From the NCBI RefSeq assembly GCF_000372845.1, contig NZ_KB889963.1, positions 186,001-250,000 on the forward strand: a stretch of 64,000 nucleotides of DNA, read 5' to 3'. The DNA is from Methylocystis rosea SV97. GTDB lineage: Bacteria; Pseudomonadota; Alphaproteobacteria; Rhizobiales; Beijerinckiaceae. Positions 1 to 64,000 of the stretch are shown in pieces. Position 1 is the first letter of the stretch, and each line of letters opens with the position of its first letter. A program made the position numbers and the translations under genes. The notes under the pieces were generated by a model that was given only the letters and a program-made list of their open reading frames with translations, was not told where the DNA came from and ran no database searches.

Positions 1-876
1 GCGATTGCGTCCGCCGCCCAGATCGAACCCGGCAACCCTGCGGTCTGGTCGCTCGCCGCCGACATCGCCGCGGGCCGAGTCGTGCGCGGGTTTCTTCGTC
101 CCGCCCAGGCGGCGGCGATGATCGAGGACTTCGCCGGCCGGGCGCTCGGCGTCCTGCGCGATCATACGCCGGCGCTGGCCGTTCTCGGCTGGGCCCGGGG
201 CGCGCTGAGGGGCAAGCTTTCCGAGGGCCTCGCGCTCCTCGATCATGCGGTCGCCGATGACCCGCTCTACGGCAAGGCGCGCGTCTACCGCAGTTGGCTG
301 CTCGCGGCGGCCGATCGTCTCGACGAGGGTCTCGCCGATTGCGAAGAGGGCCTCGTCAACTCGCCGCACGATCAGGCGCTGCTGTCGGTGCGCGCATGGC
401 TCATTCTCTGCGCCGGCGACCTCGAGCGGGCGCGCCGCTATGCGCGCGACGGGCTCGATTTAAGGCCCGACGCGGCGACTCTGCATCTCGTGATGTCCAT
501 CGCCTACAGCCTTCAGGGCGTTCACGAACAGGCGGTTAGCACGGCGCGCCGCGCCGTCGCCTCGAGCCCGGACGATCCCTTCCAATTGACCGTGCTCGCC
601 TATGCGCTCGCCCGCGCCGGCCGCGCCGAGGAAGCGCAAGCGCTCATCGGCAGGCTCATTGAAGACGCCGAGCTCTATGCGCCGCCCTGCTTTCTCGGCG
701 CGGCGTTTTTCGCTCTTGGCAAGCGCGCCGAGGCGCTCGAATCGATTAGGCGAGGCCTTTCCGACGGCTGTCCCTGGAGCTCCTTCGCACGCGTCGATCC
801 GCGCTTCGTCGTCTTGCGGGGCGCGATCGACGGATTTGGCCGCCCGCAGCAGGCCGAGGCGCGCCCCGCCGGTTGA
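1..876 (+). CDS. TPR-repeat protein, 5' end outside window
   Basis: The reading frame is open from base 1 to the TGA at 874-876, so the gene begins upstream; the first in-window start-like codon is GTG at 82. The visible part (about 291 residues) is built of helical pairs of the tetratricopeptide type, rich in Ala, Leu and Arg, with spaced motifs such as GWARGALRGK, ARVYRSWLLAAADRLDEG and AYALARAGRAEEA. TPR arrays mediate protein-protein contacts. Such C-terminal arrays often follow a DNA-binding or adenylate-cyclase domain, but that part is not visible, so no function is assigned. It lies 55 nt upstream of mce on the same strand. Confidence 0.7.
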   Translation, partial: AIASAAQIEPGNPAVWSLAADIAAGRVVRGFLRPAQAAAMIEDFAGRALGVLRDHTPALAVLGWARGALRGKLSEGLALLDHAVADDPLYGKARVYRSWLLAAADRLDEGLADCEEGLVNSPHDQALLSVRAWLILCAGDLERARRYARDGLDLRPDAATLHLVMSIAYSLQGVHEQAVSTARRAVASSPDDPFQLTVLAYALARAGRAEEAQALIGRLIEDAELYAPPCFLGAAFFALGKRAEALESIRRGLSDGCPWSSFARVDPRFVVLRGAIDGFGRPQQAEARPAG

Positions 877-931
877 AATTGCCCGCGTCAGCGCTTATTG
901 GCGCTGCACAGCATTCTTCCGGAAGGTGAAA

Positions 932-1336
932 ATGATCGGCCGTCTGAACCATGTCGCTATCGCTGTCGATAGCGTCGAAAAGGCCTCCGCCGTCTATCGC
1001 GACGCCCTGGGGGCGAAGGTCTCGGCGCCAGAACGCGTCGTGGAGCATGGCGTTACGGTCGTTTTCGTCGAATTGCCGAACACCAAGATCGAGCTGCTAG
1101 AGCCATATGGCGAAAACTCGCCGATCGCCGGCTTCGTCGCGAAAAATCCAGCGGGCGGCATCCACCACATCTGCTACGAGGTCGAAGACATTATCGCCGC
1201 GCGCGAACAACTTAAGGCCTCGGGCGCGCGCGTGCTGGGCGATGGAGAGCCAAGGATCGGCGCGCATGGCAAGCCCGTGCTGTTTTTGCATCCCAAGGAC
1301 TTCTGCGGCGCCTTGATCGAACTCGAGCAGGCTTAA
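932..1336 (+). CDS. mce: Methylmalonyl-CoA epimerase
   Basis: A 134-residue protein of the vicinal-oxygen-chelate (glyoxalase) fold. It interconverts (2R)- and (2S)-methylmalonyl-CoA, linking propionyl-CoA carboxylation to the B12-dependent mutase. It opens with the family-typical RLNHVAIAVDS, followed by the metal-ligand segments VELPNTKIELLEP and GGIHHICYEVEDI and a C-terminal KDFCGALIELEQ. These supply the His, Glu, His and Glu ligands of the VOC metal site. The ATG at 932 starts directly at the conserved N-terminus, so a longer upstream extension in the same frame is not coding. The DUF1467 gene follows after 7 nt, an arrangement common in alphaproteobacteria. Confidence 0.93.
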   Translation: MIGRLNHVAIAVDSVEKASAVYRDALGAKVSAPERVVEHGVTVVFVELPNTKIELLEPYGENSPIAGFVAKNPAGGIHHICYEVEDIIAAREQLKASGARVLGDGEPRIGAHGKPVLFLHPKDFCGALIELEQA

Positions 1337-1343
1337 GGCGCAT

Positions 1344-1580
1344 ATGCCCTTTTCCCTGCCGCTCGCGGCTGCGATCTACCTGACCATCTGGTGGATCGTG
1401 CTGTTCGCCGTGCTGCCGCTCGGCGTGCGCTCTTCCGAAGAGGCCGAAGAAGATCTTCCCGAGGGCGCCGACCCTGGCGCCCCCGCCTCGCCAGATCTCT
1501 TGAAAAAAGCGGGGATCACGACGGTCGTCTCGGCTGTCCTCTTCGGCCTGCTGGTGCTTTTCGCCAAGTTGACGGCATGA
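1344..1580 (+). CDS. DUF1467 family small membrane protein
   Basis: A 78-residue protein with two predicted membrane helices (residues about 7-27 and 56-76). Between them is an acidic, Pro-rich loop starting at the conserved LPLGVRS motif. This is the DUF1467 pattern; the family's function is unknown. It lies 7 nt after mce and is probably cotranscribed with it. The ATG start is supported by the conserved N-terminus. Confidence 0.85.
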   Translation: MPFSLPLAAAIYLTIWWIVLFAVLPLGVRSSEEAEEDLPEGADPGAPASPDLLKKAGITTVVSAVLFGLLVLFAKLTA

Positions 1581-1721
1581 GAGCGGCGCGCGCCCTCCGG
1601 GGGTTGACCGGCCCGCCGCCCGCCGGTAGTTGATCGCGAGGCGCGGGACAGACGACCCGCCCGGCCGAACGGACCGACCCGCTCAGTCGACTTCGGCGGC
1701 GCCGCCCGCCGCCTCTGGTGC

Positions 1722-1797
1722 GAGCGCGTAGCTCAGTCGGTAGAGCACCTGACTTTTAATCAGGGGGTCGTGGGTTCGAGCCCCACCGCGCTCACCA
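1722..1797 (+). tRNA. tRNA-Lys (anticodon TTT)
   Basis: A 76-nt cloverleaf: acceptor stem GAGCGCG pairs with CGCGCTC at 1787-1793. The D-arm has AGCTCAGTCGGTAGAGC. The anticodon stem CCTGA/TCAGG encloses the loop CTTTTAA with anticodon TTT at 1755-1757. The T-arm is GTGGG-TTCGAGC-CCCAC. The discriminator A and CCA are encoded (1794-1797). Lysine AAA/AAG decoding follows from the anticodon. Confidence 0.98.
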
Positions 1798-1845
1798 ACA
1801 TTATCGCCGGCATCGCAATCAGACCGAGAATTTCGAGGGCCGAAT

Positions 1846-2262
1846 ATGGACGAATGGGTCGCGCATATCGCGGCGTCAGTCGGCATCGCGCCCGCGGTCG
1901 CGAGACTCGCCGTCGGTCACGTTTTTGGCTTCCTCCAGAAGCGCCATCCGAATGGCCCTGCCGACGAGCTGATCGAGAAAATTCCCGGCACTGAAGCCGC
2001 GATCAGGGACGCTGCGTCGGCGCCGCGGCGGGGTCTGCTCGGCGGCGTGCTCGGAGGGGTCGGCGGCCTGGTGGGCGGCGCGAAGGGCGACGTCCTTGCG
2101 CTGACGGCTCGATTGACGAGCCTGGGTCTCTCTCCCGACCAGCTTCAGAAGCTGGCCAGAGAGATCTTCGGCGGCGCGGAGCAGGTTATCGGCAGAGAGA
2201 AGCTGCAAAGCATGACTGATTCGATTCCTGGCCTATCGCAATTTCTATGGCCGAAGTCATGA
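1846..2262 (+). CDS. Small conserved protein of unknown function
   Basis: A 138-residue protein not recognised with certainty. An N-terminal helical part (1-60) is followed by a Gly-rich hinge (about 62-78, RRGLLGGVLGGVGGLVGG). A C-terminal helical part follows, containing LTARLTSLGLSPDQLQKLARE and ending IPGLSQFL. The second half resembles small DUF2780/DUF2267-like helical proteins, but this is only an impression. There is no signal peptide and no clear membrane helix apart from the Gly-rich stretch. The ATG at 1846 lies 49 nt after the tRNA. Confidence 0.7.
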   Translation: MDEWVAHIAASVGIAPAVARLAVGHVFGFLQKRHPNGPADELIEKIPGTEAAIRDAASAPRRGLLGGVLGGVGGLVGGAKGDVLALTARLTSLGLSPDQLQKLAREIFGGAEQVIGREKLQSMTDSIPGLSQFLWPKS

Positions 2263-2668
2263 TTGGCGCGTCTCAGTAAAGTGCGAGGCGCGAATCGCCG
2301 GCGCCGAGCCGCCCCCGCGCAAGCCGATCCGTTGAACAGGAGCGGGCTTGCTCGCCGGCGTGGTCATCCCAGAACGCGCACGCGGAGCAAGTTGAAGACG
2401 CAGAATTGCGGGGTTCAAGGCTTGGCCGCCGGCGCGTGCGCCAAGAACCAGGTCCTTACCCAATGTCGGCGCGCATGCTCGCGCGACATTTCGACAACTC
2501 AGCGAAGCCTTTGGCGACGTTCAGGGCGTGTCGATGCGCTCCCCCATCGTCGTCCTGAAAAACGTCTTTATAGACAGCGCCCCATGCCGGACGCGCAGGG
2601 CGAGATCGGGCGGCTGTTTAGCAAAATAACTCGCATGTATAACGACGCATCTTGCCCGAACAGGAGCG
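2263..2668. other. Intergenic stretch, nothing recognised
   Basis: About 400 nt between the small unknown gene and the minus-strand exported peptide. Open frames here have Arg/Ser/Pro-rich translations typical of out-of-frame GC-rich DNA, and none has a credible ribosome-binding site. No hairpin with a T-run was seen. Confidence 0.4.
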
Positions 2669-2923
2669 CTAATGAGCTTTGCTCGAGCGAAATCCACGCC
2701 GGCAACTGCGCATCTTGTGAGTCTTGCAGCTTCCGTATCTGTAAGACGGCCGTGGTCTGAATGTCTCATAGCCATCCCCAGGCGGATTTTGCTCCCGCAC
2801 CATGTTCTCCAAGACCACGGTCCCGATCGGGCCCATATCTCCTTGAGCCACAAGCGAAGTCGGACTTAGGATCGCCAATGAGACAAACACCGACGAAATC
2901 AGGCTAACCCAACGACATTTCAT
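2669..2923 (-). CDS. Putative small exported protein
   Basis: An 84-residue frame. Its N-terminus is a plausible Sec signal: MKCRW, a hydrophobic core SLISSVFVSLAILSP, then a likely cleavage after LVAQ. An AG-rich tract (GGGGAAAAAGC) immediately precedes the ATG at 2923 and can serve as the ribosome-binding site. The mature part is polar with two to three Cys and matches no family I know. It lies at the edge of the accessory secreted-protein block but on the opposite strand. The reading rests on the signal peptide and RBS; it could also be chance. Confidence 0.45.
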   Translation of the reverse strand: MKCRWVSLISSVFVSLAILSPTSLVAQGDMGPIGTVVLENMVREQNPPGDGYETFRPRPSYRYGSCKTHKMRSCRRGFRSSKAH

Positions 2924-3336
2924 GCTTTTTCCCCAATTTACCAGGTAGAGCGCTCAGCTTATTAGCTATCATTGTACTTCGATCGAATACAAGAAGGCGT
3001 CTTACATTCATCTAAAGTTCATAATTCGGAACCGTTCCATAATTCTCATTTGCACTTCACCAACGACGTTAACCTCTCATCGCCGAGGTTATCCACATAG
3101 GGTCGAAGGGCCATGTTTTTTCCAAGATAAACTGCAAATATCGGTGTAACTTCTAGGTTTTAGCCATTATACATTGCACTGCAAGATGATGTTGCACTTT
3201 CGCCACAGTTGTTACTAAAAGTGGTTATCGGGATATTTAGTGGCTGGACGGATCGACCGCTCTTCGCCAACTCTGCGCCACGATGACTGGCGTGCTGGTC
3301 GTCTGATTAGAAAAAATCTCTAGAAGGATCCTCCCC
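2924..3336. promoter_or_regulatory. AT-richer intergenic region, likely divergent control region
   Basis: This 413-nt stretch is clearly richer in A+T than its surroundings and separates a minus-strand exported peptide from the plus-strand curlin-like block. It contains the inverted repeat AACCTC-N8-GAGGTT (3071-3090) and an 11-bp palindrome TTGCACTGCAA (3174-3184), followed by another TTGCAC at 3192. A TTATAC/TATACA element lies at 3167-3173. The first gene's RBS (AGAAGGA) is just before 3337. No convincing -35/-10 pair could be fixed, so promoter position is open. Confidence 0.4.
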
Positions 3337-4164
3337 ATGAAGAAGCTCTCGCTTGTGGCCATCGCCGCCGTGCTCGCTACCCCCGCTTTCGCTGACCCGA
3401 TCGGCGCCAACGTCGGCATCAACACCTCCGTCTCGCAGGGCGTGAACGTTGGCAGCGTCACCAACCTCGGCATCAACAACGTTGGCGTCGTCAACCAGAA
3501 CGTCGCCGTCGGCGGCGGCATCACGATGGCGACCGACACGTTCAACCAGGCCAACACCAACTTCAACCTGGACACGCACGCCTTCAGCGTCGGCAGCATC
3601 GTCGACTCCGGCAACGGCGGCGACGCGGGCGACGTCAACGTCGTCGCGGTCAGCATTCCGGTTGCGCTGTCCGGCAATGAGGCCAATCAGGGCGGCCTCG
3701 CCGGCGGCCTTGCCATCCCGGTCGCGCTCTCTGCCAATGGCACGGCGCTGCAGGACGCGTCCGCGACCCCGATCGTTCCGATTAACGTTGGCGTCGGCAC
3801 CGGCGACAGCACCACCTCGTCGACCGCGACTGTCGGCACGGTGCAGGCCAATCTGGCTTCACAGCGTTCGGCTTCGATCGCCGGCTCCACCCAGCAGGGC
3901 ATTGGCAACGGCATCGACGCCAACGGCGGCAACGGCCAGGCCTTCATGATCACCATCAACTCCAACAACACCAGCATCGACAACACCTCGGTGTCGAGGA
4001 TCGAAGTCGACACCAACATCAATGTCGCCGATCGTGGCGGCGTCGCTGGCGGCCTGCGGATCGATGACTCCTTCAACCCGATCGATATCCAGGACAATGC
4101 GATCGCGCTCGCCGGGGTCGCGGTCGCCGCGAACCACAACGCCGTCGGCAACAACGCTCCCTGA
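3337..4164 (+). CDS. Secreted Asn/Gly/Val-rich protein related to curlin-repeat proteins
   Basis: A 275-residue protein with a clear Sec signal (MKKLSLVAIAAVLATPAFA, cleavage before DP). The mature part is almost free of Lys, Cys and aromatic residues and rich in Asn, Gly, Val, Ala and Ser. It has repeat-like phrases SVTNLGINNVGVVNQNVAVGG, pairs of SIPVALSGNEANQGG/AIPVALSANG, and two GGLAGGL/GVAGGL turns. The segment NLDTHAFSVGSIVDSGNG recurs, with substitutions, in the exported protein at 6902, so the two are probably paralogous. The composition suggests a stacked beta-solenoid or amyloid-type surface protein. RBS AGAAGGA precedes the ATG. It is the first gene of the block; function is inferred, not known. 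Confidence 0.8.
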   Translation: MKKLSLVAIAAVLATPAFADPIGANVGINTSVSQGVNVGSVTNLGINNVGVVNQNVAVGGGITMATDTFNQANTNFNLDTHAFSVGSIVDSGNGGDAGDVNVVAVSIPVALSGNEANQGGLAGGLAIPVALSANGTALQDASATPIVPINVGVGTGDSTTSSTATVGTVQANLASQRSASIAGSTQQGIGNGIDANGGNGQAFMITINSNNTSIDNTSVSRIEVDTNINVADRGGVAGGLRIDDSFNPIDIQDNAIALAGVAVAANHNAVGNNAP

Positions 4165-4225
4165 TCTTAGCGAGCCTGGCTAACATCGAGGGCGGCGCGC
4201 AGCATATGTTCAAAGGATCAGTCCT

Positions 4226-4495
4226 ATGAAGCCAATACTGCAAGCCGCCCTCGTCGTTCTCTTCGGTCTCTCTGCAATTGCGTCGCCCGCCGACGCAGCC
4301 AAGAGCCACAGGCAGAGACGATCTATAGCGGTCGTGGCTGAGGACAGTTCGCCGGCATGTCTCGGCGGCTATTTGGCGCAGACGGAAGCCCAGGATTATC
4401 TCAGAGACGACATCTGGGTCTTGGAGCCGGTTCCGGGCAGCGACAATCGCCCCTATCGCTTCGACTGTCGGCAGCCGGTTTTTTTCAGGCGTTAG
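4226..4495 (+). CDS. Small exported protein with two cysteines
   Basis: An 89-residue protein with a Sec signal (MKPILQAALVVLFGLSAIASPADA). The mature part is about 65 residues with a basic start (KSHRQRR) and two cysteines (SPACLGGY and RFDCRQP) that could form one disulfide. RBS AAAGGA lies 8 nt before the ATG. It stands between two repeat-rich secreted proteins on the same strand (61 nt after the first). No family is recognised. A periplasmic helper of the neighbours is possible, but only by position. Confidence 0.7.
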   Translation: MKPILQAALVVLFGLSAIASPADAAKSHRQRRSIAVVAEDSSPACLGGYLAQTEAQDYLRDDIWVLEPVPGSDNRPYRFDCRQPVFFRR

Positions 4496-4568
4496 CTCTT
4501 AGCGCTTTGTCTTTGAGAGTGCGCCGCCGCGCGCTTGGTCGTCATTTTTCGAGAGCTGGGAATAGACG

Positions 4569-5153
4569 ATGTCGCGAACCTCGCTTTTAGCCGCAATCTT
4601 CCTCCTGAGCGTCATGAATTCCGCCTTTGCGCAGATGGCGACGCAAAGCGCGCCTTTCAATTTCGCATATGGGTTCACCGGCGGATCGCAGTCGTCCATC
4701 GACCTCTCGCAGTCAGGCTTCGTGAACGTCTATTATGGAGTTCAGGATTCCAATCAGGCGAATCAAGCGGTGATCAACCAGAACGGACTCAACAACTATT
4801 CGCAGATGCAGCAGATCGGCGACTCCACGGGTCAGTCTAGCGGCAGCGCGAGCGTTCGCGGCGATGGTCCGCGTTATGGCGGACAGAATTACGCGTCCGT
4901 GACCCAGAACGGCGTGGAGAACAGTTCGCAGATCACGCAAATGGGCGGCACGAATGTCGCCGCGGTTGCGCAAAACTCCCATGTCGGAAATGGTTCGGCG
5001 CCTCGCGTGCTGGTGCCGACCGACGGCCCGATCTACCAGTCTTATCAAACGCCAGAAGGCTATCTCTCTCTGTTCGCCACGGACAGCATGAGTCTGGCGA
5101 TCTGGACGCCGCCAGGTCTGACGGCGACGAACAGCTTTGGACGAATGCACTAA
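4569..5153 (+). CDS. Curlin-repeat (CsgA/CsgB-like) secreted protein
   Basis: A 194-residue protein with a signal peptide (residues 1-21, cleavage after SAFA). The mature protein contains Gln/Asn/Gly repeats in the curlin pattern N-x-A-x-V/I-x-Q-x-G-x2-N-x-S-x-I/M-x-Q: NQAVINQNGLNNYSQMQQIG, NYASVTQNGVENSSQITQMG and TNVAAVAQNS. In CsgA-type proteins such repeats stack as amyloid strands on the cell surface. The C-terminal 45 residues (from about PRVLVPTDGP) are not repetitive. The usual partners csgG, csgE and csgF are not in the window, so the export route is unknown. A curlin-like fibre subunit or nucleator is the best reading. Confidence 0.82.
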   Translation: MSRTSLLAAIFLLSVMNSAFAQMATQSAPFNFAYGFTGGSQSSIDLSQSGFVNVYYGVQDSNQANQAVINQNGLNNYSQMQQIGDSTGQSSGSASVRGDGPRYGGQNYASVTQNGVENSSQITQMGGTNVAAVAQNSHVGNGSAPRVLVPTDGPIYQSYQTPEGYLSLFATDSMSLAIWTPPGLTATNSFGRMH

Positions 5154-5192
5154 CGACGAACCTTTGACTTGATGTCCAAAGGACAGGACTAC

Positions 5193-6752
5193 GTGAAAAA
5201 GCGAACAAAAATCGTCGTATCGTTCGCCTGCGCCGCCGGAATGGCCGGCGCGTCGACTGCGCTCGCACAGCCGGCAAGCTTCGATAAGGGCGTCGACGCT
5301 TCGATTCTGGAAGCTGAGCGCGCCATCCAAGAGCTCAACGCCGCGTCAAAAACGCGAGTGAAAGAGAAGCGTCCTGTCAGTCAGCCGGTAGCAAAAGCGG
5401 CTCCGCGGCCCGTCGTCAGAATGACGGGGCCGTGCAATCTGAACGGCAACACCCAATTTTTTCAAATTCCCTATATCGGCTTTTGCGGCGCGGTCCACGG
5501 ATCCTTTACCGGTTTCCTGGGCAAGGACTTTGCGACCGAAGACATAGCGTTCACGACGCAGCGCCTTCCTGCCTATCGATACGGATGGAACGGTCTCGGA
5601 TTGAGCGCCGCCGTTCCGATGTTGTACTATTGGAAAAATCCGCTCGTCGGCAAGACAACGTCCGGCGCTTATACCGGCACCTACAGCATGGTGAATTTTC
5701 TGGCGTTCCGGAACACGGATTACGGAACGATCTCCGTGTTCATCAACGCCGGATTGTTCGCCAGGACGGTAAAAAATTATGAAGGCGAAACGCGCATCAC
5801 GCTGAATCAACTTTACGGAAACTACTGGAGGGGCGCCTTCGATCAGGCCTGGGTTCAATGGGGCGGGCTGCGCGTTGGACTCCAGCCGTCGCTGTTCAGT
5901 TTCAGCCGTACCGGCTACACCTTCATGCCGGGCTACGCGTCCTACATGACGACGCCGGCGGTTTCGTACACCCACAGAATCGAAAATATCAACGTTCTCC
6001 CAGGTCTCCTGCCGCGCTTGGGCGCCTCGATCAGCGTATCGGCTGAAGATCCGACGCTGAGGCGTTATCCGGACGGGGTTCTGTCGAGATATCCGACGGG
6101 CATGGGATACCCGGACTTTGTCGCGCAATTGCGCGTCGGCGCGCCCGCCTTCGTCATCCACGCGTCGGGAGCGATGCACGAAATCAGGGATGTTTCCGCC
6201 AACGCTTACAATTCCTTCATGCCGAAATACTCCACGTGGGGCTGGGCTGCGCAGCTCGCCGGCGAATATCGTTGGAAGTGGAGCGGGCTCATCGGTCCCC
6301 TTGGCGGCGAAATGTACGGCAAGGCCATGCTATCGGCGACCGCCACTCAAGGCGCGCTGTCGTACCTCGGCATGCCGTATATGTCGATCGACTATGTGAG
6401 CAGCTCGACTGGAACGATCCAGAGGAGTTCCGGTCAGTCATTGATGGGATCCTACGAACATCTTTGGACTCCCGTGTTCAAGACCTCGATCACCGGAGCG
6501 GCGTTTCAGAGCTACATGGGCTCCGCCCCCGAGTTTCTGGGTTTCGGCAACGTCGCTTTCGGCTTCAATACGCAAGTCAGAGGTCAGCGCGTCGTCGGAA
6601 ACGCCGAGTATTGGGCCGGCGAGGGATGGGCGTTCGGGCTGGAAGGCGGTTGGACATGGAGCCAGGCCAACGGCCAATACCTCGGCGGACGCGGCCTGCC
6701 AGTGGCCGTCAACTTCCCGAACGTCCTCACCTATATGCGAAAGGCCTTTTGA
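5193..6752 (+). CDS. Porin-like outer-membrane beta-barrel protein
   Basis: About 519 residues from the GTG at 5193, chosen because AAAGGACAGGA sits just upstream and the protein then starts with a good signal (VKKRTKIVVSFACAAGMAG...ALAQ). An ATG at 5172 in frame is the alternative. After the signal comes a helical linker (ILEAERAIQELNAASKTRVKEK), then GPCNLNGNTQFFQIPYIGFCG. That is the two-Cys opening of alphaproteobacterial Porin_2-type barrels. Alternating aromatic and Gly-rich strands follow, ending in the terminal YMRKAF; a C-terminal Phe is the usual barrel-assembly signal. It lies 39 nt after the curlin-repeat gene and may serve as its outer-membrane partner, or may simply be a porin. 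Confidence 0.78.
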   Translation: MKKRTKIVVSFACAAGMAGASTALAQPASFDKGVDASILEAERAIQELNAASKTRVKEKRPVSQPVAKAAPRPVVRMTGPCNLNGNTQFFQIPYIGFCGAVHGSFTGFLGKDFATEDIAFTTQRLPAYRYGWNGLGLSAAVPMLYYWKNPLVGKTTSGAYTGTYSMVNFLAFRNTDYGTISVFINAGLFARTVKNYEGETRITLNQLYGNYWRGAFDQAWVQWGGLRVGLQPSLFSFSRTGYTFMPGYASYMTTPAVSYTHRIENINVLPGLLPRLGASISVSAEDPTLRRYPDGVLSRYPTGMGYPDFVAQLRVGAPAFVIHASGAMHEIRDVSANAYNSFMPKYSTWGWAAQLAGEYRWKWSGLIGPLGGEMYGKAMLSATATQGALSYLGMPYMSIDYVSSSTGTIQRSSGQSLMGSYEHLWTPVFKTSITGAAFQSYMGSAPEFLGFGNVAFGFNTQVRGQRVVGNAEYWAGEGWAFGLEGGWTWSQANGQYLGGRGLPVAVNFPNVLTYMRKAF

Positions 6753-6901
6753 TGAGGCTGGAGACATGTGGCGTTTCGGCCACATCGAGGATTCTATCGC
6801 AGTTCGTCGAGGTCGAAACGATCGACCGCGGCGCGCTGCAAAGCTAGGGTGACTGTAGGCAGTATCCGAACAACGAAGGCCAACTTCCAGGGACCAGACT
6901 C

Positions 6902-7258
6902 ATGAAAAAGCTGATCGCGACAATATCCTTCTGCACGCTCGCTGCCGGTTCGGCCCTCGCCGACGGTCAGAACAATCAGAACCAGAATCAGTCCCAAGCG
7001 TACGGCAACAATTATTCGGCCGTCACACAGATCGGCGTGAACAATAACGCCGCCGTCGTTCAAAACGGCTCGGTCGGCGGAAGCATGGTCGATCTTGGAT
7101 CGGGCAACCAGAATCAGAGCAATGTAAACATCGATAAGCAAGCCTTCGCGATCGGCAGCATCATCGACTCCGCAGGCGCCACGATCAGCAAGACGGACTC
7201 TGACAACATCTCCATTTCCAATAATGCGCAAGCCTCGATCGTCACGCCCATCCAATAG
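6902..7258 (+). CDS. Short curlin-repeat secreted protein
   Basis: A 118-residue protein with signal MKKLIATISFCTLAAGSALA. It starts with an Asn/Gln tract (DGQNNQNQNQSQ), then one canonical curlin repeat (NYSAVTQIGVNNNAAVVQNG). The segment NVNIDKQAFAIGSIIDSAG follows and matches a segment of the 275-residue protein at 3337. It thus links that protein to the curlin-type protein at 4569. CAGGGA serves as a modest RBS before the ATG. It is the last gene before the terminator at 7291. Likely a minor fibre component. Confidence 0.82.
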   Translation: MKKLIATISFCTLAAGSALADGQNNQNQNQSQAYGNNYSAVTQIGVNNNAAVVQNGSVGGSMVDLGSGNQNQSNVNIDKQAFAIGSIIDSAGATISKTDSDNISISNNAQASIVTPIQ

Positions 7259-7290
7259 GCGCGGGGAAACGAAAGACGGCCGAGACCAGA

Positions 7291-7315
7291 AAACCCCAGC
7301 CCCCGGCTGGGGTTT
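7291..7315 (+). terminator. Rho-independent terminator of the curlin-like block
   Basis: A perfect 11-bp stem AAACCCCAGCC / GGCTGGGGTTT with a CCC loop begins 33 nt after the stop at 7258. The T-run is short (TTTGCGCTTTC). It ends the plus-strand block; a minus-strand gene converges on it. Confidence 0.8.
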
Positions 7316-7411
7316 GCGCTTTCAAGGACGTCGCCTCAGCGAGGCGGCCCGCCTTGGCGTTCACCGATCAAATGAGACCTTGCGCCCGCTGGCGCGCCGG
7401 GCCCACGCGGT

Positions 7412-8416
7412 CTATTGGGGCTGATATTTGCCCGCTCTGAAGATTCCGCTCTGCGATTGGCCATCGGGCAAGCTCATCGTTCCCTGTCCGTCCGGCTCGC
7501 CATTCTGGAACTCGCCGCGGTAGGAGGCGCCATTCGGCAGGGTGAGAATGCCCTTGCCGTGCGGACGTCCGTCGCGGAATTCGCCCACATATTTCTTGCC
7601 GTCGGGAAATGTATAAGCGCCCTTGCCGACGATCCGGCCGTTGACGAATTCGCCGCTGTAGCTTTCGCCGTTGGCGATCGTGTAAGTGCCTTTGCCGTGA
7701 CGGATGCCGTCGCGGAACTCGCCGACGTATTGTCCGCCGGACGCGAAGGTGATCGTGCCGCGACCGGTCGCTTTTCCGTCGCGGAACTCGCCTGCATAAA
7801 AGTCGCCGTTTGGAAACTTCAATCCGCCGACGCAGCGCTTCCAAGGCGTCGCCAAACTGACGTCGCAAGGCGGCAGACCGTTTTTCGACCCCTTCTGTTC
7901 CTTCTGCGCCGCGCTGCCGGCGTTCGGCTTCACGGCAAGTTCGCCGTCAACGAACTTTCCGGAGAACTTCTTGCCGTCTGGCATGGTGACGGCGCCCATG
8001 CCATTGGGAACGTCCTCCTTGAACTGGCCGACATAGATTTTTCCGTCAGCAGCCACCAATTTGCCCTGCCCGCTTTTCTTCCCGTCCTTGAAATTGCCGG
8101 TGTAGGACTCGCCGTCAGGATGTGTGATGGTTCCCTTGCCGTTTGGCGCGCCGTCGCGGAATTCGCCCCCGTATTTCTTGCCGTCCGTGAAAATGAGCGC
8201 GCCTTTGCCGTTGGCCTTGCCGCCCTTCATCTCTCCGATATAGCGGTTGCCGTCCGGCGCGGTTACGACGCCGAAGCACTGCTTCGAGATGTTTTCCTCG
8301 GAGCATTTTGGCAGTTTGCTTTGCGCCGACGCGGAGAGCGAAACGCCGGACGCGCCCGCACAAAGCGCAAGCAGGAAGATGCCGCGGCGGAAATTCGAGA
8401 CTGAAGCGTAAGGCAT
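7412..8416 (-). CDS. Exported MORN-repeat protein
   Basis: A 334-residue protein with a signal peptide (RRGIFLLALCAGASGVSLSASAQ). About eleven MORN motifs follow, of the form DG-x-x-Y-x-GEF-x-DG-x-x-x-GKG. Five lie in an N-terminal group and six in a C-terminal group, separated by a Lys/Gln-rich linker with Cys residues (PPCDVS, KRCVGG). Two further Cys lie near the mature N-terminus (KCSEEN, KQCFG). MORN repeats form a flat beta-sheet used for protein or lipid contact. An exported, Cys-bearing version suggests a periplasmic or surface structural role. The last motif is degenerate. Function is unknown. Confidence 0.88.
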   Translation of the reverse strand: MPYASVSNFRRGIFLLALCAGASGVSLSASAQSKLPKCSEENISKQCFGVVTAPDGNRYIGEMKGGKANGKGALIFTDGKKYGGEFRDGAPNGKGTITHPDGESYTGNFKDGKKSGQGKLVAADGKIYVGQFKEDVPNGMGAVTMPDGKKFSGKFVDGELAVKPNAGSAAQKEQKGSKNGLPPCDVSLATPWKRCVGGLKFPNGDFYAGEFRDGKATGRGTITFASGGQYVGEFRDGIRHGKGTYTIANGESYSGEFVNGRIVGKGAYTFPDGKKYVGEFRDGRPHGKGILTLPNGASYRGEFQNGEPDGQGTMSLPDGQSQSGIFRAGKYQPQ

Positions 8417-8571
8417 GGCAAAACCTGCGCTGGTGAGGCGACGGAACTGTGAGCCTTATAGCCTAGTCGAAAATTAGAACAACGAACTTTTTCAAGGGCG
8501 AATTCGCTAAAATCCATGAGAGCGGATTGTTCAGCGGTCTTTGAGCATGCACGCGAACAGCGCGACGCCGC

Positions 8572-9414
8572 TCATTGCGGGCCGGTGAGCTTCGTCGCCA
8601 ACAGGGCGATGGTTTTTACGTAAACGCGCGCCTGATTCCACTCGAGCAGAACCGCGAAGTTGGGCTCGCCTTCATTCCAGCCCGCGCCCGTGCGCCAACC
8701 TTTCCCCTTGAGGAAATTCGCCGTCGAGGCGAGCGCGTCTGGCGTGGATCGTATGAGATCACGTCTGCCGTCGCCGTCGAAATCGACGCCATATTTCAGA
8801 TAGGAGGAAGGCATGAATTGCGTCTGGCCGATTTCGCCAGCCCAGTCGCCGCGCATCTGCGCCGGAGACATGTCGCCGCGCTCGACGATTCTCATCGCGT
8901 GCTTCAGCTCTTCGTGAAATTGCGCGGAGCGCCTGCAGTCATAGGCGAGCGTCGCGAGCGCCTGCATCGTCCTGAAGCGCCCATTGTCGGCGCCAAAGCC
9001 GGTTTCCAATCCCCAGATCGCCACGAGCACCGCTCCGGGAACGCCATAACGCGCCTCGATCTGTGCGAGAAGCGCCGCGTGCCGCTGAAGCAGCGCCCGC
9101 GCCTTGCTCAAGCGGCCGGGCGTCACCAGGCGGCTCGAAAACTTCTCGAAACTTTGGTGAAAAATCCGCTGTCCGCGATCGCGGCCAATCACCGCGTGAT
9201 CATAGGCTACGCCACTCAACGCAGCGTCGAGCGTCCGTTGTGAAACGCCTTCCGCCAGGGCGTCGCGTTTCACCTCCTCGAGCCACTGGCTAAAGCCGGC
9301 TGGCGACGATCCGCAGGGCGCGGCGCGCGCCGACACGGCGCACGCGCCCAAAGCCAGCGCGCTGGCGGCAAGTAACACGCCCCACGCCTTGGCGCTTTTC
9401 GACAGCCGGTTCAT
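8572..9414 (-). CDS. Lytic murein transglycosylase (MltB/SLT_2 family)
   Basis: A 280-residue protein from the ATG at 9414; a 12-residue upstream extension exists but the signal peptide starts here (MNRLSKSAKAWGVLLAASALALGACAVSARA). It cleaves peptidoglycan glycan strands with 1,6-anhydro-MurNAc formation in the periplasm. Diagnostic segments are VAIWGLETGFG (catalytic Glu), TMQALATLAYDCRRS, GEIGQTQFMPSSYLKYGVDFDGDGRRDL and STANFLKGKGW. It lacks the C-terminal peptidoglycan-binding domain found in longer alphaproteobacterial relatives. The Cys in LALGACAV resembles a lipobox, so lipid anchoring is possible. Confidence 0.9.
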   Translation of the reverse strand: MNRLSKSAKAWGVLLAASALALGACAVSARAAPCGSSPAGFSQWLEEVKRDALAEGVSQRTLDAALSGVAYDHAVIGRDRGQRIFHQSFEKFSSRLVTPGRLSKARALLQRHAALLAQIEARYGVPGAVLVAIWGLETGFGADNGRFRTMQALATLAYDCRRSAQFHEELKHAMRIVERGDMSPAQMRGDWAGEIGQTQFMPSSYLKYGVDFDGDGRRDLIRSTPDALASTANFLKGKGWRTGAGWNEGEPNFAVLLEWNQARVYVKTIALLATKLTGPQ

Positions 9415-9529
9415 GCCCGGCAGTTTAGTGGGCCTGCGAAGGCGCTGCAATCAGCCGCGCACCCTCACGGCGCCCGACCCTTGGCGGAATGCGCGGCCGG
9501 CGCCGGCATTCCTCAAGCGACGCGCTGAA

Positions 9530-9757
9530 TCAGCGGCGCTTTGCCTTGAACTGGCGTTTGCACGCGCTTGAAAGCTCGTTCATATGCGTGCGCAGGCATC
9601 TTTCGACGGCGATCGCATTGGGCTCGTCCGCCGCGCAGAACTTGTGGGAATCGCGCTCGCAGGCCGTGCGCTGCTTGTCCATCGTCCGAGCTGTCGCGGG
9701 ATTGAACGCGGCGAGGCCAATGAAGGCGGAAAGAGAAAAGATCAACAGCTTACTCAT
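9530..9757 (-). CDS. Small exported Cys-rich-repeat protein
   Basis: A 75-residue protein with signal MSKLLIFSLSAFIGLAAFNPATA. The mature part has Cys spacing C-x3-D-x3-FC...VERCLRTHMNELSSACKRQF. This matches the cysteine-rich repeat of GLG1 type (PF00839) found singly in small bacterial periplasmic proteins. Function is unknown. It lies alone between the transglycosylase and the CoA-transferase genes. Confidence 0.75.
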   Translation of the reverse strand: MSKLLIFSLSAFIGLAAFNPATARTMDKQRTACERDSHKFCAADEPNAIAVERCLRTHMNELSSACKRQFKAKRR

Positions 9758-9862
9758 CGGTTGCTCTTTCGTTTAGGCTAACGACCGCTGCGCAAAGTGC
9801 GCGACGCGGCCAGAGCGATACCTGTATCGAGCGTGGTCGATATCAAGTACGACGCCTGCCTG

Positions 9863-10522
9863 CTAATCGCGACAGAGAGGCATCTCAGGCGTAACTTCCG
9901 GCACGATCAGCCGCGCGCCAGTAGAGGCGACGATATCCGCGACGCTGACGCCGGGCGCGCGCTCGCGTAGCGCCAGCCCCTCATCGGTCGGCTCAATGAC
10001 GGCAAGCTCCGTCACGATCAGGCTGACGCGCCGCGTCGCCGTCGGTGGCAAGGTCAGAGATTCGACGATCTTCGGCTCGCCCTTGGCGACGTGCTGCATC
10101 GCGATGATGACGCGCTTGGCGCCCGCGACGAGGTCCATGGCGCCGCCCATCCCCGGCGTAAACTTTCCTGGAATCATCCAACTGGCGAGGCGTCCCGCGG
10201 CGTCGATCTGCAACGCGCCAAGCACCGCCATGTCGACATGGCCGCCTCGAATCAGCGCGAAGCTCGTCGCGCTATCGAAACTGGCGGCGCCCGGCAACGA
10301 CATGATGAGTCCGCCGCTGGCGTCAATGAGATCGCGATTCTCCATTCCCTCCGGCGGCGGCGCGCTGAAGCCGATAAGGCCATTTTCGCTCTGCATGGCG
10401 ACGGACATCCCCGGCGGGATGAAACGCGCCACGAGAGTCGGCAGGCCGATCCCGAGATTGACGAGCATGCCGTCGCGCAGCTCAAGAGCGACACGGCGGG
10501 CGATGATTTCCTTGGCGTCCAT
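9863..10522 (-). CDS. atoA: 3-oxoacid/acyl CoA-transferase, beta subunit
   Basis: A 219-residue beta subunit of a family I CoA transferase (AtoA/ScoB type). It moves CoA between an acyl-CoA and a carboxylate such as acetoacetate or short fatty acids. The catalytic Glu lies in the conserved QSENGLIG, preceded by GMLVNLGIGLPTLV; GAxxFDSAxSFALIRGGHVDMAVLGALQ and GKFTPGMGGAMDLV are further family blocks. The start overlaps the alpha-subunit stop by one base (TGATG), indicating translational coupling. The substrate cannot be told from sequence; sco and cat paralogues share these motifs. Confidence 0.9.
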   Translation of the reverse strand: MDAKEIIARRVALELRDGMLVNLGIGLPTLVARFIPPGMSVAMQSENGLIGFSAPPPEGMENRDLIDASGGLIMSLPGAASFDSATSFALIRGGHVDMAVLGALQIDAAGRLASWMIPGKFTPGMGGAMDLVAGAKRVIIAMQHVAKGEPKIVESLTLPPTATRRVSLIVTELAVIEPTDEGLALRERAPGVSVADIVASTGARLIVPEVTPEMPLCRD

Positions 10523-11178
10523 CAGCGCGCCCTGCCCACGATGTGCGTGACGAGCACGCCCGGCGTGCGCACCGCGTCGGGCGGGATGACTCCTACGGGC
10601 ACGATCTCGTCGGGTTCGACGATGACGCAGTCCGCGGCGAAGGCCATGACCGGGTTGAAATTGGCGGCCGTCAGACGATAGGTCAGATTGCCGTAATAGT
10701 CGGCCTCATGCGCGCGCAGCAGGGCGAAATCCGCTCGCAGCGGCTTCTCGATGAGAAAGCTCGCGCCGTCAATCTCGATGACCTGCTTGTCCTGCGCGAC
10801 GACCGTTCCCACGCCGGTCGGCGTCAGGACGCCGCCCAGCCCGCTGCCCGCGGCGCGGATTCGTTCGGCGAGCGTGCCTTGCGGTATGAGCTCCACGTCG
10901 ATCGCGCCGGCGCTCATCAATCGCTGCGTGGTCGGATTGGTGCCGATATGCGAGACCTCCACGCGCGCAACGCATCCCGCTTCGATCAGCCTGCCGACGC
11001 CGACCGTCGGATAGGCTGTGTCGTTGCCGATGATCGTCAGTGCGCGCGCGCCACGCGCGACGAGCGCGTCGATCAACCGATCAGGCGACCCGACGCCGAG
11101 GAAGCCCCCGATCATGACGCGCGCTCCATCGGGAACGAGCTGCGCTGCGGCTTCGGCGGTGATCGCGCTTTTTCTCAT
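10522..11178 (-). CDS. atoD: 3-oxoacid/acyl CoA-transferase, alpha subunit
   Basis: A 218-residue alpha subunit with GGFLGVGSPDRLIDAL, TIIGNDTAYP, HIGTNPTTQRLM, IPQGTLAERIRAAGSGLGG, TPTGVGT and LTAANFNPVMAFAAD. These closely follow E. coli AtoD rather than succinyl-CoA:3-ketoacid transferase. It forms the heteromer with the downstream beta subunit. The ATG at 11178 lies 14 nt after the galT stop on the same strand, so galK-galT-atoD-atoA could be a single transcript. Confidence 0.9.
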   Translation of the reverse strand: MRKSAITAEAAAQLVPDGARVMIGGFLGVGSPDRLIDALVARGARALTIIGNDTAYPTVGVGRLIEAGCVARVEVSHIGTNPTTQRLMSAGAIDVELIPQGTLAERIRAAGSGLGGVLTPTGVGTVVAQDKQVIEIDGASFLIEKPLRADFALLRAHEADYYGNLTYRLTAANFNPVMAFAADCVIVEPDEIVPVGVIPPDAVRTPGVLVTHIVGRAR

Positions 11179-11192
11179 TCGCCGAGCCCTGC

Positions 11193-12242
11193 TTATCGTG
11201 TGGGCGTATCCAGATAGTGCGTTTCGGAAACGTCACGCAGGCGCGCCGCCGCGGCTTCCGGCGTGATGTCGCGTTGCGGTTCGCCCAGCAACTCGAAGCC
11301 CACCATAAATTTCCGCACGCTCGCCGAACGCAGCAGCGGCGGATAGAAATGCGCATGAAAATGCCAGTCGGCGTGCGGCGCGCCGTCTGTCGGACGCTGG
11401 TGGAACCCCATCGAATAGGGGAAGTCGGTTTCGAACAGATTATCGTAGCGAATGGTCAGCCGACGAAGGATGTCGGCGAGCCCCTGCGCCTCCTCCCCGG
11501 TAAGATCAGCGAAAGAGCCGATATGCCTTGTTGCGAGCACCATCGTCTCGAACGGCCAGATCGCCCAGAAAGGCACAAGCGCGACGAAATGGTCGTTGCG
11601 GCAAACGATCCGCTCGCCGAGTCTTTCTTCAAGCGCCAGATAATCGCAAAGGAGACAAGATCCGTTCTGCGCCAGATATGCGCCCTGCCGCTTCGATTCC
11701 TTGACTGCTTCGTTCGGAACGCTGTGGGTCGCCCAGATCTGGCAGTGCGGATGCGGATTGCTGGCGCCCATCGCCGCGCCGCGATTTTCGAAAATCTGCA
11801 CGTAATTGATCGCGTCGAGTTCGCCCAGACCAATGGTTTCCTCCCGCCATGCGTCAATGACGGGAACGATCTCGGGAACGGTCATGCGCGACAGAGTCAG
11901 ATCGTGGCGCGGCGAGAAGCACAGCACACGACATCCGCCGGGCTCGCTTTGCGCGACAAGCAGTCCGCCTTGAACGATCTCCTCCGCTGACGCCTGCGGC
12001 GTGAGCGCCGCGAAGTCGTTATCGAACGCAAAAACGCCCCTATAGGCCGGGTTGCGTTCGCCATTCGCCCGCGCGTTTCCAGGACACAAATAGCAGGTTG
12101 GATCGTATCGAGGTCGTTCTGAAGCATGGGTCTTTTCGACCTGGCCTTGCCATGGACGGCCGGTCCGATGCGGCGAGACAAGCACCCACTCGCCCGTGAG
12201 CTGGTTGAGACGGCGATGTGAGGCGTTGCTGAGCAAGGACAC
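11193..12242 (-). CDS. galT: Galactose-1-phosphate uridylyltransferase
   Basis: A 349-residue enzyme of the Leloir pathway that exchanges UMP between UDP-glucose and galactose-1-phosphate. The nucleophilic His is H166 in NPHPHCQIW, with the supporting [13 protein letters not shown] block near the C-terminus. Zn-site Cys pairs are also visible (CYLCPGN, CLLCDY). The start is GTG at 12242 with AGGAGC seven bases before it, inside the tail of galK (9 nt gap). The length is normal for the family. Confidence 0.95.
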
Positions 12243-12251
12243 GAGCCGCTC

Positions 12252-13415
12252 CTAATCGCCGACAGGGCCCGCGCCAGGACCGGGCACGCAGGTGAGGATG
12301 GGCGGCATAACGCCGGTCGCGGCGCGATATCTGTCAGCCATCGCCTGCGCGAAGGCGTCAGCGCGGCTCGCTTCCACCAGATTGATGGTGCAGCCGCCAA
12401 ATCCGCCGCCCATCATCCGCGCGCCGTAGACTCCCGGAAGGTCGCGTGCGATCTCGACCATGAGATCGAGTTCGGCGCAGCTCACCTCATAGTCGTCGCG
12501 CAGACTTTCATGCGAAAGATACATGAGACGGCCGCATTCCTTGAGGTCGCCCGCGTCCAGCGCCGCTGCGGCGCGCAGCGTGCGGTCGATCTCGCCCACG
12601 ACGTGCCGCGCGCGGCGAAAGATTAGCTCGGGCATCGCGTCGGCGTGGCGTATCAATTGGGCGAATGTCACGTCCCGCAACGCCGATACGCCGTCGAGCC
12701 GCGTCGAGAGCGCCGCGACCGCGCGCTCGCAGTCCTCGCGACGCGAATTATATTCATCGCTCGCGAGTTGATGGCGCACCATCGTGTCGCAAATGACAAG
12801 ACGCGCGTTTGGATCTATCGCAACTTTCCGCGAAACGAGACTGCGGCAGTCGAGCAGCAGGGCGCTCCCTTCGACGGCGCAGCACGATATGTATTGGTCC
12901 ATAATGCCGCAGCGAACGCCGACGAATTGGTTTTCGGCGCGCTGACAGATCTTGGCGAGTTCGACTCTGTCGACCTCGCAGCCGGAGATCGTCAAAAGCG
13001 CGAAGCCCGCGGCGACTTCGAACGCCGCCGAGGCCGAGAGTCCGGCGCCGATGGGCAGATTTCCGTCGAGGACGATATCGGCGCCGCTCAGCTTGTAACC
13101 AGCGCGCTCAAGAAAAATCGCCACGCCACGCACATAATCGGTCCAGTCGCCGCGCGGCTGAGCATTCGCGTCATCAAGGTCGAATTCGATGACTTCATCC
13201 ATCACAAGCGAGCCTATCCGCAGGCGGCGGTCGGAACGCGACGCAATGGCCGCCCAGATCGAGAGATCAAGCGCCGCCGGCATGACGAAGCCGTCATTGT
13301 AATCGGTATGCTCGCCAATGAGATTGATGCGGCCCGGCGCCCGAAAGAGGCGTGGCTCACGCTCGAAACTGCGGCGGAAGGCGGCAATCAGATCTTGCTC
13401 GATCCTCGACTCCAT
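12252..13415 (-). CDS. galK: Galactokinase
   Basis: A 387-residue GHMP kinase phosphorylating galactose at C1. The signature GRINLIGEHTDYNDGFVMP, the ATP loop NLPIGAGLSASAAFEVAAG and the C-terminal MMGGGFGGCTINLV are all intact. The ATG at 13415 is used here; an in-frame GTG nine bases upstream is possible. It heads the minus-strand gal genes and is divergent from the GH42 gene, with 83 nt between the starts. No galE or mutarotase is nearby. Confidence 0.93.
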   Translation of the reverse strand: MESRIEQDLIAAFRRSFEREPRLFRAPGRINLIGEHTDYNDGFVMPAALDLSIWAAIASRSDRRLRIGSLVMDEVIEFDLDDANAQPRGDWTDYVRGVAIFLERAGYKLSGADIVLDGNLPIGAGLSASAAFEVAAGFALLTISGCEVDRVELAKICQRAENQFVGVRCGIMDQYISCCAVEGSALLLDCRSLVSRKVAIDPNARLVICDTMVRHQLASDEYNSRREDCERAVAALSTRLDGVSALRDVTFAQLIRHADAMPELIFRRARHVVGEIDRTLRAAAALDAGDLKECGRLMYLSHESLRDDYEVSCAELDLMVEIARDLPGVYGARMMGGGFGGCTINLVEASRADAFAQAMADRYRAATGVMPPILTCVPGPGAGPVGD

Positions 13416-13498
13416 TCCGGCCACAATCCCATTGTCATCAAATCGTCAAGGCGACGCCGCATCGGATTGGCGGTAGGGGATCAAATGATAGTCCGCCC

Positions 13499-15457
13499 AT
13501 GACACGTCAACGGCTTGGCGTTTGCTACTATCCTGAACATTGGCCTCAGTCACGCTGGAGCGAAGACGCGGCCATGATGAAGGAGCTAGGTCTCTCCTTT
13601 GTTCGGATTGGCGAATTCGCCTGGTCGCGGCTGGAGCCCAGCGAGCGCGCCTATCGCTTCGAATGGCTGAGCCGGGCTATCGAGACGCTTGACCGCGCCG
13701 GACTCAAGGTCGCGCTTGGGACGCCGACGGCGACGCCGCCCAAATGGCTCGTCGACAAGATGCCCGAGATGGCGGCGCTCGACGCCTACGGCAGGCTGCG
13801 CAAATTCGGTTCGCGCCGCCATTATTGTTTCAGCCACGAAGGCTACGCTCAAGAATGTGACCGCATCGTCGAGCTTCTGGCGCACGCCTTCGGCGGCCAT
13901 CCCGCCGTAGCGGCGTGGCAGACCGACAATGAATATGGCTGCCACGACACGGTGCTCAGCTATTCGCCGGCCGCTCTGCAGGCGTTTCGGCGATGGTGCG
14001 AGACTAAATATCGCACGATCGAAACGCTGAACGAAGCCTGGGGCAATGTCTTCTGGTCGATGGACTATCGAAGCTTCGATGAGATTGAGCTGCCGAACCT
14101 GACCGTCACCGAAGCCAATCCATCGCATCTGATGGATTTTCAGCGTTTCTCGTCGGATCAGGTCGTCGCCTTCAATCGCCGCCAAGCGCAAATCATCCGG
14201 CGTCATGCGCCGGACGCGACGATCCTCCATAATTTCATGGGCGCGTTCGTCGACTTTGATCACTACGCGCTCTCAGACGATCTCGACGTCGCCGCGTGGG
14301 ACAGCTACCCGCTCGGCTTTCTGGAACGCTCCTCTCACGACGACGCTTTCAAGCTGCGCTACATGCGCGTGGGCGATCCTGACTTTCAGGCCTTTCATCA
14401 CGATCTCTACCGCGCCTGCGGGCGCGGCCGATGGCAGGTGATGGAGCAGCAGCCGGGGCCGGTGAATTGGGCGCCGTGGAATCCGGCCCCCGCGAGAGGC
14501 GCCGTGCGGCTCTGGACCTTCGAGGCCTTCGCCGCCGGCGCCGAGGCGGTGAGTTATTTTCGCTGGCGGCAGGCGCCTTTCGCGCAAGAGCAGATGCATG
14601 AAGCGCTGATGCTGCCAAACGCCGCGCCGAACGACGCCTATCATGACGTCGCGCGCATTTCGAAATCACTCGCCGAGCTTGATGCGCGGGTCGAAACGGC
14701 CCGGGCGCAAGTCGCTCTGGTTTTCGACTATGAAAGCGCCTGGGCGTGGCGCATCCAGCCGCAAGGCCAGGACTTCGCCTATTTCGATCTCGTCATGTGC
14801 TTCTATCGGGCGTTGCGGCGCGCGGGACTTTCCGTCGACGTCGTTCCGCCGACCGCGGCGGCGATCGCGGATCGAATGCTGATCATCGCTCCCGCGCTTT
14901 TTGCGCCGTCTCACGACTTCGCGGACGCGCTGGCGCAAAGCGGCGCGACCATTCTGCTTGGCCCGCGCACGGGATCGAAGACCGCTGATTTTCAAATACC
15001 CGCGGATCTCCCTCCCGGCGTTTTGCGACGCATCATCGACATTCGCGTCAGACGTGCCGAAAGCCTTCGACCAGGCGCACGGATTACGCTTTCCGGACTA
15101 GGCGCTTTCGTGCGGTGGCGCGAATTCTTGGCTCTCGGCGAGAACGTCGCGCCCGAGTTCACATCGGAAGACGGCGAAACTGCGCTCGCGCGATCCGAGA
15201 AGGTCCTTTATCTCGCCGGTTGGCCGGACGAAGAATTGCTAAACAACATGCTGCGCCATGTTGTTCATGTCGCCGGCATGTCGACGCTCGCCCTACCGGA
15301 GGATATCCGCGTCCGCGATAATGGCGCAATGCGCTACATCTTCAATTACGGCGCCGTGACTACGGACATCTCAACCCTCGTCGGCGACGAAGCTCTATTG
15401 CTGGGCGAGCGTCTTCTCGAACCCTGCGGCGTCGCGGCCTTCAGGCGTCGTGATTGA
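13499..15457 (+). CDS. Beta-galactosidase, glycoside hydrolase family 42
   Basis: A 652-residue GH42 enzyme. It starts at the ATG at 13499, where the conserved GVCYYPEHWP begins six residues in; the frame extends upstream but into galK antisense. The acid/base Glu is E145 in WQTDNEYGC and the nucleophile E316 in MEQQPGPVNW. Domains follow the family order: TIM barrel (1-380), trimerisation domain with VALVFDYESAW (about 395-600), and a short C-terminal beta-domain. There is no signal peptide, so lactose or galactosides must enter the cell first. No transporter is adjacent. Confidence 0.93.
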   Translation: MTRQRLGVCYYPEHWPQSRWSEDAAMMKELGLSFVRIGEFAWSRLEPSERAYRFEWLSRAIETLDRAGLKVALGTPTATPPKWLVDKMPEMAALDAYGRLRKFGSRRHYCFSHEGYAQECDRIVELLAHAFGGHPAVAAWQTDNEYGCHDTVLSYSPAALQAFRRWCETKYRTIETLNEAWGNVFWSMDYRSFDEIELPNLTVTEANPSHLMDFQRFSSDQVVAFNRRQAQIIRRHAPDATILHNFMGAFVDFDHYALSDDLDVAAWDSYPLGFLERSSHDDAFKLRYMRVGDPDFQAFHHDLYRACGRGRWQVMEQQPGPVNWAPWNPAPARGAVRLWTFEAFAAGAEAVSYFRWRQAPFAQEQMHEALMLPNAAPNDAYHDVARISKSLAELDARVETARAQVALVFDYESAWAWRIQPQGQDFAYFDLVMCFYRALRRAGLSVDVVPPTAAAIADRMLIIAPALFAPSHDFADALAQSGATILLGPRTGSKTADFQIPADLPPGVLRRIIDIRVRRAESLRPGARITLSGLGAFVRWREFLALGENVAPEFTSEDGETALARSEKVLYLAGWPDEELLNNMLRHVVHVAGMSTLALPEDIRVRDNGAMRYIFNYGAVTTDISTLVGDEALLLGERLLEPCGVAAFRRRD

Positions 15458-15482
15458 CCGCCACACGCTTCCATCCCGCGGC

Positions 15483-16496
15483 TCAGAACACCAGCCAAGA
15501 AGCGACGACAAAATAAGTCAAGAGGGAAAACGTGTCCTGCACCACGGTCGCGACCGGGCCGGAGCCGAGCGCTGCGTCATAGCCGAGCCGCGCGAAAATC
15601 CAGGGCATTAGAAACCCGAACGTCGTTGCGATGGTGCTCGCGACCGCCAGCGAAATTCCGACGGTCGCGGCGAGGCCGACGCTCGAAAAGAAGAACCAGA
15701 CGATCGGGAAAGCGAGACCGCCGAGCATCGCGCCGAGCAGCGCCCCGGTGCCCAGCTCCCCGGCGAAAAGCGGCAGCAAGGCCGAATCGGTCAGGGAGAG
15801 GCCGCGGATGACGACGACTTCCGACTGCGTGCCGACCGAATCCGCGAGATAAACGATCGCAGGGATAAAGAAGGCGACGGCGATATGCGCGCTGAGCGCG
15901 GTTTCGAAGCGCGACATCATCGCGGTCGCCGCGGCGCTGCCGGCCATGCCGACAAGCAGCCAGGGCAATCGATAAAGCGCGCGACGGTGCGGCGCGGCCG
16001 TCAACGCGTCTCTTGCAGCCTCCGACTTGCCGAGGATGCCCACCATGTGATGCAGATCCTCAAGATGCTCGTCGCGCAAGATGGTCATGAGCGCGCGCGC
16101 CGGCACGGCGCCGAGAAATCTTCCTTCGGCGTCGCAGACGGCCAAGATCGACAGTCCCGAGTGAATGGCGACGCTCGCCGCAGCTTCGCGATCGGCGCCG
16201 AGCGGCACGCTGTAGGCTTCGGCCGTTCGGGCAATGTCATGCAGCGGCGTCGACTCCGGCGCGCCAAGCAGATCGCGTATGGCGACGACGCCAATCAGGC
16301 GACCGTCTTCGGCAACCACGAAAACATGCGAGGCGTCGTCGAAACGCTGGCCGATCAACCGCCCCCGCGCCTCGCCGGCGCTTTCCAGCGAGCGGGCCAC
16401 AGGCACGGACGTCACGAGATAGCGCCCCACGGTCTGGCCGTTCGTCTCCACTGGAGGCAGGCGGTCTAGCGTCGGGGTACTGGGCATTACGGTCAT
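15483..16496 (-). CDS. mgtE: MgtE-type Mg2+/divalent cation transporter
   Basis: A 337-residue inner-membrane transporter. Residues about 20-150 hold a CBS pair (VFVVAEDGRLIGVVAIRDLL, LAVCDAEGRFLGAVPARALM). Residues 175-337 hold five membrane helices with the family blocks PWLLVGM, FFIPAIVYLADSVGTQSE and GxxATVVQDTFSLLTYF. The N-terminal helical domain of longer MgtE proteins is missing or very short, so this is the compact form. In MgtE the CBS domain gates the channel in response to Mg2+. It is convergent with the beta-galactosidase gene. Confidence 0.88.
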   Translation of the reverse strand: MTVMPSTPTLDRLPPVETNGQTVGRYLVTSVPVARSLESAGEARGRLIGQRFDDASHVFVVAEDGRLIGVVAIRDLLGAPESTPLHDIARTAEAYSVPLGADREAAASVAIHSGLSILAVCDAEGRFLGAVPARALMTILRDEHLEDLHHMVGILGKSEAARDALTAAPHRRALYRLPWLLVGMAGSAAATAMMSRFETALSAHIAVAFFIPAIVYLADSVGTQSEVVVIRGLSLTDSALLPLFAGELGTGALLGAMLGGLAFPIVWFFFSSVGLAATVGISLAVASTIATTFGFLMPWIFARLGYDAALGSGPVATVVQDTFSLLTYFVVASWLVF

Positions 16497-16717
16497 GGCT
16501 TCTCATTGATGTTCTGAGAGACAAGCGGCGTCCGGGCCGATTGAGCAGCGGGTAGCCGCAGCTCATAGGAACGCGCCACGTTACAGTTATGTGACCGTGT
16601 ACGCGCGCTCTTTTCGCGATCGCGTCGATTGTTGCTGATAGGATGTCTTGATAGAATTTCCTCGCCGTCTTCGCTTGGCCCTGGTGGCCCGTAGCGAATC
16701 GGACCGGAGTCGAAGTG

Positions 16718-17074
16718 ATGAAACCCTTTGGATTTGCGCTAGGCGCGTTGACGGGCGCCGCCGCGGTTTTGCTCCTAAACCGGCAGGGAACGCAGCGCGT
16801 GCGCCCGATCGCCAAGGCGGCGATGAAAGCCGCGGTGATGGCCTATCACGAAGCGCGCGTGCAAGGCGCCGAACTCGCCGAGGCCGCCGAGGATCTCTTC
16901 GCCGAAGCGAAGGCCGAGGCCGTGGCCGATATTTTCGCGGCAGCGATGGCCGCGGCGCAGACGAAGGCTGCGCAAGCAAAGACCGAAACAACGTCCGCAG
17001 CGACGGCAAAGCCCGAGAGCGCGGCGCCAGCAGGCGAGGCTCCCGCCTCGCGCACCGCAGGCGAGAGCGCGTAG
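16718..17074 (+). CDS. DUF5132-like membrane-associated protein
   Basis: A 118-residue protein beginning with one hydrophobic Gly/Ala-rich helix (PFGFALGALTGAAAVLLLN). Next comes an amphipathic helix RVRPIAKAAMKAAVMAYHEARVQGAELAEAAEDLFAEAKAE (continuous to about residue 70) and an Ala/Thr/Pro tail. The arrangement matches DUF5132 proteins, which accompany HMA_2 proteins and P-type ATPases. ATG 16718 is preferred over the adjoining GTG. Its stop TAG abuts the next gene's ATG, so the two are coupled. Confidence 0.65.
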   Translation: MKPFGFALGALTGAAAVLLLNRQGTQRVRPIAKAAMKAAVMAYHEARVQGAELAEAAEDLFAEAKAEAVADIFAAAMAAAQTKAAQAKTETTSAATAKPESAAPAGEAPASRTAGESA

Positions 17075-17518
17075 ATGAGCGAGGCAATCCTGCCCCTGGC
17101 GCAGGTGGCGCACGCCATGCCCGGCCGCGCGCGGCTGCGCGTCGCCGACCGCCGCGGCGACGCCGCTTATTTCGCTTCGGTCGCCAAGGGCCTTTCGGCG
17201 ATCGCCGGCGTTCGCAATGTCGAAGTGGCGCCAATGACGGGCAGCGTGCTCATTCAGCACAGCGGACCCTTGGCGCGCATCGGCGTCGCGGCGCAGGAGG
17301 CGCGGCTCTTTGTCGTCGGCGAAGCGCCTCACGCCGCGCGCGAGGCGCCGGCAGTCTCGATCGACCCGAAAGCCGTCGCGGCGCTGGCGCTGTTCGCCGC
17401 CGCGCTGTGGCAAATGTCGAAGGAGAGCGTTTTGCCGCCGGCGATCACCCTGCTGTGGTATGCGAGCCGGCTGGGCGGAGTCTGGTCGCCGGATGGCGAC
17501 GGCGGGAATGGCGATTAG
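17075..17518 (+). CDS. HMA_2-like (heavy-metal-associated domain 2) protein
   Basis: A 147-residue protein. Residues 8-75 form a ferredoxin-like fold: HAMPGRARLRVADRRGDAAYF, then a helix, then VRNVEVAPMTGSVLIQHSG. This is the HMA_2 pattern, without the CxxC of classical HMA domains. The C-terminal half has a hydrophobic stretch (AVAALALFAAALWQM). The same fold seems to start the P-type ATPase at 21730, supporting a shared role. It is immediately downstream of the DUF5132-like gene and converges on the metK-like gene with 2 nt between stops. Confidence 0.72.
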   Translation: MSEAILPLAQVAHAMPGRARLRVADRRGDAAYFASVAKGLSAIAGVRNVEVAPMTGSVLIQHSGPLARIGVAAQEARLFVVGEAPHAAREAPAVSIDPKAVAALALFAAALWQMSKESVLPPAITLLWYASRLGGVWSPDGDGGNGD

Positions 17519-17520
17519 TC

Positions 17521-18702
17521 CTAACCCCTGAGCGCATCCGCGACATCGGTCGCTTCCCACGGGAGATCGAGATCGGCGCGGCCAAAATGTCCGTAGGTGG
17601 CCAGCGGCAGATAGAAGCCGGCCGGGCCGCACCTCTGGGGCGCGGTGCGCAAGCCGAAGCGGCGGACGATCGAGCCAGGCCGAAAATCCAGAAGCGCGGC
17701 GAGGCGTCTGGCGATTTTCTCATCCGCCAGATAGCCGCTGCCGAAGGTCTCGACCGAGAGACTGATGGGCTCCGCCTGCCCCGCCGCGTAAGCCAGGTGA
17801 ACTTCGCAGCGCTCGGCGAGGCCCGCCGCGACGATGTTCTTGGCGGCGTGCCGCGCGGCGTAAGCGCCGGCGCGTTCGATGCGCGAAGGGTCCTTGCCTG
17901 ACAGCGCCGAGCCGCTCTGGCGCGCGATCTCGCCATAGGCGTCGATGCCGCTCTTGCGCCCAGTCAGGCCGGCGTGGCGCGCGGGTCCGCCGATTTCAAA
18001 GGGCTCGCCGGCGTTGACGTGAACCGTCGTGTGAGCGTCCGGCCTCATGTCGCCCGCGGAAAGCGCATCAAGCGCGATCGCGCGCAGCCGGTCGAACTTG
18101 GCGTCGTCCATCGCCGCGCCGTCAAAGGCGACGGTCAGCGAAACCCCATAGATTCGTGCGGGGCGACCGCCGCGAAATTCGACCGAGACTTGCGTCTTGG
18201 CGTCAGGCGAGAGCGACGAGAATCCGTCGCGCCGAGCGGCGTCGAGCGCCCGCGCGACCTTATGCGCGAGGCTGATCGGCGCCGGCATGAATTCAGGCGT
18301 ATCGCGACAGGCGTAGCCGAAAACATTGGCCTGCTCACGCGCCACGCGCCGGCTGATCGCCGCGTCGTCGTCAAGCTCTTGGAGAGGCGGCTCGCGCGCC
18401 TCGAGCGGCAATTCCACGAAGCTCGTCAGAATCGAGCAGTTGCGCGCGTCGAAGCTCCCAGCGGCGTAACCGGCCTCCTGCATGACCGCGCGCGCCAGCG
18501 CCGGCAAATCGACGAGCGCGTCGGCGGCGTATCGCGCGGCGAGAAAGACGACGCCGGTCGCCAGGGCGCATTCCACAGTTGCGCGCGCGCGATCATCTTC
18601 ACGCAGCAGCGCATCAATGGCCGCATCGCTGATCTGATCGCAGAGCTTGTCGGGGTGCCCCGGAGTCACCGACTCCGACGTGAAGATCATGTCAGGCGAC
18701 AT
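17521..18702 (-). CDS. Divergent methionine adenosyltransferase (MetK) paralogue
   Basis: A 393-residue protein of the S-adenosylmethionine synthetase family. It keeps FTSESVTPGHPDKLCDQISDA at the N-terminus, FGYACRDTPEFMPAPISLAH, AGLTGRKSGIDAYG and SGKDPSRIERAGAYAARHAAKN. However, the canonical GAGDQG loop before FGYA reads RVAREQA, and other conserved Gly/Asp positions are altered. It could still make SAM, or may have another nucleotide-related role. Its start overlaps the end of the P-type ATPase gene by 11 nt, so the two are cotranslated. Housekeeping metK presumably lies elsewhere. Confidence 0.85.
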   Translation of the reverse strand: MSPDMIFTSESVTPGHPDKLCDQISDAAIDALLREDDRARATVECALATGVVFLAARYAADALVDLPALARAVMQEAGYAAGSFDARNCSILTSFVELPLEAREPPLQELDDDAAISRRVAREQANVFGYACRDTPEFMPAPISLAHKVARALDAARRDGFSSLSPDAKTQVSVEFRGGRPARIYGVSLTVAFDGAAMDDAKFDRLRAIALDALSAGDMRPDAHTTVHVNAGEPFEIGGPARHAGLTGRKSGIDAYGEIARQSGSALSGKDPSRIERAGAYAARHAAKNIVAAGLAERCEVHLAYAAGQAEPISLSVETFGSGYLADEKIARRLAALLDFRPGSIVRRFGLRTAPQRCGPAGFYLPLATYGHFGRADLDLPWEATDVADALRG

Positions 18703-21700
18703 GGCTTTCTCCGTTGCGGCGCGGCGCCGCCTCTTCGCGATCGGCGATTCTGCCGATGATATCGTTGGCGAGCGAACTGCCGAGGGCGATGGCGCCGATC
18801 CGCAACAGGTCGCCGGCGCCGAGCGGCGACAGGCCGAGAAGGCGCCGGGTCAACGGAAAGAGTTGCACGCCCGCCTGCAGCAGCAGGGTCGCGCCGACGG
18901 CGCCATAGAGCGTCGAATTGGGCGGCCTGCCGACCTCGGAGCTTAATCCGCGTAACTCCGAACGACAGGCCAGACTGTGGAGCAACTGGCCGCAGGTGAG
19001 GCCGTGAAAGGTGACGGTGCTAGCGCGCGCGCCGCCGGCGCCGCCGCCGAGGCTGAAATAGCCGATCAGCGCCGCAACGCCCATCACCGACCCCTCGCGA
19101 AGAATGCGCCTAAAATCGGAGGCGGCGAGAATCGGCGCTTTCGGATCATGCGGCGGCCTGTCGAGCACGTCGGGCTCCGGCGGCTCAAGCCCCAGCGCGA
19201 TCGCCGGCAGCGCGTCGGTCGCCAGATTGAGCCAGAGCAGTTGCATCGGCGTCAACGGCTCGCCGCCGACAAGGGCGGCGCCGAGCATGGCGATCGTCTC
19301 GGATGCGTTGGTCGAAACGAGATAGCGCAGGACCTTACGAATATTCGCATAGGTGGCGCGGCCGAGTCGGATGGCCTCGACGATGCCGTCCATGTCGTCG
19401 GTCGCGAGCACGATGTCTGCGACCTGCCGGGCGACGTCGGCGCCTTCTCCGCCCATCGCGATTCCGACGTCCGCCGCGCGCAAGGCGGGGCCGTCGTTGA
19501 CGCCGTCGCCGGTCATCGCCACGATATGGCCGTGGCCTTGCAGCGCCTTGACGATGTTGAGCTTGTCGACGGGGCTGACGCGCGCGAAGACATGCGGCTG
19601 CCTCGCCAGCGCCTCGAGCATCTCGGGCTGCATCTTCGCCATCTGCCCGGCCTCGAGCACGCGCAGCTCGCCGCCGTGATTGAGATCGAGACGCCGCGCG
19701 ATGGCGAAGGCGGTCGCGCTTTGATCGCCGGTGATCATCACCGTGCGCACGCCGGCGCGATGCAGCTGCTTGAGCGCTGGGCCGACGCTGGCGCGAATAG
19801 GATTCGCGATGCCGGCAAGGCCGAGCCACACGAGATCATGCTCGTCACGGGGATCGCCGCCGGCTTCGCCGATCGCGACGCCAAGAACGCGCAGCGCGTC
19901 GCCGGCCATGCGCTCATTGGCCTTGAGAATGGCGGTCCGCGCCGGGCCGTCGAGCGGCGCGGCGCCATCGGCCATGCTGCGGGTCGCGCAACGCGCCAGC
20001 ACCTCGACCGGATCGCCTTTAACGCAAAGCACCCGCGCGCCGCCGGTCGCTTCGTGGAGCGTGCTCATGCGCTTGCGGCCCTCGCCGCGCGCCACGCAGG
20101 TCGCCATAGGCGCAGATCGCCGCAGAGCGAGGGGATCGACGCCCATCGCCACGCCCGCTTGCACCAATGCTGTTTCGGTCGGCGTGCCGTCGATCTCCCA
20201 ACCTTTCGCCGCGGGCGCGACGGCGGCGTCGCTGCATAGCGTCGCGGCTTCGAAGAGGCGACGCGCAATAGCGACTGTCGCGGCGTCGGCATCGACGCCG
20301 TCGCGCAACAGTCTGCCTTCCTGGAGCTCAAACGCGCCATTATCGACGTGAACGCGAACCGCCGCCATGCGGTTTTCGGTGAGCGTGCCGGTCTTATCGA
20401 GTCCGATCGTCTCGATCGCGCCAAGCGTCTCCACGGCGTCGATCTTGCGCACCAGCACCTTGCGCTTGCGCATGTCCTGCACGCCCAAGGCGAGCGTCGT
20501 GGTCGCGACGGCGGGCAGCCCTTCGGGGATGGCCGCCACCGCGAGCGAAATCGCGCTGCGCAAGGTCGGGATAAGCCCGTGCCCGCGCAGAAGGCCAAGA
20601 GCGAAGACGCACGCGCAAATGGCGCCATTGACGATGACAAGTTCGCGCTCGACGTCGCCCAGTTCGCGCTGAATAGGCGTTTGTGGCCGTTGTAGCGCGC
20701 CGAGCAACTGCTGCACGCGGCCGATCTCGGTCTGCGCGCCGATGGCGGTGATAATGGCTACGCCGGATCCGCCGGTCACCGCCGTGCCGCGAAACACCAT
20801 ATTGCGACGATCGGAGACTCCCGTATCCGGCGCCAGAACAATCTTTGCCTCTTTCGGCGCCGGTTGCGCCTCGCCGGTCAACGGCGATTCGTTCACGGTC
20901 AGATCGTCGCTGGCGATCAGCCGCGCGTCCGCCGGCACAAAGACGCCGCGTTCGATCAGCAGGAGGTCGCCCGGCGCAAGATCGCGCGCGTCGATCCTCA
21001 GTCGCGCGCCGTCGCGGACGACGGCGGCGTCCGACAACTCCTCCGAGGCAAGGCCCGAAATCGTTCGGTCCGCCTGACGTTCGGTGGCCGCGGCGATGCC
21101 GGCGTTGATCAGCACCACCGCAGCGATCATCACCGCGTCGGCGACGCCGCCGGTGGCCAGCGACACCACCGCCGATGCGCCGAGCAAAACAATCGGGAGA
21201 CTGGTCAACTGTTCCGCGAAAACGATCGCCGCCGAGCGCGGCTCTGCGCGGCGGAGCTCGTTATGCCCCCATTTCTGCAGTCGTTCCGACGCGTCCTCTG
21301 TCGTTAAGCCTCGACCGAGGTCCGTCTCCAGCCGCGCCGCGAGCGCATCGATCGCTTCGGCGTGAGCGGCGTTTTCCGGCGTTAGCAACGCGCTTTCGCC
21401 GACGTCGAATACCGGCTCTTCAGCGACCGCCGCTTCGAGCGCCTGCATCAGTCGCGCGCTTGTGACGGGCTGCTGAAATTCGATGAGAGTCGAACCCGTC
21501 AATTCGCTGGAGCGAACGAAAAGGACGCCGGGCAGACGTCGAAGCCGCTTCTCGACGGCCCGCGCGAGCGCTGCGCGGCCGCGCAGCCCCATATGGCGGA
21601 TCCGCGCGCGGCCGCAACAAGCATCATGAATAAGCTCGGCGTCAAATTGCGCACAGGACTCCACGCCGAAGCGACGTGAACCTACGGGCGCGTTCTCTGA

Positions 21701-21730
21701 GTCCGCTTCAGCCAGGATCATTGAGCACAT
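18692..21730 (-). CDS. P2-type cation-transporting ATPase with N-terminal HMA_2-like domain
   Basis: A 1012-residue pump. Residues about 45-105 resemble the HMA_2 fold (HMGLRGRAALARAVEKRLRR...STLIEFQQP); the N-terminal cation-ATPase domain begins near 140. The transmembrane ion-site helix has AAIPEGLPA as in Ca2+/Mn2+ pumps. D445 in DKTGT is the phosphorylated Asp; TGDGVND is near 735-742. TGEAQ supplies the actuator loop (TGES/TGEA type). The C-terminal helices include NLATDALPAIALGLEPPE. The specificity is probably Ca2+ or another divalent cation; Cys-Pro-Cys metal motifs are absent. It lies upstream of, and overlaps, the MetK-like gene. Confidence 0.9.
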   Translation of the reverse strand: MCSMILAEADSENAPVGSRRFGVESCAQFDAELIHDACCGRARIRHMGLRGRAALARAVEKRLRRLPGVLFVRSSELTGSTLIEFQQPVTSARLMQALEAAVAEEPVFDVGESALLTPENAAHAEAIDALAARLETDLGRGLTTEDASERLQKWGHNELRRAEPRSAAIVFAEQLTSLPIVLLGASAVVSLATGGVADAVMIAAVVLINAGIAAATERQADRTISGLASEELSDAAVVRDGARLRIDARDLAPGDLLLIERGVFVPADARLIASDDLTVNESPLTGEAQPAPKEAKIVLAPDTGVSDRRNMVFRGTAVTGGSGVAIITAIGAQTEIGRVQQLLGALQRPQTPIQRELGDVERELVIVNGAICACVFALGLLRGHGLIPTLRSAISLAVAAIPEGLPAVATTTLALGVQDMRKRKVLVRKIDAVETLGAIETIGLDKTGTLTENRMAAVRVHVDNGAFELQEGRLLRDGVDADAATVAIARRLFEAATLCSDAAVAPAAKGWEIDGTPTETALVQAGVAMGVDPLALRRSAPMATCVARGEGRKRMSTLHEATGGARVLCVKGDPVEVLARCATRSMADGAAPLDGPARTAILKANERMAGDALRVLGVAIGEAGGDPRDEHDLVWLGLAGIANPIRASVGPALKQLHRAGVRTVMITGDQSATAFAIARRLDLNHGGELRVLEAGQMAKMQPEMLEALARQPHVFARVSPVDKLNIVKALQGHGHIVAMTGDGVNDGPALRAADVGIAMGGEGADVARQVADIVLATDDMDGIVEAIRLGRATYANIRKVLRYLVSTNASETIAMLGAALVGGEPLTPMQLLWLNLATDALPAIALGLEPPEPDVLDRPPHDPKAPILAASDFRRILREGSVMGVAALIGYFSLGGGAGGARASTVTFHGLTCGQLLHSLACRSELRGLSSEVGRPPNSTLYGAVGATLLLQAGVQLFPLTRRLLGLSPLGAGDLLRIGAIALGSSLANDIIGRIADREEAAPRRNGESHVA

Positions 21731-22278
21731 TGTCTGGCGCGCATCGAAGCCCGCTTTTCACGACCGTTCGATGACACTCGGCTCTGCGGATCGCTTCCGC
21801 AAAACCGCTGCTCTGAGTCATGTCGTCGGCAGCCGCTCGTAAACGGCGACGCGCAATGGGCGCGCTCCGCAATGTTTGAGATCGCTACTATAGTTGCGCG
21901 CAAGGGATAGGCGCAACCGCGGGCCACTGCGCTGCACAGCGCATCCTGCGCTGCAAAATCGTCTGCCGGCGGAACCTTAACGAAGGATCGGCGTTCCCCA
22001 CCAGCGGCAAGCTTATATTGCGCCTTCGCCAGTTTGCAAATCTGATAGTGTTAGCGTTTTCAGTTTCGTCGATTCGGGTGGGAGCGAACAATGTTCTTGA
22101 GAAAGCTGCTTGCGGCGAGCTTCGCCGCAACCGCATCTGCTATCGCCGGCTCAACATTCTGCACAACGTCGATAGCGCCATTCTAGGCGTCAAGGTCACA
22201 CGGGCGTATAACGTCCTTGCGGCGGACTTCTTTCAAATGCGCAATTCAAGAAATCGCTTTCTCGAGGGGAGGGAAAAC
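21731..22278. other. Divergent intergenic region between the ATPase and catalase-like genes
   Basis: About 550 nt between divergent genes, so it should hold promoters for both. Apart from one mini-frame at 22091 I see no gene. A frame continuing upstream from the catalase-like gene to 22018 has a poor, non-conserved translation and is not taken as coding. Confidence 0.4.
22091..22186 (+). CDS. Possible 31-residue signal-peptide-like mini-gene
   Basis: The ATG at 22091 is preceded by GTGGGAGCGAACA (a fair RBS) and opens a 31-codon frame. It begins MFLRKLLAASFAATASAIAG, which looks like a Sec signal, and ends CTTSIAPF. It may be a leader peptide, a tiny exported peptide, or the 5' stump of a decayed exported gene. 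It lies 93 nt before the catalase-like gene. Support is weak. Confidence 0.25.
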   Translation: MFLRKLLAASFAATASAIAGSTFCTTSIAPF

Positions 22279-23424
22279 ATGATGAGAAGACGGAGCGCGT
22301 CTGTCGCGACGGCCGCCATGCTTTTGGCGATGTCAACAAGCCCGCGCCAAGCCGCCAGCGCCGAACAGGCGGCGGCCGCCGTACCGGCGGCCCCGCTCAC
22401 CAAATTCGAGAAAGCGCCTGCGGGCGAAGCCGAGCAGATCGGGCAGATCATTTCGCTCACCACGCAGCTTCTGCAGATGCGCTATCCGGAAGGGATGGCG
22501 CGGCGCGGCGTGCATCCAAAAGATCACGGCTGCGTCAAAGCGACATTTACCGTCAATTCGGATATTCCCCCAAATTACCGGGCTGGCGTCTTCGCGACGC
22601 CGGGCAAGAAATATCCGGCCTGGATTCGCTTCTCCAACGCGACGCCCTTTCTTGCGCCCGATCTTGGAAAGAAGGGACCCGACAGCCGCGGCATGGCGAT
22701 CAAGCTCATCGGCGTCGACGGAGACACGCTCTTAAACGAGCCCGGCGCAAAGACGCAGGATTTCCTGCTGATCAATCTTCCGGGCTTCGCCTTCCCGAAC
22801 GTCTCCGAATATCTGGAAGTCACCAAGATTCAGCTCGCGAAACATGACGACATCACGTCCTTTTTTGCGCCGCCCCTGTCGCCTGATCGACTGAAGACGG
22901 CGGCGGTCGTCAAGAAGATCCAGCAAACCAACGTCGGCAATCCGCTCGAGAGTCCGTATTTTTCGGCTGCGCCGTTTCTTTATGGCTCCGACAGGGTCGC
23001 GAAATTCAGCGTGACGCCGAGAAGCGCGGAAAAGACGCCCGTGCCGGCAAATCCAACCACGAATTATCTGCGCGAGGCGATGAAGAAGAGCCTCGATCCC
23101 GCCAATGGCAAGCCGGCAGTCTTCGATTTCAAAGTCCAGCTGCGCAATGATGATTCGCTGCCGATCGAAGACGCGACCGCCGAATGGTCGGAGACGACCG
23201 CGCCGCCGCAAAATGTCGCGACCATCGAGATCGACCAGCAGGATTTCGACAATGCGTTTCAGGTGACGGAATGCGAGCACATGGCGTTCACGCCATGGCA
23301 CGGGCTCACGGCGCACCAGCCGATCGGCGGCATCAATCGGCTGCGTCGCGACGTCTATATCGCCTCCTCGAAGTTCCGGTCCCAGCCCAAAGAGCCGACG
23401 GGATTCCCAAAATGGCCGTGGTGA
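22279..23424 (+). CDS. Exported catalase-fold haem protein
   Basis: A 381-residue protein. The ATG at 22279 has a strong RBS (GAGGGGAGGG) and a signal peptide (MMRRRSASVATAAMLLAMST...AASA). The catalase-like core is seen in HPKDHGCVKATF (distal His region), YPAWIRFSNATP, SRGMAIKLIGVDG, QDFLLINLPGFAF and a C-terminal RLRRDVYIASSKFR, whose Tyr is the likely proximal haem ligand. It is shorter than true catalases and lacks the NADPH domain. It resembles SrpA-type catalase-related proteins that may act as peroxidases. It overlaps the following di-haem cytochrome gene by 13 nt, which suggests a joint periplasmic role. Confidence 0.85.
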   Translation: MMRRRSASVATAAMLLAMSTSPRQAASAEQAAAAVPAAPLTKFEKAPAGEAEQIGQIISLTTQLLQMRYPEGMARRGVHPKDHGCVKATFTVNSDIPPNYRAGVFATPGKKYPAWIRFSNATPFLAPDLGKKGPDSRGMAIKLIGVDGDTLLNEPGAKTQDFLLINLPGFAFPNVSEYLEVTKIQLAKHDDITSFFAPPLSPDRLKTAAVVKKIQQTNVGNPLESPYFSAAPFLYGSDRVAKFSVTPRSAEKTPVPANPTTNYLREAMKKSLDPANGKPAVFDFKVQLRNDDSLPIEDATAEWSETTAPPQNVATIEIDQQDFDNAFQVTECEHMAFTPWHGLTAHQPIGGINRLRRDVYIASSKFRSQPKEPTGFPKWPW

Positions 23425-25232
23425 CGCGTCTCACAAGCGCGATCGCGCGCGTTTCGTTCGTCGCATGCTTGGCGCTGGCGTCACACGCGTGTCTCCACGC
23501 GCCGGCTTTCGCGCAAACGGCGCCTTCCGGCGGCGAGTGGCGCGCCGAGCAGGAAAAAAGACTGAAGGCGCTCGACGCCTATATCAGCCGAAAGCCGGTC
23601 GCCTATCGCTGGTTTGCGGATTTTCCCTTCGGCCTGAGCGACGGCGCTCCGTTCATCATTTTGAAGCTCCTGCCAAAGCTCGCGCCCGAAGAATGGGGAA
23701 GCGCGGATAATTTTCTCGACGTCGCCGGCCTCTTCATCGACGCGCGCGATCCCACCTACCCCATCGCGCGCGGCTTCGGCTGGACCGGCCTGGCGCGCGA
23801 CGATCCCAGCGGCGCCCTGGATTACGCGGCTTTGAGTTGCGGCGCCTGCCATATCGGTCGGGTGCGGCTCGACGACGGCAGTCTGCGCTATCTCGACGGC
23901 GGCGTGAACGCGCAGTTCAACCTCGTTCAGTATCGCGTCAGAGTGAGAAACACGATCAAGAAGATCACCGAGGGGGCGACGACGCCGGAGGAGAAGATCG
24001 AACGCGCCACTCGGGCCATTCTTACAGCGCTCGACAAGGCGCATGCCCAAGACAGAAATTACTTCTACAAGAATTACTCCTTCGCTGGCCGCCGCTTCGA
24101 CGCCGCCTATGAGACGCGTCAGATTGAACTCTTCATGCGGGACGCGCCGGCGATCGTCGAAAAATTCCTGACGCGCGCCGGACTCGAATATGTCTCGCTG
24201 CTCGACCTCGTCTACAAGAACTACAAAGGCTTCGAGGAGCAGATGACGCAAGGTTTCGGCGGCATGGCCGACGCGACCGGCGTCAGCACGTCGATGGTCT
24301 ACGCCGCCGCCGAAGCGAGCGGCGAAACTCCCGATCCGATGACAAGCCTGCCGCCGACGCCGGGCATCACCGACTTCATGGCCGTGTGGGAGCAGGAGAA
24401 GCGTCTGGCGCGCTGGTCCCCGGATCACACGCAACTCGTCGACGGCGGCGGACAATGGAACGGCAATATTCCGATTCCGATCTTCCGCAACCTCGCCGCC
24501 GAATTGACGCTGGGGCTCGGACGCGACACCGACATCCGCATCGCTGCTTTCAGCGAGGATCTGCTGCGCGATCTGCCGGCGCCCGTGTACCCCTTCCCCG
24601 TCGATCTCGCGCTCGCGAAAAAGGGCGCGGCGCTGTTCGACGAGAACTGCGCGGCGTGTCATCGGCCGCATAACGGCAAGGTCTACGACCTCGGCACGGA
24701 TCTCGGCCGGGCGCGCGTCGTCAGCGACACGATTGCGAAAAACGCCCGCGACAGTTTTACGAAGATCTGTTCGCCGACGAGAGTCGTCGAGATGCCGCCC
24801 TCGGGCGACCGGCTTGCGCCCTGCGCGAAGTTCGAAGGCGTCTCGCTGGAGAACCGCGCGGACGTCTCCATGGCCGATCCCGCGACGCATGAAGGCTATA
24901 ACGCCCTGCCGCTTGGCGGCGTGTGGGCGCAGGCGCCCTATCTGCACAACGGCTCAGTGCCGACGCTTTATCATCTCCTCGTGCCGCGCGAGCGCCCGGC
25001 CGTCTTCATCAAGAGCCGGCTCGACTATGACAAGAAGCTCGGCGGCTTCTCCTGGGAGCCGGCGCAAACGCTCTCGCGCGAAGGCTATCGTTTCGACACG
25101 GCGTCCTTTCCGGCGCTCTCCAACAAGGGGCACGACAAAGACGTCACCGAGGACGGCAAGACGTTGAAGCTCGATTGGTCCGACGACGTCGCCGGCGCCA
25201 TGGCGATCGTCGAATATCTGAAGACGAAGTGA
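23412..25232 (+). CDS. Di-haem cytochrome c, RoxA/cytochrome c peroxidase-like
   Basis: A 606-residue exported protein (signal ...FVACLALASHACLHAPAFAQ). There are two c-type haem sites: CGACH at residues 143-147 and CAACH at 413-417. The C-terminal block GVWAQAPYLHNGSVPTLYHLL is shared by rubber-oxygenase (RoxA/RoxB) relatives and di-haem peroxidases. The spacing of the haems and the total length fit the RoxA-like group better than the roughly 330-residue CcpA peroxidases. The substrate is unknown. Its start lies inside the end of the catalase-like gene (13 nt overlap), so the two proteins are probably made together. Confidence 0.85.
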   Translation: MAVVTRLTSAIARVSFVACLALASHACLHAPAFAQTAPSGGEWRAEQEKRLKALDAYISRKPVAYRWFADFPFGLSDGAPFIILKLLPKLAPEEWGSADNFLDVAGLFIDARDPTYPIARGFGWTGLARDDPSGALDYAALSCGACHIGRVRLDDGSLRYLDGGVNAQFNLVQYRVRVRNTIKKITEGATTPEEKIERATRAILTALDKAHAQDRNYFYKNYSFAGRRFDAAYETRQIELFMRDAPAIVEKFLTRAGLEYVSLLDLVYKNYKGFEEQMTQGFGGMADATGVSTSMVYAAAEASGETPDPMTSLPPTPGITDFMAVWEQEKRLARWSPDHTQLVDGGGQWNGNIPIPIFRNLAAELTLGLGRDTDIRIAAFSEDLLRDLPAPVYPFPVDLALAKKGAALFDENCAACHRPHNGKVYDLGTDLGRARVVSDTIAKNARDSFTKICSPTRVVEMPPSGDRLAPCAKFEGVSLENRADVSMADPATHEGYNALPLGGVWAQAPYLHNGSVPTLYHLLVPRERPAVFIKSRLDYDKKLGGFSWEPAQTLSREGYRFDTASFPALSNKGHDKDVTEDGKTLKLDWSDDVAGAMAIVEYLKTK

Positions 25233-25290
25233 CATTCGAAGCCCGGCGCGGGCGGGCATCAGCCGTCCGGAATCTTCCTCCCCGCAGCCG

Positions 25291-25427
25291 TCATGCCCGG
25301 CCTCGTGCCGGGCATCCACGCCGGGACATCGCGAAACGCATCACGTGGAGACGGCATGTTCGGCTCATGTCCTGACATTTGCGTCGTGTCATCGCGTGGA
25401 TGGCCGTGACAAGCGCGGCCATGACGC
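25291..25427. repeat. Dispersed palindromic intergenic elements
   Basis: Two elements lie downstream of the cytochrome gene. At 25294-25314, TGCCCGG and CCGGGCA flank a 7-nt loop. At 25394-25427 is a 34-nt element with arms ATGGCCG/CGGCCAT that recurs at 55469-55502 with a single base difference. A degenerate relative is near 37175-37204. Such GGCCATGAC/GTGGATGGCC units are typical small intergenic repeats in Hyphomicrobiales genomes. Confidence 0.7.
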
Positions 25428-25514
25428 TGTGAGATGACGCCTTGTTAACCTGGATACGGAGCCCTGCCGTTAGCCAGCCCCGCCTTGACTCTCCCGCATC
25501 GGGAGTCATTATGA

Positions 25515-25529
25515 GAACATAACAGGAAC
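25515..25529 (+). promoter_or_regulatory. LexA (SOS) box of the imuA operon
   Basis: GAAC-ATAACAG-GAAC is an exact alphaproteobacterial LexA direct repeat (GAAC-N7-GAAC), ending 7 nt before the imuA start at 25537. Binding here would block imuA-imuB-dnaE2 until DNA damage cleaves LexA. Confidence 0.88.
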
Positions 25530-25536
25530 TCATGAG

Positions 25537-26334
25537 ATGACCCAACCGCTGGCGTCGCTGCGGAAAAGCCTGGCTTGCGCCCATCGGGCCGCAACTTCCG
25601 AGACCATCGCGCTCGGGGCGGAAAGCCTCGATCGGCGGCTCGGCGGCGGAATTCTCCGCGCGGCGCTGCACGAGGCCTATGCCGAGACCGCCGCCGACGC
25701 CCCGGCGGCGATGGGCTTCGCTCTGGCGCTCGCCAGGCGCGCACTGGCGGGCGCGGAAAAGCCGCTGCTCTGGGCGCGCCCCGAGGCGCTGAGCGCCGAA
25801 TCCGGCGCGCCCTATCCGCCGGGCCTCGCCGACATCGGCCTCGACCCCGCCGCCGTCGCCTTCATTCGCGTGCGCGACGCTCGAGAGGCGCTGCAGGCGG
25901 GCGTCGAAGCCGGACGCTGCGCAACTGTGGGCGCGACGCTGATCGAACTCTTCGGCGAAGCGCGCGCCTATGATCTGACCGCGAGCCGGCGCCTGGCTCT
26001 GGCGGCCGCTGCCGCTGGCGCGCCGATCTTTGTCTCCCGCGTCGGCGCCTCCCCTGCGCCGAGCGCCGCCGCAAGCCGCTGGCTTGTGCGCGCCGCGCCT
26101 TCCCGCGCGCTGGCGGCGAATGCGCCGGGATCAGCGGCTTTTACGATTTTTCTGCTGCGCCAGCGCGGCGGCGCGGCGGGGCATGAGTGGCGTGTGGAGT
26201 GGAACCGTGACCGTGGCGCCTTCGAGGACAGAACATTCGACGCATCGTCGCTATCTGGCTCTGTGGCTTCCCTTCCTGTCGGCGGAACGCCTGGCGAAGG
26301 CGCGCCGCAGAGGGCCGGACGCAAATTCGGATGA
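25537..26334 (+). CDS. imuA: ImuA, SOS mutagenesis protein (RecA/SulA-like)
   Basis: A 265-residue protein of the ImuA family. It opens with LASLRKSLACAH, has LDRRLGGGILRAALHEAYAE early, and PLLWARPEAL followed by PYPPGLADIGLDPAAVAFIR in the middle. The sequence resembles a degenerate RecA-type ATPase without an intact Walker A. ImuA works with ImuB and DnaE2 in damage-induced translesion synthesis. It is the first gene after the LexA box. ATG 25537 is chosen; another ATG five bases upstream is out of frame and ends at once. Confidence 0.85.
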   Translation: MTQPLASLRKSLACAHRAATSETIALGAESLDRRLGGGILRAALHEAYAETAADAPAAMGFALALARRALAGAEKPLLWARPEALSAESGAPYPPGLADIGLDPAAVAFIRVRDAREALQAGVEAGRCATVGATLIELFGEARAYDLTASRRLALAAAAAGAPIFVSRVGASPAPSAAASRWLVRAAPSRALAANAPGSAAFTIFLLRQRGGAAGHEWRVEWNRDRGAFEDRTFDASSLSGSVASLPVGGTPGEGAPQRAGRKFG

Positions 26335-27790
26335 TTCGCCGCTCATCCTCGTCAAAAAAGAACGTAGCGCGCTGCGCATCGACGCGCTCGATCGAAAGGC
26401 GATCGCGCTCGGCCTGACGCCGGGCATGACCCTCGCCGACGCCAGGGCGCGCGCGCCCCATCTCGCCGTCGCGCAGGCCGACCCTGACGCCGACGAGCGG
26501 CTGATGCTGCGGCTGGCCGCCTTTTGCGAACAGTTCACGCCGCTCGTGGCGCTCGATCCGCCCGGCGGCCTCATGCTCGACGCGACGGGCTGCGCGCATC
26601 TTTTTGGCGGCGAAGCGATGATGCGGACCTGCATCCTGCGGGCGATGGCGCGCCTCTCCTTCACCGGCCGCGCCGCCGTCGCCGGAACGCCGGACGCCGC
26701 GCGCGCTCTGGCGCGTTTTGGCCAAGAGGGCGTCACGCCTCCGGGCGAAGATGAAATTTTCACACGCCCGCTCTCCATCGCCGCGCTCGAAGCGCCAAAA
26801 GAGACGAGCGTGGCGCTGACGCGCGCCGGCCTCACGACATTGGGCGATCTCGCCGATCGTTCCTCGGCCGCGCTGACGGCGCGTTTTGGCGACGAAACGA
26901 TGCGGCGGCTGACGCGCATTCTGGGACGCGAGGACGCGCGCATCACGCCCTTGCGGCCTTTGCCGGAATGCATGGTCGAGCGGCGCTTCGCCGAGCCTTT
27001 TCTCGATCTCTCAGCTATAGAGAATGTTCTGCGGCCGCTGATCGCGGAAGCGATGGGCATTCTCGAAAGGCGCGGCGAAGGCGGCCGCGCTTTTGAAGCG
27101 CGCTTCTTTCGCACCGACGGCGCGGTGGCGGCCCTGCGTTTCGAAACCGGCGCGCCCTCGCGCAATGTCGAAGCGCTGCTGCGACTCTTTAACCTGAAGG
27201 CCGAGTCGCTCGCCGATCCGCTCGATCCGGGATTCGGCTTCGACGTTATCCGCTTTTGCGTCCTCAACGCCGAAACGCTGGCGCAAAGCCAGATCGGCTT
27301 CGAGCGGCAGAGCGCGCAGGAAGGCGACGTCGCCGATCTCGTTGATCGCCTCGCGGCGCGTTTTGGCCGCGAACGCGTGCTGCGCTTTGCGGCGCATGAG
27401 ACGCATGATCCCGTGCGCGCCGCCTCCTATGTTTACGCGGCGTCTCCTTCCAAACCCAATTCCTGGGAGAAGCCGGAACTTGGCGAACCGCCCTTGCGGC
27501 CGCTGTTTCTGTTTGATCCGCCGCAGCCCATCGACACAATGGCCGAGACGCCGGACGGGCCGCCGATGCATTTCAAATGGCGCCGCGTGCGCCACATGAT
27601 CGCCCGCGCCGAAGGGCCGGAGCGCATCGCGCCGGAATGGTGGCGCAACGCGGTTGGCCGCGACAGGCGAACGCGCGACTATTACCGGCTGGAGGATCGC
27701 GAAGGCCATCGCTTCTGGGTGTTTCGCGAAGGCCTCTATGAAAGCGAAACCGCCGCGCCGCGCTGGTTCCTGCATGGGCTCTTCGCATGA
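26183..27790 (+). CDS. imuB: ImuB, Y-family polymerase-like mutasome scaffold
   Basis: About 535 residues. The conserved start (RRYLALWLPFLSAERLAKARR) lies 22 residues after the ATG at 26183; in-frame GTGs at 26192, 26207 and 26213 are alternatives. The ATG choice gives a 152-nt overlap with imuA. It has a Y-family fold (CEQFTPLVALDPPGGLMLDATGCAHLFGGE, AGLTTLGDLADRSSAALTARFG). The catalytic acidic residues are not conserved as in DinB, so it is regarded as an inactive scaffold linking DnaE2 to the beta clamp. The stop overlaps the dnaE2 start (ATGA). Confidence 0.9.
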   Translation: MSGVWSGTVTVAPSRTEHSTHRRYLALWLPFLSAERLAKARRRGPDANSDDSPLILVKKERSALRIDALDRKAIALGLTPGMTLADARARAPHLAVAQADPDADERLMLRLAAFCEQFTPLVALDPPGGLMLDATGCAHLFGGEAMMRTCILRAMARLSFTGRAAVAGTPDAARALARFGQEGVTPPGEDEIFTRPLSIAALEAPKETSVALTRAGLTTLGDLADRSSAALTARFGDETMRRLTRILGREDARITPLRPLPECMVERRFAEPFLDLSAIENVLRPLIAEAMGILERRGEGGRAFEARFFRTDGAVAALRFETGAPSRNVEALLRLFNLKAESLADPLDPGFGFDVIRFCVLNAETLAQSQIGFERQSAQEGDVADLVDRLAARFGRERVLRFAAHETHDPVRAASYVYAASPSKPNSWEKPELGEPPLRPLFLFDPPQPIDTMAETPDGPPMHFKWRRVRHMIARAEGPERIAPEWWRNAVGRDRRTRDYYRLEDREGHRFWVFREGLYESETAAPRWFLHGLFA

Positions 27791-30700
27791 GCGCGCCTTT
27801 CGCCGAACTCGTCGCGGCAACGAATTTCTCCTTCCTGCGCGGCGCGTCGCATCCGTCAGACATGGCGCTGACGGCGCTGCTGCTCGGCCATAGCGGAATT
27901 GGCATCGCCGACCGCAACAGCGTCGCCGGGGTCGTGCGCGCCTATGCCGCGCTTAAGGAACTGCGCGAAAAATTAAGCGATCCGCCGGCCGGCGACGATG
28001 CGACGCTTCTGGCGCAGCTTGACGCAGAGCGCGCCCAATCCTTCAAGCTCGTCGTCGGCGTGCGGCTCGTCTTCGCCGACGAGACGCCCGACATCGTCGC
28101 CCATCCACAAAATCGCAATGGCTGGGCGAGGCTCACGCGGCTGCTGACGACAGGGAATCTTCGCGCCAAGAAAGGCGAATGCCGTCTTTATTTCGACGAT
28201 CTTGCACAAGCCGCGCACGATCTGCTGCTGATCGTCATGCCTTCACGCAATCTGACGCGCCTGCCCTCGACGCTCGCGCGTCTGAGCGATCTTGCGCAAG
28301 ACGACGTCTGGCTCGGCGCGACCATGCCGCGGCGCGGCGACGACAGGCGGCGCCTCGCAAGACTGAAAGAAATTGCCGCGCGAACGCAGACGCCCTTGCT
28401 CGCGACGAATGACGCGCTTTACGCCGATCCCGGCCAGCGCGATCTGCAAGACGTTATGACCTGCATCCGCGAAGGCGTGACGCTCGCGCAAGCCGGACGC
28501 CGGATCGAGATCAACGCCGAGCGCTATTTGAAGACGCCGGAAGAAATGATGCGGCTCTTCGCTGACGCGCCGGAGGCGCTCGAGGAGACGCAATGTTTTC
28601 TCGCGCGCGTCGATTTCTCGCTCGATCAATTGACATATGAATATCCGGACGAGCCTGTCCCGCCGGGGCGCAATCCCCAGGAATGGCTCGAGGAGCTGAC
28701 CTATCGCCACGCCGTCATGCGCTATCCAGACGGCGTGCCGGAGAAGGTCGAGAAGCTTCTGCGCGAAGAACTGGCGCTCATCGAGACGCTCGACTATGCG
28801 CGTTATTTTCTCACCATTCACGACATCGTGCGGATCGCCGAAGACAAGGGGATTCTCTGCCAGGGGCGCGGCTCCGCCGCCAATTCCGCCGTCTGCTATG
28901 TGCTCGGCGTCACCTGTGTCGATCCGGCGGAGAATGATCTGCTCTTCGCCAGATTCATCTCGCAGGAGCGCAAGGAGCCGCCCGACATCGACGTCGATTT
29001 CGAGCATGAGCGGCGCGAAGAGATCATCCAGCATATTTACGGCAAATACGGCCGCGAGCGCGCCGGACTCGTTGCGACTGTCATCAGCTACAGGCCGCGC
29101 AGCGCCATTCGCGAAGTCGGCAAGGTCTTCGGACTGACCGAGGACGTGACCGCCGCTCTCGCCAGCACGCAATGGGGCAGTTGGGGCGCCGACATTCCGC
29201 AGACTTATATCCGCCAGACCGGGCTTGATCCCGAAAATCCCGTCATCCGCCGCGCCATTCATTTCGCGACCCGGCTGCTCGGCTTTCCGCGCCATCTCTC
29301 GCAGCATGTCGGCGGCTTCGTTCTCGCGCGCGGGCGGCTCGACGAGTTGACGCCCATCGCCAACGCCGCGATGCCTGAGCGCACTTTCATCGAATGGGAC
29401 AAGGACGACATCGACGCGCTTGGCCTGATGAAAGTCGACGTGCTGGCGCTCGGCATGCTCACCTGCATCCGAAAATGTTTCGATTATTTGCGCGCCCATG
29501 AGGGAAAAGACATGGGCCTCGCCGACGTGCCGGCCGACGACATGGCGACCTACGACATGCTGTGCAGAGGCGACTCCATCGGCGTCTTTCAGGTCGAGAG
29601 TCGCGCCCAGATGAATATGCTGCCGCGCCTGAAGCCGCGTGAATTCTATGATCTCGTCATTCAGGTGGCGATCGTGCGGCCGGGACCGATCCAGGGCAAT
29701 ATGGTGCATCCCTATCTGCGCCGCCGTTCCGGAAGCGAGCCGGTGATCTATCCCTCGCCCGCGCCGGAGCACGGACCGCCGGACGAATTGCGCAAGGTGC
29801 TTGAAAAGACCAAGGGCGTGCCGCTCTTTCAGGAGCAGGCGATGAAGCTCGCCATGGTCGCCGCAAAATTCTCCGATGTTGAAGCCAATCGCCTGCGCCG
29901 CGCCATGGCGACCTTTCGCAATCTTGGCACCATCCATGAATTCGAGGCGCTGATGGTCGAACGCATGGCGGCGCGCGGCTATGATCGCGGCTTCGCGCAA
30001 AGCTGTTTCGAACAGATCAAGGGCTTCGGCTCCTATGGCTTTCCCGAAAGCCACGCCGCGTCCTTCGCCAAGCTCGTCTACATCTCCTCCTGGATCAAAT
30101 GTCACTATCCGGCGATCTTCGCCTGCGCCCTGCTCAACTCGCAGCCGATGGGCTTTTATGCGCCGACGCAGATCGTGCGCGACGCGCGCGAGCATGGCGT
30201 CGACGTGCGCGCCGTCGACGTGAATTTCAGCGAATGGGACAATACGCTGGAACGTACGGGAGATTTGGCGCTGCGTCTCGGCTTCCGCCAGGCGGACGGC
30301 GTGCATGAGAGCGAAGGACATCGCATCGTCGCAGCGCGGACGAAGCCCTATGACAGCGTCGAAGACCTTGCGCGGCGGGCGGCGCTCAACGGCGCGACGA
30401 TGCGCGCGCTCGCCGACGCCGACGCTTTCCGCTCATTGCAAACCGACCGCCGCGACGCGCTCTGGGCCGTGCGGCGTCTGCCCGACGCCAAACCCCTGCC
30501 GCTCTTTGCCGCCGCCGACGCGCGCGAACTCGCCAAGGAACAAGATCCGCTGCTGCCGTCCATGTCGCTTGGCGAACATGTGGCGGCCGATTATCAAACG
30601 CTGCGGCTCTCGCTGAAAGCCCATCCAATGGCGGTGCTGCGGCCGATTTTCGCGCGCGAACGGATCATCACTTGCGCGGAAGTTTCGGCGCTCACGGATG

Positions 30701-31080
30701 GCGCCTTTGCGCGCGGCGCCGGCGTCGTGCTGGTGCGGCAACGGCCCGGACAGGGCAACGCCATTTTCGTCACGCTCGAAGATGAAACCGGCATCCTCAA
30801 TATCGTCATCTGGGCGCGCCTCTTCGAGCGCTACCGCCGCGAGACGATGGCGTCACGACTCATGCTGGTGGAAGGAAGGGTGCAGAAGAGCCCCGAAAAT
30901 GTCGTGCATCTGATGGCGCAGCGCATTATCGACCGCAGCCAAGACCTCAAGAGACTGTCAGACGCGCATCAGCCGGAAATCGTCCTGTCTCGCGCGGACG
31001 AATTCATCCATCCCCAGCATCCGCGCGGCGGCCATCCGCGCAATGTTCGGATCTTGCCGAAGTCGCGGGATTTCCATTGA
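27787..31080 (+). CDS. dnaE2: Error-prone DNA polymerase DnaE2
   Basis: A 1097-residue C-family polymerase alpha subunit. The PHP domain begins FAELVAATNFSFLRGASHP. The palm/finger region has CQGRGSAANSAVCYVLGV, the catalytic acidic motif PPDIDVDFEHERREE, and further FIEWDKDDIDALGLMKVDVLALGML. The helix-hairpin-helix and OB-fold parts are at the C-terminus, ending in FIHPQHPRGGHPRNVRILPKSRDFH-type sequence characteristic of DnaE2. Together with ImuA/ImuB it performs SOS mutagenesis. It overlaps imuB by 4 nt. Confidence 0.96.
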   Translation: MSAPFAELVAATNFSFLRGASHPSDMALTALLLGHSGIGIADRNSVAGVVRAYAALKELREKLSDPPAGDDATLLAQLDAERAQSFKLVVGVRLVFADETPDIVAHPQNRNGWARLTRLLTTGNLRAKKGECRLYFDDLAQAAHDLLLIVMPSRNLTRLPSTLARLSDLAQDDVWLGATMPRRGDDRRRLARLKEIAARTQTPLLATNDALYADPGQRDLQDVMTCIREGVTLAQAGRRIEINAERYLKTPEEMMRLFADAPEALEETQCFLARVDFSLDQLTYEYPDEPVPPGRNPQEWLEELTYRHAVMRYPDGVPEKVEKLLREELALIETLDYARYFLTIHDIVRIAEDKGILCQGRGSAANSAVCYVLGVTCVDPAENDLLFARFISQERKEPPDIDVDFEHERREEIIQHIYGKYGRERAGLVATVISYRPRSAIREVGKVFGLTEDVTAALASTQWGSWGADIPQTYIRQTGLDPENPVIRRAIHFATRLLGFPRHLSQHVGGFVLARGRLDELTPIANAAMPERTFIEWDKDDIDALGLMKVDVLALGMLTCIRKCFDYLRAHEGKDMGLADVPADDMATYDMLCRGDSIGVFQVESRAQMNMLPRLKPREFYDLVIQVAIVRPGPIQGNMVHPYLRRRSGSEPVIYPSPAPEHGPPDELRKVLEKTKGVPLFQEQAMKLAMVAAKFSDVEANRLRRAMATFRNLGTIHEFEALMVERMAARGYDRGFAQSCFEQIKGFGSYGFPESHAASFAKLVYISSWIKCHYPAIFACALLNSQPMGFYAPTQIVRDAREHGVDVRAVDVNFSEWDNTLERTGDLALRLGFRQADGVHESEGHRIVAARTKPYDSVEDLARRAALNGATMRALADADAFRSLQTDRRDALWAVRRLPDAKPLPLFAAADARELAKEQDPLLPSMSLGEHVAADYQTLRLSLKAHPMAVLRPIFARERIITCAEVSALTDGAFARGAGVVLVRQRPGQGNAIFVTLEDETGILNIVIWARLFERYRRETMASRLMLVEGRVQKSPENVVHLMAQRIIDRSQDLKRLSDAHQPEIVLSRADEFIHPQHPRGGHPRNVRILPKSRDFH

Positions 31081-31102
31081 GGGCGCGACAGAGACAGTCC
31101 GC

Positions 31103-31444
31103 TTAACTGCTCTTCACTCTCTTATCGGCCGGCAGGCTCGCCAACGCCTGCTGACGCAGCTTATCGATCTCCACACGCGTCTTGCGCGCCTCGGCGCGAG
31201 CGATCTTCGCGGCGCGGCGCACGGAGAGATGCCCAAGCCAGGAAGAGATCCCGCCCGCAAGCACGCCAATCGCCATCGACGCCAGAACGACAAGGAAGAT
31301 CGGCGCCTCGAAAGAAGGACCCGATCCGTCGCTCGGCGCGAAGGGATCAAGCCCGATGCGCACCGAGCCACGATTGGCCATCGAGAAAAACAAAATGATG
31401 AGCGCCAGAGGAACGAAAATGATGACGCGCAGGATGGACTTCAT
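31103..31444 (-). CDS. LapA-domain (DUF1049) inner-membrane protein
   Basis: A 113-residue protein from ATG 31444, where GAGGGAG provides the RBS. It has two membrane helices (ILRVIIFVPLALIILFFSMAN, then APIFLVVLASMAIGVLAGGISSWLGH) and a basic C-terminal coiled coil (KIARAEARKTRVEIDKLRQQ). This is the LapA/LapB-type DUF1049 topology, linked in E. coli to LPS assembly control. It follows ihfB on the same strand after 115 nt, as is usual in alphaproteobacteria. Confidence 0.85.
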   Translation of the reverse strand: MKSILRVIIFVPLALIILFFSMANRGSVRIGLDPFAPSDGSGPSFEAPIFLVVLASMAIGVLAGGISSWLGHLSVRRAAKIARAEARKTRVEIDKLRQQALASLPADKRVKSS

Positions 31445-31559
31445 AACATCTCCCTCTTGCCGGCGCCGCGCAACACGCTGGGCAGCCGCCACATACAGCC
31501 GCCGCTTCGCCGCTGCCGCGCGTCCCGAGACCCAGAGGACGCAGCCGCTTTAAATCGCA

Positions 31560-31850
31560 TCAGCCCGGATAATTCTCGTTGAGGCGCTCGCGCATCTCTT
31601 TACCGGTTTTGAAGAACGGCACGCTCTTTTGCTGCACCGACACCTGCGCGCCCGTGCGTGGATTGCGGCCGGTGCGCGCATCGCGTTTCTTGACCGAAAA
31701 CGCGCCGAAGCCTCGCAATTCAACGCGATCGCCCCGCGCCAATGCCGAGGTGATCTCGTCAAGAATCGTGCTGACGATTGTCTCGACGTCGCGCTGGTAA
31801 AGATGGCCATTTCGGCGCGCGATACGTTGAATAAGTTCCGACTTTATCAT
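31560..31850 (-). CDS. ihfB: Integration host factor beta subunit
   Basis: A 96-residue HU/IHF DNA-bending protein starting [14 protein letters not shown] at 31850. The DNA-intercalating arm is [31 protein letters not shown], with [18 protein letters not shown] before it; IHF binds the minor groove and bends DNA sharply. The IhfB assignment over HU rests on the [22 protein letters not shown] pattern and on its place after sppA. Confidence 0.93.
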
Positions 31851-31895
31851 GAGCCGATCCAATATGTTGGCGTCGAACACAGCGCGACGCCCGAG

Positions 31896-32867
31896 TCAGT
31901 TTGCGGCCGAATGCTGCCAAATCGCCAAAAGGCCGTCAAGCTCGCCGCTCCGTTCGAGGAGAATTGATTTTTCTAAAAAACCGGCGATCGATTCCAATCC
32001 GGCGACCCGCGCGAGGCCGGCGGCGGCGCCGACAAGCCCAAGCCGCTCGAGGCTGGATTTCTTCTTCCACTCGCGCACAGGCATGTCTTTCGCAATTCCT
32101 TTGTTGGCGACCAGCCAATCGATGGCCTCGCGTTGGCCGCCGATGAGATCGACAAGCTTCAGCGGCACGCCCTGGCGCGCGGTGAAAACACGGCCGTCAG
32201 AGACCTTGGCCAGTTCCGCGTCGTCAAGCTTGCGCCGCTCCTGAACCAGCGCCTTGAACCAAGCGAAGGAGTCCGCGACAAGACTGGCGATCGCTTCGCG
32301 CGCTTCGGGGCTCGTCGGTTCGAGCCCGTTCGGCGTGGCCTTGAGCGGCGACGATTTTATCGTCTCGACCTCGACGCCCCAATTATTAAGCAGCTTCGAG
32401 ACGTTGGGATATTGGAACAACACGCCGATCGAGCCGACCAGCGAATTGCCCCGCGCGACGATCGTGTCGGCGGCGAGCGCGGCGATATAGGCGCCGGACG
32501 CGGCCACCGTCCCGACAACGGCGACGACGGGCTTCTTCTCAGCGACGCGCCGAAGCTCCTCATAGAGCCGTTCGGAGCCTGTCGTCGTGCCGCCGGGACT
32601 CTCAATCTCCAGCAGCAGAGCCTTCGTCTGGCTCGATTCCCCGATCTTCTTGATCATATCGATCGTATCGTCGTCGCCGGTGATGACGCCCTGCAGTTCG
32701 AGGCGGGCGATATGCGGCGTGAGCTTATCGGCGGAATCGGCGCCGCCGAGCCGCACCACGGCGACGAGGCCCGCGACGCCCAAGGCGATTAGGGCGGCGA
32801 GACGCCACCAGCCGAGCTTGCGGCGAAGCCTACGGCGATCAACAAAATAGTCGGTGGGAGGTGACAT
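31896..32867 (-). CDS. sppA: Signal peptide peptidase SppA (short form)
   Basis: A 323-residue membrane peptidase that degrades signal-peptide remnants. One N-terminal transmembrane helix (LGWWRLAALIALGVAGLVAVV) precedes a single S49 domain. S124 in TVAASGAYIAALAAD is the nucleophile; the general-base Lys should lie in the TIKSSPLKATPNG segment. Further blocks are IESPGGTTTGSERLYEEL and GSIGVLFQ. ATG 32867 is chosen because the upstream continuation of the frame has no conserved sequence. It stands between cutA and ihfB on the same strand. Confidence 0.93.
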   Translation of the reverse strand: MSPPTDYFVDRRRLRRKLGWWRLAALIALGVAGLVAVVRLGGADSADKLTPHIARLELQGVITGDDDTIDMIKKIGESSQTKALLLEIESPGGTTTGSERLYEELRRVAEKKPVVAVVGTVAASGAYIAALAADTIVARGNSLVGSIGVLFQYPNVSKLLNNWGVEVETIKSSPLKATPNGLEPTSPEAREAIASLVADSFAWFKALVQERRKLDDAELAKVSDGRVFTARQGVPLKLVDLIGGQREAIDWLVANKGIAKDMPVREWKKKSSLERLGLVGAAAGLARVAGLESIAGFLEKSILLERSGELDGLLAIWQHSAAN

Positions 32868-32961
32868 CCAAGGGTCCCGATGGCTGGCGTGGCGCGCGGG
32901 GGCTCGCCGCGCAGAACGTAATGCCGAGATCGACGATTTGGAAGACGCTTCGCCGGTGCGC

Positions 32962-33279
32962 TTACCGTCGCGTCGCCTCCATCGCCCAGGCGAGATAATC
33001 TTTGTCCGCCTCGGCGACGTCGATGCGCAGTATTTCCGGCGTCTCATAGCTATGCAGACGGCGGACCAGTTCGGCAAGCGCGGGATAGTCATCGCCGCGC
33101 GCTTTCATGTGCAATAAAAACTCAGGCTCTTCGCGCATCTCGTCCTTCCAGACGTAATGGCTGCGAATGGGATGTATCTGAACGCAGGCGGCGAGCTTCG
33201 CCGAGAGCGCCGCCCGGGCAAGCGCGCGCGCCTTTTCCTCGTCGTCAATCGTCGTGACGAGGATTACAAGCGCGCTCAT
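32962..33279 (-). CDS. cutA: CutA divalent-cation tolerance protein
   Basis: A 105-residue CutA1 family protein: LVTTIDDEEKARALARAALSAKLAACVQIHPIRSHYVWK opens it, with EPEFLLHMKAR and RLHSYETPEIL as later signatures. Members are very stable trimers with a ferredoxin-like fold that bind Cu2+ in vitro; the physiological role is unclear. It starts 6 nt after the DegP-type protease gene. Confidence 0.93.
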   Translation of the reverse strand: MSALVILVTTIDDEEKARALARAALSAKLAACVQIHPIRSHYVWKDEMREEPEFLLHMKARGDDYPALAELVRRLHSYETPEILRIDVAEADKDYLAWAMEATRR

Positions 33280-33285
33280 GCCGAT

Positions 33286-34773
33286 TTAACCGCCGATAAC
33301 GGTCGTGAACACCTGCCCGCCGCGCGCCAGGGTGATCTTCCAATAGTAGGCGCGCGCCGCCGTTACGCTCTCCAGATCGCGCGTCGTCCCGATCTTTTGA
33401 TCATTGACGGCGAGAATGATGTCGCCGCGCTGCAGATTGAGCTGCTGCGCGTAGGAGCCGTCATCGACCTCGGACACCACGACGCCATTGGTCGTTCCCT
33501 GCACCGACATCTCTTCGATGACCGCGGGAGAAATATTTATCACCGTCGCGCCGGCGAAGGGCGACGCGCCCTTTATCCTTATCGCGTCGCGCGGCGGCGT
33601 TTCCGGCGCCGGCGCGAGGCGAATTTGCGCGACGATCTTTTTGCCGCCGCGCAACACGCCGAGCGTCGCCTGCCCGCCAATCGGCTTGGTGGCGAGCCGA
33701 TAGCCGACCGCCTCCGGGTCATCGGCCGTCTGGCCGTCGACCGAAATGATGACGTCGCCGCGCTTCAGACCGGCTTCAGCTGACGGCCCCTTCGGATCGA
33801 CGTCGGCCAGCAGAGCGCCGGTGGGGCGATCGAGCCCGAGGCCGTCGGCGATCTCCTGCGACAGCGATTGCAGCGTCGCGCCCATCCAGGCCCGCCGCAC
33901 CTGCTTGCCGCCGCCCTTCGCGGCGGCGATCACGCTCTTGACCATATTGACGGGAATGGCGAAGCCGATGCCGACCGAGCCCCCGGACTTCGAGAAGATC
34001 GCGGAATTGATGCCGACGACGCGCCCGTTCATATCGACCAGCGGTCCGCCCGAGTTGCCGGGGTTGATCGCCGCGTCCGTCTGAATGAAGAAGCCATAGT
34101 CGCTGATGCCGACATGGGTGCGCGAAAGCGCCGAAATAATGCCTTGCGTCACCGTTTGACCGACGCCAAAGGGATTGCCGATCGCGAGCGTCAAATCGCC
34201 GACTTCAAGCGCATCCGAATCGCCAAGCTCCATCGTTGGAAAATTGGCGCCGTCGGCCAGCTTCAACACCGCGAGATCGGTGCGCGGATCGCGTAACAAA
34301 ATCTTCGCGGCGAATTCGCGCTTGTCGGCGAGCGCCACCTTCACGTCGGTCATGCCCTCGATCACGTGGTTGTTGGTGACGACGAGACCGCTTTGATCGA
34401 CGATCACGCCCGAGCCGAGCGACTGCGCCATGTTGCGCCCCGGCATGCCGCCGCCCTCGCCAAAAAAGCGACGAAAGATCGGGTCCTCGAACAGCGGATT
34501 TGCGGGCATGCGCTCGACGCGCGACGCGAAGACGTTGACGACCGCCGGCTGCGCCTTTTTGACCACCGGCGCGAAGGAATTCATCAACTCGCCGCGGCTC
34601 GTCGGCACAGCGCGATCGGGCCCCGGCGGCGTAAAGCTCTCGACGCGGCCAGGCGGCCTTGGGGAAGCGGTCTGAGCCGCCTCGGGCGAAACTTCGGCGC
34701 GCGCGGAGGCGAAAGGCGCCGCGAAGGCGCAGGCGAGCGCCGCAACAATAATCTGACGCGCCGAAATCTTCAT
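33286..34773 (-). CDS. degP: DegP/MucD-type periplasmic serine protease
   Basis: A 495-residue HtrA-family protease. The signal peptide is MKISARQIIVAALACAFAAPFASARA (start 34773). The catalytic triad is H136 (NNHVIEG), D166 (RTDLAVLKL) and S241 (NPGNSGGPL). Two PDZ domains follow: AGLKRGDVIISVDGQ near 315-335, and a C-terminal NLQRGDIILAVNDQKIG. It degrades or refolds damaged envelope proteins. It is separated from rplQ by about 265 nt and likely begins a separate operon with cutA. Confidence 0.94.
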   Translation of the reverse strand: MKISARQIIVAALACAFAAPFASARAEVSPEAAQTASPRPPGRVESFTPPGPDRAVPTSRGELMNSFAPVVKKAQPAVVNVFASRVERMPANPLFEDPIFRRFFGEGGGMPGRNMAQSLGSGVIVDQSGLVVTNNHVIEGMTDVKVALADKREFAAKILLRDPRTDLAVLKLADGANFPTMELGDSDALEVGDLTLAIGNPFGVGQTVTQGIISALSRTHVGISDYGFFIQTDAAINPGNSGGPLVDMNGRVVGINSAIFSKSGGSVGIGFAIPVNMVKSVIAAAKGGGKQVRRAWMGATLQSLSQEIADGLGLDRPTGALLADVDPKGPSAEAGLKRGDVIISVDGQTADDPEAVGYRLATKPIGGQATLGVLRGGKKIVAQIRLAPAPETPPRDAIRIKGASPFAGATVINISPAVIEEMSVQGTTNGVVVSEVDDGSYAQQLNLQRGDIILAVNDQKIGTTRDLESVTAARAYYWKITLARGGQVFTTVIGG

Positions 34774-35039
34774 GAAGCGCTCCGTAGCTCGTTTTTGCCG
34801 GCGCATTTATAGACGCAAAGACGCGAGACGATAAGAATGCGCTGCAATGATGGTTCCGTGCGGAGAAGCGCCGACGAGGCGCCAGCCGGAGGCCCAATCG
34901 CCGATCATGCGGCGTCTGCTCCGAGGTTCTCGGACGCTTCCTTGCCCTTAAAACGCTTTCGGCGCCGCATCCCGATGACGGAGACACGACGCCGCGATTG
35001 TGATCATCATGACGATCGAAACGGTCGCCTTTGAACCGC

Positions 35040-35453
35040 TTACGCCGCCGCCTCTCCTTCGTGGACGGGTCCGGAGTCCTGCCCCCTGGCGTTTACGTCG
35101 CGATCGACGAATTCGATGACCGCAAGCGGCGCATTGTCGCCGTAGCGGAAGCCCGCCTTCAGCACGCGTGTGTAGCCGCCGTTGCGATCCTTGTAGCGAG
35201 GTCCGAGCACGTCGAAGAGCTTGCCGACAAGCTTGACGTCCTTGATCTTGGCGATCGCCTGCCGGCGCGCGTGGAGGTCGCCGCGCTTGCCCAGCGTCAC
35301 GAGCTTTTCGACGACGGGACGCAGATCCTTCGCCTTCGGCAGCGTCGTGACAATCTGCTCATGCTTGATGAGCGCCTGCGCCATATTGGCGAACATCGCC
35401 TTGCGGTGCTCATGCGTGCGCCCGAAGCGGCGCTTCTTGTGACCGTGATACAT
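35040..35453 (-). CDS. rplQ: Ribosomal protein L17
   Basis: 137 residues beginning [25 protein letters not shown], with [28 protein letters not shown] near the end: an unambiguous bL17 of the large subunit. It is the last gene of the alpha cluster, 177 nt after rpoA. That gap is filled by palindromic repeats (35511-35622). The 17-residue acidic tail after FVDRD is specific to this lineage. Confidence 0.98.
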
Positions 35454-35510
35454 GCGGCTCTCCGTTGATTATGCGGCCGCCGTGCCAAGGAACGGCCGTC
35501 TCCATTATTT

Positions 35511-35622
35511 CCCTCTCTCGCGAGAGAGGGTGGCCCCGCCAAGCGGGGCCGGGTGAGGGGAATTTCCCGCGCCCTCATCCGTCGCGCATTCGCGCGACAC
35601 CTTCTCCCGCAAGCGGGAGAAG
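35511..35622. repeat. Cluster of four palindromes between rpoA and rplQ
   Basis: There are four perfect hairpins: CCCTCTCTCG/CGAGAGAGGG (35511-35530), GGCCCCGC-CAA-GCGGGGCC (35532-35550), GTCGCGC-ATTC-GCGCGAC (35581-35598) and CTTCTCCCGC-AA-GCGGGAGAAG (35601-35622). They are interspersed with GGGTGAGGGG and CCCTCATCC, which also pair approximately. The composite is a typical Hyphomicrobiales intergenic mosaic element. It could modulate readthrough or mRNA stability of rplQ. Confidence 0.8.
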
Positions 35623-35630
35623 GGGGAAAC

Positions 35631-36650
35631 TCAATAATGCTCCTCGAATCTCTTCGCGAGATCGTCGATGTTCTCCGGCGGCCAGCCAGGGACTTCCATG
35701 CCCAGATGCAGACCCATCTGCGCCAGCACCTCCTTGATCTCGTTCAAGGACTTGCGGCCGAAGTTCGGCGTGCGCAGCATCTCGGCTTCCGACTTCTGGA
35801 TAAGGTCGCCGATGTAGACGATGTTGTCGTTCTTCAGGCAGTTCGCCGAACGCACCGAAAGCTCCAACTCGTCCACCTTCTTCAGCAGCGCCGGATTGAA
35901 AGCGAGTTGCGGAATGGACGGCGCAGCCTCCTCGCGGCGCGGCTCTTCGAAATTGACGAAGACGTTGAGCTGGTCCTGCAGAATGCGCGCCGAATAGGCG
36001 ATCGCGTCTTCCGGACTCATCGCGCCATTTGTTTCGACCGTCAGCGTCAGCTTGTCATAGTCGAGAACCTGGCCCTCGCGGGTGTTTTCGACCCGATAGC
36101 TGACCTTTTTGACCGGCGAATAGAGGCTGTCGATCGGAATGAGGCCGATCGGGGCGTCTTCGGCGCGGTTGCGGTCGGCGGGTGCATAGCCCTTGCCGTT
36201 GGCGACGGTGAACTCGATGCGGATCTCGGCGCCTTCGTCGAGCGTGCAGATGACGAGTTCAGGGTTGAGGACCTGCACGTCGCCCGTCACCTGGATGTCG
36301 CCCGCGGTGACGGCCCCTGGTCCCGTCTTCTTGAGCGTCAGGCGCTTCATGCCATCGCCCTGGTATTTGATGGCGATGTCCTTGATGTTGAGGACGATGT
36401 CGGTCACGTCCTCGCGGACGCCGGGGATCGAAGAGAACTCGTGCAGCACGCCGTCGATGTGAATCGACGTGATCGCCGCGCCCTGCAAAGACGACAGCAG
36501 AATGCGGCGCAGGGCGTTGCCAAGCGTCACGCCGAAGCCGCGCTCCAGCGGCTCAGCGACCGCGGTCGCGACGCGCTTGGGATCGTCTCCGGCGGCGACT
36601 TCGAGCTTGTTCGGCTTGATGAGTTCCTGCCAGTTCTTCTGGATGCTCAC
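35631..36650 (-). CDS. rpoA: RNA polymerase alpha subunit
   Basis: 339 residues. The N-terminal assembly domain has [23 protein letters not shown]; the C-terminal domain, which binds UP elements and activators, has [27 protein letters not shown] followed by [18 protein letters not shown]. The length is normal. It follows rpsK by 79 nt in the alpha cluster. Confidence 0.99.
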
Positions 36651-36729
36651 TTGGAGGCCTTTCCTTGAAGCTCCTGAGTGCGGCGCCGGGCATGCGCCGC
36701 GCCGCGCGAAATCAAATCAGACAATGAAC

Positions 36730-37119
36730 TCAGACGCGGCGGCGCTTGCGCGGCCGGCAGCCGTTGTGGGGAATGGGCGTTACATCGCGGATCGAAGTTA
36801 CGGTGAAGCCCGCCGCCTGCAGCGCGCGCAGCGCCGACTCACGGCCGGAGCCCGGACCGGAGACTTCGACTTCAAGCGTGCGCACGCCATGCTCGCCGGC
36901 TTTGCGGGCGGCGTCTTCGGCGGCCATCTGCGCGGCGTAGGGCGTGGATTTACGCGAGCCTTTGAATCCCATCGACCCGGCGGACGACCACGACACAGTG
37001 TTGCCTTGCGCGTCGGTGATGGTGATCATGGTGTTGTTAAACGTCGAATTCACATGCGCGACGCCGGAAACGATGTTCTTGCGCTCGCGGCGGCGAACGC
37101 GCGTTGTGTCCTTAGCCAT
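36730..37119 (-). CDS. rpsK: Ribosomal protein S11
   Basis: 129 residues with [39 protein letters not shown] and the end [14 protein letters not shown], diagnostic of uS11 on the 30S platform. It is 103 nt after rpsM. The intervening sequence carries a degenerate copy of a dispersed repeat (37175-37204). Confidence 0.98.
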
Positions 37120-37222
37120 TTTTTCTTGCGTCCTTCAAACGCGCCCGTAGTTCCAGGCGCTAGGGATTTCGGTTGTCATGGCCGGGCGTGTCCCCGCCAT
37201 CCATAATCGTCCTGACGGCCGA

Positions 37223-37591
37223 CTACTTCTTCTTGCCGGCGATCGGCTTCGCCTTGCCCTTGCGGGTGCGGGCGTTGGTGTGCGTGCGCTGGCCGCGCAC
37301 GGGAAGCTGGCGGCGATGGCGCAGGCCGCGATAGCAGCCGAGATCCATCAAGCGCTTGATGTTGATCGCGACCTCGCGGCGCAGATCGCCTTCGACCATG
37401 TAGTCGCGGTCGATGGTTTCGCGAATTTGCAGAACTTCCGCGTCAGTGAGCTGCGCCACGCGGCGCTCGGCCGGGATGCTCACCTTCTCGCAGATTTCCT
37501 CTGCCTTCTTGGCGCCAATGCCGTGGATATACTGGAGCGCGATGACGACGCGCTTGTTGGTCGGGATATTGACGCCTGCAATACGGGCCAC
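37223..37591 (-). CDS. rpsM: Ribosomal protein S13
   Basis: 122 residues: [26 protein letters not shown] at the start and [22 protein letters not shown] near the end, the uS13 signatures of the 30S head. It is 208 nt downstream of adk, long enough to hold a separate promoter for rpsM-rpsK-rpoA-rplQ. None could be identified. Confidence 0.98.
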
Positions 37592-37799
37592 TTTGTCTCT
37601 CCATGTGAGAAGGAGCCTTAAGCTCCGGGATGACGCCCGCGTCCGGTGGAGCCCGGCCCATGCGGACGGTTGTGAACCGTCTTCATACGAAAACAGGCCC
37701 CGCCCCCCAATCCGGGAGCCGGAGCCGACTGTCCAACAACGTGAAGACTGCCTATTTAGGGGCCAACGGGTTGAGGGTCAAGCGATTCCGCGAAAAAAT

Positions 37800-38387
37800 C
37801 TAGTCGGCGTCCGACAGGGCGCGATCGATCTCCGCGGTTACATCCTCAATCGGCGCCATCCCGTCGATCCTGGTCAATTCGCTACGCTTGGCGTAGTGCG
37901 CCGACACAGGGGCCGTCTGGGCCCGATAGGCTTCGAGCCGCGTCTTGAAGCTTTCCGGATTGTCGTCTGCGCGCACCGCGCCGCCCGCGGCGCGGGTTTC
38001 ATCCACCCGTTTGCGCATCCGGTCGACGAGCGCGCCTTCGTCGACGGCGAGCTCGAGCACGGCGTCGAGCGACAAACCCCTGCGCACGAGAAGCTCCTGC
38101 AGCGCCTCGGCCTGCGCCACAGTGCGCGGGAAGCCGTCGAGAATGAACCCGCTGGCGCAGTCAGACGCGCCGAGCCGTTCGTCGATCAGGCCGATCACGA
38201 CCTCGTCCGGCACCAGCGCGCCAGCGTCCATGATCTCCTTGGCCCTCAGGCCAATCGGCGTTTTCGCCGCGACCGCGGCGCGCAGCATGTCTCCTGTCGA
38301 CAGCTGCGGCACGCCGTGCTTTTCGACCAAACGCGCCGCCTGCGTTCCTTTGCCGGCCCCGGGCGGACCGAGCAGCACCAGCCTCAT
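37800..38387 (-). CDS. adk: Adenylate kinase, short-lid form
   Basis: 195 residues. P-loop [15 protein letters not shown]-binding [29 protein letters not shown], and [23 protein letters not shown]. The LID domain is the short type with no Zn-binding Cys, as is common in alphaproteobacteria. It interconverts AMP, ADP and ATP. The start overlaps the secY stop by 4 nt (ATGA-type coupling). Confidence 0.97.
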
Positions 38388-39724
38388 CGGGCGCGTTTCC
38401 CGCCGCGAAGCTTGGTCTTGCGAATCAGCCCCTCATATTGCTGCGCCTGCATATGACCGTGGATCTGCGCCACAGTATCCATGGTGACGCTGACGACGAT
38501 GAGCAGCGACGTGCCGCCGAAATAGAAGGGCAGATTGGCGTAGGCGATGAGCCCTTCCGGAATGATGCAGATGACCGCCAGATAGGCCGCGCCGAGCACG
38601 GTGATCCGCATCAGCACTTCGTCGATGAATTTCGCGGTGCGTTCGCCGGGGCGAATGCCCGGCACGAAACCGCCGTGCTTCTTGAGATTGTCCGCCGTCT
38701 CGACCGGATTGAAGACGATCGCGGTGTAGAAGAAGGCGAAGAACACGATCAATCCCACATAGGCGAGCATATACAGCGGCCGCCCATGGCCGAAATAGGC
38801 GGAGATCGTCGCGAAGATGCTCTCGCTGCCGGTCGACTGGTAGAAATTCGCCACGGTCGTCGGCAAGAGCAGCAGCGACGATGCGAAGATCGGCGGGATA
38901 ACGCCGGACGTGTTCAGCTTCAGCGGCAGGAAGGACGTCTGTCCCTCGTAGACGCGGTTACCGTGCTGACGCTTGGGATAGGTGATCAGCAGGCGTCGCT
39001 GCGCCCGCTCCATGAACACGATGAAGGCGACGACGGCGAAGGACATGATGATGACGCCGATGATCAGCGCCGTCGAAATTGCGCCCTGCCGGCCGAGCTC
39101 CAAGGTCGACACGATCGCCGACGGAAACGCTGCGACGATGCCCGCAAAGATGATGAGCGAAGATCCGTTGCCGATTCCGCGCGAGGTGATCTGCTCGCCA
39201 AGCCACATCAGGAACATTGTGCCGCCGACCAGCGTCACGACGGTGGTGATGCGGAAGAACAGGCCAGGATCGGTGACGACGCCCTGCTGGCCCTCGAGCC
39301 CGATCGCCATGGCGTAGGCCTGGAACGTCGCGAGCGCGACGGTGAGGTAGCGGGTATATTGGTTGAGGACCTTGCGGCCCTGCTCGCCCTCTTTCTTCAG
39401 CGTCTCGAGCGTCGGAATCACCGACGTCAGCAGCTGGACGATAATCGACGCCGAAATATACGGCATGATGTTGAGGGCGAAGATCGCGCGGCGCTGCACG
39501 GCGCCGCCCGCGAACATGTTGAAGAGCTCCAGCATGCCCTTCGACTGGCCGAAAAAGCTCTTCGCGAAAGCCTCGGGGTCGATACCCGGCAGCGGCACGT
39601 AGGTGCCGAGGCGATAGACGATCAGCGCGCCCAGCGTGAACAGGATGCGCTTTTTCAGTTCCTCGGATTTGCCGAAGGCGGAGAGATTGACGTTGGCCGC
39701 GAGCTGCTCGGCTGCCGATGCCAT
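38384..39724 (-). CDS. secY: Protein translocase subunit SecY
   Basis: 446 residues with ten membrane helices. These form the Sec channel with SecE and SecG. Recognisable blocks are [64 protein letters not shown] and [19 protein letters not shown]. It lies 155 nt after rplO, with a strong hairpin between them, unlike the tight spacing elsewhere in the cluster. Confidence 0.98.
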
Positions 39725-39840
39725 GAAGGAACTCCCCTTTCGCGCCGCTGTCGACGCGACGCCATTTTGTTGGGCTCAGCGCTCGGAGCTAGCAGCGCGC
39801 GAGGCTCGCCCGCTCCGTTCGGAGCGTTTGGTATAAAACA

Positions 39841-39870
39841 GCGCAGCCGCTCATGCGAGAGCGGCCGCGC
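39841..39870 (-). terminator. Terminator-like hairpin between rplO and secY
   Basis: Read on the minus strand, a 12-bp stem (GCGCGGCCGCTC / GAGCGGCTGCGC, one G-U pair) with a 6-nt loop is followed by TGTTTTAT. It starts 9 nt after the rplO stop. On the plus strand the same hairpin is followed by CTTTTTG. A full terminator would isolate secY, so partial termination or 3'-end protection is more likely. A second palindrome, CGCTCCG-TT-CGGAGCG, lies at 39811-39826. Confidence 0.6.
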
Positions 39871-39879
39871 CTTTTTGAG

Positions 39880-40356
39880 TTACTGCGCTGGCGTCTCGCC
39901 GGCGAGAAGTTTCACGGTGCCGCCGGCGCCCTCGATGGCCGCGACCGCCGACTTGGAGGCCGCCGAGACCTCGAAGGCGAGCTTCGTCTTCAACTCGCCC
40001 TGGCCGAGGATCTTGACGCCGTCGCGCGGTCTGGTGACGACGCCGGCCGCAAGCAGCGCCTCGACCGTCACCGGCGCGGTGGCGTCGAGCTTGCCGGCGT
40101 CGAGCGCCTGTTGAATGCGCCCGAGATTGACCTCGTTGTAGTGGGTCGAGAACGGATTGTAGAATCCGCGCTTCGGCAGACGCCGATGCAACGGCATCTG
40201 ACCGCCCTCGAAGCCCTTGATCGCCACGCCGGTGCGCGCCTTCTGGCCCTTGACGCCGCGTCCGCCGGTCTTGCCCTTGCCGGAGCCGATGCCGCGGCCG
40301 ACGCGCATGCGGTTCTTGCTCGCGCCTGGATTGTCGGTGATTTCATTAAGTTTCAT
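39880..40356 (-). CDS. rplO: Ribosomal protein L15
   Basis: 158 residues: [41 protein letters not shown]-type start and [18 protein letters not shown], diagnostic of uL15, a late-assembling 50S protein. It starts 10 nt after rpmD and is the last gene before the 155-nt gap to secY. Confidence 0.98.
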
Positions 40357-40366
40357 GGCCGCGTCC

Positions 40367-40576
40367 TCACTTCCCGTCGACGGTTTTGGCGTCGACGATT
40401 TTCACGAGATGCGCCACCTTAGCGATCATCCCGCGCACGGCCGGCGTGTCTTCCAGCGCGCGGCGGCGGCCGATGCGCGTCAGGCCGAGGCCAAGAAGCG
40501 TGCGGCGCTGCCGTTCGGGCCGGCCGATCGGGCTGCCGATCTGTTCGACGACGATCTGCTGCGTGCTCTTCGTCAT
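40367..40576 (-). CDS. rpmD: Ribosomal protein L30
   Basis: 69 residues with [40 protein letters not shown], the complete uL30 fold of the 50S subunit. It is spaced 11 nt from rpsE and 10 nt from rplO, in the normal spc-cluster position. Confidence 0.97.
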
Positions 40577-40587
40577 GGGTCGTCTCC

Positions 40588-41157
40588 TTACGCGTCGACG
40601 GCGTCGGCGTCGACGCCTTGACGGCGCGACTGCAGCACCGAAACTTTAAGCGAGCGGCGCGCCGCGACGGAGCGCGGCGAGTCTTCGCGGCCAAGCGCAT
40701 CGAAGGTCGCGCGGATCATGTTGTAGGGATTGGACGACCCCTGGCTCTTCGCCACGACGTCGTGCATGCCCAGCGTTTCGAAAATCGCGCGCATTGGACC
40801 GCCGGCGATGATTCCGGTGCCGGCCGGCGCAGCGCGCAGAATGACGCGGCCCGCGCCATGGCGGCCATGAACGTCATGATGCAGCGTGCGGCCTTCGCGC
40901 AGCGGCACGCGGATCAACGCGCGCTTGGCCGCTTCCGTCGCCTTGCGGATCGCCTCAGGCACTTCGCGCGCCTTGCCGTGTCCATAGCCCACGCGGCCCT
41001 TCTGGTCGCCGACGACGACGAGCGCGGCGAAGCCGAAACGCCGGCCGCCCTTCACCACCTTCGCGACGCGATTGATGTGGACCAGACGATCCACAAATTC
41101 GCCGTCGCCGTCACGATCCCGATCGCGGCCGCGACCGCCTTCTCCTTCACGCGCCAT
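40588..41157 (-). CDS. rpsE: Ribosomal protein S5
   Basis: 189 residues from ATG 41157 (a five-residue longer start is possible). Residues 1-20 are an Arg/Gly/Asp-rich lead ([19 protein letters not shown]). uS5 blocks follow: [42 protein letters not shown] and [16 protein letters not shown]. It guards decoding accuracy in the 30S body. It is 138 nt after rplR, in a gap rich in palindromes. Confidence 0.97.
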
Positions 41158-41176
41158 TGTCTCTTCCGTCACTTAC

Positions 41177-41246
41177 GCGGCGTGATGCGCCGCTCGCTTC
41201 CTTCACTGCCGACCCATCGGATCGACGCCCGGCGCTTGAGCGCCGG
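41177..41246. other. Palindromes in the rplR-rpsE gap
   Basis: GCGGCG-TGATG-CGCCGC (41177-41193) and the perfect CCGGCGCT-TG-AGCGCCGG (41229-41246) lie in the 138-nt gap between rplR and rpsE. No T-run follows on the minus strand, so these are not terminators. RNA structure or processing is possible. Confidence 0.4.
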
Positions 41247-41295
41247 CACGCATTCCGCGCGAGAAGCGCGCGCCCTCAACGACGCGCGCCCCCTG

Positions 41296-41658
41296 TTAGA
41301 ACTCCAGACCGCCCTCGCGGGCGCCGTCTGCCAGCGCCTTGACGCGCCCGTGATACATGTAAGCGCCACGGTCGAAAACGACCTCCTTGACGCCCTTGGC
41401 GACGGCGCGCTCCGCGAGGAGCTTGCCGACGACCTTCGCCGCCTCGACGTCCGCGCCAGTCTTCAGACCCTCGCGGTTCGCCTTCTCGAGCGAAGAGGCG
41501 GCTGCGACCGTCGCGCCCTTCTCGTCGTCGATGATCTGCGCGTAGATCTGCTTGGACGAGCGAAACACCGAAAGGCGCAACCGCCCCTTGGCGCGTTCAC
41601 GGATCGCCCGGCGCACCCGCGCCTTTCGACGCTGTTCGACTTTGACATCCCTGGCCAT
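41296..41658 (-). CDS. rplR: Ribosomal protein L18
   Basis: 120 residues: [39 protein letters not shown] and the end [28 protein letters not shown], which identify uL18, the 5S rRNA-binding protein. It follows rplF by 9 nt. Confidence 0.98.
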
Positions 41659-41667
41659 GGCGGGTCC

Positions 41668-42201
41668 TTACTTCTTCTTGCCTTCCTTGCGGAAGATGAA
41701 TTCATTGGCGTATTTGACGCCCTTGCCCTTGTAGGGCTCGGGCGGGCGCAACGCACGGATCTCCGCGGCGACTTGACCGACCTGGCGCCGATCCATGCCG
41801 GTGACGGTGATTTCCGTCGGCTTCGGCGTCACGATCGCGATGCCGGCCGGAATCGGATAGCTCACGTCATGCGAATAGCCGAGCGCGAGTTGCAGCGTTT
41901 TTCCCTGCACCGCGGCGCGATAGCCGACGCCGGTGATCTCAAGCTTCTTTTCAAAGCCCGTGGTCACGCCGACGACGATATTGTTGATCTGGGCGCGCGC
42001 CGTGCCCCACAGCGCGCGGGCGCGCTTGGTTTCATTGCGCGGGTCGACCGAGATGGCGTTATCCTGCTGGACGACGGAGACGTCGTCGGGCGCCAGAAAC
42101 TCCAGCTGACCCTTCGCGCCCTTCACCTGCACGAGCTGACCGTCCACCTTGGCGGTGACGCCGGCGGGAATGACGACAGGCTTCTTGCCGATACGAGACA
42201 T
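41668..42201 (-). CDS. rplF: Ribosomal protein L6
   Basis: 177 residues from ATG 42201: [33 protein letters not shown] opens it, with [14 protein letters not shown] in the second domain and [24 protein letters not shown] at the end (uL6). A 16-residue extension upstream in frame is not conserved and runs over the RBS region. It is 32 nt after rpsH. Confidence 0.98.
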
Positions 42202-42233
42202 GGTTGCAAATCCTGTTTGATGAGGCGCAAGGT

Positions 42234-42632
42234 CTAGAAGACCTTGCACAGCACCTCGCCACCGACATTATTCTCGCGCGCCGCATGATCGGCCATGACG
42301 CCCTTCGGAGTCGACACGATGGTGACGCCGAGGCCATTCGCCACGCGCGGCACTGCGTCAACGGCCGCATAGACTCGGCGGCCCGGGCGCGACACGCGTT
42401 CGATCTGCTTGATGACCGGCTCGCCGTCGAAATACTTCAGTTCGATCTCGAACTCAGTCCGGCCATTGCCGAAGTCGGTGCTGCTATAGCCGCGGATATA
42501 GCCCTCTTCCTTCAGCACGTCGAGCACATGCGCGCGCAGCTTGGAGCCCGGAGAGGACACCTTGTCCTTGCGGCGCATCTGTGCGTTGCGGATGCGGGTG
42601 AGAAGATCGCCCAATGGATCGTTGATCGCCAT
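42234..42632 (-). CDS. rpsH: Ribosomal protein S8
   Basis: 132 residues: [42 protein letters not shown], and [13 protein letters not shown]-type end (here [31 protein letters not shown]). It is uS8, which binds central-domain 16S rRNA and regulates the spc operon in E. coli. It is 10 nt after rpsN. Confidence 0.98.
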
Positions 42633-42642
42633 CTGCGTCTCC

Positions 42643-42948
42643 TTACCAGCTTGACTTCACGAGGCCGGGCACCAGGCCGCGGGACCCCAATTCGCGCAGC
42701 GCAATGCGCGACATTTTCAGCTTGCGATAAAACCCGCGCGGACGGCCCGACACTTCGCAGCGGTTGCGCACGCGAACGGGCGCGGAATTGCGCGGGAGCT
42801 CAGCAAGCTTGAGACGCGCCTCGAACTGCTCTTCGACGCTCAGCGTCTTGTCATTCGCGACCGCCTTCAGCCGCGCGCGCCGCCCGGCGTAGGACTTCAC
42901 GAGCCTTCGCTTCCGCTTGTTGTTCTCTATCGCGCTTTTCTTCGCCAT
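42643..42948 (-). CDS. rpsN: Ribosomal protein S14, zinc-free form
   Basis: 101 residues beginning [29 protein letters not shown] and ending [18 protein letters not shown]. The CxxC pairs of the short zinc-binding S14 are absent; the [17 protein letters not shown] block is the C-minus form. It sits 47 nt after rplE. Confidence 0.97.
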
Positions 42949-42995
42949 TACCAGTTTCGCCTTTCAGTATCCGCGTTTGAGGAGCTGTTACGCCC

Positions 42996-43718
42996 TCACT
43001 GCCGGAACGGGAAATTGAACGCCTTCAGCAAGGCGCGCGCCTCTTCGTCGGTCTTGGCCGTCGTGCAGACGATCACGTCCATGCCCAGGATCGACTCGGC
43101 CTTGTCGTAGTCGATTTCGGGGAACACGATGTGCTCCTTGATGCCGAGCGCATAATTCCCGCGCCCGTCGAACGACTTCGGATTCAATCCGCGGAAGTCG
43201 CGCACGCGCGGCAGCGCCACGGTGATCAGCCGGTCGAGGAACTCGTACATGCGCGTCTTGCGCAGCGTCACCTTCGCGCCGATCGGCATGTTCTCGCGCA
43301 GCTTGAAGGTCGAGATCGCCTTGCGCGCGCGGGTGACGACCGGCCGCTGGCCGGCGATAAGGCTAAGGTCGGCCGCCGCCGACGTCGCCTTCTTGCTGTC
43401 GTTGACGGATTCGCCAACGCCCATGTTGAGCACGATCTTCTCGATCGTCGGCACTTCGAGCGCGTTCTTATAGCCGAACTGCTTCTGCAACGCTTCGCGC
43501 ACGACCTCTTCGTAATGCTTGCGCATGCGCGGCACGTAGGAGCCGTCCGCGCCGAACGCTGCCGCGTCGTCGCCGGATGTCGCCGGCTTTTCCTTAGCCG
43601 CAGGCTTTTCGCCGGATTTGGCGGCGGCCTTCTTGGGCTCCTTCGCCTCCGCGCCCTCGGCGGCGGGCTTTTGAGCCTTGGCGGGCTTTTCGGCCTTGGG
43701 CTTCTTTTCCTCAGCCAT
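42996..43718 (-). CDS. rplE: Ribosomal protein L5 with long N-terminal extension
   Basis: 240 residues; normal uL5 has about 180. The core starts near residue 62 ([15 protein letters not shown]) and has all uL5 blocks: [47 protein letters not shown] and [14 protein letters not shown]. The first 60 residues are almost only Lys, Ala, Glu, Pro and Gly ([16 protein letters not shown] and so on), like a histone-H1 tail. The ATG at 43718 overlaps the rplX stop by 8 nt. No start codon nearer the core is better placed, so the extension seems real. Confidence 0.95.
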
Positions 43719-44028
43719 CGATCAATTCTCCGGAACGCTTGGCGACGCGGACCTTGCGGCCGTCGTCGAGAATCTTGAATCCAACCCGCGTCGCCTTGCC
43801 GTCCTTGGGATCGGCGACCGCCAGATTCGACAAATTGATCGGCGCGGCCTTGTTGATGATGCCGGCTTCGCGATCCTTGGTCTGACGCTGATGGCGCTTG
43901 ACGATGTTGACGCCGTCGACGACGGCGCGGCCCTCGTCGGGAATCACGCGCAGCACCTCGCCGCTGCGGCCCTTGTCGCGGCCGGCGAGAACGACGACTT
44001 TGTCGCCCTTCTTGATCTTGGCGGCCAT
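43711..44028 (-). CDS. rplX: Ribosomal protein L24
   Basis: 105 residues starting [26 protein letters not shown], the KOW motif of uL24, an assembly initiator of the 50S. The ATG at 44028 overlaps the rplN stop by one base (TAATG). A longer in-frame extension upstream is rplN in another frame and is not coding. It overlaps rplE by 8 nt. Confidence 0.97.
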
Positions 44029-44396
44029 TACAAAACCTCCGGGGCGAGCGAGATGATCTTCATGTGGTTCTTGGCGCGCAGCTCGCGCGGCACCGGCCCG
44101 AATATGCGGGTGCCGATCGGCTCTTTCTGATTGTTGATCAGCACCGCGGCGTTCGAATCGAAACGGATCACGGAGCCGTCGGCACGCTTGATGTCCTTCG
44201 CGGTGCGAACGACGACGGCCTTCAGCACATCGCCCTTCTTGACGCGGCCGCGCGGAATCGCCTCCTTGATCGACACGACAATAATGTCGCCGACGCCGGC
44301 GTATTTGCGCTTGGAGCCGCCCAGCACCTTGATGCACATCACGCGGCGCGCGCCGGAGTTGTCGGCGACGTCGAGATTGGTTTGCATCTGAATCAT
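44028..44396 (-). CDS. rplN: Ribosomal protein L14
   Basis: 122 residues with [37 protein letters not shown]-type start and [28 protein letters not shown] end: uL14 at the intersubunit bridge. It is 83 nt after rpsQ and coupled to rplX. Confidence 0.98.
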
Positions 44397-44479
44397 GGCT
44401 TACCCGCCTTTCGTTCCGGTCTGGTTTCGGCAAGCCCGCTTTGACTCGCCGACTTCGTCCGGACAGTTCGTTCTAACGA

Positions 44480-44722
44480 CTACGCCTCGGCCGTCACTTC
44501 GACGACCCGCCAGCGCTTCAATTTCGAGATCGGCGCGGTCTCTTCGATCGTCACCGAATCGCCCACCTTGAACGCGCCGTTCTCGTCATGGGCGTGATAG
44601 TTCTTCGTGCGGCGCACCGTCTTCTGGAACAGCGGGTGGGTGAAGCGACGTTCGACCTTCACCACCACGGTCTTGTTCTGCTTGTCGCTGACGACGACGC
44701 CCTGGAGAATTCGCTTCGGCAT
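44480..44722 (-). CDS. rpsQ: Ribosomal protein S17
   Basis: 80 residues: [34 protein letters not shown], then [31 protein letters not shown]. It is uS17, a primary 16S rRNA binder. It is 6 nt after rpmC. Confidence 0.97.
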
Positions 44723-44728
44723 GGCGCT

Positions 44729-44941
44729 TTAACCCTGCTTTTCGGCGCGCTTATGCGCGGCGATGGTTTTCGTGCGGGCAATGTCGCGACGAACGACGCG
44801 CACGCGTGAGGTGTTCTCGAGCTGGCCGGTCGCCCGCTGGAAGCGCAGATTGAACTGCTCTTTCTTGAGCTTCAGCACTTCGTCATTGAGCTGATCTTCG
44901 GTCATCGCCTTGATGTCGGAGAGGCGCTGTTTGGATTTCAT
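44729..44941 (-). CDS. rpmC: Ribosomal protein L29
   Basis: 70 residues from ATG 44941: [43 protein letters not shown], the helical hairpin of uL29 near the exit tunnel. The frame continues upstream into rplP antisense of meaning and is not coding there. It is 10 nt after rplP. Confidence 0.97.
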
Positions 44942-44951
44942 CACGTTCCCC

Positions 44952-45365
44952 TTATTCGGCGATGCGTTCGATGAAGCGCGTCTTAATCGGCAGCTTCGCG
45001 GCAGCAAGCGTCAAGGCCTCCCGCGCGATAGGCGCCGGCACGCCGTCGATCTCGAACATGATGCGGCCGGGCGCAACGCGCACGGCCCAGAATTCCGGCG
45101 CGCCCTTGCCCTTGCCCATACGCACTTCGGTCGGCTTCTTGGAGACCGGCACGTCGGGGAAGATGCGAATCCAGACGCGGCCGGCGCGCTTCATATGGCG
45201 CGTCAGGGCGCGGCGCGCGGCTTCGATCTGGCGCGCGGTGATGCGATCCGGCTCCAGCGCCTTTAGGCCGAACTGACCGAAGTTCAGCAAAAAGCCCGCC
45301 TTGGAGGCGCCACGGATGCGGCCCTTAAAGGCCTTGCGGAACTTGGTGCGTTTGGGTTGCAGCAT
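44952..45365 (-). CDS. rplP: Ribosomal protein L16
   Basis: 137 residues: [62 protein letters not shown] and [27 protein letters not shown], all uL16 (contacts A-site tRNA). It is 24 nt after rpsC. Confidence 0.98.
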
Positions 45366-45389
45366 GATTGCGCTCTTTAATCTTGTTCG

Positions 45390-46139
45390 TTACGCCGCGT
45401 CGCGCGGTTCGCGGTGCTCGCGACGGCGGCGTTCGCCGCCGCGGTCGCGATCGCCATGATCGCCGCCGGACGCCTGTTCGGCCGCCTTCTTATCCTGCGC
45501 CATCGGATCGTGCTCGAGGATTTCGCCCTTGAAGATCCAGACCTTGATTCCGCAAGCGCCATAGGCGGTATGCGCGGTCGCCGTGCCGTAATCGACGTCG
45601 GCGCGCAGCGTATGCAGCGGCACGCGCCCTTCGCGATACCATTCGAGACGGGCGATCTCGGCGCCGCCAAGACGGCCCGAGCAATTGATGCGAATGCCCT
45701 GCGCGCCCAGCCGAATGGCCGATTGCACGGCGCGCTTCATCGCGCGGCGGAAGGCGACGCGACGTTCGAGCTGCTGGGCGATCGACTCGGCGACGAGCGC
45801 GGCCTCGGTTTCGGGCTTGCGCACTTCGACGATGTTGATGACGACTTCGCTGCCGGTGAGCTTGCCCACAAGCTTGCGAATCTTGTCGATGTCCGCGCCC
45901 TTCTTGCCGATGACGACGCCGGGACGCGCCGAATAGATCGTCACGCGGCACTTCTTGTGCGGGCGCTCGATGACGATCTTCGACACCGCCGCCTGCTTCA
46001 GCGTTTTCGACACGGTTTCGCGGATCGCCATGTCCTCGTGCAGGAGCTTGGCGTATTCGCCCTTATTGGCGAACCAGCGCGAATCCCAGGTGCGGTTGAC
46101 GCCCAGTCGCAGCCCGATCGGATTAACCTTCTGACCCAT
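45390..46139 (-). CDS. rpsC: Ribosomal protein S3
   Basis: 249 residues: [26 protein letters not shown] domain [17 protein letters not shown] and the C-terminal [35 protein letters not shown] block: uS3, part of the mRNA entry helicase. The last 35 residues are an Arg/Glu/Asp-rich tail ([23 protein letters not shown]), longer than in E. coli. It is 13 nt after rplV. Confidence 0.98.
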
Positions 46140-46152
46140 GGTTTTAAATCCT

Positions 46153-46539
46153 TTAGGCGTTGGCCTGCGCTTCGACTTCGCGCACGATGATCGTCAGATT
46201 GGCGAACGGCTTCTCGACGCGGCTCGCACGGCCGCGGGCGCGGGCGTGGAAACGCTTCATCACCAGCGCCTTTCCGACAAAGGCCTGGGCGACGACGAGA
46301 TCGTCGACGTCGAGACCGTGATTGTTCTCGGCGTTGGCGATGGCGCTTTCAAGCGCCTTCTTCACCTCATGCGCGATCCGCTTTCTGGAGAACTCCAGAT
46401 CGGCGAGCGCGCGATCCACCTTCTTGCCGCGAATCAACTGCGCGAGCAGATTGAGCTTCTGCGGCGAGACGCGCAGCATGCGCGCGACGGCCTTCGCTTC
46501 ATTGTCCGCAAGCCGGCGCGGATTGGCTTCCTTCGACAT
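46153..46539 (-). CDS. rplV: Ribosomal protein L22
   Basis: 128 residues: [41 protein letters not shown] and the beta-hairpin end [23 protein letters not shown], uL22 lining the exit tunnel. The 22-nt gap before it carries three 10-bp repeats (46544-46573) that also form its AGAGAGG ribosome-binding site. Confidence 0.98.
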
Positions 46540-46543
46540 CGTG

Positions 46544-46573
46544 AGCCTCTCTTAGCCTCTCTTAGCCCCTCTT
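46544..46573. repeat. Three tandem 10-bp repeats at the rpsS-rplV junction
   Basis: AGCCTCTCTT, AGCCTCTCTT and AGCCCCTCTT are head to tail across the rpsS stop codon. On the minus strand each unit contains AGAGAGG or AGAGGGG, so the RBS of rplV is duplicated. Confidence 0.8.
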
Positions 46574-46840
46574 GGCCTTCTTGTCGGCCGCATGGCCGTG
46601 GAAGGTGCGGGTCGGAGCGAATTCGCCGAATTTGTGCCCGATCATGTCTTCCGACACTGCCACGGGAATATGTTTCTGGCCGTTGTGCACGCCGAAGGTC
46701 AGCCCCACGAATTGCGGGATGATCGTGGAGCGGCGGCTCCAAATCTTGATCACCTCGGAGCGGCCTGAACCGCGCGAGGTCTCGGCCTTCTTAAGAAGAT
46801 AGCCGTCAACGAACGGGCCCTTCCAAATCGAGCGCGCCAT
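46562..46840 (-). CDS. rpsS: Ribosomal protein S19
   Basis: 92 residues: [50 protein letters not shown] and [25 protein letters not shown], full-length uS19 of the 30S head. It is 3 nt after rplB. Its stop lies within the tandem repeat. Confidence 0.98.
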
Positions 46841-46843
46841 GGG

Positions 46844-47683
46844 TTAGCCCTTCTTCTTGCGATTGTGTCGCGAGGACACAATGAAACGGTCGGTGGATTT
46901 ATTGGTGCGGGTCTTCTTGCCCTTGGTCGGCTTGCCCCAGGGCGTGACCGGATGACGACCGCCGGAGGTGCGGCCTTCGCCGCCGCCATGCGGATGATCG
47001 ATCGGATTCATCGTGACGCCGCGATTGTGCGGGCGGCGGCCGAGCCAGCGTGAGCGGCCGGCCTTGCCGATCGAGGTGTTCATATGATCGGGGTTGGACA
47101 CGGCGCCGAGCGTCGCGAAGCACTGGCCATGCACCAGGCGCTGCTCGCCCGAATTCAGCCTGACGATCACATAGCCCTGGTCGCGGCCGACGATCTGCGC
47201 ATAGGTGCCGGCTGACCGAGCGATGGCGCCGCCCTTGCCGATCTTCATCTCGACATTGTGCACGATGGCGCCGACAGGGATGTTGGCGATCGGCATGGCG
47301 TTGCCGGGCTTCACGTCGACCTGATTGCCGGCGATCACTTCGTCGCCGACGGAGAGCCGCTGCGGCGCGAGAATGTAGGCAAGCTCATTGTCCGTGTAGC
47401 GAATGAGCGCGATGAACGCCGTGCGATTCGGATCATATTCGAGCCGCTCGACCTTGCCGGCGACATCGAGCTTCCGCCGCTTGAAATCGACGACGCGATA
47501 GGCCTGCTTATGGCCGCCGCCGCGAAAACGCACGGTGATCCGGCCGGCGTTGTTGCGCCCGCCCTTGGAGCTCTTGCCTTCGGTCAGAGTCTTGACCGGC
47601 TTGCCCTTGTAGAGCTCGCTGCGGTCGACAATGACGAGCTGGCGAAGGCTCGGCGTGACCGGCTTGAATGTCTTCAGCGCCAT
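46844..47683 (-). CDS. rplB: Ribosomal protein L2
   Basis: 279 residues: [48 protein letters not shown], and the peptidyl-transferase-proximal [35 protein letters not shown]: uL2. It is 21 nt after rplW. Confidence 0.99.
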
Positions 47684-47704
47684 CGTTCTATCCCCACGCC
47701 TTCC

Positions 47705-48001
47705 TTACAGTCCGGTCGTCACGTCGATCTTGTGGCCCTCGGCGAGAGTCACGACCGCTTTCTTGACGTCGCTCTGCTGGCCGCGCTGACCGCGGAAGGT
47801 CTTGAGCTTGCCCTTGCGCACCAGCGTATTGACCGCTTCGACCTTGACGTCGAAGAGACCTTCGACCGCCGCTTTGATCTGCGGCTTCGTGGCGGTCTTC
47901 GCGACCTTGAAGACCACCTTATTGCTCTCCGAGGCGAGCGTCGCCTTCTCGGTGATGACCGGGGCGACGATCACGTCGTAATGGCGAACGTCCTTGCTCA
48001 T
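47705..48001 (-). CDS. rplW: Ribosomal protein L23
   Basis: 98 residues: [50 protein letters not shown], uL23, docking site for trigger factor and SRP at the exit tunnel. The start overlaps the end of rplD by 4 nt. Confidence 0.98.
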
Positions 48002-48618
48002 TTCAGTCGCGCCTCCAGCGCGTCCACCGCGGCGCGGGTCAACACCAGCTTCTCGCGGCGGAGGATGTCGTAAACATTGACGCCTTCGACGGGCAGAATG
48101 TCGATCTTCGGGATATTGCGTGCGGCGAGCACGAAATTATTCTGCGGCGCGCCGCCAACGATGATGATCGCGTTCTCGAGGCCGGTCTTGGCGAAACTCG
48201 ATACGAGCAGCTTCGTCTTGGGCTCGGCGAGCTCCGCCGTCTCCCAAACGATGATGCCGCCGTCCTTGGCTTTCGCGGACAGAGCGTGTTTCAGCGCGAG
48301 CTGGCGCACCTTCTTGGTCAGGTCATGCGCATGGCTGCGCACCACCGGGCCGAAGGCGCGTCCACCGCCGCGAAACTGCGGCGCGCGCGCCGAGCCGTGA
48401 CGGGCGCCGCCGGTGCCCTTCTGCTTGTGCAGCTTCTTGCCCGAGCGCGCGATCTCGGCACGGTTCTTCACCGCATGGGTGCCGGCGCGCCGCTTGGCGA
48501 GCTGCCAGCGGATCATGCGGAAGATCAGGTCCTTGCGCGGCTCAAGGCCGAAGACCTCATCGGAAAGTTCGATCGAACCGGCCGCCTGGCCGTCGAACGA
48601 CGTGACGTCGATCTTCAC
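47998..48618 (-). CDS. rplD: Ribosomal protein L4
   Basis: 206 residues with the loop [43 protein letters not shown] that reaches the exit tunnel, and [27 protein letters not shown] at the end: uL4. In E. coli it also represses the S10 operon. It is 3 nt after rplC and overlaps rplW by 4 nt. Confidence 0.98.
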
Positions 48619-48621
48619 GGC

Positions 48622-49359
48622 TCAGTCCTCCTTGTTCGCTTCTTGCGGAGCGGCGTCTAAATTCGCGGCTTCACCCTGTCCGTTGCCGAGGCGGAATTTG
48701 CCCGGCTGCGGCGCATCCTTCGGCAGCGCGCGCTTCACCGCGTCGCGCACGAAAATCCAACCGCCGGCCGTGCCCGGCACCGCGCCTTCGACCAGCAGCA
48801 GTCCCCGCGCAGGGTCGGTCTGCACCACCCGCAGATTTTGCGTGGTGACGCGGTCGACGCCCATATGGCCGGCCATTTTCTTGTTCTTGAAGGTCTTGCC
48901 CGGGTCCTGACGGCCGCCGGTCGAACCGTGCGAACGGTGCGAAACGGAGACGCCGTGGGTCGCGCGCAGACCGCCGAAGCCCCAACGCTTCATCGGTCCG
49001 GCAAAGCCCTTGCCGGTGGAGGTTCCCGTCACATCGACGAACTGGCCGACGACGAAATGGTCCGCCGTGATTTCGGCGCCGATCGGCAGCAATTCTTCCT
49101 CTTTCACCCGAAACTCGGCGAGCTTCATCTTCGGCTCCACCGAGGCCGCGGCGAACCGCGTACGTTCGGCCTTCGAGACATTCTTGACCTTGGCGCGGCC
49201 GATGCCGAGTTGAACGGCGGTGTAGCCGTTCTTCTCTTGAGTCCGCTGCGCGACGACCTGGCAGCCGTCGAGCTTCAGGACCGTGACCGGCACATGCTCG
49301 CCCGCCTCCGTGAAGATGCGGGTCATTCCGACCTTTTGCGCGATGACGCCCGACCGCAT
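48622..49359 (-). CDS. rplC: Ribosomal protein L3
   Basis: 245 residues from ATG 49359: [81 protein letters not shown], characteristic of uL3 near the peptidyl-transferase centre. The last 25 residues (after [16 protein letters not shown]) form an Asp/Glu/Ala-rich tail. A ten-residue upstream extension is unlikely. It is 57 nt after rpsJ. Confidence 0.98.
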
Positions 49360-49416
49360 GATCCAATCCTTCGCAAAGCGCGCTCGCATCCTTTAGCGAG
49401 CGCCGCTTGAATCCGT

Positions 49417-49725
49417 TTAGAGCTTGATCTCGACATCCACGCCGGCGGCGAGATCGAGCTTCATGAGCGCGTCCACCGTTTGCGGGGTGGGATCGACGAT
49501 ATCGAGAACGCGTTTATGCGTTCTGATCTCGAACTGTTCGCGCGACTTCTTGTCGATATGCGGCGAACGGTTCACCGTGAATTTTTCGATACGCGTCGGA
49601 AGAGGAATCGGACCGCGGACCTGAGCGCCCGTGCGCTTGGCCGTCGAGACGATCTCCTTCGTCGACGTGTCGAGAATCCGGTGATCGAACGCCTTAAGGC
49701 GAATCCGGATATTTTGACCGTTCAT
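49417..49725 (-). CDS. rpsJ: Ribosomal protein S10
   Basis: 102 residues: [68 protein letters not shown], a perfect uS10 (NusE), which also serves in antitermination. RBS AAAGGACGGA precedes the ATG. It is 112 nt after tuf. That gap holds GCGAGCAG-TT-CTGCTCGC (49745-49762) but no T-run. Confidence 0.98.
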
Positions 49726-49837
49726 TTTTCCGTCCTTTAGGACCGCGAGCAGTTCTGCTCGCCTTCATGCGCCGCGCGCCGTTGCGCGCGACTTCTTTCA
49801 CAAGAGCGAGCGCTTGGCCCGCGGCCCGGGATTCGCT

Positions 49838-51028
<1,191 letters not shown>

Positions 51029-51074
51029 CGCCGTGCTCCTTTGAAGAGTACCTGTCGCCCCGTCGCGTTCGAGA

Positions 51075-53150
<2,076 letters not shown>

Positions 53151-53161
53151 GACGGTTGTCC

Positions 53162-54015
<854 letters not shown>

Positions 54016-54349
54016 TCAATAGGGTCCTTCGCGTGATTGCGAATGGCGGATGTCAAGGGATCCCGCCGCGCATGGCCCTTAAAGGCACGCGCAAACGAGC
54101 GAAGCGCCGATGGCCGTAAGGGCCAAGGCGCTTCTAACGCAGAGGATCCCGTCGCCGGGATCGTGCCTTCCTGTCAGTCGCTTTCGCGACGTGCTGATTA
54201 CCAACTATATTTGGCGGTCACAGGCAAGGCGACAGCGTTTAAGTTCGAAGGATCGAGAGCGAGGCGCTCGCCGACGGCATGAACTTACGGCCTGTCGAAA
54301 GTGGGCGGAACCTAATGGCGACGCTGGGCGGCGTCAAGCAAAGAATCTG
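54016..54349 (-). promoter_or_regulatory. Leader region of the str operon with two stem-loops
   Basis: Upstream of rpsL. At 54101-54134 is a nested hairpin: outer arms GAAGCGCC/GGCGCTTC, inner arms GGCC/GGCC. At 54145-54162 is GATCCCG-TCGC-CGGGATC. Both would lie in the 5' UTR if transcription starts upstream, and could act in attenuation or autoregulation. No credible -35/-10 pair was identified. No open frame here looks coding. Confidence 0.45.
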
Positions 54350-54635
54350 TCATGATTGAAGAAATTCGCATCTGCTTGCCGCCAGGATTTTATTGGGATT
54401 GTGTATCGACGCGACGGCTCTCATCCGCCCGAAGTGAAAATTCTTCAAAAACTCAATCCCCGGCTCGACATGCTCGCCGAGCTTCTTTGCAAGCTCATCC
54501 CAGCCGTTAATGGCGGGCCCCATGTCCTTGCCCTTTTTCGGCTCCAGCGCTTCGATCCGGTCTGGCCGAGACGCGAGAACGCTTAGCTCCAGCTGGCGCC
54601 CATCGATAGCGCGGCGAGCACTGCCGGGCACGCCT

Positions 54636-54794
54636 CATCGAGTCATTGACGCTGTTCGTCTGACGCTGTTCATCATGATCATCGCCGTTATCATTTTTCT
54701 CGCGATTGTTCTGGCCTATGCCGCTTGGGTCTATCGGGTGCTGCGTGGAAAGATCCCCTCGCGTATCTTTGAGCCTGGCGGCCACGCCTACTGA
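54636..54794 (+). pseudogene. C-terminal relic of cytochrome bd oxidase subunit II (cydB)
   Basis: The frame ending at TGA 54794 encodes a hydrophobic helix (LTLFIMIIAVIIFLAIVLAY) followed by AAWVYRVLRGKIPSRIFEPGGHAY. The YxAWxYRVLRGK motif and the short polar tail ending H-x-Y are the C-terminal signature of CydB. Nothing upstream in any frame continues the protein, so only about 50 residues remain. A free-standing 39-residue membrane peptide from the ATG at 54675 is an alternative. No cydA is nearby. Confidence 0.55.
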
Positions 54795-55092
54795 GAGCGC
54801 AAGGGCAAATGGCGTTTCGAGTAGGCGCCCCAGCTTGGCGTGCCTTCGCCATTCTGAACGCTGCATGCTACAGTTGGATCGAGACCGCCCCGAGATTATG
54901 GCCGACCGATCGCAACCGTGTGGCGCCGGCGCGCCGTTGGCTCGGGACGGGCGCAGCCGCCAAATCCGCAGAAGCCGTCTCATCTGCGCAGTTTGGTCGC
55001 ATGCCGACGGCATTGCGCCTGGCGCGGGCCGGTAACATCATCCCCCACTGCGACGGCGACGCCGCCAAAGTTGATCAAGGAAGGAAGCTCGA
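54795..55092. other. Intergenic stretch, nothing recognised
   Basis: About 300 nt after the cydB relic. Small frames on both strands lack RBS, signal or family motifs. It ends in the promoter/RBS region (AAGGAAGCTCGA) of the YdcH-like gene. Confidence 0.4.
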
Positions 55093-55332
55093 ATGAGCCA
55101 TGTTGCGCATGAGTTGCACGAAGAATTTCCCGAACACGCCGAGGCCATTCACGCCTTGAAGGCCAAGAACGCGCACTTCGCGCGCCTCACTGAGGAATAT
55201 CACACGCTCAATCGCGCCATTCACCGCATGGAGACCAATGTCGAGCCGGCGGATGACGCAACGATCGAAGACCTCAAGAAGAAGCGGCTGGTCCTCAAGG
55301 ATGAGATCGCCGGCTTTCTCGAAACGGCGTAA
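55093..55332 (+). CDS. YdcH/DUF465 family small protein
   Basis: A 79-residue helical protein: LHEEFPEHAEAIHALKAKNAHFARLTEEYHTLNRAIHRMETNVEPADDATIEDLKKKRLVLKDEIAGFL. This heptad-rich, acidic-basic pattern with an early FPE and a D-x-x-L-K-K-x-R-L-x-L-KDEI end is DUF465 (YdcH). Function is unknown. AAGGAAG precedes the ATG. Confidence 0.9.
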   Translation: MSHVAHELHEEFPEHAEAIHALKAKNAHFARLTEEYHTLNRAIHRMETNVEPADDATIEDLKKKRLVLKDEIAGFLETA

Positions 55333-55468
55333 GCCTCGCGACCCCCTCCCCCGAGACGCGGGAGAGGGAGCGGGCGCCGCGCAGTTTGCCGTCATGCCCC
55401 GCCTTGCGCCGCACATCACGAGGCGACCGCGCTATTGACTTGGAAGGCGCGCCAGGGAAGGCGCCACG

Positions 55469-55502
55469 GCGTGGATGGCCGCGACAAGCGCGGCCATGAC
55501 GC
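55469..55502. repeat. Second copy of the 34-nt dispersed repeat
   Basis: This differs in one base from 25394-25427. It has the same inverted arms ATGGCCG/CGGCCAT around a short loop. It lies downstream of the YdcH-like gene, next to another GC-rich element (GGGAGAGGGAGCGGGCG, 55361-55377). Confidence 0.75.
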
Positions 55503-55530
55503 GGCGAACCGACCGCCCGCCGTGGCTGCT

Positions 55531-55956
55531 CTAACGATATTGCGCAGGCGCCTGCGGATTGTTCGCGGGGTTGCTGTCGTGCTTAGTCAATCGGGCGACC
55601 AGCGGACCGCCGACGAGGGGCTGAAGTTCCGCCTCAAGCGCGTCGGCGACGTCCTTTCCATAGATTTCCTCACCGGCGACATGGATCGAGAAGGCTTTGC
55701 TGTGCTTCTCGATTTTCGCCGGGTCTTCGATCACCGCCTTGGTCCATTTGTAGAGCGGGAAATTCTCCTCCCCGCGCTGTTCGGCCGCGGCGACATATTC
55801 GGCAAAAGCGTCGAGCTGGTTCCGAAGCTTCGCGTTATATTTGGCGAGAATGTCGCTGAGAGGCTTGAGCGCCGGATTTTCCGGCTCCTTGCGCGCGAGC
55901 TTTGCCGCATCCTCGACGAGATTGACCCGAACCTGATATGCCCAATCTTCGCTCAT
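55531..55956 (-). CDS. Conserved helical protein of unknown function
   Basis: A 141-residue protein from ATG 55956 (MSEDWAYQVRVNLVEDAAKLARK). It is mainly helical with no signal peptide or membrane helix: a central segment LSDILAKYNAKLRNQLDAFAEYVAAAEQRGEENFPLYKWTKAVIEDPAKI, and a C-terminal segment VADALEAELQPLVGGPLVARLTKHDSNPANNPQAPAQYR. I do not recognise the family. The frame quality and codon use look genuine. It is transcribed away from chvI. Confidence 0.75.
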   Translation of the reverse strand: MSEDWAYQVRVNLVEDAAKLARKEPENPALKPLSDILAKYNAKLRNQLDAFAEYVAAAEQRGEENFPLYKWTKAVIEDPAKIEKHSKAFSIHVAGEEIYGKDVADALEAELQPLVGGPLVARLTKHDSNPANNPQAPAQYR

Positions 55957-56443
55957 CGATCCACTCCTGGGGCTGACGCCGCGCGCTGCGCCTCTTTTCA
56001 CTTGCCTTAGAGCCGACCGGCGTCGGGGCTAAAAGAACCTATAGCAAATTGGCGAAAACCCGAGATTTTCCAAGACCCCGGGGACGCCGCCGACTGTCGC
56101 TCCTGCTAAGCTATCCCATTGTCGTCATTATGTTTAATTGCGCATACCCAGGCACAAGGTGATTTTTTTAGCAATATTGTGTATAAGCGGTCCAGCGGCA
56201 TCGAGGCGGCGCCGCCCTCTGGGAACGGACCTCGGCCACATTTCAGCCGCCTTGGCCTCCGACTTTGTCGGGTCGACGGCGCGCCTTTCGAAAGTCCCGC
56301 GGTCGAGCCGATAAGAGTATCGGCTGTTGAGCATCGACGTCGCGCCCTTCGAGGAGTCGGGGGCGGCCGTTTCGCGCGGAAAGCGCAGTCACGTCGCGCC
56401 GGCCCGGACGTTAAATTGCGGCCGCAAATAGCAAAGGGTGAAG
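55957..56443. promoter_or_regulatory. Divergent intergenic region upstream of chvI
   Basis: About 490 nt between the unknown minus-strand gene and chvI, so promoters for both should lie here. No tandem operator or terminator was recognised. The last part contains the chvI RBS (AAAGGGTGAAG). In many relatives pckA stands beside chvI; it is not here. Confidence 0.4.
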
Positions 56444-57142
56444 ATGCCGACCATCGCTCTCGTCGACGACGATCGAAACATTCTCACCTCTGTCTCCATC
56501 GCTCTGGAGGGCGAGGGGTATCGCGTCCAGACCTATACCGACGGCGCACAAGCGCTCGACGGGCTGCGCGCCAACCCGCCCGATCTGGCGATCTTCGACA
56601 TTAAGATGCCGCGGATGGACGGCATGGAGCTTCTGCGTCGACTGCGGCAGAAGTCGGACCTCCCGGTGATTTTTCTCACCTCCAAAGACGAGGAAATCGA
56701 CGAGCTGTTCGGCCTGAAGATGGGGGCGGACGACTTCATTCATAAGCCTTTCTCGCAACGGCTGCTCGTCGAGCGGGTCAAGGCGATTCTGCGGCGCTCC
56801 AATCCTAAGGAGGCGGCGGCTCAGAAGGAATCGGAGGCCAAGGTCCTGGAGCGCGGCGCGCTGCTGATGGACCCTGAGCGCCACACCTGTACCTGGCGAG
56901 GCGATCCGGTGGTGCTGACGGTCACGGAATTCCTGATTTTGCAGTCGCTGGCGCAGCGTCCCGGCGTCGTGAAGAGCCGCAACGCGCTCATGGACGCGGC
57001 CTATGACGACCAGGTCTATGTCGACGATCGAACGATCGACAGCCACATCAAGCGTTTACGTAAGAAATTCAAGGTCGTGGACAACGATTTCGAAATGATC
57101 GAGACGCTCTATGGCGTGGGCTATCGATTCAAGGAAGCCTGA
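56444..57142 (+). CDS. chvI: Response regulator ChvI (OmpR family)
   Basis: A 232-residue regulator. The receiver domain has [18 protein letters not shown] and the phospho-acceptor D52 in [28 protein letters not shown] winged-helix domain follows ([32 protein letters not shown]...[12 protein letters not shown]). The sequence is nearly identical to rhizobial ChvI, which responds to acidity and envelope stress. ATG 56444 is preferred over the GTG at 56438. chvG follows after 22 nt. Confidence 0.95.
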
Positions 57143-57164
57143 GTTCTCGCGGAGGGGACGCGAG

Positions 57165-59087
57165 ATGGACGCAAGCATCGAAGGTGACGGCGACGTGACC
57201 GCCGTCGGTGACCCGGCCGCGGAAGCGCCGCGTCCGGCGGTCCCGGCGACCGCTCCAGCGCGCGACGCCGCGGCGGCGCGGGCCCGCCTATGGCGGACGA
57301 TCTCCGTCCGTTTGGCGCGGGCGCAGCGCACTGTGCAGCGAACCGTCCAGTCGCATCTTTCGTCCTCGCTCACCCGCCGCATCGTCGTTCTCAATCTTGG
57401 CGGGCTGGTCGCGCTGCTGGCTGGGTTCCTCTACCTCAACCAGTTTCGCGAAGGTCTGATCGACGCCCGCGTGCAAAGCCTGCAAACGCAGGGCGAGATC
57501 ATCGCCGCGGCGGTGGCGGCCTCGGCGACTGTCGACACCGACGCCATTTCCATCGATCCCGAGAAGCTGTTGAAGCTTGCGCCGGGAGAAAGCGCGAGCG
57601 ACGCCGACGGCGGCTCCCCGCTGGAGTTTTCGCTCAACCCCGAACGCGTCGGGCCGCTGCTGCGGCGACTGGTGTCCCCGACTCGGCTGCGGGCGCGCAT
57701 CTACGACCGCGACGGCTTTCTGCTGCTCGACTCGCGCTCCGTCTCCGGTCGTTCGAACATTCTGCGCTTCGAGCTGCCGCCCGCTGGAGGCCAGCCCACC
57801 ACCCTCGACGCATCGTCGTTCCTCGAACGGTCGCTGGAGTTTGTCCAGCGCCTGTCACATCGACCGGAGCTGCCGCTTTACGAAGACATCGGCATGGGTA
57901 ACGGCAAAGCCTATCCTGAGGTCGGCAGCGCGCTCGGCGGCCATATTCATTCGGTGGTGCGCGCCAACGCCAGGGGCGAAACCATCATTTCCGTCGCCGT
58001 CCCGGTTCAGCGTTACCGGTCGGTGCGCGGCGCGCTGCTCCTCTCGACCATGGGCGGCGACATCGACGCCGTCATCGTCACGGAACGCTGGGGCATCATC
58101 CGCATCTTTCTGGTCTCGGCCGGCGTGATGCTGCTGATTTCGCTGTTCTTCACCAACACGATCACCGAACCGATGCGCCGCCTCGCCGAAGCGGCCGAGC
58201 GCGTGCGGCGCGGCGTCAAATCCCGCCAGGAGATCCCGGACTTCTCGGACCGGCCGGACGAAATCGGCCATCTTTCGGGCGCGCTGCGCGACATGACGAA
58301 GGCGCTCTACAACCGCATCGACGCGATCGAGCATTTCGCCGCGGATGTCGCGCATGAACTCAAGAATCCATTGACGTCTCTGCGCAGCGCCGTCGAGACG
58401 CTGCCGATCGCCAAGACCCAGGAGTCGCGCGACAGGCTGCTCGCCATCATCAAGCATGACGTCGGCCGGCTCGACCGTTTGATCAGCGATATTTCCGACG
58501 CGTCTCGTCTCGACGCCGAACTCGCGCGCGCCGACATGGACGTCGTCGATCTCTCGGCGGCGCTGTCGACCGTCGTCGAATTGGCGCGCGCGGTGGAGCG
58601 CGGCGACGGCGTCAACATTCAGCTGACCGTGCGCTCCTCTCCATACGACGCGCCGCGCAGCCGCTGGCGCGTTCTGGGCAATGACTCGCGCCTCGGGCAG
58701 GTGTTCAACAATCTGATCGACAACGGCCGGTCGTTTTCAAGGCCGGGCGGCGTCGTGCGGGTGCTGCTGTGGCCGGAGCGGGCCAAGGGGCCGGGAGGCC
58801 AGCAGATCGAAGGCTTCGAGATCATCGTCGATGACGACGGCCCCGGAATTCCCGACGGCGCGTTCGAACGCATTTTCGAGCGCTTCTACACCGACCGGCC
58901 GGAACAGGGGTTTGGCCAGAACTCCGGGCTCGGGCTCTCGATCTCCCGCCAAATCATCGAGGCGCATGGCGGGCGCATCCGGGCCCTCAACCGCACCCGC
59001 GCGCATCCGCAGGGCACTGACGAGCCCCTGCCCGGCGACGCCGTGCTTGGCGCGCGCTTTGTCGTCTGGTTGCCTTCGGCGCGATGA
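57165..59087 (+). CDS. chvG: Sensor histidine kinase ChvG
   Basis: A 640-residue inner-membrane kinase. Transmembrane helices lie near 70-90 (IVVLNLGGLVALLAGFLYL) and 310-330 (IIRIFLVSAGVMLLISLFF), flanking a periplasmic sensor of about 220 residues. A HAMP domain follows, then H397 in the FAADVAHELKNPLTSL box, and N (VFNNLIDNGRSF), D-x-G (DDDGPGIP) and GLGLSI ATP-binding motifs. It has an extended cytoplasmic N-terminus rich in Ala/Pro. RBS GGAGGGGACG precedes ATG 57165. The hprK-like gene overlaps its stop by 4 nt. Confidence 0.95.
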   Translation: MDASIEGDGDVTAVGDPAAEAPRPAVPATAPARDAAAARARLWRTISVRLARAQRTVQRTVQSHLSSSLTRRIVVLNLGGLVALLAGFLYLNQFREGLIDARVQSLQTQGEIIAAAVAASATVDTDAISIDPEKLLKLAPGESASDADGGSPLEFSLNPERVGPLLRRLVSPTRLRARIYDRDGFLLLDSRSVSGRSNILRFELPPAGGQPTTLDASSFLERSLEFVQRLSHRPELPLYEDIGMGNGKAYPEVGSALGGHIHSVVRANARGETIISVAVPVQRYRSVRGALLLSTMGGDIDAVIVTERWGIIRIFLVSAGVMLLISLFFTNTITEPMRRLAEAAERVRRGVKSRQEIPDFSDRPDEIGHLSGALRDMTKALYNRIDAIEHFAADVAHELKNPLTSLRSAVETLPIAKTQESRDRLLAIIKHDVGRLDRLISDISDASRLDAELARADMDVVDLSAALSTVVELARAVERGDGVNIQLTVRSSPYDAPRSRWRVLGNDSRLGQVFNNLIDNGRSFSRPGGVVRVLLWPERAKGPGGQQIEGFEIIVDDDGPGIPDGAFERIFERFYTDRPEQGFGQNSGLGLSISRQIIEAHGGRIRALNRTRAHPQGTDEPLPGDAVLGARFVVWLPSAR

Positions 59088-59548
59088 CGCCGCCGCAAGC
59101 GTCAGAGTATGTTCACGCCAATGCGCTGGTTCTCGGCGCGTTCGGCCTGCTGCTGCGCGGACCGTCCGGCGCCGGCAAGAGCGCTCTCAGCTTACAGCTT
59201 GTCGCCGACTGGCGGGCGCGCGGCGCATTCGCGGCGCTCGTCGGCGACGATCGAGTCGCGCTCGAAGCGCGCCACGGCCGCCTGATCGCAAGACCGCACC
59301 CGTCGATCCGGGGGATCGTCGAAGCGCGCGGTCTCGGGCTTTTACGCGTCGCCTACGAGCCGGCCTGCGTTTTACGGGCCGTCATCGACCTCCTCGCATC
59401 CGGCGAGTCGCCGAAACGATATCCCGATGAAGAGGAAGCAACGACTCGGTTGAGCGGCGTGACGCTGCCGCGTATGTTCGAAAACGCCGCAAACGTCGGA
59501 GCGGTGGCGCGGATTGCAGCTTACATTCAGAACGTTGCGACAAATTGA
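59084..59548 (+). CDS. hprK: Short HPr kinase/phosphorylase (C-terminal domain type)
   Basis: A 154-residue protein equal to the C-terminal kinase domain of HprK. The P-loop RGPSGAGKSAL lies at residues 25-35, then LVGDDRVALE and IRGIVEARGLGLLRV. The latter are the HprK signature. The N-terminal half of Gram-positive HprK is absent, as is normal in alphaproteobacteria. It phosphorylates HPr on the regulatory Ser. Its ATG overlaps the chvG stop (ATGA), tying the two-component system to the PTS. Confidence 0.92.
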   Translation: MTPPQASEYVHANALVLGAFGLLLRGPSGAGKSALSLQLVADWRARGAFAALVGDDRVALEARHGRLIARPHPSIRGIVEARGLGLLRVAYEPACVLRAVIDLLASGESPKRYPDEEEATTRLSGVTLPRMFENAANVGAVARIAAYIQNVATN

Positions 59549-59737
59549 CGGGGCCCTGCTGTTTTCGCTTGCCTATTTCGCCGCGTTGCACAAAATGTCG
59601 CCCCTGTTGAGCGGGGCGATCACGGCGGGCGCAACGGCTCCTCCTGGGATGCAATTTGGCTCCGTTCGCCCTTGCGGGCCGACGCATTTTACGAGACATC
59701 GGCGCGCAAGAGACGTCTTCATGAGTGGTAGGGTCGT

Positions 59738-60139
59738 ATGATCGGAATGGTCTTGGTGACCCATGGCCACCTTGCCACTGAGTTTCGCGCGGCGCTCGAA
59801 CACGTCGTCGGACCTCAAAAGCAGATTGCGGCGATCTCGATTGGGCCCGAGGACGATATGGAGCGCCGGCGCGGAGATATCATTGAGGCGATCCGCGAGG
59901 CCGACAGCGGCGAAGGCGTGGTGCTGCTCACCGATATGTTCGGCGGCACGCCCTCCAATCTTGCTATATCGGTAATGGATGGCGGAAAGGTGGAGGTTCT
60001 CGCGGGAGTCAATCTGCCAATGCTGATCAAACTCGCTTCGGTCCGCGATACGCAACCTTTGGAGCAGGCGGTGCTGCAGGCGCAGGACGCCGGCCGCAAA
60101 TATGTTTACATCGCCAGCAAAGTGCTCAACGCTAAATGA
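59738..60139 (+). CDS. PTS EIIA component, mannose family
   Basis: A 133-residue EIIA(Man)-type protein: MIGMVLVTHGHLATEF with H9 as phosphorylation site, LTDMFGGTPSNLAIS, and GVNLPMLIKLASVRD. There is no EIIB/C/D sugar permease, so it belongs to a regulatory PTS. The stop overlaps the HPr start by 4 nt. It is separated from hprK by 189 nt with no gene. Confidence 0.93.
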   Translation: MIGMVLVTHGHLATEFRAALEHVVGPQKQIAAISIGPEDDMERRRGDIIEAIREADSGEGVVLLTDMFGGTPSNLAISVMDGGKVEVLAGVNLPMLIKLASVRDTQPLEQAVLQAQDAGRKYVYIASKVLNAK

Positions 60140-60453
60140 ATGATCTCGTGACCGATAAATTGCATCAGGCTGCGGCCGAAGACGCCATGTCGCGGGAGCT
60201 CGCGATCGTCAACAAGAAGGGGCTGCACGCCCGCGCAACCGCAAAATTCGTGCAGTGCTGCGAAAAATTCGACGCCGTCATCACTGTTTCGAGAGGCGAC
60301 GAAACCGTTGGCGGCAGCTCGATTATGGGCATTCTGACGCTGGGCGCCAGCCAGGGCACGACCATCGCCGTCACGGCGACCGGACCACAGGCGAAGGCGG
60401 CGCTCGACGCGCTGGAGACGCTCGTCGCCAATCGCTTCGGCGAGGACGAATAA
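60136..60453 (+). CDS. ptsH: Phosphocarrier protein HPr
   Basis: A 105-residue HPr with a 15-20-residue N-terminal extension. H31 in NKKGLHARATAKF receives phosphate from EI; S62 in VGGSSIMGILTLGASQG is the HprK-regulated Ser. It is coupled to the EIIA gene. EI is not in the window. Confidence 0.95.
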   Translation: MNDLVTDKLHQAAAEDAMSRELAIVNKKGLHARATAKFVQCCEKFDAVITVSRGDETVGGSSIMGILTLGASQGTTIAVTATGPQAKAALDALETLVANRFGEDE

Positions 60454-60625
60454 CTCGGCCAGACGCCGCCGGAAGCGGTCGCAAGATCTCACTTGCAAAC
60501 CTTGCGCGCAAGCAGCCAGCCCTGTAGCGCGCGTCCGCCACAGTCGCCATGTTACTCGAAGCAAACGCGAGAGTTGCGATCCGTCGCACGTTTGTTGAAC
60601 CTTCCCCTGCTGGCAGGCGTCGTCA

Positions 60626-62440
60626 ATGTCCGTCTTTAAAGTTTATGTGCGCGTGCTGGGGCTGTTGCGGCCTCAGGCGCGGCTTGCGCTCATACTGGTC
60701 GCGGCCAATCTGGCGCTCGCCGTCTCCGCCTTCGCCGAGCCGATGCTCTTTGGGCGCATCATCGATCGCATGACGCGCGCGCAGGCGCCCGGCGCGACTT
60801 TGACATGGAGCGATCTGCTGCCGCTCGTGTCCGCCTGGGCCGCCTTCGGCCTGTTTTCGATCGGCGGCGCCATCCTCGTCGGGCTCAACGCCGATCGTCT
60901 CGCGCATCGCCGGCGGCTTGCGATCATGTCGGATTACTTCGACCACGTTCTCAGCCTGCCGTTGAGTTTTCACACCAACGTCCACTCCGGACGGCTCTTA
61001 AAGATCATGCTCGACGGGGCCAACGCCATGTCTGGGCTGTGGCTGTCGTTCTTTCGCGAGAACTGCGCGTCCTTCGTTGCGCTTTTCGTGCTCTTGCCGG
61101 CGACGCTGTTCGTCAATTGGCGGCTCGGCTCGCTGCTCATGGCGCTTGTCGTGATCTTCTATTTCGTGACGAGCTTCGTCCTGCGACGCACGGAAGATCT
61201 GCAGGGTCAGGTCGAGCGCTACAATTCAACGCTCGCCGAACATGCATCGGATGCGCTTGGCAACATTCCGGTGGTGCAGAGCTTTACGCGCATCGAAAGC
61301 GAGTCGCATGCGCTGAACCGCATCATCGATGACGTCATCGCGGCGCAAATGCCCGTACTCTCCTGGTGGGCCTTCGTCGCCGTCGCCAGCCGCGCCTCGG
61401 CGACGCTGACGATTCTGGCGATTTTCCTTCTGGGAATCTGGCTGCATTTGCGCGGCCTCGCCACGATCGGCGAGATCGTCGCCTTCATGAGCTTTGCAAC
61501 GATGCTGATCGCCCGCCTCGAACAGGCGGTCGGCTTCGTCAATGTCCTGTTCCAGCAGTCCGCGAAGATCGCGGAATTCTTCGGCGTGATCGACACGCCG
61601 CCGAGCGTCGCCGATCGTCGGCATGCCCGCGACGCGGAGCGGCTCGTGGGCGCGGTCGAATTCGACAACGTCACCTTTGCCTACGACGGACGCCGGCCCG
61701 CGGTGCGGGACGTGTCATTTACGGCGAAACCGGGCGAGACGATCGCGCTCGTCGGCTCGACGGGCTCTGGAAAATCAACGACGCTCGGGCTCTTGCATCG
61801 GGCTTTCGATCCAGACAGCGGTTCCGTGAAAATCGACGGCGTCGACATCCGCGAATTCACTCTCAGCTCGCTTCGCCGCAATATCGGCGTCGTCTTTCAA
61901 GAGCCGATGCTGTTTGCGCGATCGATCGAGGAAAATCTGCGAATCGGCAATCCGGACGCGTCAGACGAGGAGATCGCCCATGCGCTCGAACTGGCGCAGG
62001 CGACGGAGTTTGTCGCGCATCAGAGCGATGGGCGGGCGACGCGCGTCGGCGAACGCGGCCGCTCGCTCTCGGGCGGCGAGCGCCAGCGGCTCTCGATCGC
62101 AAGGGCGCTGTTGAAAAATCCGCCGATCATGGTCTTCGACGAGGCGACCTCGGCGCTCGACGCGACGACCGAGCGGATGATCCAAAAGGCGTTGGAGGCG
62201 GCGATGAAGGGCCGCACGACCTTCGTCATCGCCCATCGGCTGGCGACGGTGCGCAACGCCGACCGCATTCTCGTCTTCGATCAGGGCGAGATCGTCGAGA
62301 GCGGCGGCTTCGACGAATTGGTCGCGAAAGGCGGTCGCTTCGCGATGCTCGCGGCGGCGCAGTTCATGACCGAGCCCACCGTTTCGACGACGCCGCTCGA
62401 CGGGGTTTACGAAGCCGGCGCGCAGCAGCCGGCGGGGTGA
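60626..62440 (+). CDS. ndvA: Cyclic beta-glucan ABC exporter (NdvA/ChvA family)
   Basis: A 604-residue half-transporter with fused ATPase. There are six membrane helices in residues 1-310. Family-typical blocks are AEPMLFGRIIDRM, ADRLAHRRRLAIM, SLPLSFHTNVHSGRLLKIMLDGANAM and QMPVLSWWAFV. The ATPase has Walker A GSTGSGKSTT, signature LSGGERQRLSIARALLK, Walker B MVFDEATSALDAT and IAHRLATV. NdvA/ChvA exports cyclic beta-1,2-glucan in rhizobia. The match to the TM part is good, but export of another glycan or lipid is possible. No ndvB is nearby. Confidence 0.85.
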   Translation: MSVFKVYVRVLGLLRPQARLALILVAANLALAVSAFAEPMLFGRIIDRMTRAQAPGATLTWSDLLPLVSAWAAFGLFSIGGAILVGLNADRLAHRRRLAIMSDYFDHVLSLPLSFHTNVHSGRLLKIMLDGANAMSGLWLSFFRENCASFVALFVLLPATLFVNWRLGSLLMALVVIFYFVTSFVLRRTEDLQGQVERYNSTLAEHASDALGNIPVVQSFTRIESESHALNRIIDDVIAAQMPVLSWWAFVAVASRASATLTILAIFLLGIWLHLRGLATIGEIVAFMSFATMLIARLEQAVGFVNVLFQQSAKIAEFFGVIDTPPSVADRRHARDAERLVGAVEFDNVTFAYDGRRPAVRDVSFTAKPGETIALVGSTGSGKSTTLGLLHRAFDPDSGSVKIDGVDIREFTLSSLRRNIGVVFQEPMLFARSIEENLRIGNPDASDEEIAHALELAQATEFVAHQSDGRATRVGERGRSLSGGERQRLSIARALLKNPPIMVFDEATSALDATTERMIQKALEAAMKGRTTFVIAHRLATVRNADRILVFDQGEIVESGGFDELVAKGGRFAMLAAAQFMTEPTVSTTPLDGVYEAGAQQPAG

Positions 62441-62493
62441 GGGGGCAAGCGCTACCGGGAGAAGCAAGCCAGCGACGGATGCCCGAATCAGTC

Positions 62494-62525
62494 GAAAAAA
62501 AGCCGCGCCCCTTTCAGGGCGCGGC
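62494..62525 (-). terminator. Rho-independent terminator of rpsF-rpsR
   Basis: On the minus strand, GCCGCGCCC and GGGCGCGGC arms with a 6-nt loop are followed by a run of seven T (plus-strand A-run 62495-62501). It begins 25 nt after the rpsR stop. Confidence 0.85.
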
Positions 62526-62549
62526 CGCAGGCTTCAAAACGCGATCTTC

Positions 62550-62786
62550 TTAGCGGATCACGTAAGGCAGTAAGCCGAGGAAGCGGGCGCGTTTGATCGC
62601 CTGCGCGAGTTCGCGCTGCTTCTTGGCCGAAACGGCGGTGATGCGCGAGGGCACGATCTTGCCGCGCTCGCTGATGTAGCGGGACAAGAGACGCGTGTCC
62701 TTATAGTCGATCTTCGGCGCGTTGGCGCCGGTGAACGGGCAGGACTTGCGGCGGCGGAAGAAGGGGCGGCGCGGGGCGGTGCTCAT
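62550..62786 (-). CDS. rpsR: Ribosomal protein S18
   Basis: 78 residues: [71 protein letters not shown], complete bS18, which pairs with S6 on the 30S platform. Its start overlaps the rpsF stop by 4 nt. Confidence 0.98.
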
Positions 62787-63229
62787 TCGACCTCTCCTTC
62801 AACCTTGCCTTCTTCACGACGCGGGCGACGCTCGGGACGATCGCCTCGATCCCCGCGATCGCCTCTGTCGCCGCGCGGGCCGCGGCGCTCGCCGCGGTCG
62901 TCGTCTTCACGCTTGCGAAGCTGCGCGGAGGGACCCTCCTCCAGCTCGTCGACGCGCAGCGTCAGCACGCGCAGAATATCTTCGTTGATGCTCTGCTGGC
63001 GCTGCATCTCGGCGAGCGCCGCCGGCGGCGCATCGATGTTCATCAGGGTGAAATGCGCCTTGCGGTTCTTGTTGATCCGATAGGCGAGCGACTTGACGCC
63101 CCAATATTCGGTCTTGCCGACCGTGCCGCCGAGCGACGCGATGACGTTTTTGAACTGCGCGGTCAGGGCCTCCACCTGCTGGGGAGAAACATCCTGACGC
63201 GCGAGATAGACATGCTCGTAAAGAGGCAT
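62783..63229 (-). CDS. rpsF: Ribosomal protein S6 with Arg/Gly/Asp-rich tail
   Basis: 148 residues from ATG 63229: [53 protein letters not shown] and [17 protein letters not shown] are bS6. The last 40 residues are a low-complexity tail with RGDRGDRGD-type repeats and acidic end, replacing the Glu tail of E. coli S6. An upstream in-frame extension is not conserved. Confidence 0.97.
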
Positions 63230-63375
63230 GGATTTTCGCCTTTCCGTTGCCGCGAGCCGCTCCGGCGCCAAGCCCTTCGAGCGCTTCTTGGGGACCTGCC
63301 CCCGGAAAGGCTCGAGAAGGAAAGTTCGAAGGCGGAGGCACGGGAAGACGGGCATTAAAACCCTCGCTCTCTGCC

Positions 63376-63417
63376 CATATTCTCGTCCGAAATCGCTTTT
63401 TGCGTTTCGGGAATATG
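63376..63417. promoter_or_regulatory. Imperfect inverted repeat upstream of rpsF
   Basis: CATATTC-TCGT-CCGAAA-N12-TTTCGG-GAATATG is a two-part dyad with a 4-nt bulge on one side. It lies 147 nt upstream of rpsF in a 346-nt gap (63230-63575) between divergent genes. It could be an operator or an mRNA leader structure. The rest of the gap shows no gene. Confidence 0.4.
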
Positions 63418-63575
63418 CGCTTGAGCGCTTCCGTTCAGCCCCCGGCCGGGAACGTCGCGATCGGCGGTTTATACGCGGCTTTAAGCAGGATGCAAGAGCG
63501 CAAGGCCTCGCGGCTTGCCGCAGGGCGGCTCGGCCAGTATGGTCGCGCCGTCAAGCCGCCGCCAGGAGAGACGAG

Positions 63576-63713
63576 ATGACGCGGAAAATCCGAGTGTTCG
63601 CGCTGATGGCGGCCCTCTCCGCGCTGCTGTCCGCCTGCGACAAATGCGGCGGCTTCCAGGAAATCCGCGTTCCCGGCCAGCCGCACGCCTGCAGGGACGG
63701 CGTGGCGCACTGA
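63576..63713 (+). CDS. Tiny lipoprotein
   Basis: A 45-residue protein: basic start MTRKIRVF, hydrophobic core ALMAALSALL and lipobox LLSAC with Cys at 21. The mature 25 residues carry two more Cys (DKCGGF, PHACRDG). RBS AGGAGAG is 5 nt before the ATG. Family unknown. It is 72 nt before panB. Confidence 0.72.
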   Translation: MTRKIRVFALMAALSALLSACDKCGGFQEIRVPGQPHACRDGVAH

Positions 63714-63785
63714 CGCATTCCCCGCCAGCGCAAGCCGTTTGATATAGAGTGTCGTCCTGACGATTAGGCGCGCCGGAGTCGCCGT

Positions 63786-64000
63786 TTGCCCAACGCCAGC
63801 ACCTTCCTTGACATGAAGCGCCGAGGCGAGAAAATCGTGGTCGTCACCGCCTATGACGCGCCGACCGCGCGCATCGAGGCGGAGGCCGGCGTCGACATTA
63901 TCCTCGTCGGCGACAGCGTCGGGGTGAATGTTCTGGGCTATGCGCATGAGCGCGAGGTGACGCTCGCCGATATGGCGCATCACATCGCGGCGGTGCGGCG
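63786..64000 (+). CDS. panB: 3-methyl-2-oxobutanoate hydroxymethyltransferase, 3' end outside window
   Basis: The first 71 residues of PanB: KIVVVTAYDAPTARIEAEAGVDIILVGDSVGVNVLGY and the following REVTLADMAHHIAAVRR. Metal-ligand Asp residues lie in VGDSVG and in the segment after. It makes ketopantoate for pantothenate/CoA. TTG 63786 with CGGAG seven bases upstream is taken as start; ATG 63813 is an alternative. The gene runs off the end of the window. Confidence 0.92.
   Translation, partial: MPNASTFLDMKRRGEKIVVVTAYDAPTARIEAEAGVDIILVGDSVGVNVLGYAHEREVTLADMAHHIAAVR

Follow-up and report, generated by a model that had tools for sequence, protein, structure and literature searches.

How curlin-type proteins might reach the surface of a cell that lacks CsgG is the question raised by a five-gene locus in Methylocystis rosea SV97, a methane-eating bacterium. 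CsgG-less curlin genes are left unexplained in two surveys (PMC3521004, PMC10192328). In the first (Dueholm, 2012), CsgG is missing from many Alphaproteobacteria that carry curlin genes, csgH often being present, the class lacks csgE, and alternative proteins must stand in for the absent Csg components (PMC3521004); the second, from 2023, counts 1033 genomes without CsgG, about 2% of CsgA carriers (PMC10192328). The available text of a paper covering both curli and Methylocystis draws no link between the two (PMC4827864), and no description of a porin partner for curlin proteins was found in the open-licence literature.

The locus lies near the start of the window, the 64,000-nucleotide stretch that was analysed as a whole. 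An earlier note on this DNA had placed five genes on one strand, and the ORF listing agrees: between 3337 and 7258, five ORFs lie on the plus strand at the same starts, by which they are named here. They encode an exported Asn/Gly/Val-rich protein (3337..4164, 275 aa), a small exported two-Cys protein (4226..4495, 89 aa), a curlin-repeat protein ending in the C-terminal tail SFGRMH (4569..5153, 194 aa), a predicted outer-membrane beta-barrel (5193..6752, 519 aa from a GTG, whereas the ORF lister begins at an upstream TTG, 5169) and an exported protein rich in Asn and Gln, in which a single curlin unit is clear (6902..7258, 118 aa). Signal peptides were assigned by eye. Downstream, a perfect 11-bp hairpin (7291..7315, plus strand) between convergent genes is likely a terminator, judging from its sequence. 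A hairpin that could be the single closing terminator described earlier is present, but it has no long T run, and terminator-like sites in the region show no excess (10, against 9.8 in shuffles); the sole site listed near it by a simple terminator scan is an overlapping one on the minus strand (7301-7278).

Curlin repeats are clearest in 4569, which passes the Pfam Curlin_rpt model (26.1 bits, cut-off 20.7) and holds 4 QxGxxN units compared with 0.21 in shuffles (p=0.0002). The textbook repeats formerly ascribed to both 4569 and 6902 hold for the former but are weaker in the latter, which has no Curlin_rpt match in the Pfam scan and a single QxGxxN unit (p=0.19 against shuffles). Under a less strict pattern, N-x(3-6)-QxG, 6902 does show enrichment (5 versus 0.80 in shuffles, p=0.006), and the two proteins share 50% identity over 22 aa. 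Protein 3337 has no family match in Pfam or NCBIfam; its description as a related Asn/Gly/Val-rich protein is borne out by similarity to 6902 (38% over ~92 aa, BLASTP E 2e-9), of which it is a paralogue over that stretch. It is possible that 6902 is a second fibre subunit and that 3337 is one as well. Protein 4226 is indeed small and carries two Cys residues (45 and 81) and, by eye, a signal peptide; it has no credible match in Pfam or NCBIfam and may be a periplasmic helper.

An AF2 model of 4569 (pLDDT 67) shows a run of ten short strands. A Foldseek search with it gave no significant match (FapC came first, with E 0.16 and prob 0.02), and therefore no fold claim is based on this model.

Profile searches extend the lack of CsgG and CsgF from the window to the entire genome. 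CsgG has 0 matches in the whole host assembly (2 contigs, 99.97% complete), window included, while its control search matched 4/14 genomes, among them those of E. coli and Caulobacter; CsgF is missing from all 9 genomes searched, including that of the host. CsgH was not found in the host genome by a search whose control matched 0/14 genomes, and was found in one of 9 genomes, G908, at a locus other than that of the barrel. Pfam and NCBIfam scans of the locus contain no Fap families. CsgG is also missing in 15/16 barrel genomes, several of which are incomplete MAGs, and G305 combines the curlin-barrel pair with a CsgG-family gene elsewhere in its genome. Within the family, CsgG-family genes occur in 15/149 genomes, and CsgG and the barrel are not significantly exclusive (p=1). 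Because G908 has a second locus, csgA/B-like plus csgH, and the genome gives no CsgG match, the lack of CsgG alone does not point to the barrel.

The case for the barrel begins with its family. Protein 5193 scores 20.3 bits against Pfam Porin_2, just below the curated cut-off of 22, and the Porin_2 profile matches 13/13 barrel relatives at E<=0.01. An AF2 model (pLDDT 68) folds into a barrel of about 16-18 predicted strands, with an N-terminal helix (34-57) of lower confidence. DcaP and PorB head the Foldseek rows, and the best 50 listed are mostly porins. The best structural matches are diffusion porins, and the modelled fold resembles that of an ordinary porin; no porin known to us lets proteins through. 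The barrel resembles Porin_2, the family to which we take the rhizobial porin RopA to belong, in sequence, predicted general-porin fold and the N-terminal Cys pair common to both. In contrast to ordinary members, the curlin-linked barrels form a separate clade with support of 100/100 (14 linked versus 26 ordinary rows). The tree was rooted at the midpoint, with each ORF picked by profile, near-copies L035 and L037 left out, and long branches for L046 and one ordinary row; wide flanks were examined for 15 of the 26 ordinary rows. The linked rows include G107, a 3.6-kb contig too short to judge the neighbourhood, and G001, in which barrel and tailed partner are on separate contigs, the partner being at a contig edge (L117).

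Genomic context ties this clade to curlin-like proteins. A tailed curlin-like protein lies near 14 of 16 barrels, the count comprising 13 tailed ORFs and L040, where the partner is known from a cut-off C-terminus alone. Gaps between barrel and partner range from 17 bp to 5.3 kb at the 12 loci measured. G044 has the two genes on opposite strands with 5.3 kb between them, and the strands also differ in G080, G031 and G002; the pair is therefore not always one operon. This neighbourhood is kept in other genera, another family and one Paracoccaceae MAG, but the five genes recur as a full set in Methylocystis, the unit that recurs beyond it being the curlin-barrel pair.

At the Methylocystis/Methylocystaceae loci, all five genes match in 4/5 cases, L034 having its copy of 3337 split into two opposed pieces; at the fifth, the contig is cut. 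Protein 4226 is present at 4/5 other Methylocystis/Methylocystaceae loci, and the contig of the fifth ends before its site. MAG G138 has the gene order of Methylocystis (4226-like, tailed curlin, barrel): its 4226 homologue (L020, 9418-9726, minus strand), directly upstream of the tailed curlin, aligns with a score of 75 that was reached by 0/1000 shuffles (maximum 48), and a different small exported protein, with no detectable similarity to 3337, occupies the place of 3337. The other loci outside Methylocystis where barrel and GR-tailed partner share a contig number 7, and there only partner and barrel clearly recur. For 3337, 4226 and 6902, these comparisons cover only 16 relatives' loci.

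Within the order, porins matching the profile of the barrel are common (116/397 genomes at E 1e-15), and an ordinary porin could have come by chance to lie beside unrelated Asn/Gln-rich proteins. However, ordinary Porin_2 loci with a curlin-like ORF (at least three QxGxx[NS] units) number 0/16, compared with 6/8 lineages on the barrel side by the same criterion (Fisher p=2e-4), and the linked barrels group in a single clade. On this control and the tree, a chance neighbourhood was rejected, and next to no credence is given to it.

The curlin-linked barrel itself is rare. It occurs only in G000 and G001 among 385 genomes drawn from the class, only in G908 itself among 325 genomes of its family, and in 1/6 genomes of the window's genus; a plasmid search gave one weak match. 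An order-wide profile search with the partners matched 77/397 genomes, mostly through other curlin-like proteins. Among the matches listed, the C-terminal end of the profile was reached only by the barrel carriers G000, G001 and G044; in G305, which carries both tail and barrel, the match stops before that end. Searched as a single sequence, 4569 found its own genome and G138 only, among 149 genomes. The curlin partners have diverged in sequence.

The feature shared by the partners is their C-terminal tail, mostly of the form GR-x-H. In 4569 the tail region spans about residues 166-194 (5064..5150, plus strand), within which G191 and R192 are invariant in 12/12 aligned partners, five of them near-copies; 10/12 partners match Curlin_rpt at E<=0.01. 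The tail is found at the end of 0/49 other curlin-like ORFs, and each testable barrel locus has one tailed protein. Separate tail-less QxG-repeat proteins stand beside the barrel in G044, G080, G031, G002 and G305, and G138 has a single QxG-repeat protein near its barrel. From these sequence patterns the tail region is proposed to be a docking or export signal.

The same patterns could be produced by a barrel that serves as an anchor or nucleation platform, on which the tailed curlin docks, rather than as an exporter, the subunits crossing elsewhere. CsgB docks on CsgG-CsgF in curli, and one tailed protein with separate tail-less ones in five genomes resembles the CsgB/CsgA division of labour; a tail restricted here to barrel partners and the ordinary porin fold of the 5193 model fit as well. 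An alternative route would nevertheless be needed, and no other outer-membrane component recurs at the loci, as inspected by eye. This arrangement is considered unlikely, though it deserves serious attention.

Less probable still is that no extracellular fibre is made and that the curlin-like protein serves a porin in the periplasm or outer membrane as an accessory (plug, stabiliser or coat). The single repeat protein of G138 and the single clear curlin unit of 6902 are compatible with this role, of which a variant makes the barrel itself the amyloid; rhizobial porin-like RopA and RopB have been reported to assemble into amyloid (PMC6920782). Loci of five other lineages, however, have extra repeat proteins beside the barrel, and a repetitive extracellular structure is therefore indicated.

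At the sequence level, the barrel (dN/dS 0.04-0.10), 4569 (0.09-0.28) and 6902 (0.09-0.20) are under purifying selection, and their ORFs are intact, with no stop codons in the comparisons; the value for 3337 is about 0.4 (2 comparisons). A relic of classical curli that had lost CsgG, its genes decaying, would accord with the CsgG-family genes elsewhere in the family and with the broken 3337 homologue of L034, but not with intact ORFs at dN/dS values of 0.04-0.28, and classical curli includes neither the barrel nor the tail. Such a relic is very improbable.

On balance, the locus is somewhat better read as a CsgG-less curlin-type surface-fibre system with a dedicated porin-derived barrel and the tail as its recognition or anchoring element. 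The earlier observation is strengthened by comparison, and the core of the idea is not refuted: the rest of the genome contains neither csgG nor csgF, and curlin and barrel genes stay neighbours in other genomes. Of the surface-fibre set with a barrel as its outer-membrane part, the linkage stands as observed, while export, anchoring and fibres are what we infer. In this system, curlin-like subunits would cross the inner membrane by Sec, perhaps with 4226 as a periplasmic helper. At the outer membrane, the barrel would either give passage to unfolded subunits, the part played by FapF in the Fap system, or hold the first subunit at the surface. Protein 4569 would be its specific client, recognised or anchored by the GR-x-H-type tail, and the fibre would be extended by tail-less repeat proteins, here 6902 and 3337 and elsewhere pure curlin-repeat or NG-repeat proteins. 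The narrower idea of a dedicated export pore that reads the tail, a route distinct from CsgG and FapF, is plausible but somewhat less likely than not.

Compared with curli, the subunits share Curlin_rpt units, apparent Sec export and, in the 4569 model, a short-strand run, whereas the host lacks CsgG, CsgF and CsgH and has a Porin_2-clade barrel and a GR-x-H-type tail instead. The Pseudomonas Fap system, in which an amyloid has an outer-membrane beta-barrel of its own, would be similar in its working, and the low-confidence helix of 5193 recalls the FapF coiled coil (PMC5557850). FapF is, however, described as a 12-stranded plugged trimer (PMC5557850), unlike the Porin_2-related barrel of about 16-18 strands predicted here; the long N-terminal extension of 5193 is missing in most barrel relatives, and the subunits at the Methylocystis locus are curlin-type. 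The CsgG-less alphaproteobacterial curlin genes of the 2012 survey likewise lack a Csg export set (PMC3521004); in contrast to the csgH type among them, the host has no csgH, and a conserved barrel partner is identified.

The pair in this host and its scattered relatives suggests, at the level of sequence, a different way of placing amyloid fibres on the surface. With the barrel clade as a concrete candidate and the tail as a molecular handle, the question of CsgG-less curlin becomes testable. If a general-porin fold does pass or hold amyloid subunits, the fold would have a role at the outer membrane that is new for it.

All five open reading frames proposed in the earlier note were recovered by an ORF listing on the plus strand, at 3337-4164, 4226-4495, 4569-5153, 5193-6752 and 6902-7258 (each gene is named here by its start). 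The description of 4569 and 6902 as carriers of textbook curlin repeats held for 4569, which matches the Pfam family Curlin_rpt (26.1 bits against a cut-off of 20.7) and contains four QxGxxN units against 0.21 in shuffled sequences (p=0.0002), but not for 6902, in which a Pfam scan gave no Curlin_rpt match and which shows a single clear curlin unit within an enriched, looser repeat pattern (p=0.006 from shuffles). The suggested kinship of 3337 with the repeat proteins is borne out, as it is a paralogue of 6902 (38% over ∼92 residues, E 2e-9). The porin-like 5193, hereafter the barrel, is indeed a Porin_2 relative, scoring slightly below the Pfam family cut-off, while 4226 encodes a small protein with two cysteines for which family scans gave no credible match. 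An 11-bp hairpin (7291-7315) lies between 6902 and a convergent MORN-repeat gene. The minus-strand genes converging on the locus encode this MORN-repeat protein (7412-8416) and an MltB-type lytic transglycosylase (8572-9450); genes similar to this pair also follow the locus of Methylocystis sp. H62.

The reported lack of CsgG and CsgF in the window extends to the whole genome (two contigs, 99.97% complete). A genome-wide search found no CsgG-family gene, with the positive control detected in 4 of 14 genomes, and a search for CsgF found none. CsgH was also not found in this genome; its control was positive in 0 of 14 genomes, yet the same search detected one in a Paracoccaceae MAG (G908). The genome's three Curlin_rpt matches, at E-values up to 10, all fall inside 3337-7258.

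Searching 149 genomes of the family with the barrel gave matches in 13. Eight matches are strong (E 7.6e-38 or better: the window's own genome, G138, G044, G001, G080, G031, G107 and G002); the five weak ones (E 2.6e-8 or worse) were set apart and appear to be ordinary porins lacking curlin-like neighbours. A scan of named genomes gave 14 barrel loci, seven coinciding with strong family matches and seven additional (five from Methylocystis or Methylocystaceae, locus L040, and L046 from a Paracoccaceae MAG), and an order-wide search added one in G305, a genome of another family. Near-identical loci, with barrels 94-99% identical, occur in Methylocystis sp. H62, L43, M. suflitae NLS-7, a Methylocystis MAG and a Methylocystaceae MAG. 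In a midpoint-rooted maximum-likelihood tree, a branch with 100/100 support splits 14 barrels from 26 ordinary Porin_2 proteins.

The earlier note had asked for a survey of the neighborhood in other genomes, where the pairing of curlin-like protein and barrel recurs. Among 16 barrel loci considered, 13 have a tail-bearing curlin-like ORF close by: the window, the five Methylocystis/Methylocystaceae loci (L034-L038, with L037 cut at its 5' end), G138, G044, G080, G031, G002, L046 and G305. The gap between barrel and partner ranges from 17 bp to 5.3 kb and is at most 40 bp in 9 of 12 measured cases. At L040, the contig begins within the gene upstream of the barrel, whose C-terminus is the tail (SFGRSH); in G001, the partner starts a separate contig, the next gene being the ATPase gene also present in G044; and the G107 barrel contig, at 3.6 kb, is too short to show a partner. 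None of the 16 ordinary Porin_2 loci, each spanning 5.0-16 kb, contains an ORF with at least three QxGxx[NS] units, against 6 of 8 barrel lineages, the other two being L040 (cut off) and L046 (two units). Lineages and controls are partly dependent, and the Fisher values (p=2e-4; 4e-4 with near-copy controls merged) therefore serve as guides only.

The partner's C-terminal tail is itself distinctive. Residues G191 and R192, numbered as in the window, do not vary among 12 aligned partners, five of them near-copies of others, and the endings are GRMH, GRTH, GRAH, GRGH, GRR, GRRY and GRLR, with GRSH at L040. Outside these partners, 49 curlin-like ORFs at 27 loci of the order were compared; none has the tail ending, and one finishes in plain GR.

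CsgG was found in none of the eight barrel carriers of the family set (taking its 149-genome draw as that of the barrel search), which are 73% (G107), 79% (G002), 88% (G138) and 97-100% (the other five) complete. Seven of eight further carriers, one with a completeness figure on record, also lack it; G305 has one CsgG-family gene, on a different contig from the barrel and with no curlin within the 3.6 kb viewed. CsgG-family genes occur in 15 of the 149 family genomes, none a barrel carrier, a split that is uninformative (p=1). G908 has a second locus (L121, 6326-7642) with two CsgA/B-like proteins and CsgH, and a search of its genome did not match CsgG.

The five genes stay together within Methylocystis, where all five were matched at L034, L035, L036 and L038 (L037 is cut). 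At L034 (6150-6969), the 3337 homologue is split into two segments facing opposite ways, a pattern suggestive of rearrangement. Among the Methylocystis copies, no stops interrupt the barrel, 4569 or 6902, whose dN/dS values are 0.04-0.28; constraint is looser on 3337, at about 0.4, and 4226 gave values from 0 to 0.78. The minus-strand order in G138 (L020) resembles that of the window: a small exported protein (9861-10178) with no detectable similarity to 3337, a 4226 homologue with two cysteines (9418-9726; aligned with a score of 75, the best of 1000 shuffles reaching 48), the tailed curlin and the barrel. At L046, three tandem small exported Asn-rich paralogues (5734-7105) precede tailed curlin and barrel, and resemble 6902 weakly, mainly in the signal peptide.

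Other proteins adjoin some barrels. A second, tail-less QxG-repeat protein is present in G044, G080, G031, G002 and G305, and the resulting pair recalls a nucleator and major subunit. Exported Asn-Gly (NGN) repeat proteins are tandem in G044 (L021, 3899-6030) and G080 (L023, 11171-13146) and single on short contigs of G001 and G107 (L022, 5422-5877; L025, 3009-3581); the two scanned from G044 matched no Pfam family. Within one genus, receiver-type and LuxR/GerE-type regulators adjoin the barrel in four genomes, G044, G001, G080 and G107 (for example L021, 6477-7843, and L023, 6427-7897). Pfam scans of two of these pairs confirmed LuxR, with receiver matches under cut-off. CsgD is itself a LuxR-type regulator, and CsgD-like control is possible.

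The barrel model (mean pLDDT 68) predicts about 16-18 long strands, with an N-terminal helix of low confidence; DcaP and PorB head its structural matches, and OmpF-type porins are numerous among the 50 listed. In the 4569 model (pLDDT 67), seven short strands fall in the repeats and another three in the tail region, ten in all; the model has no significant match in the PDB.

What is conserved is a pair, a curlin-like protein whose tail is barrel-specific and a clade-specific porin-type barrel, and it occurs mostly in genomes without detected CsgG. For Alphaproteobacteria with curlin genes only, Dueholm 2012 inferred that there must be alternative proteins (PMC3521004); the open-licence literature searched yielded no description of a porin partner for curlin-type proteins. 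As described for FapF, amyloid export can be served by an unrelated barrel (PMC5557850). The most economical candidate role is that the barrel, whether as exporter or as anchor, takes the place of CsgG/CsgF in the outer membrane.
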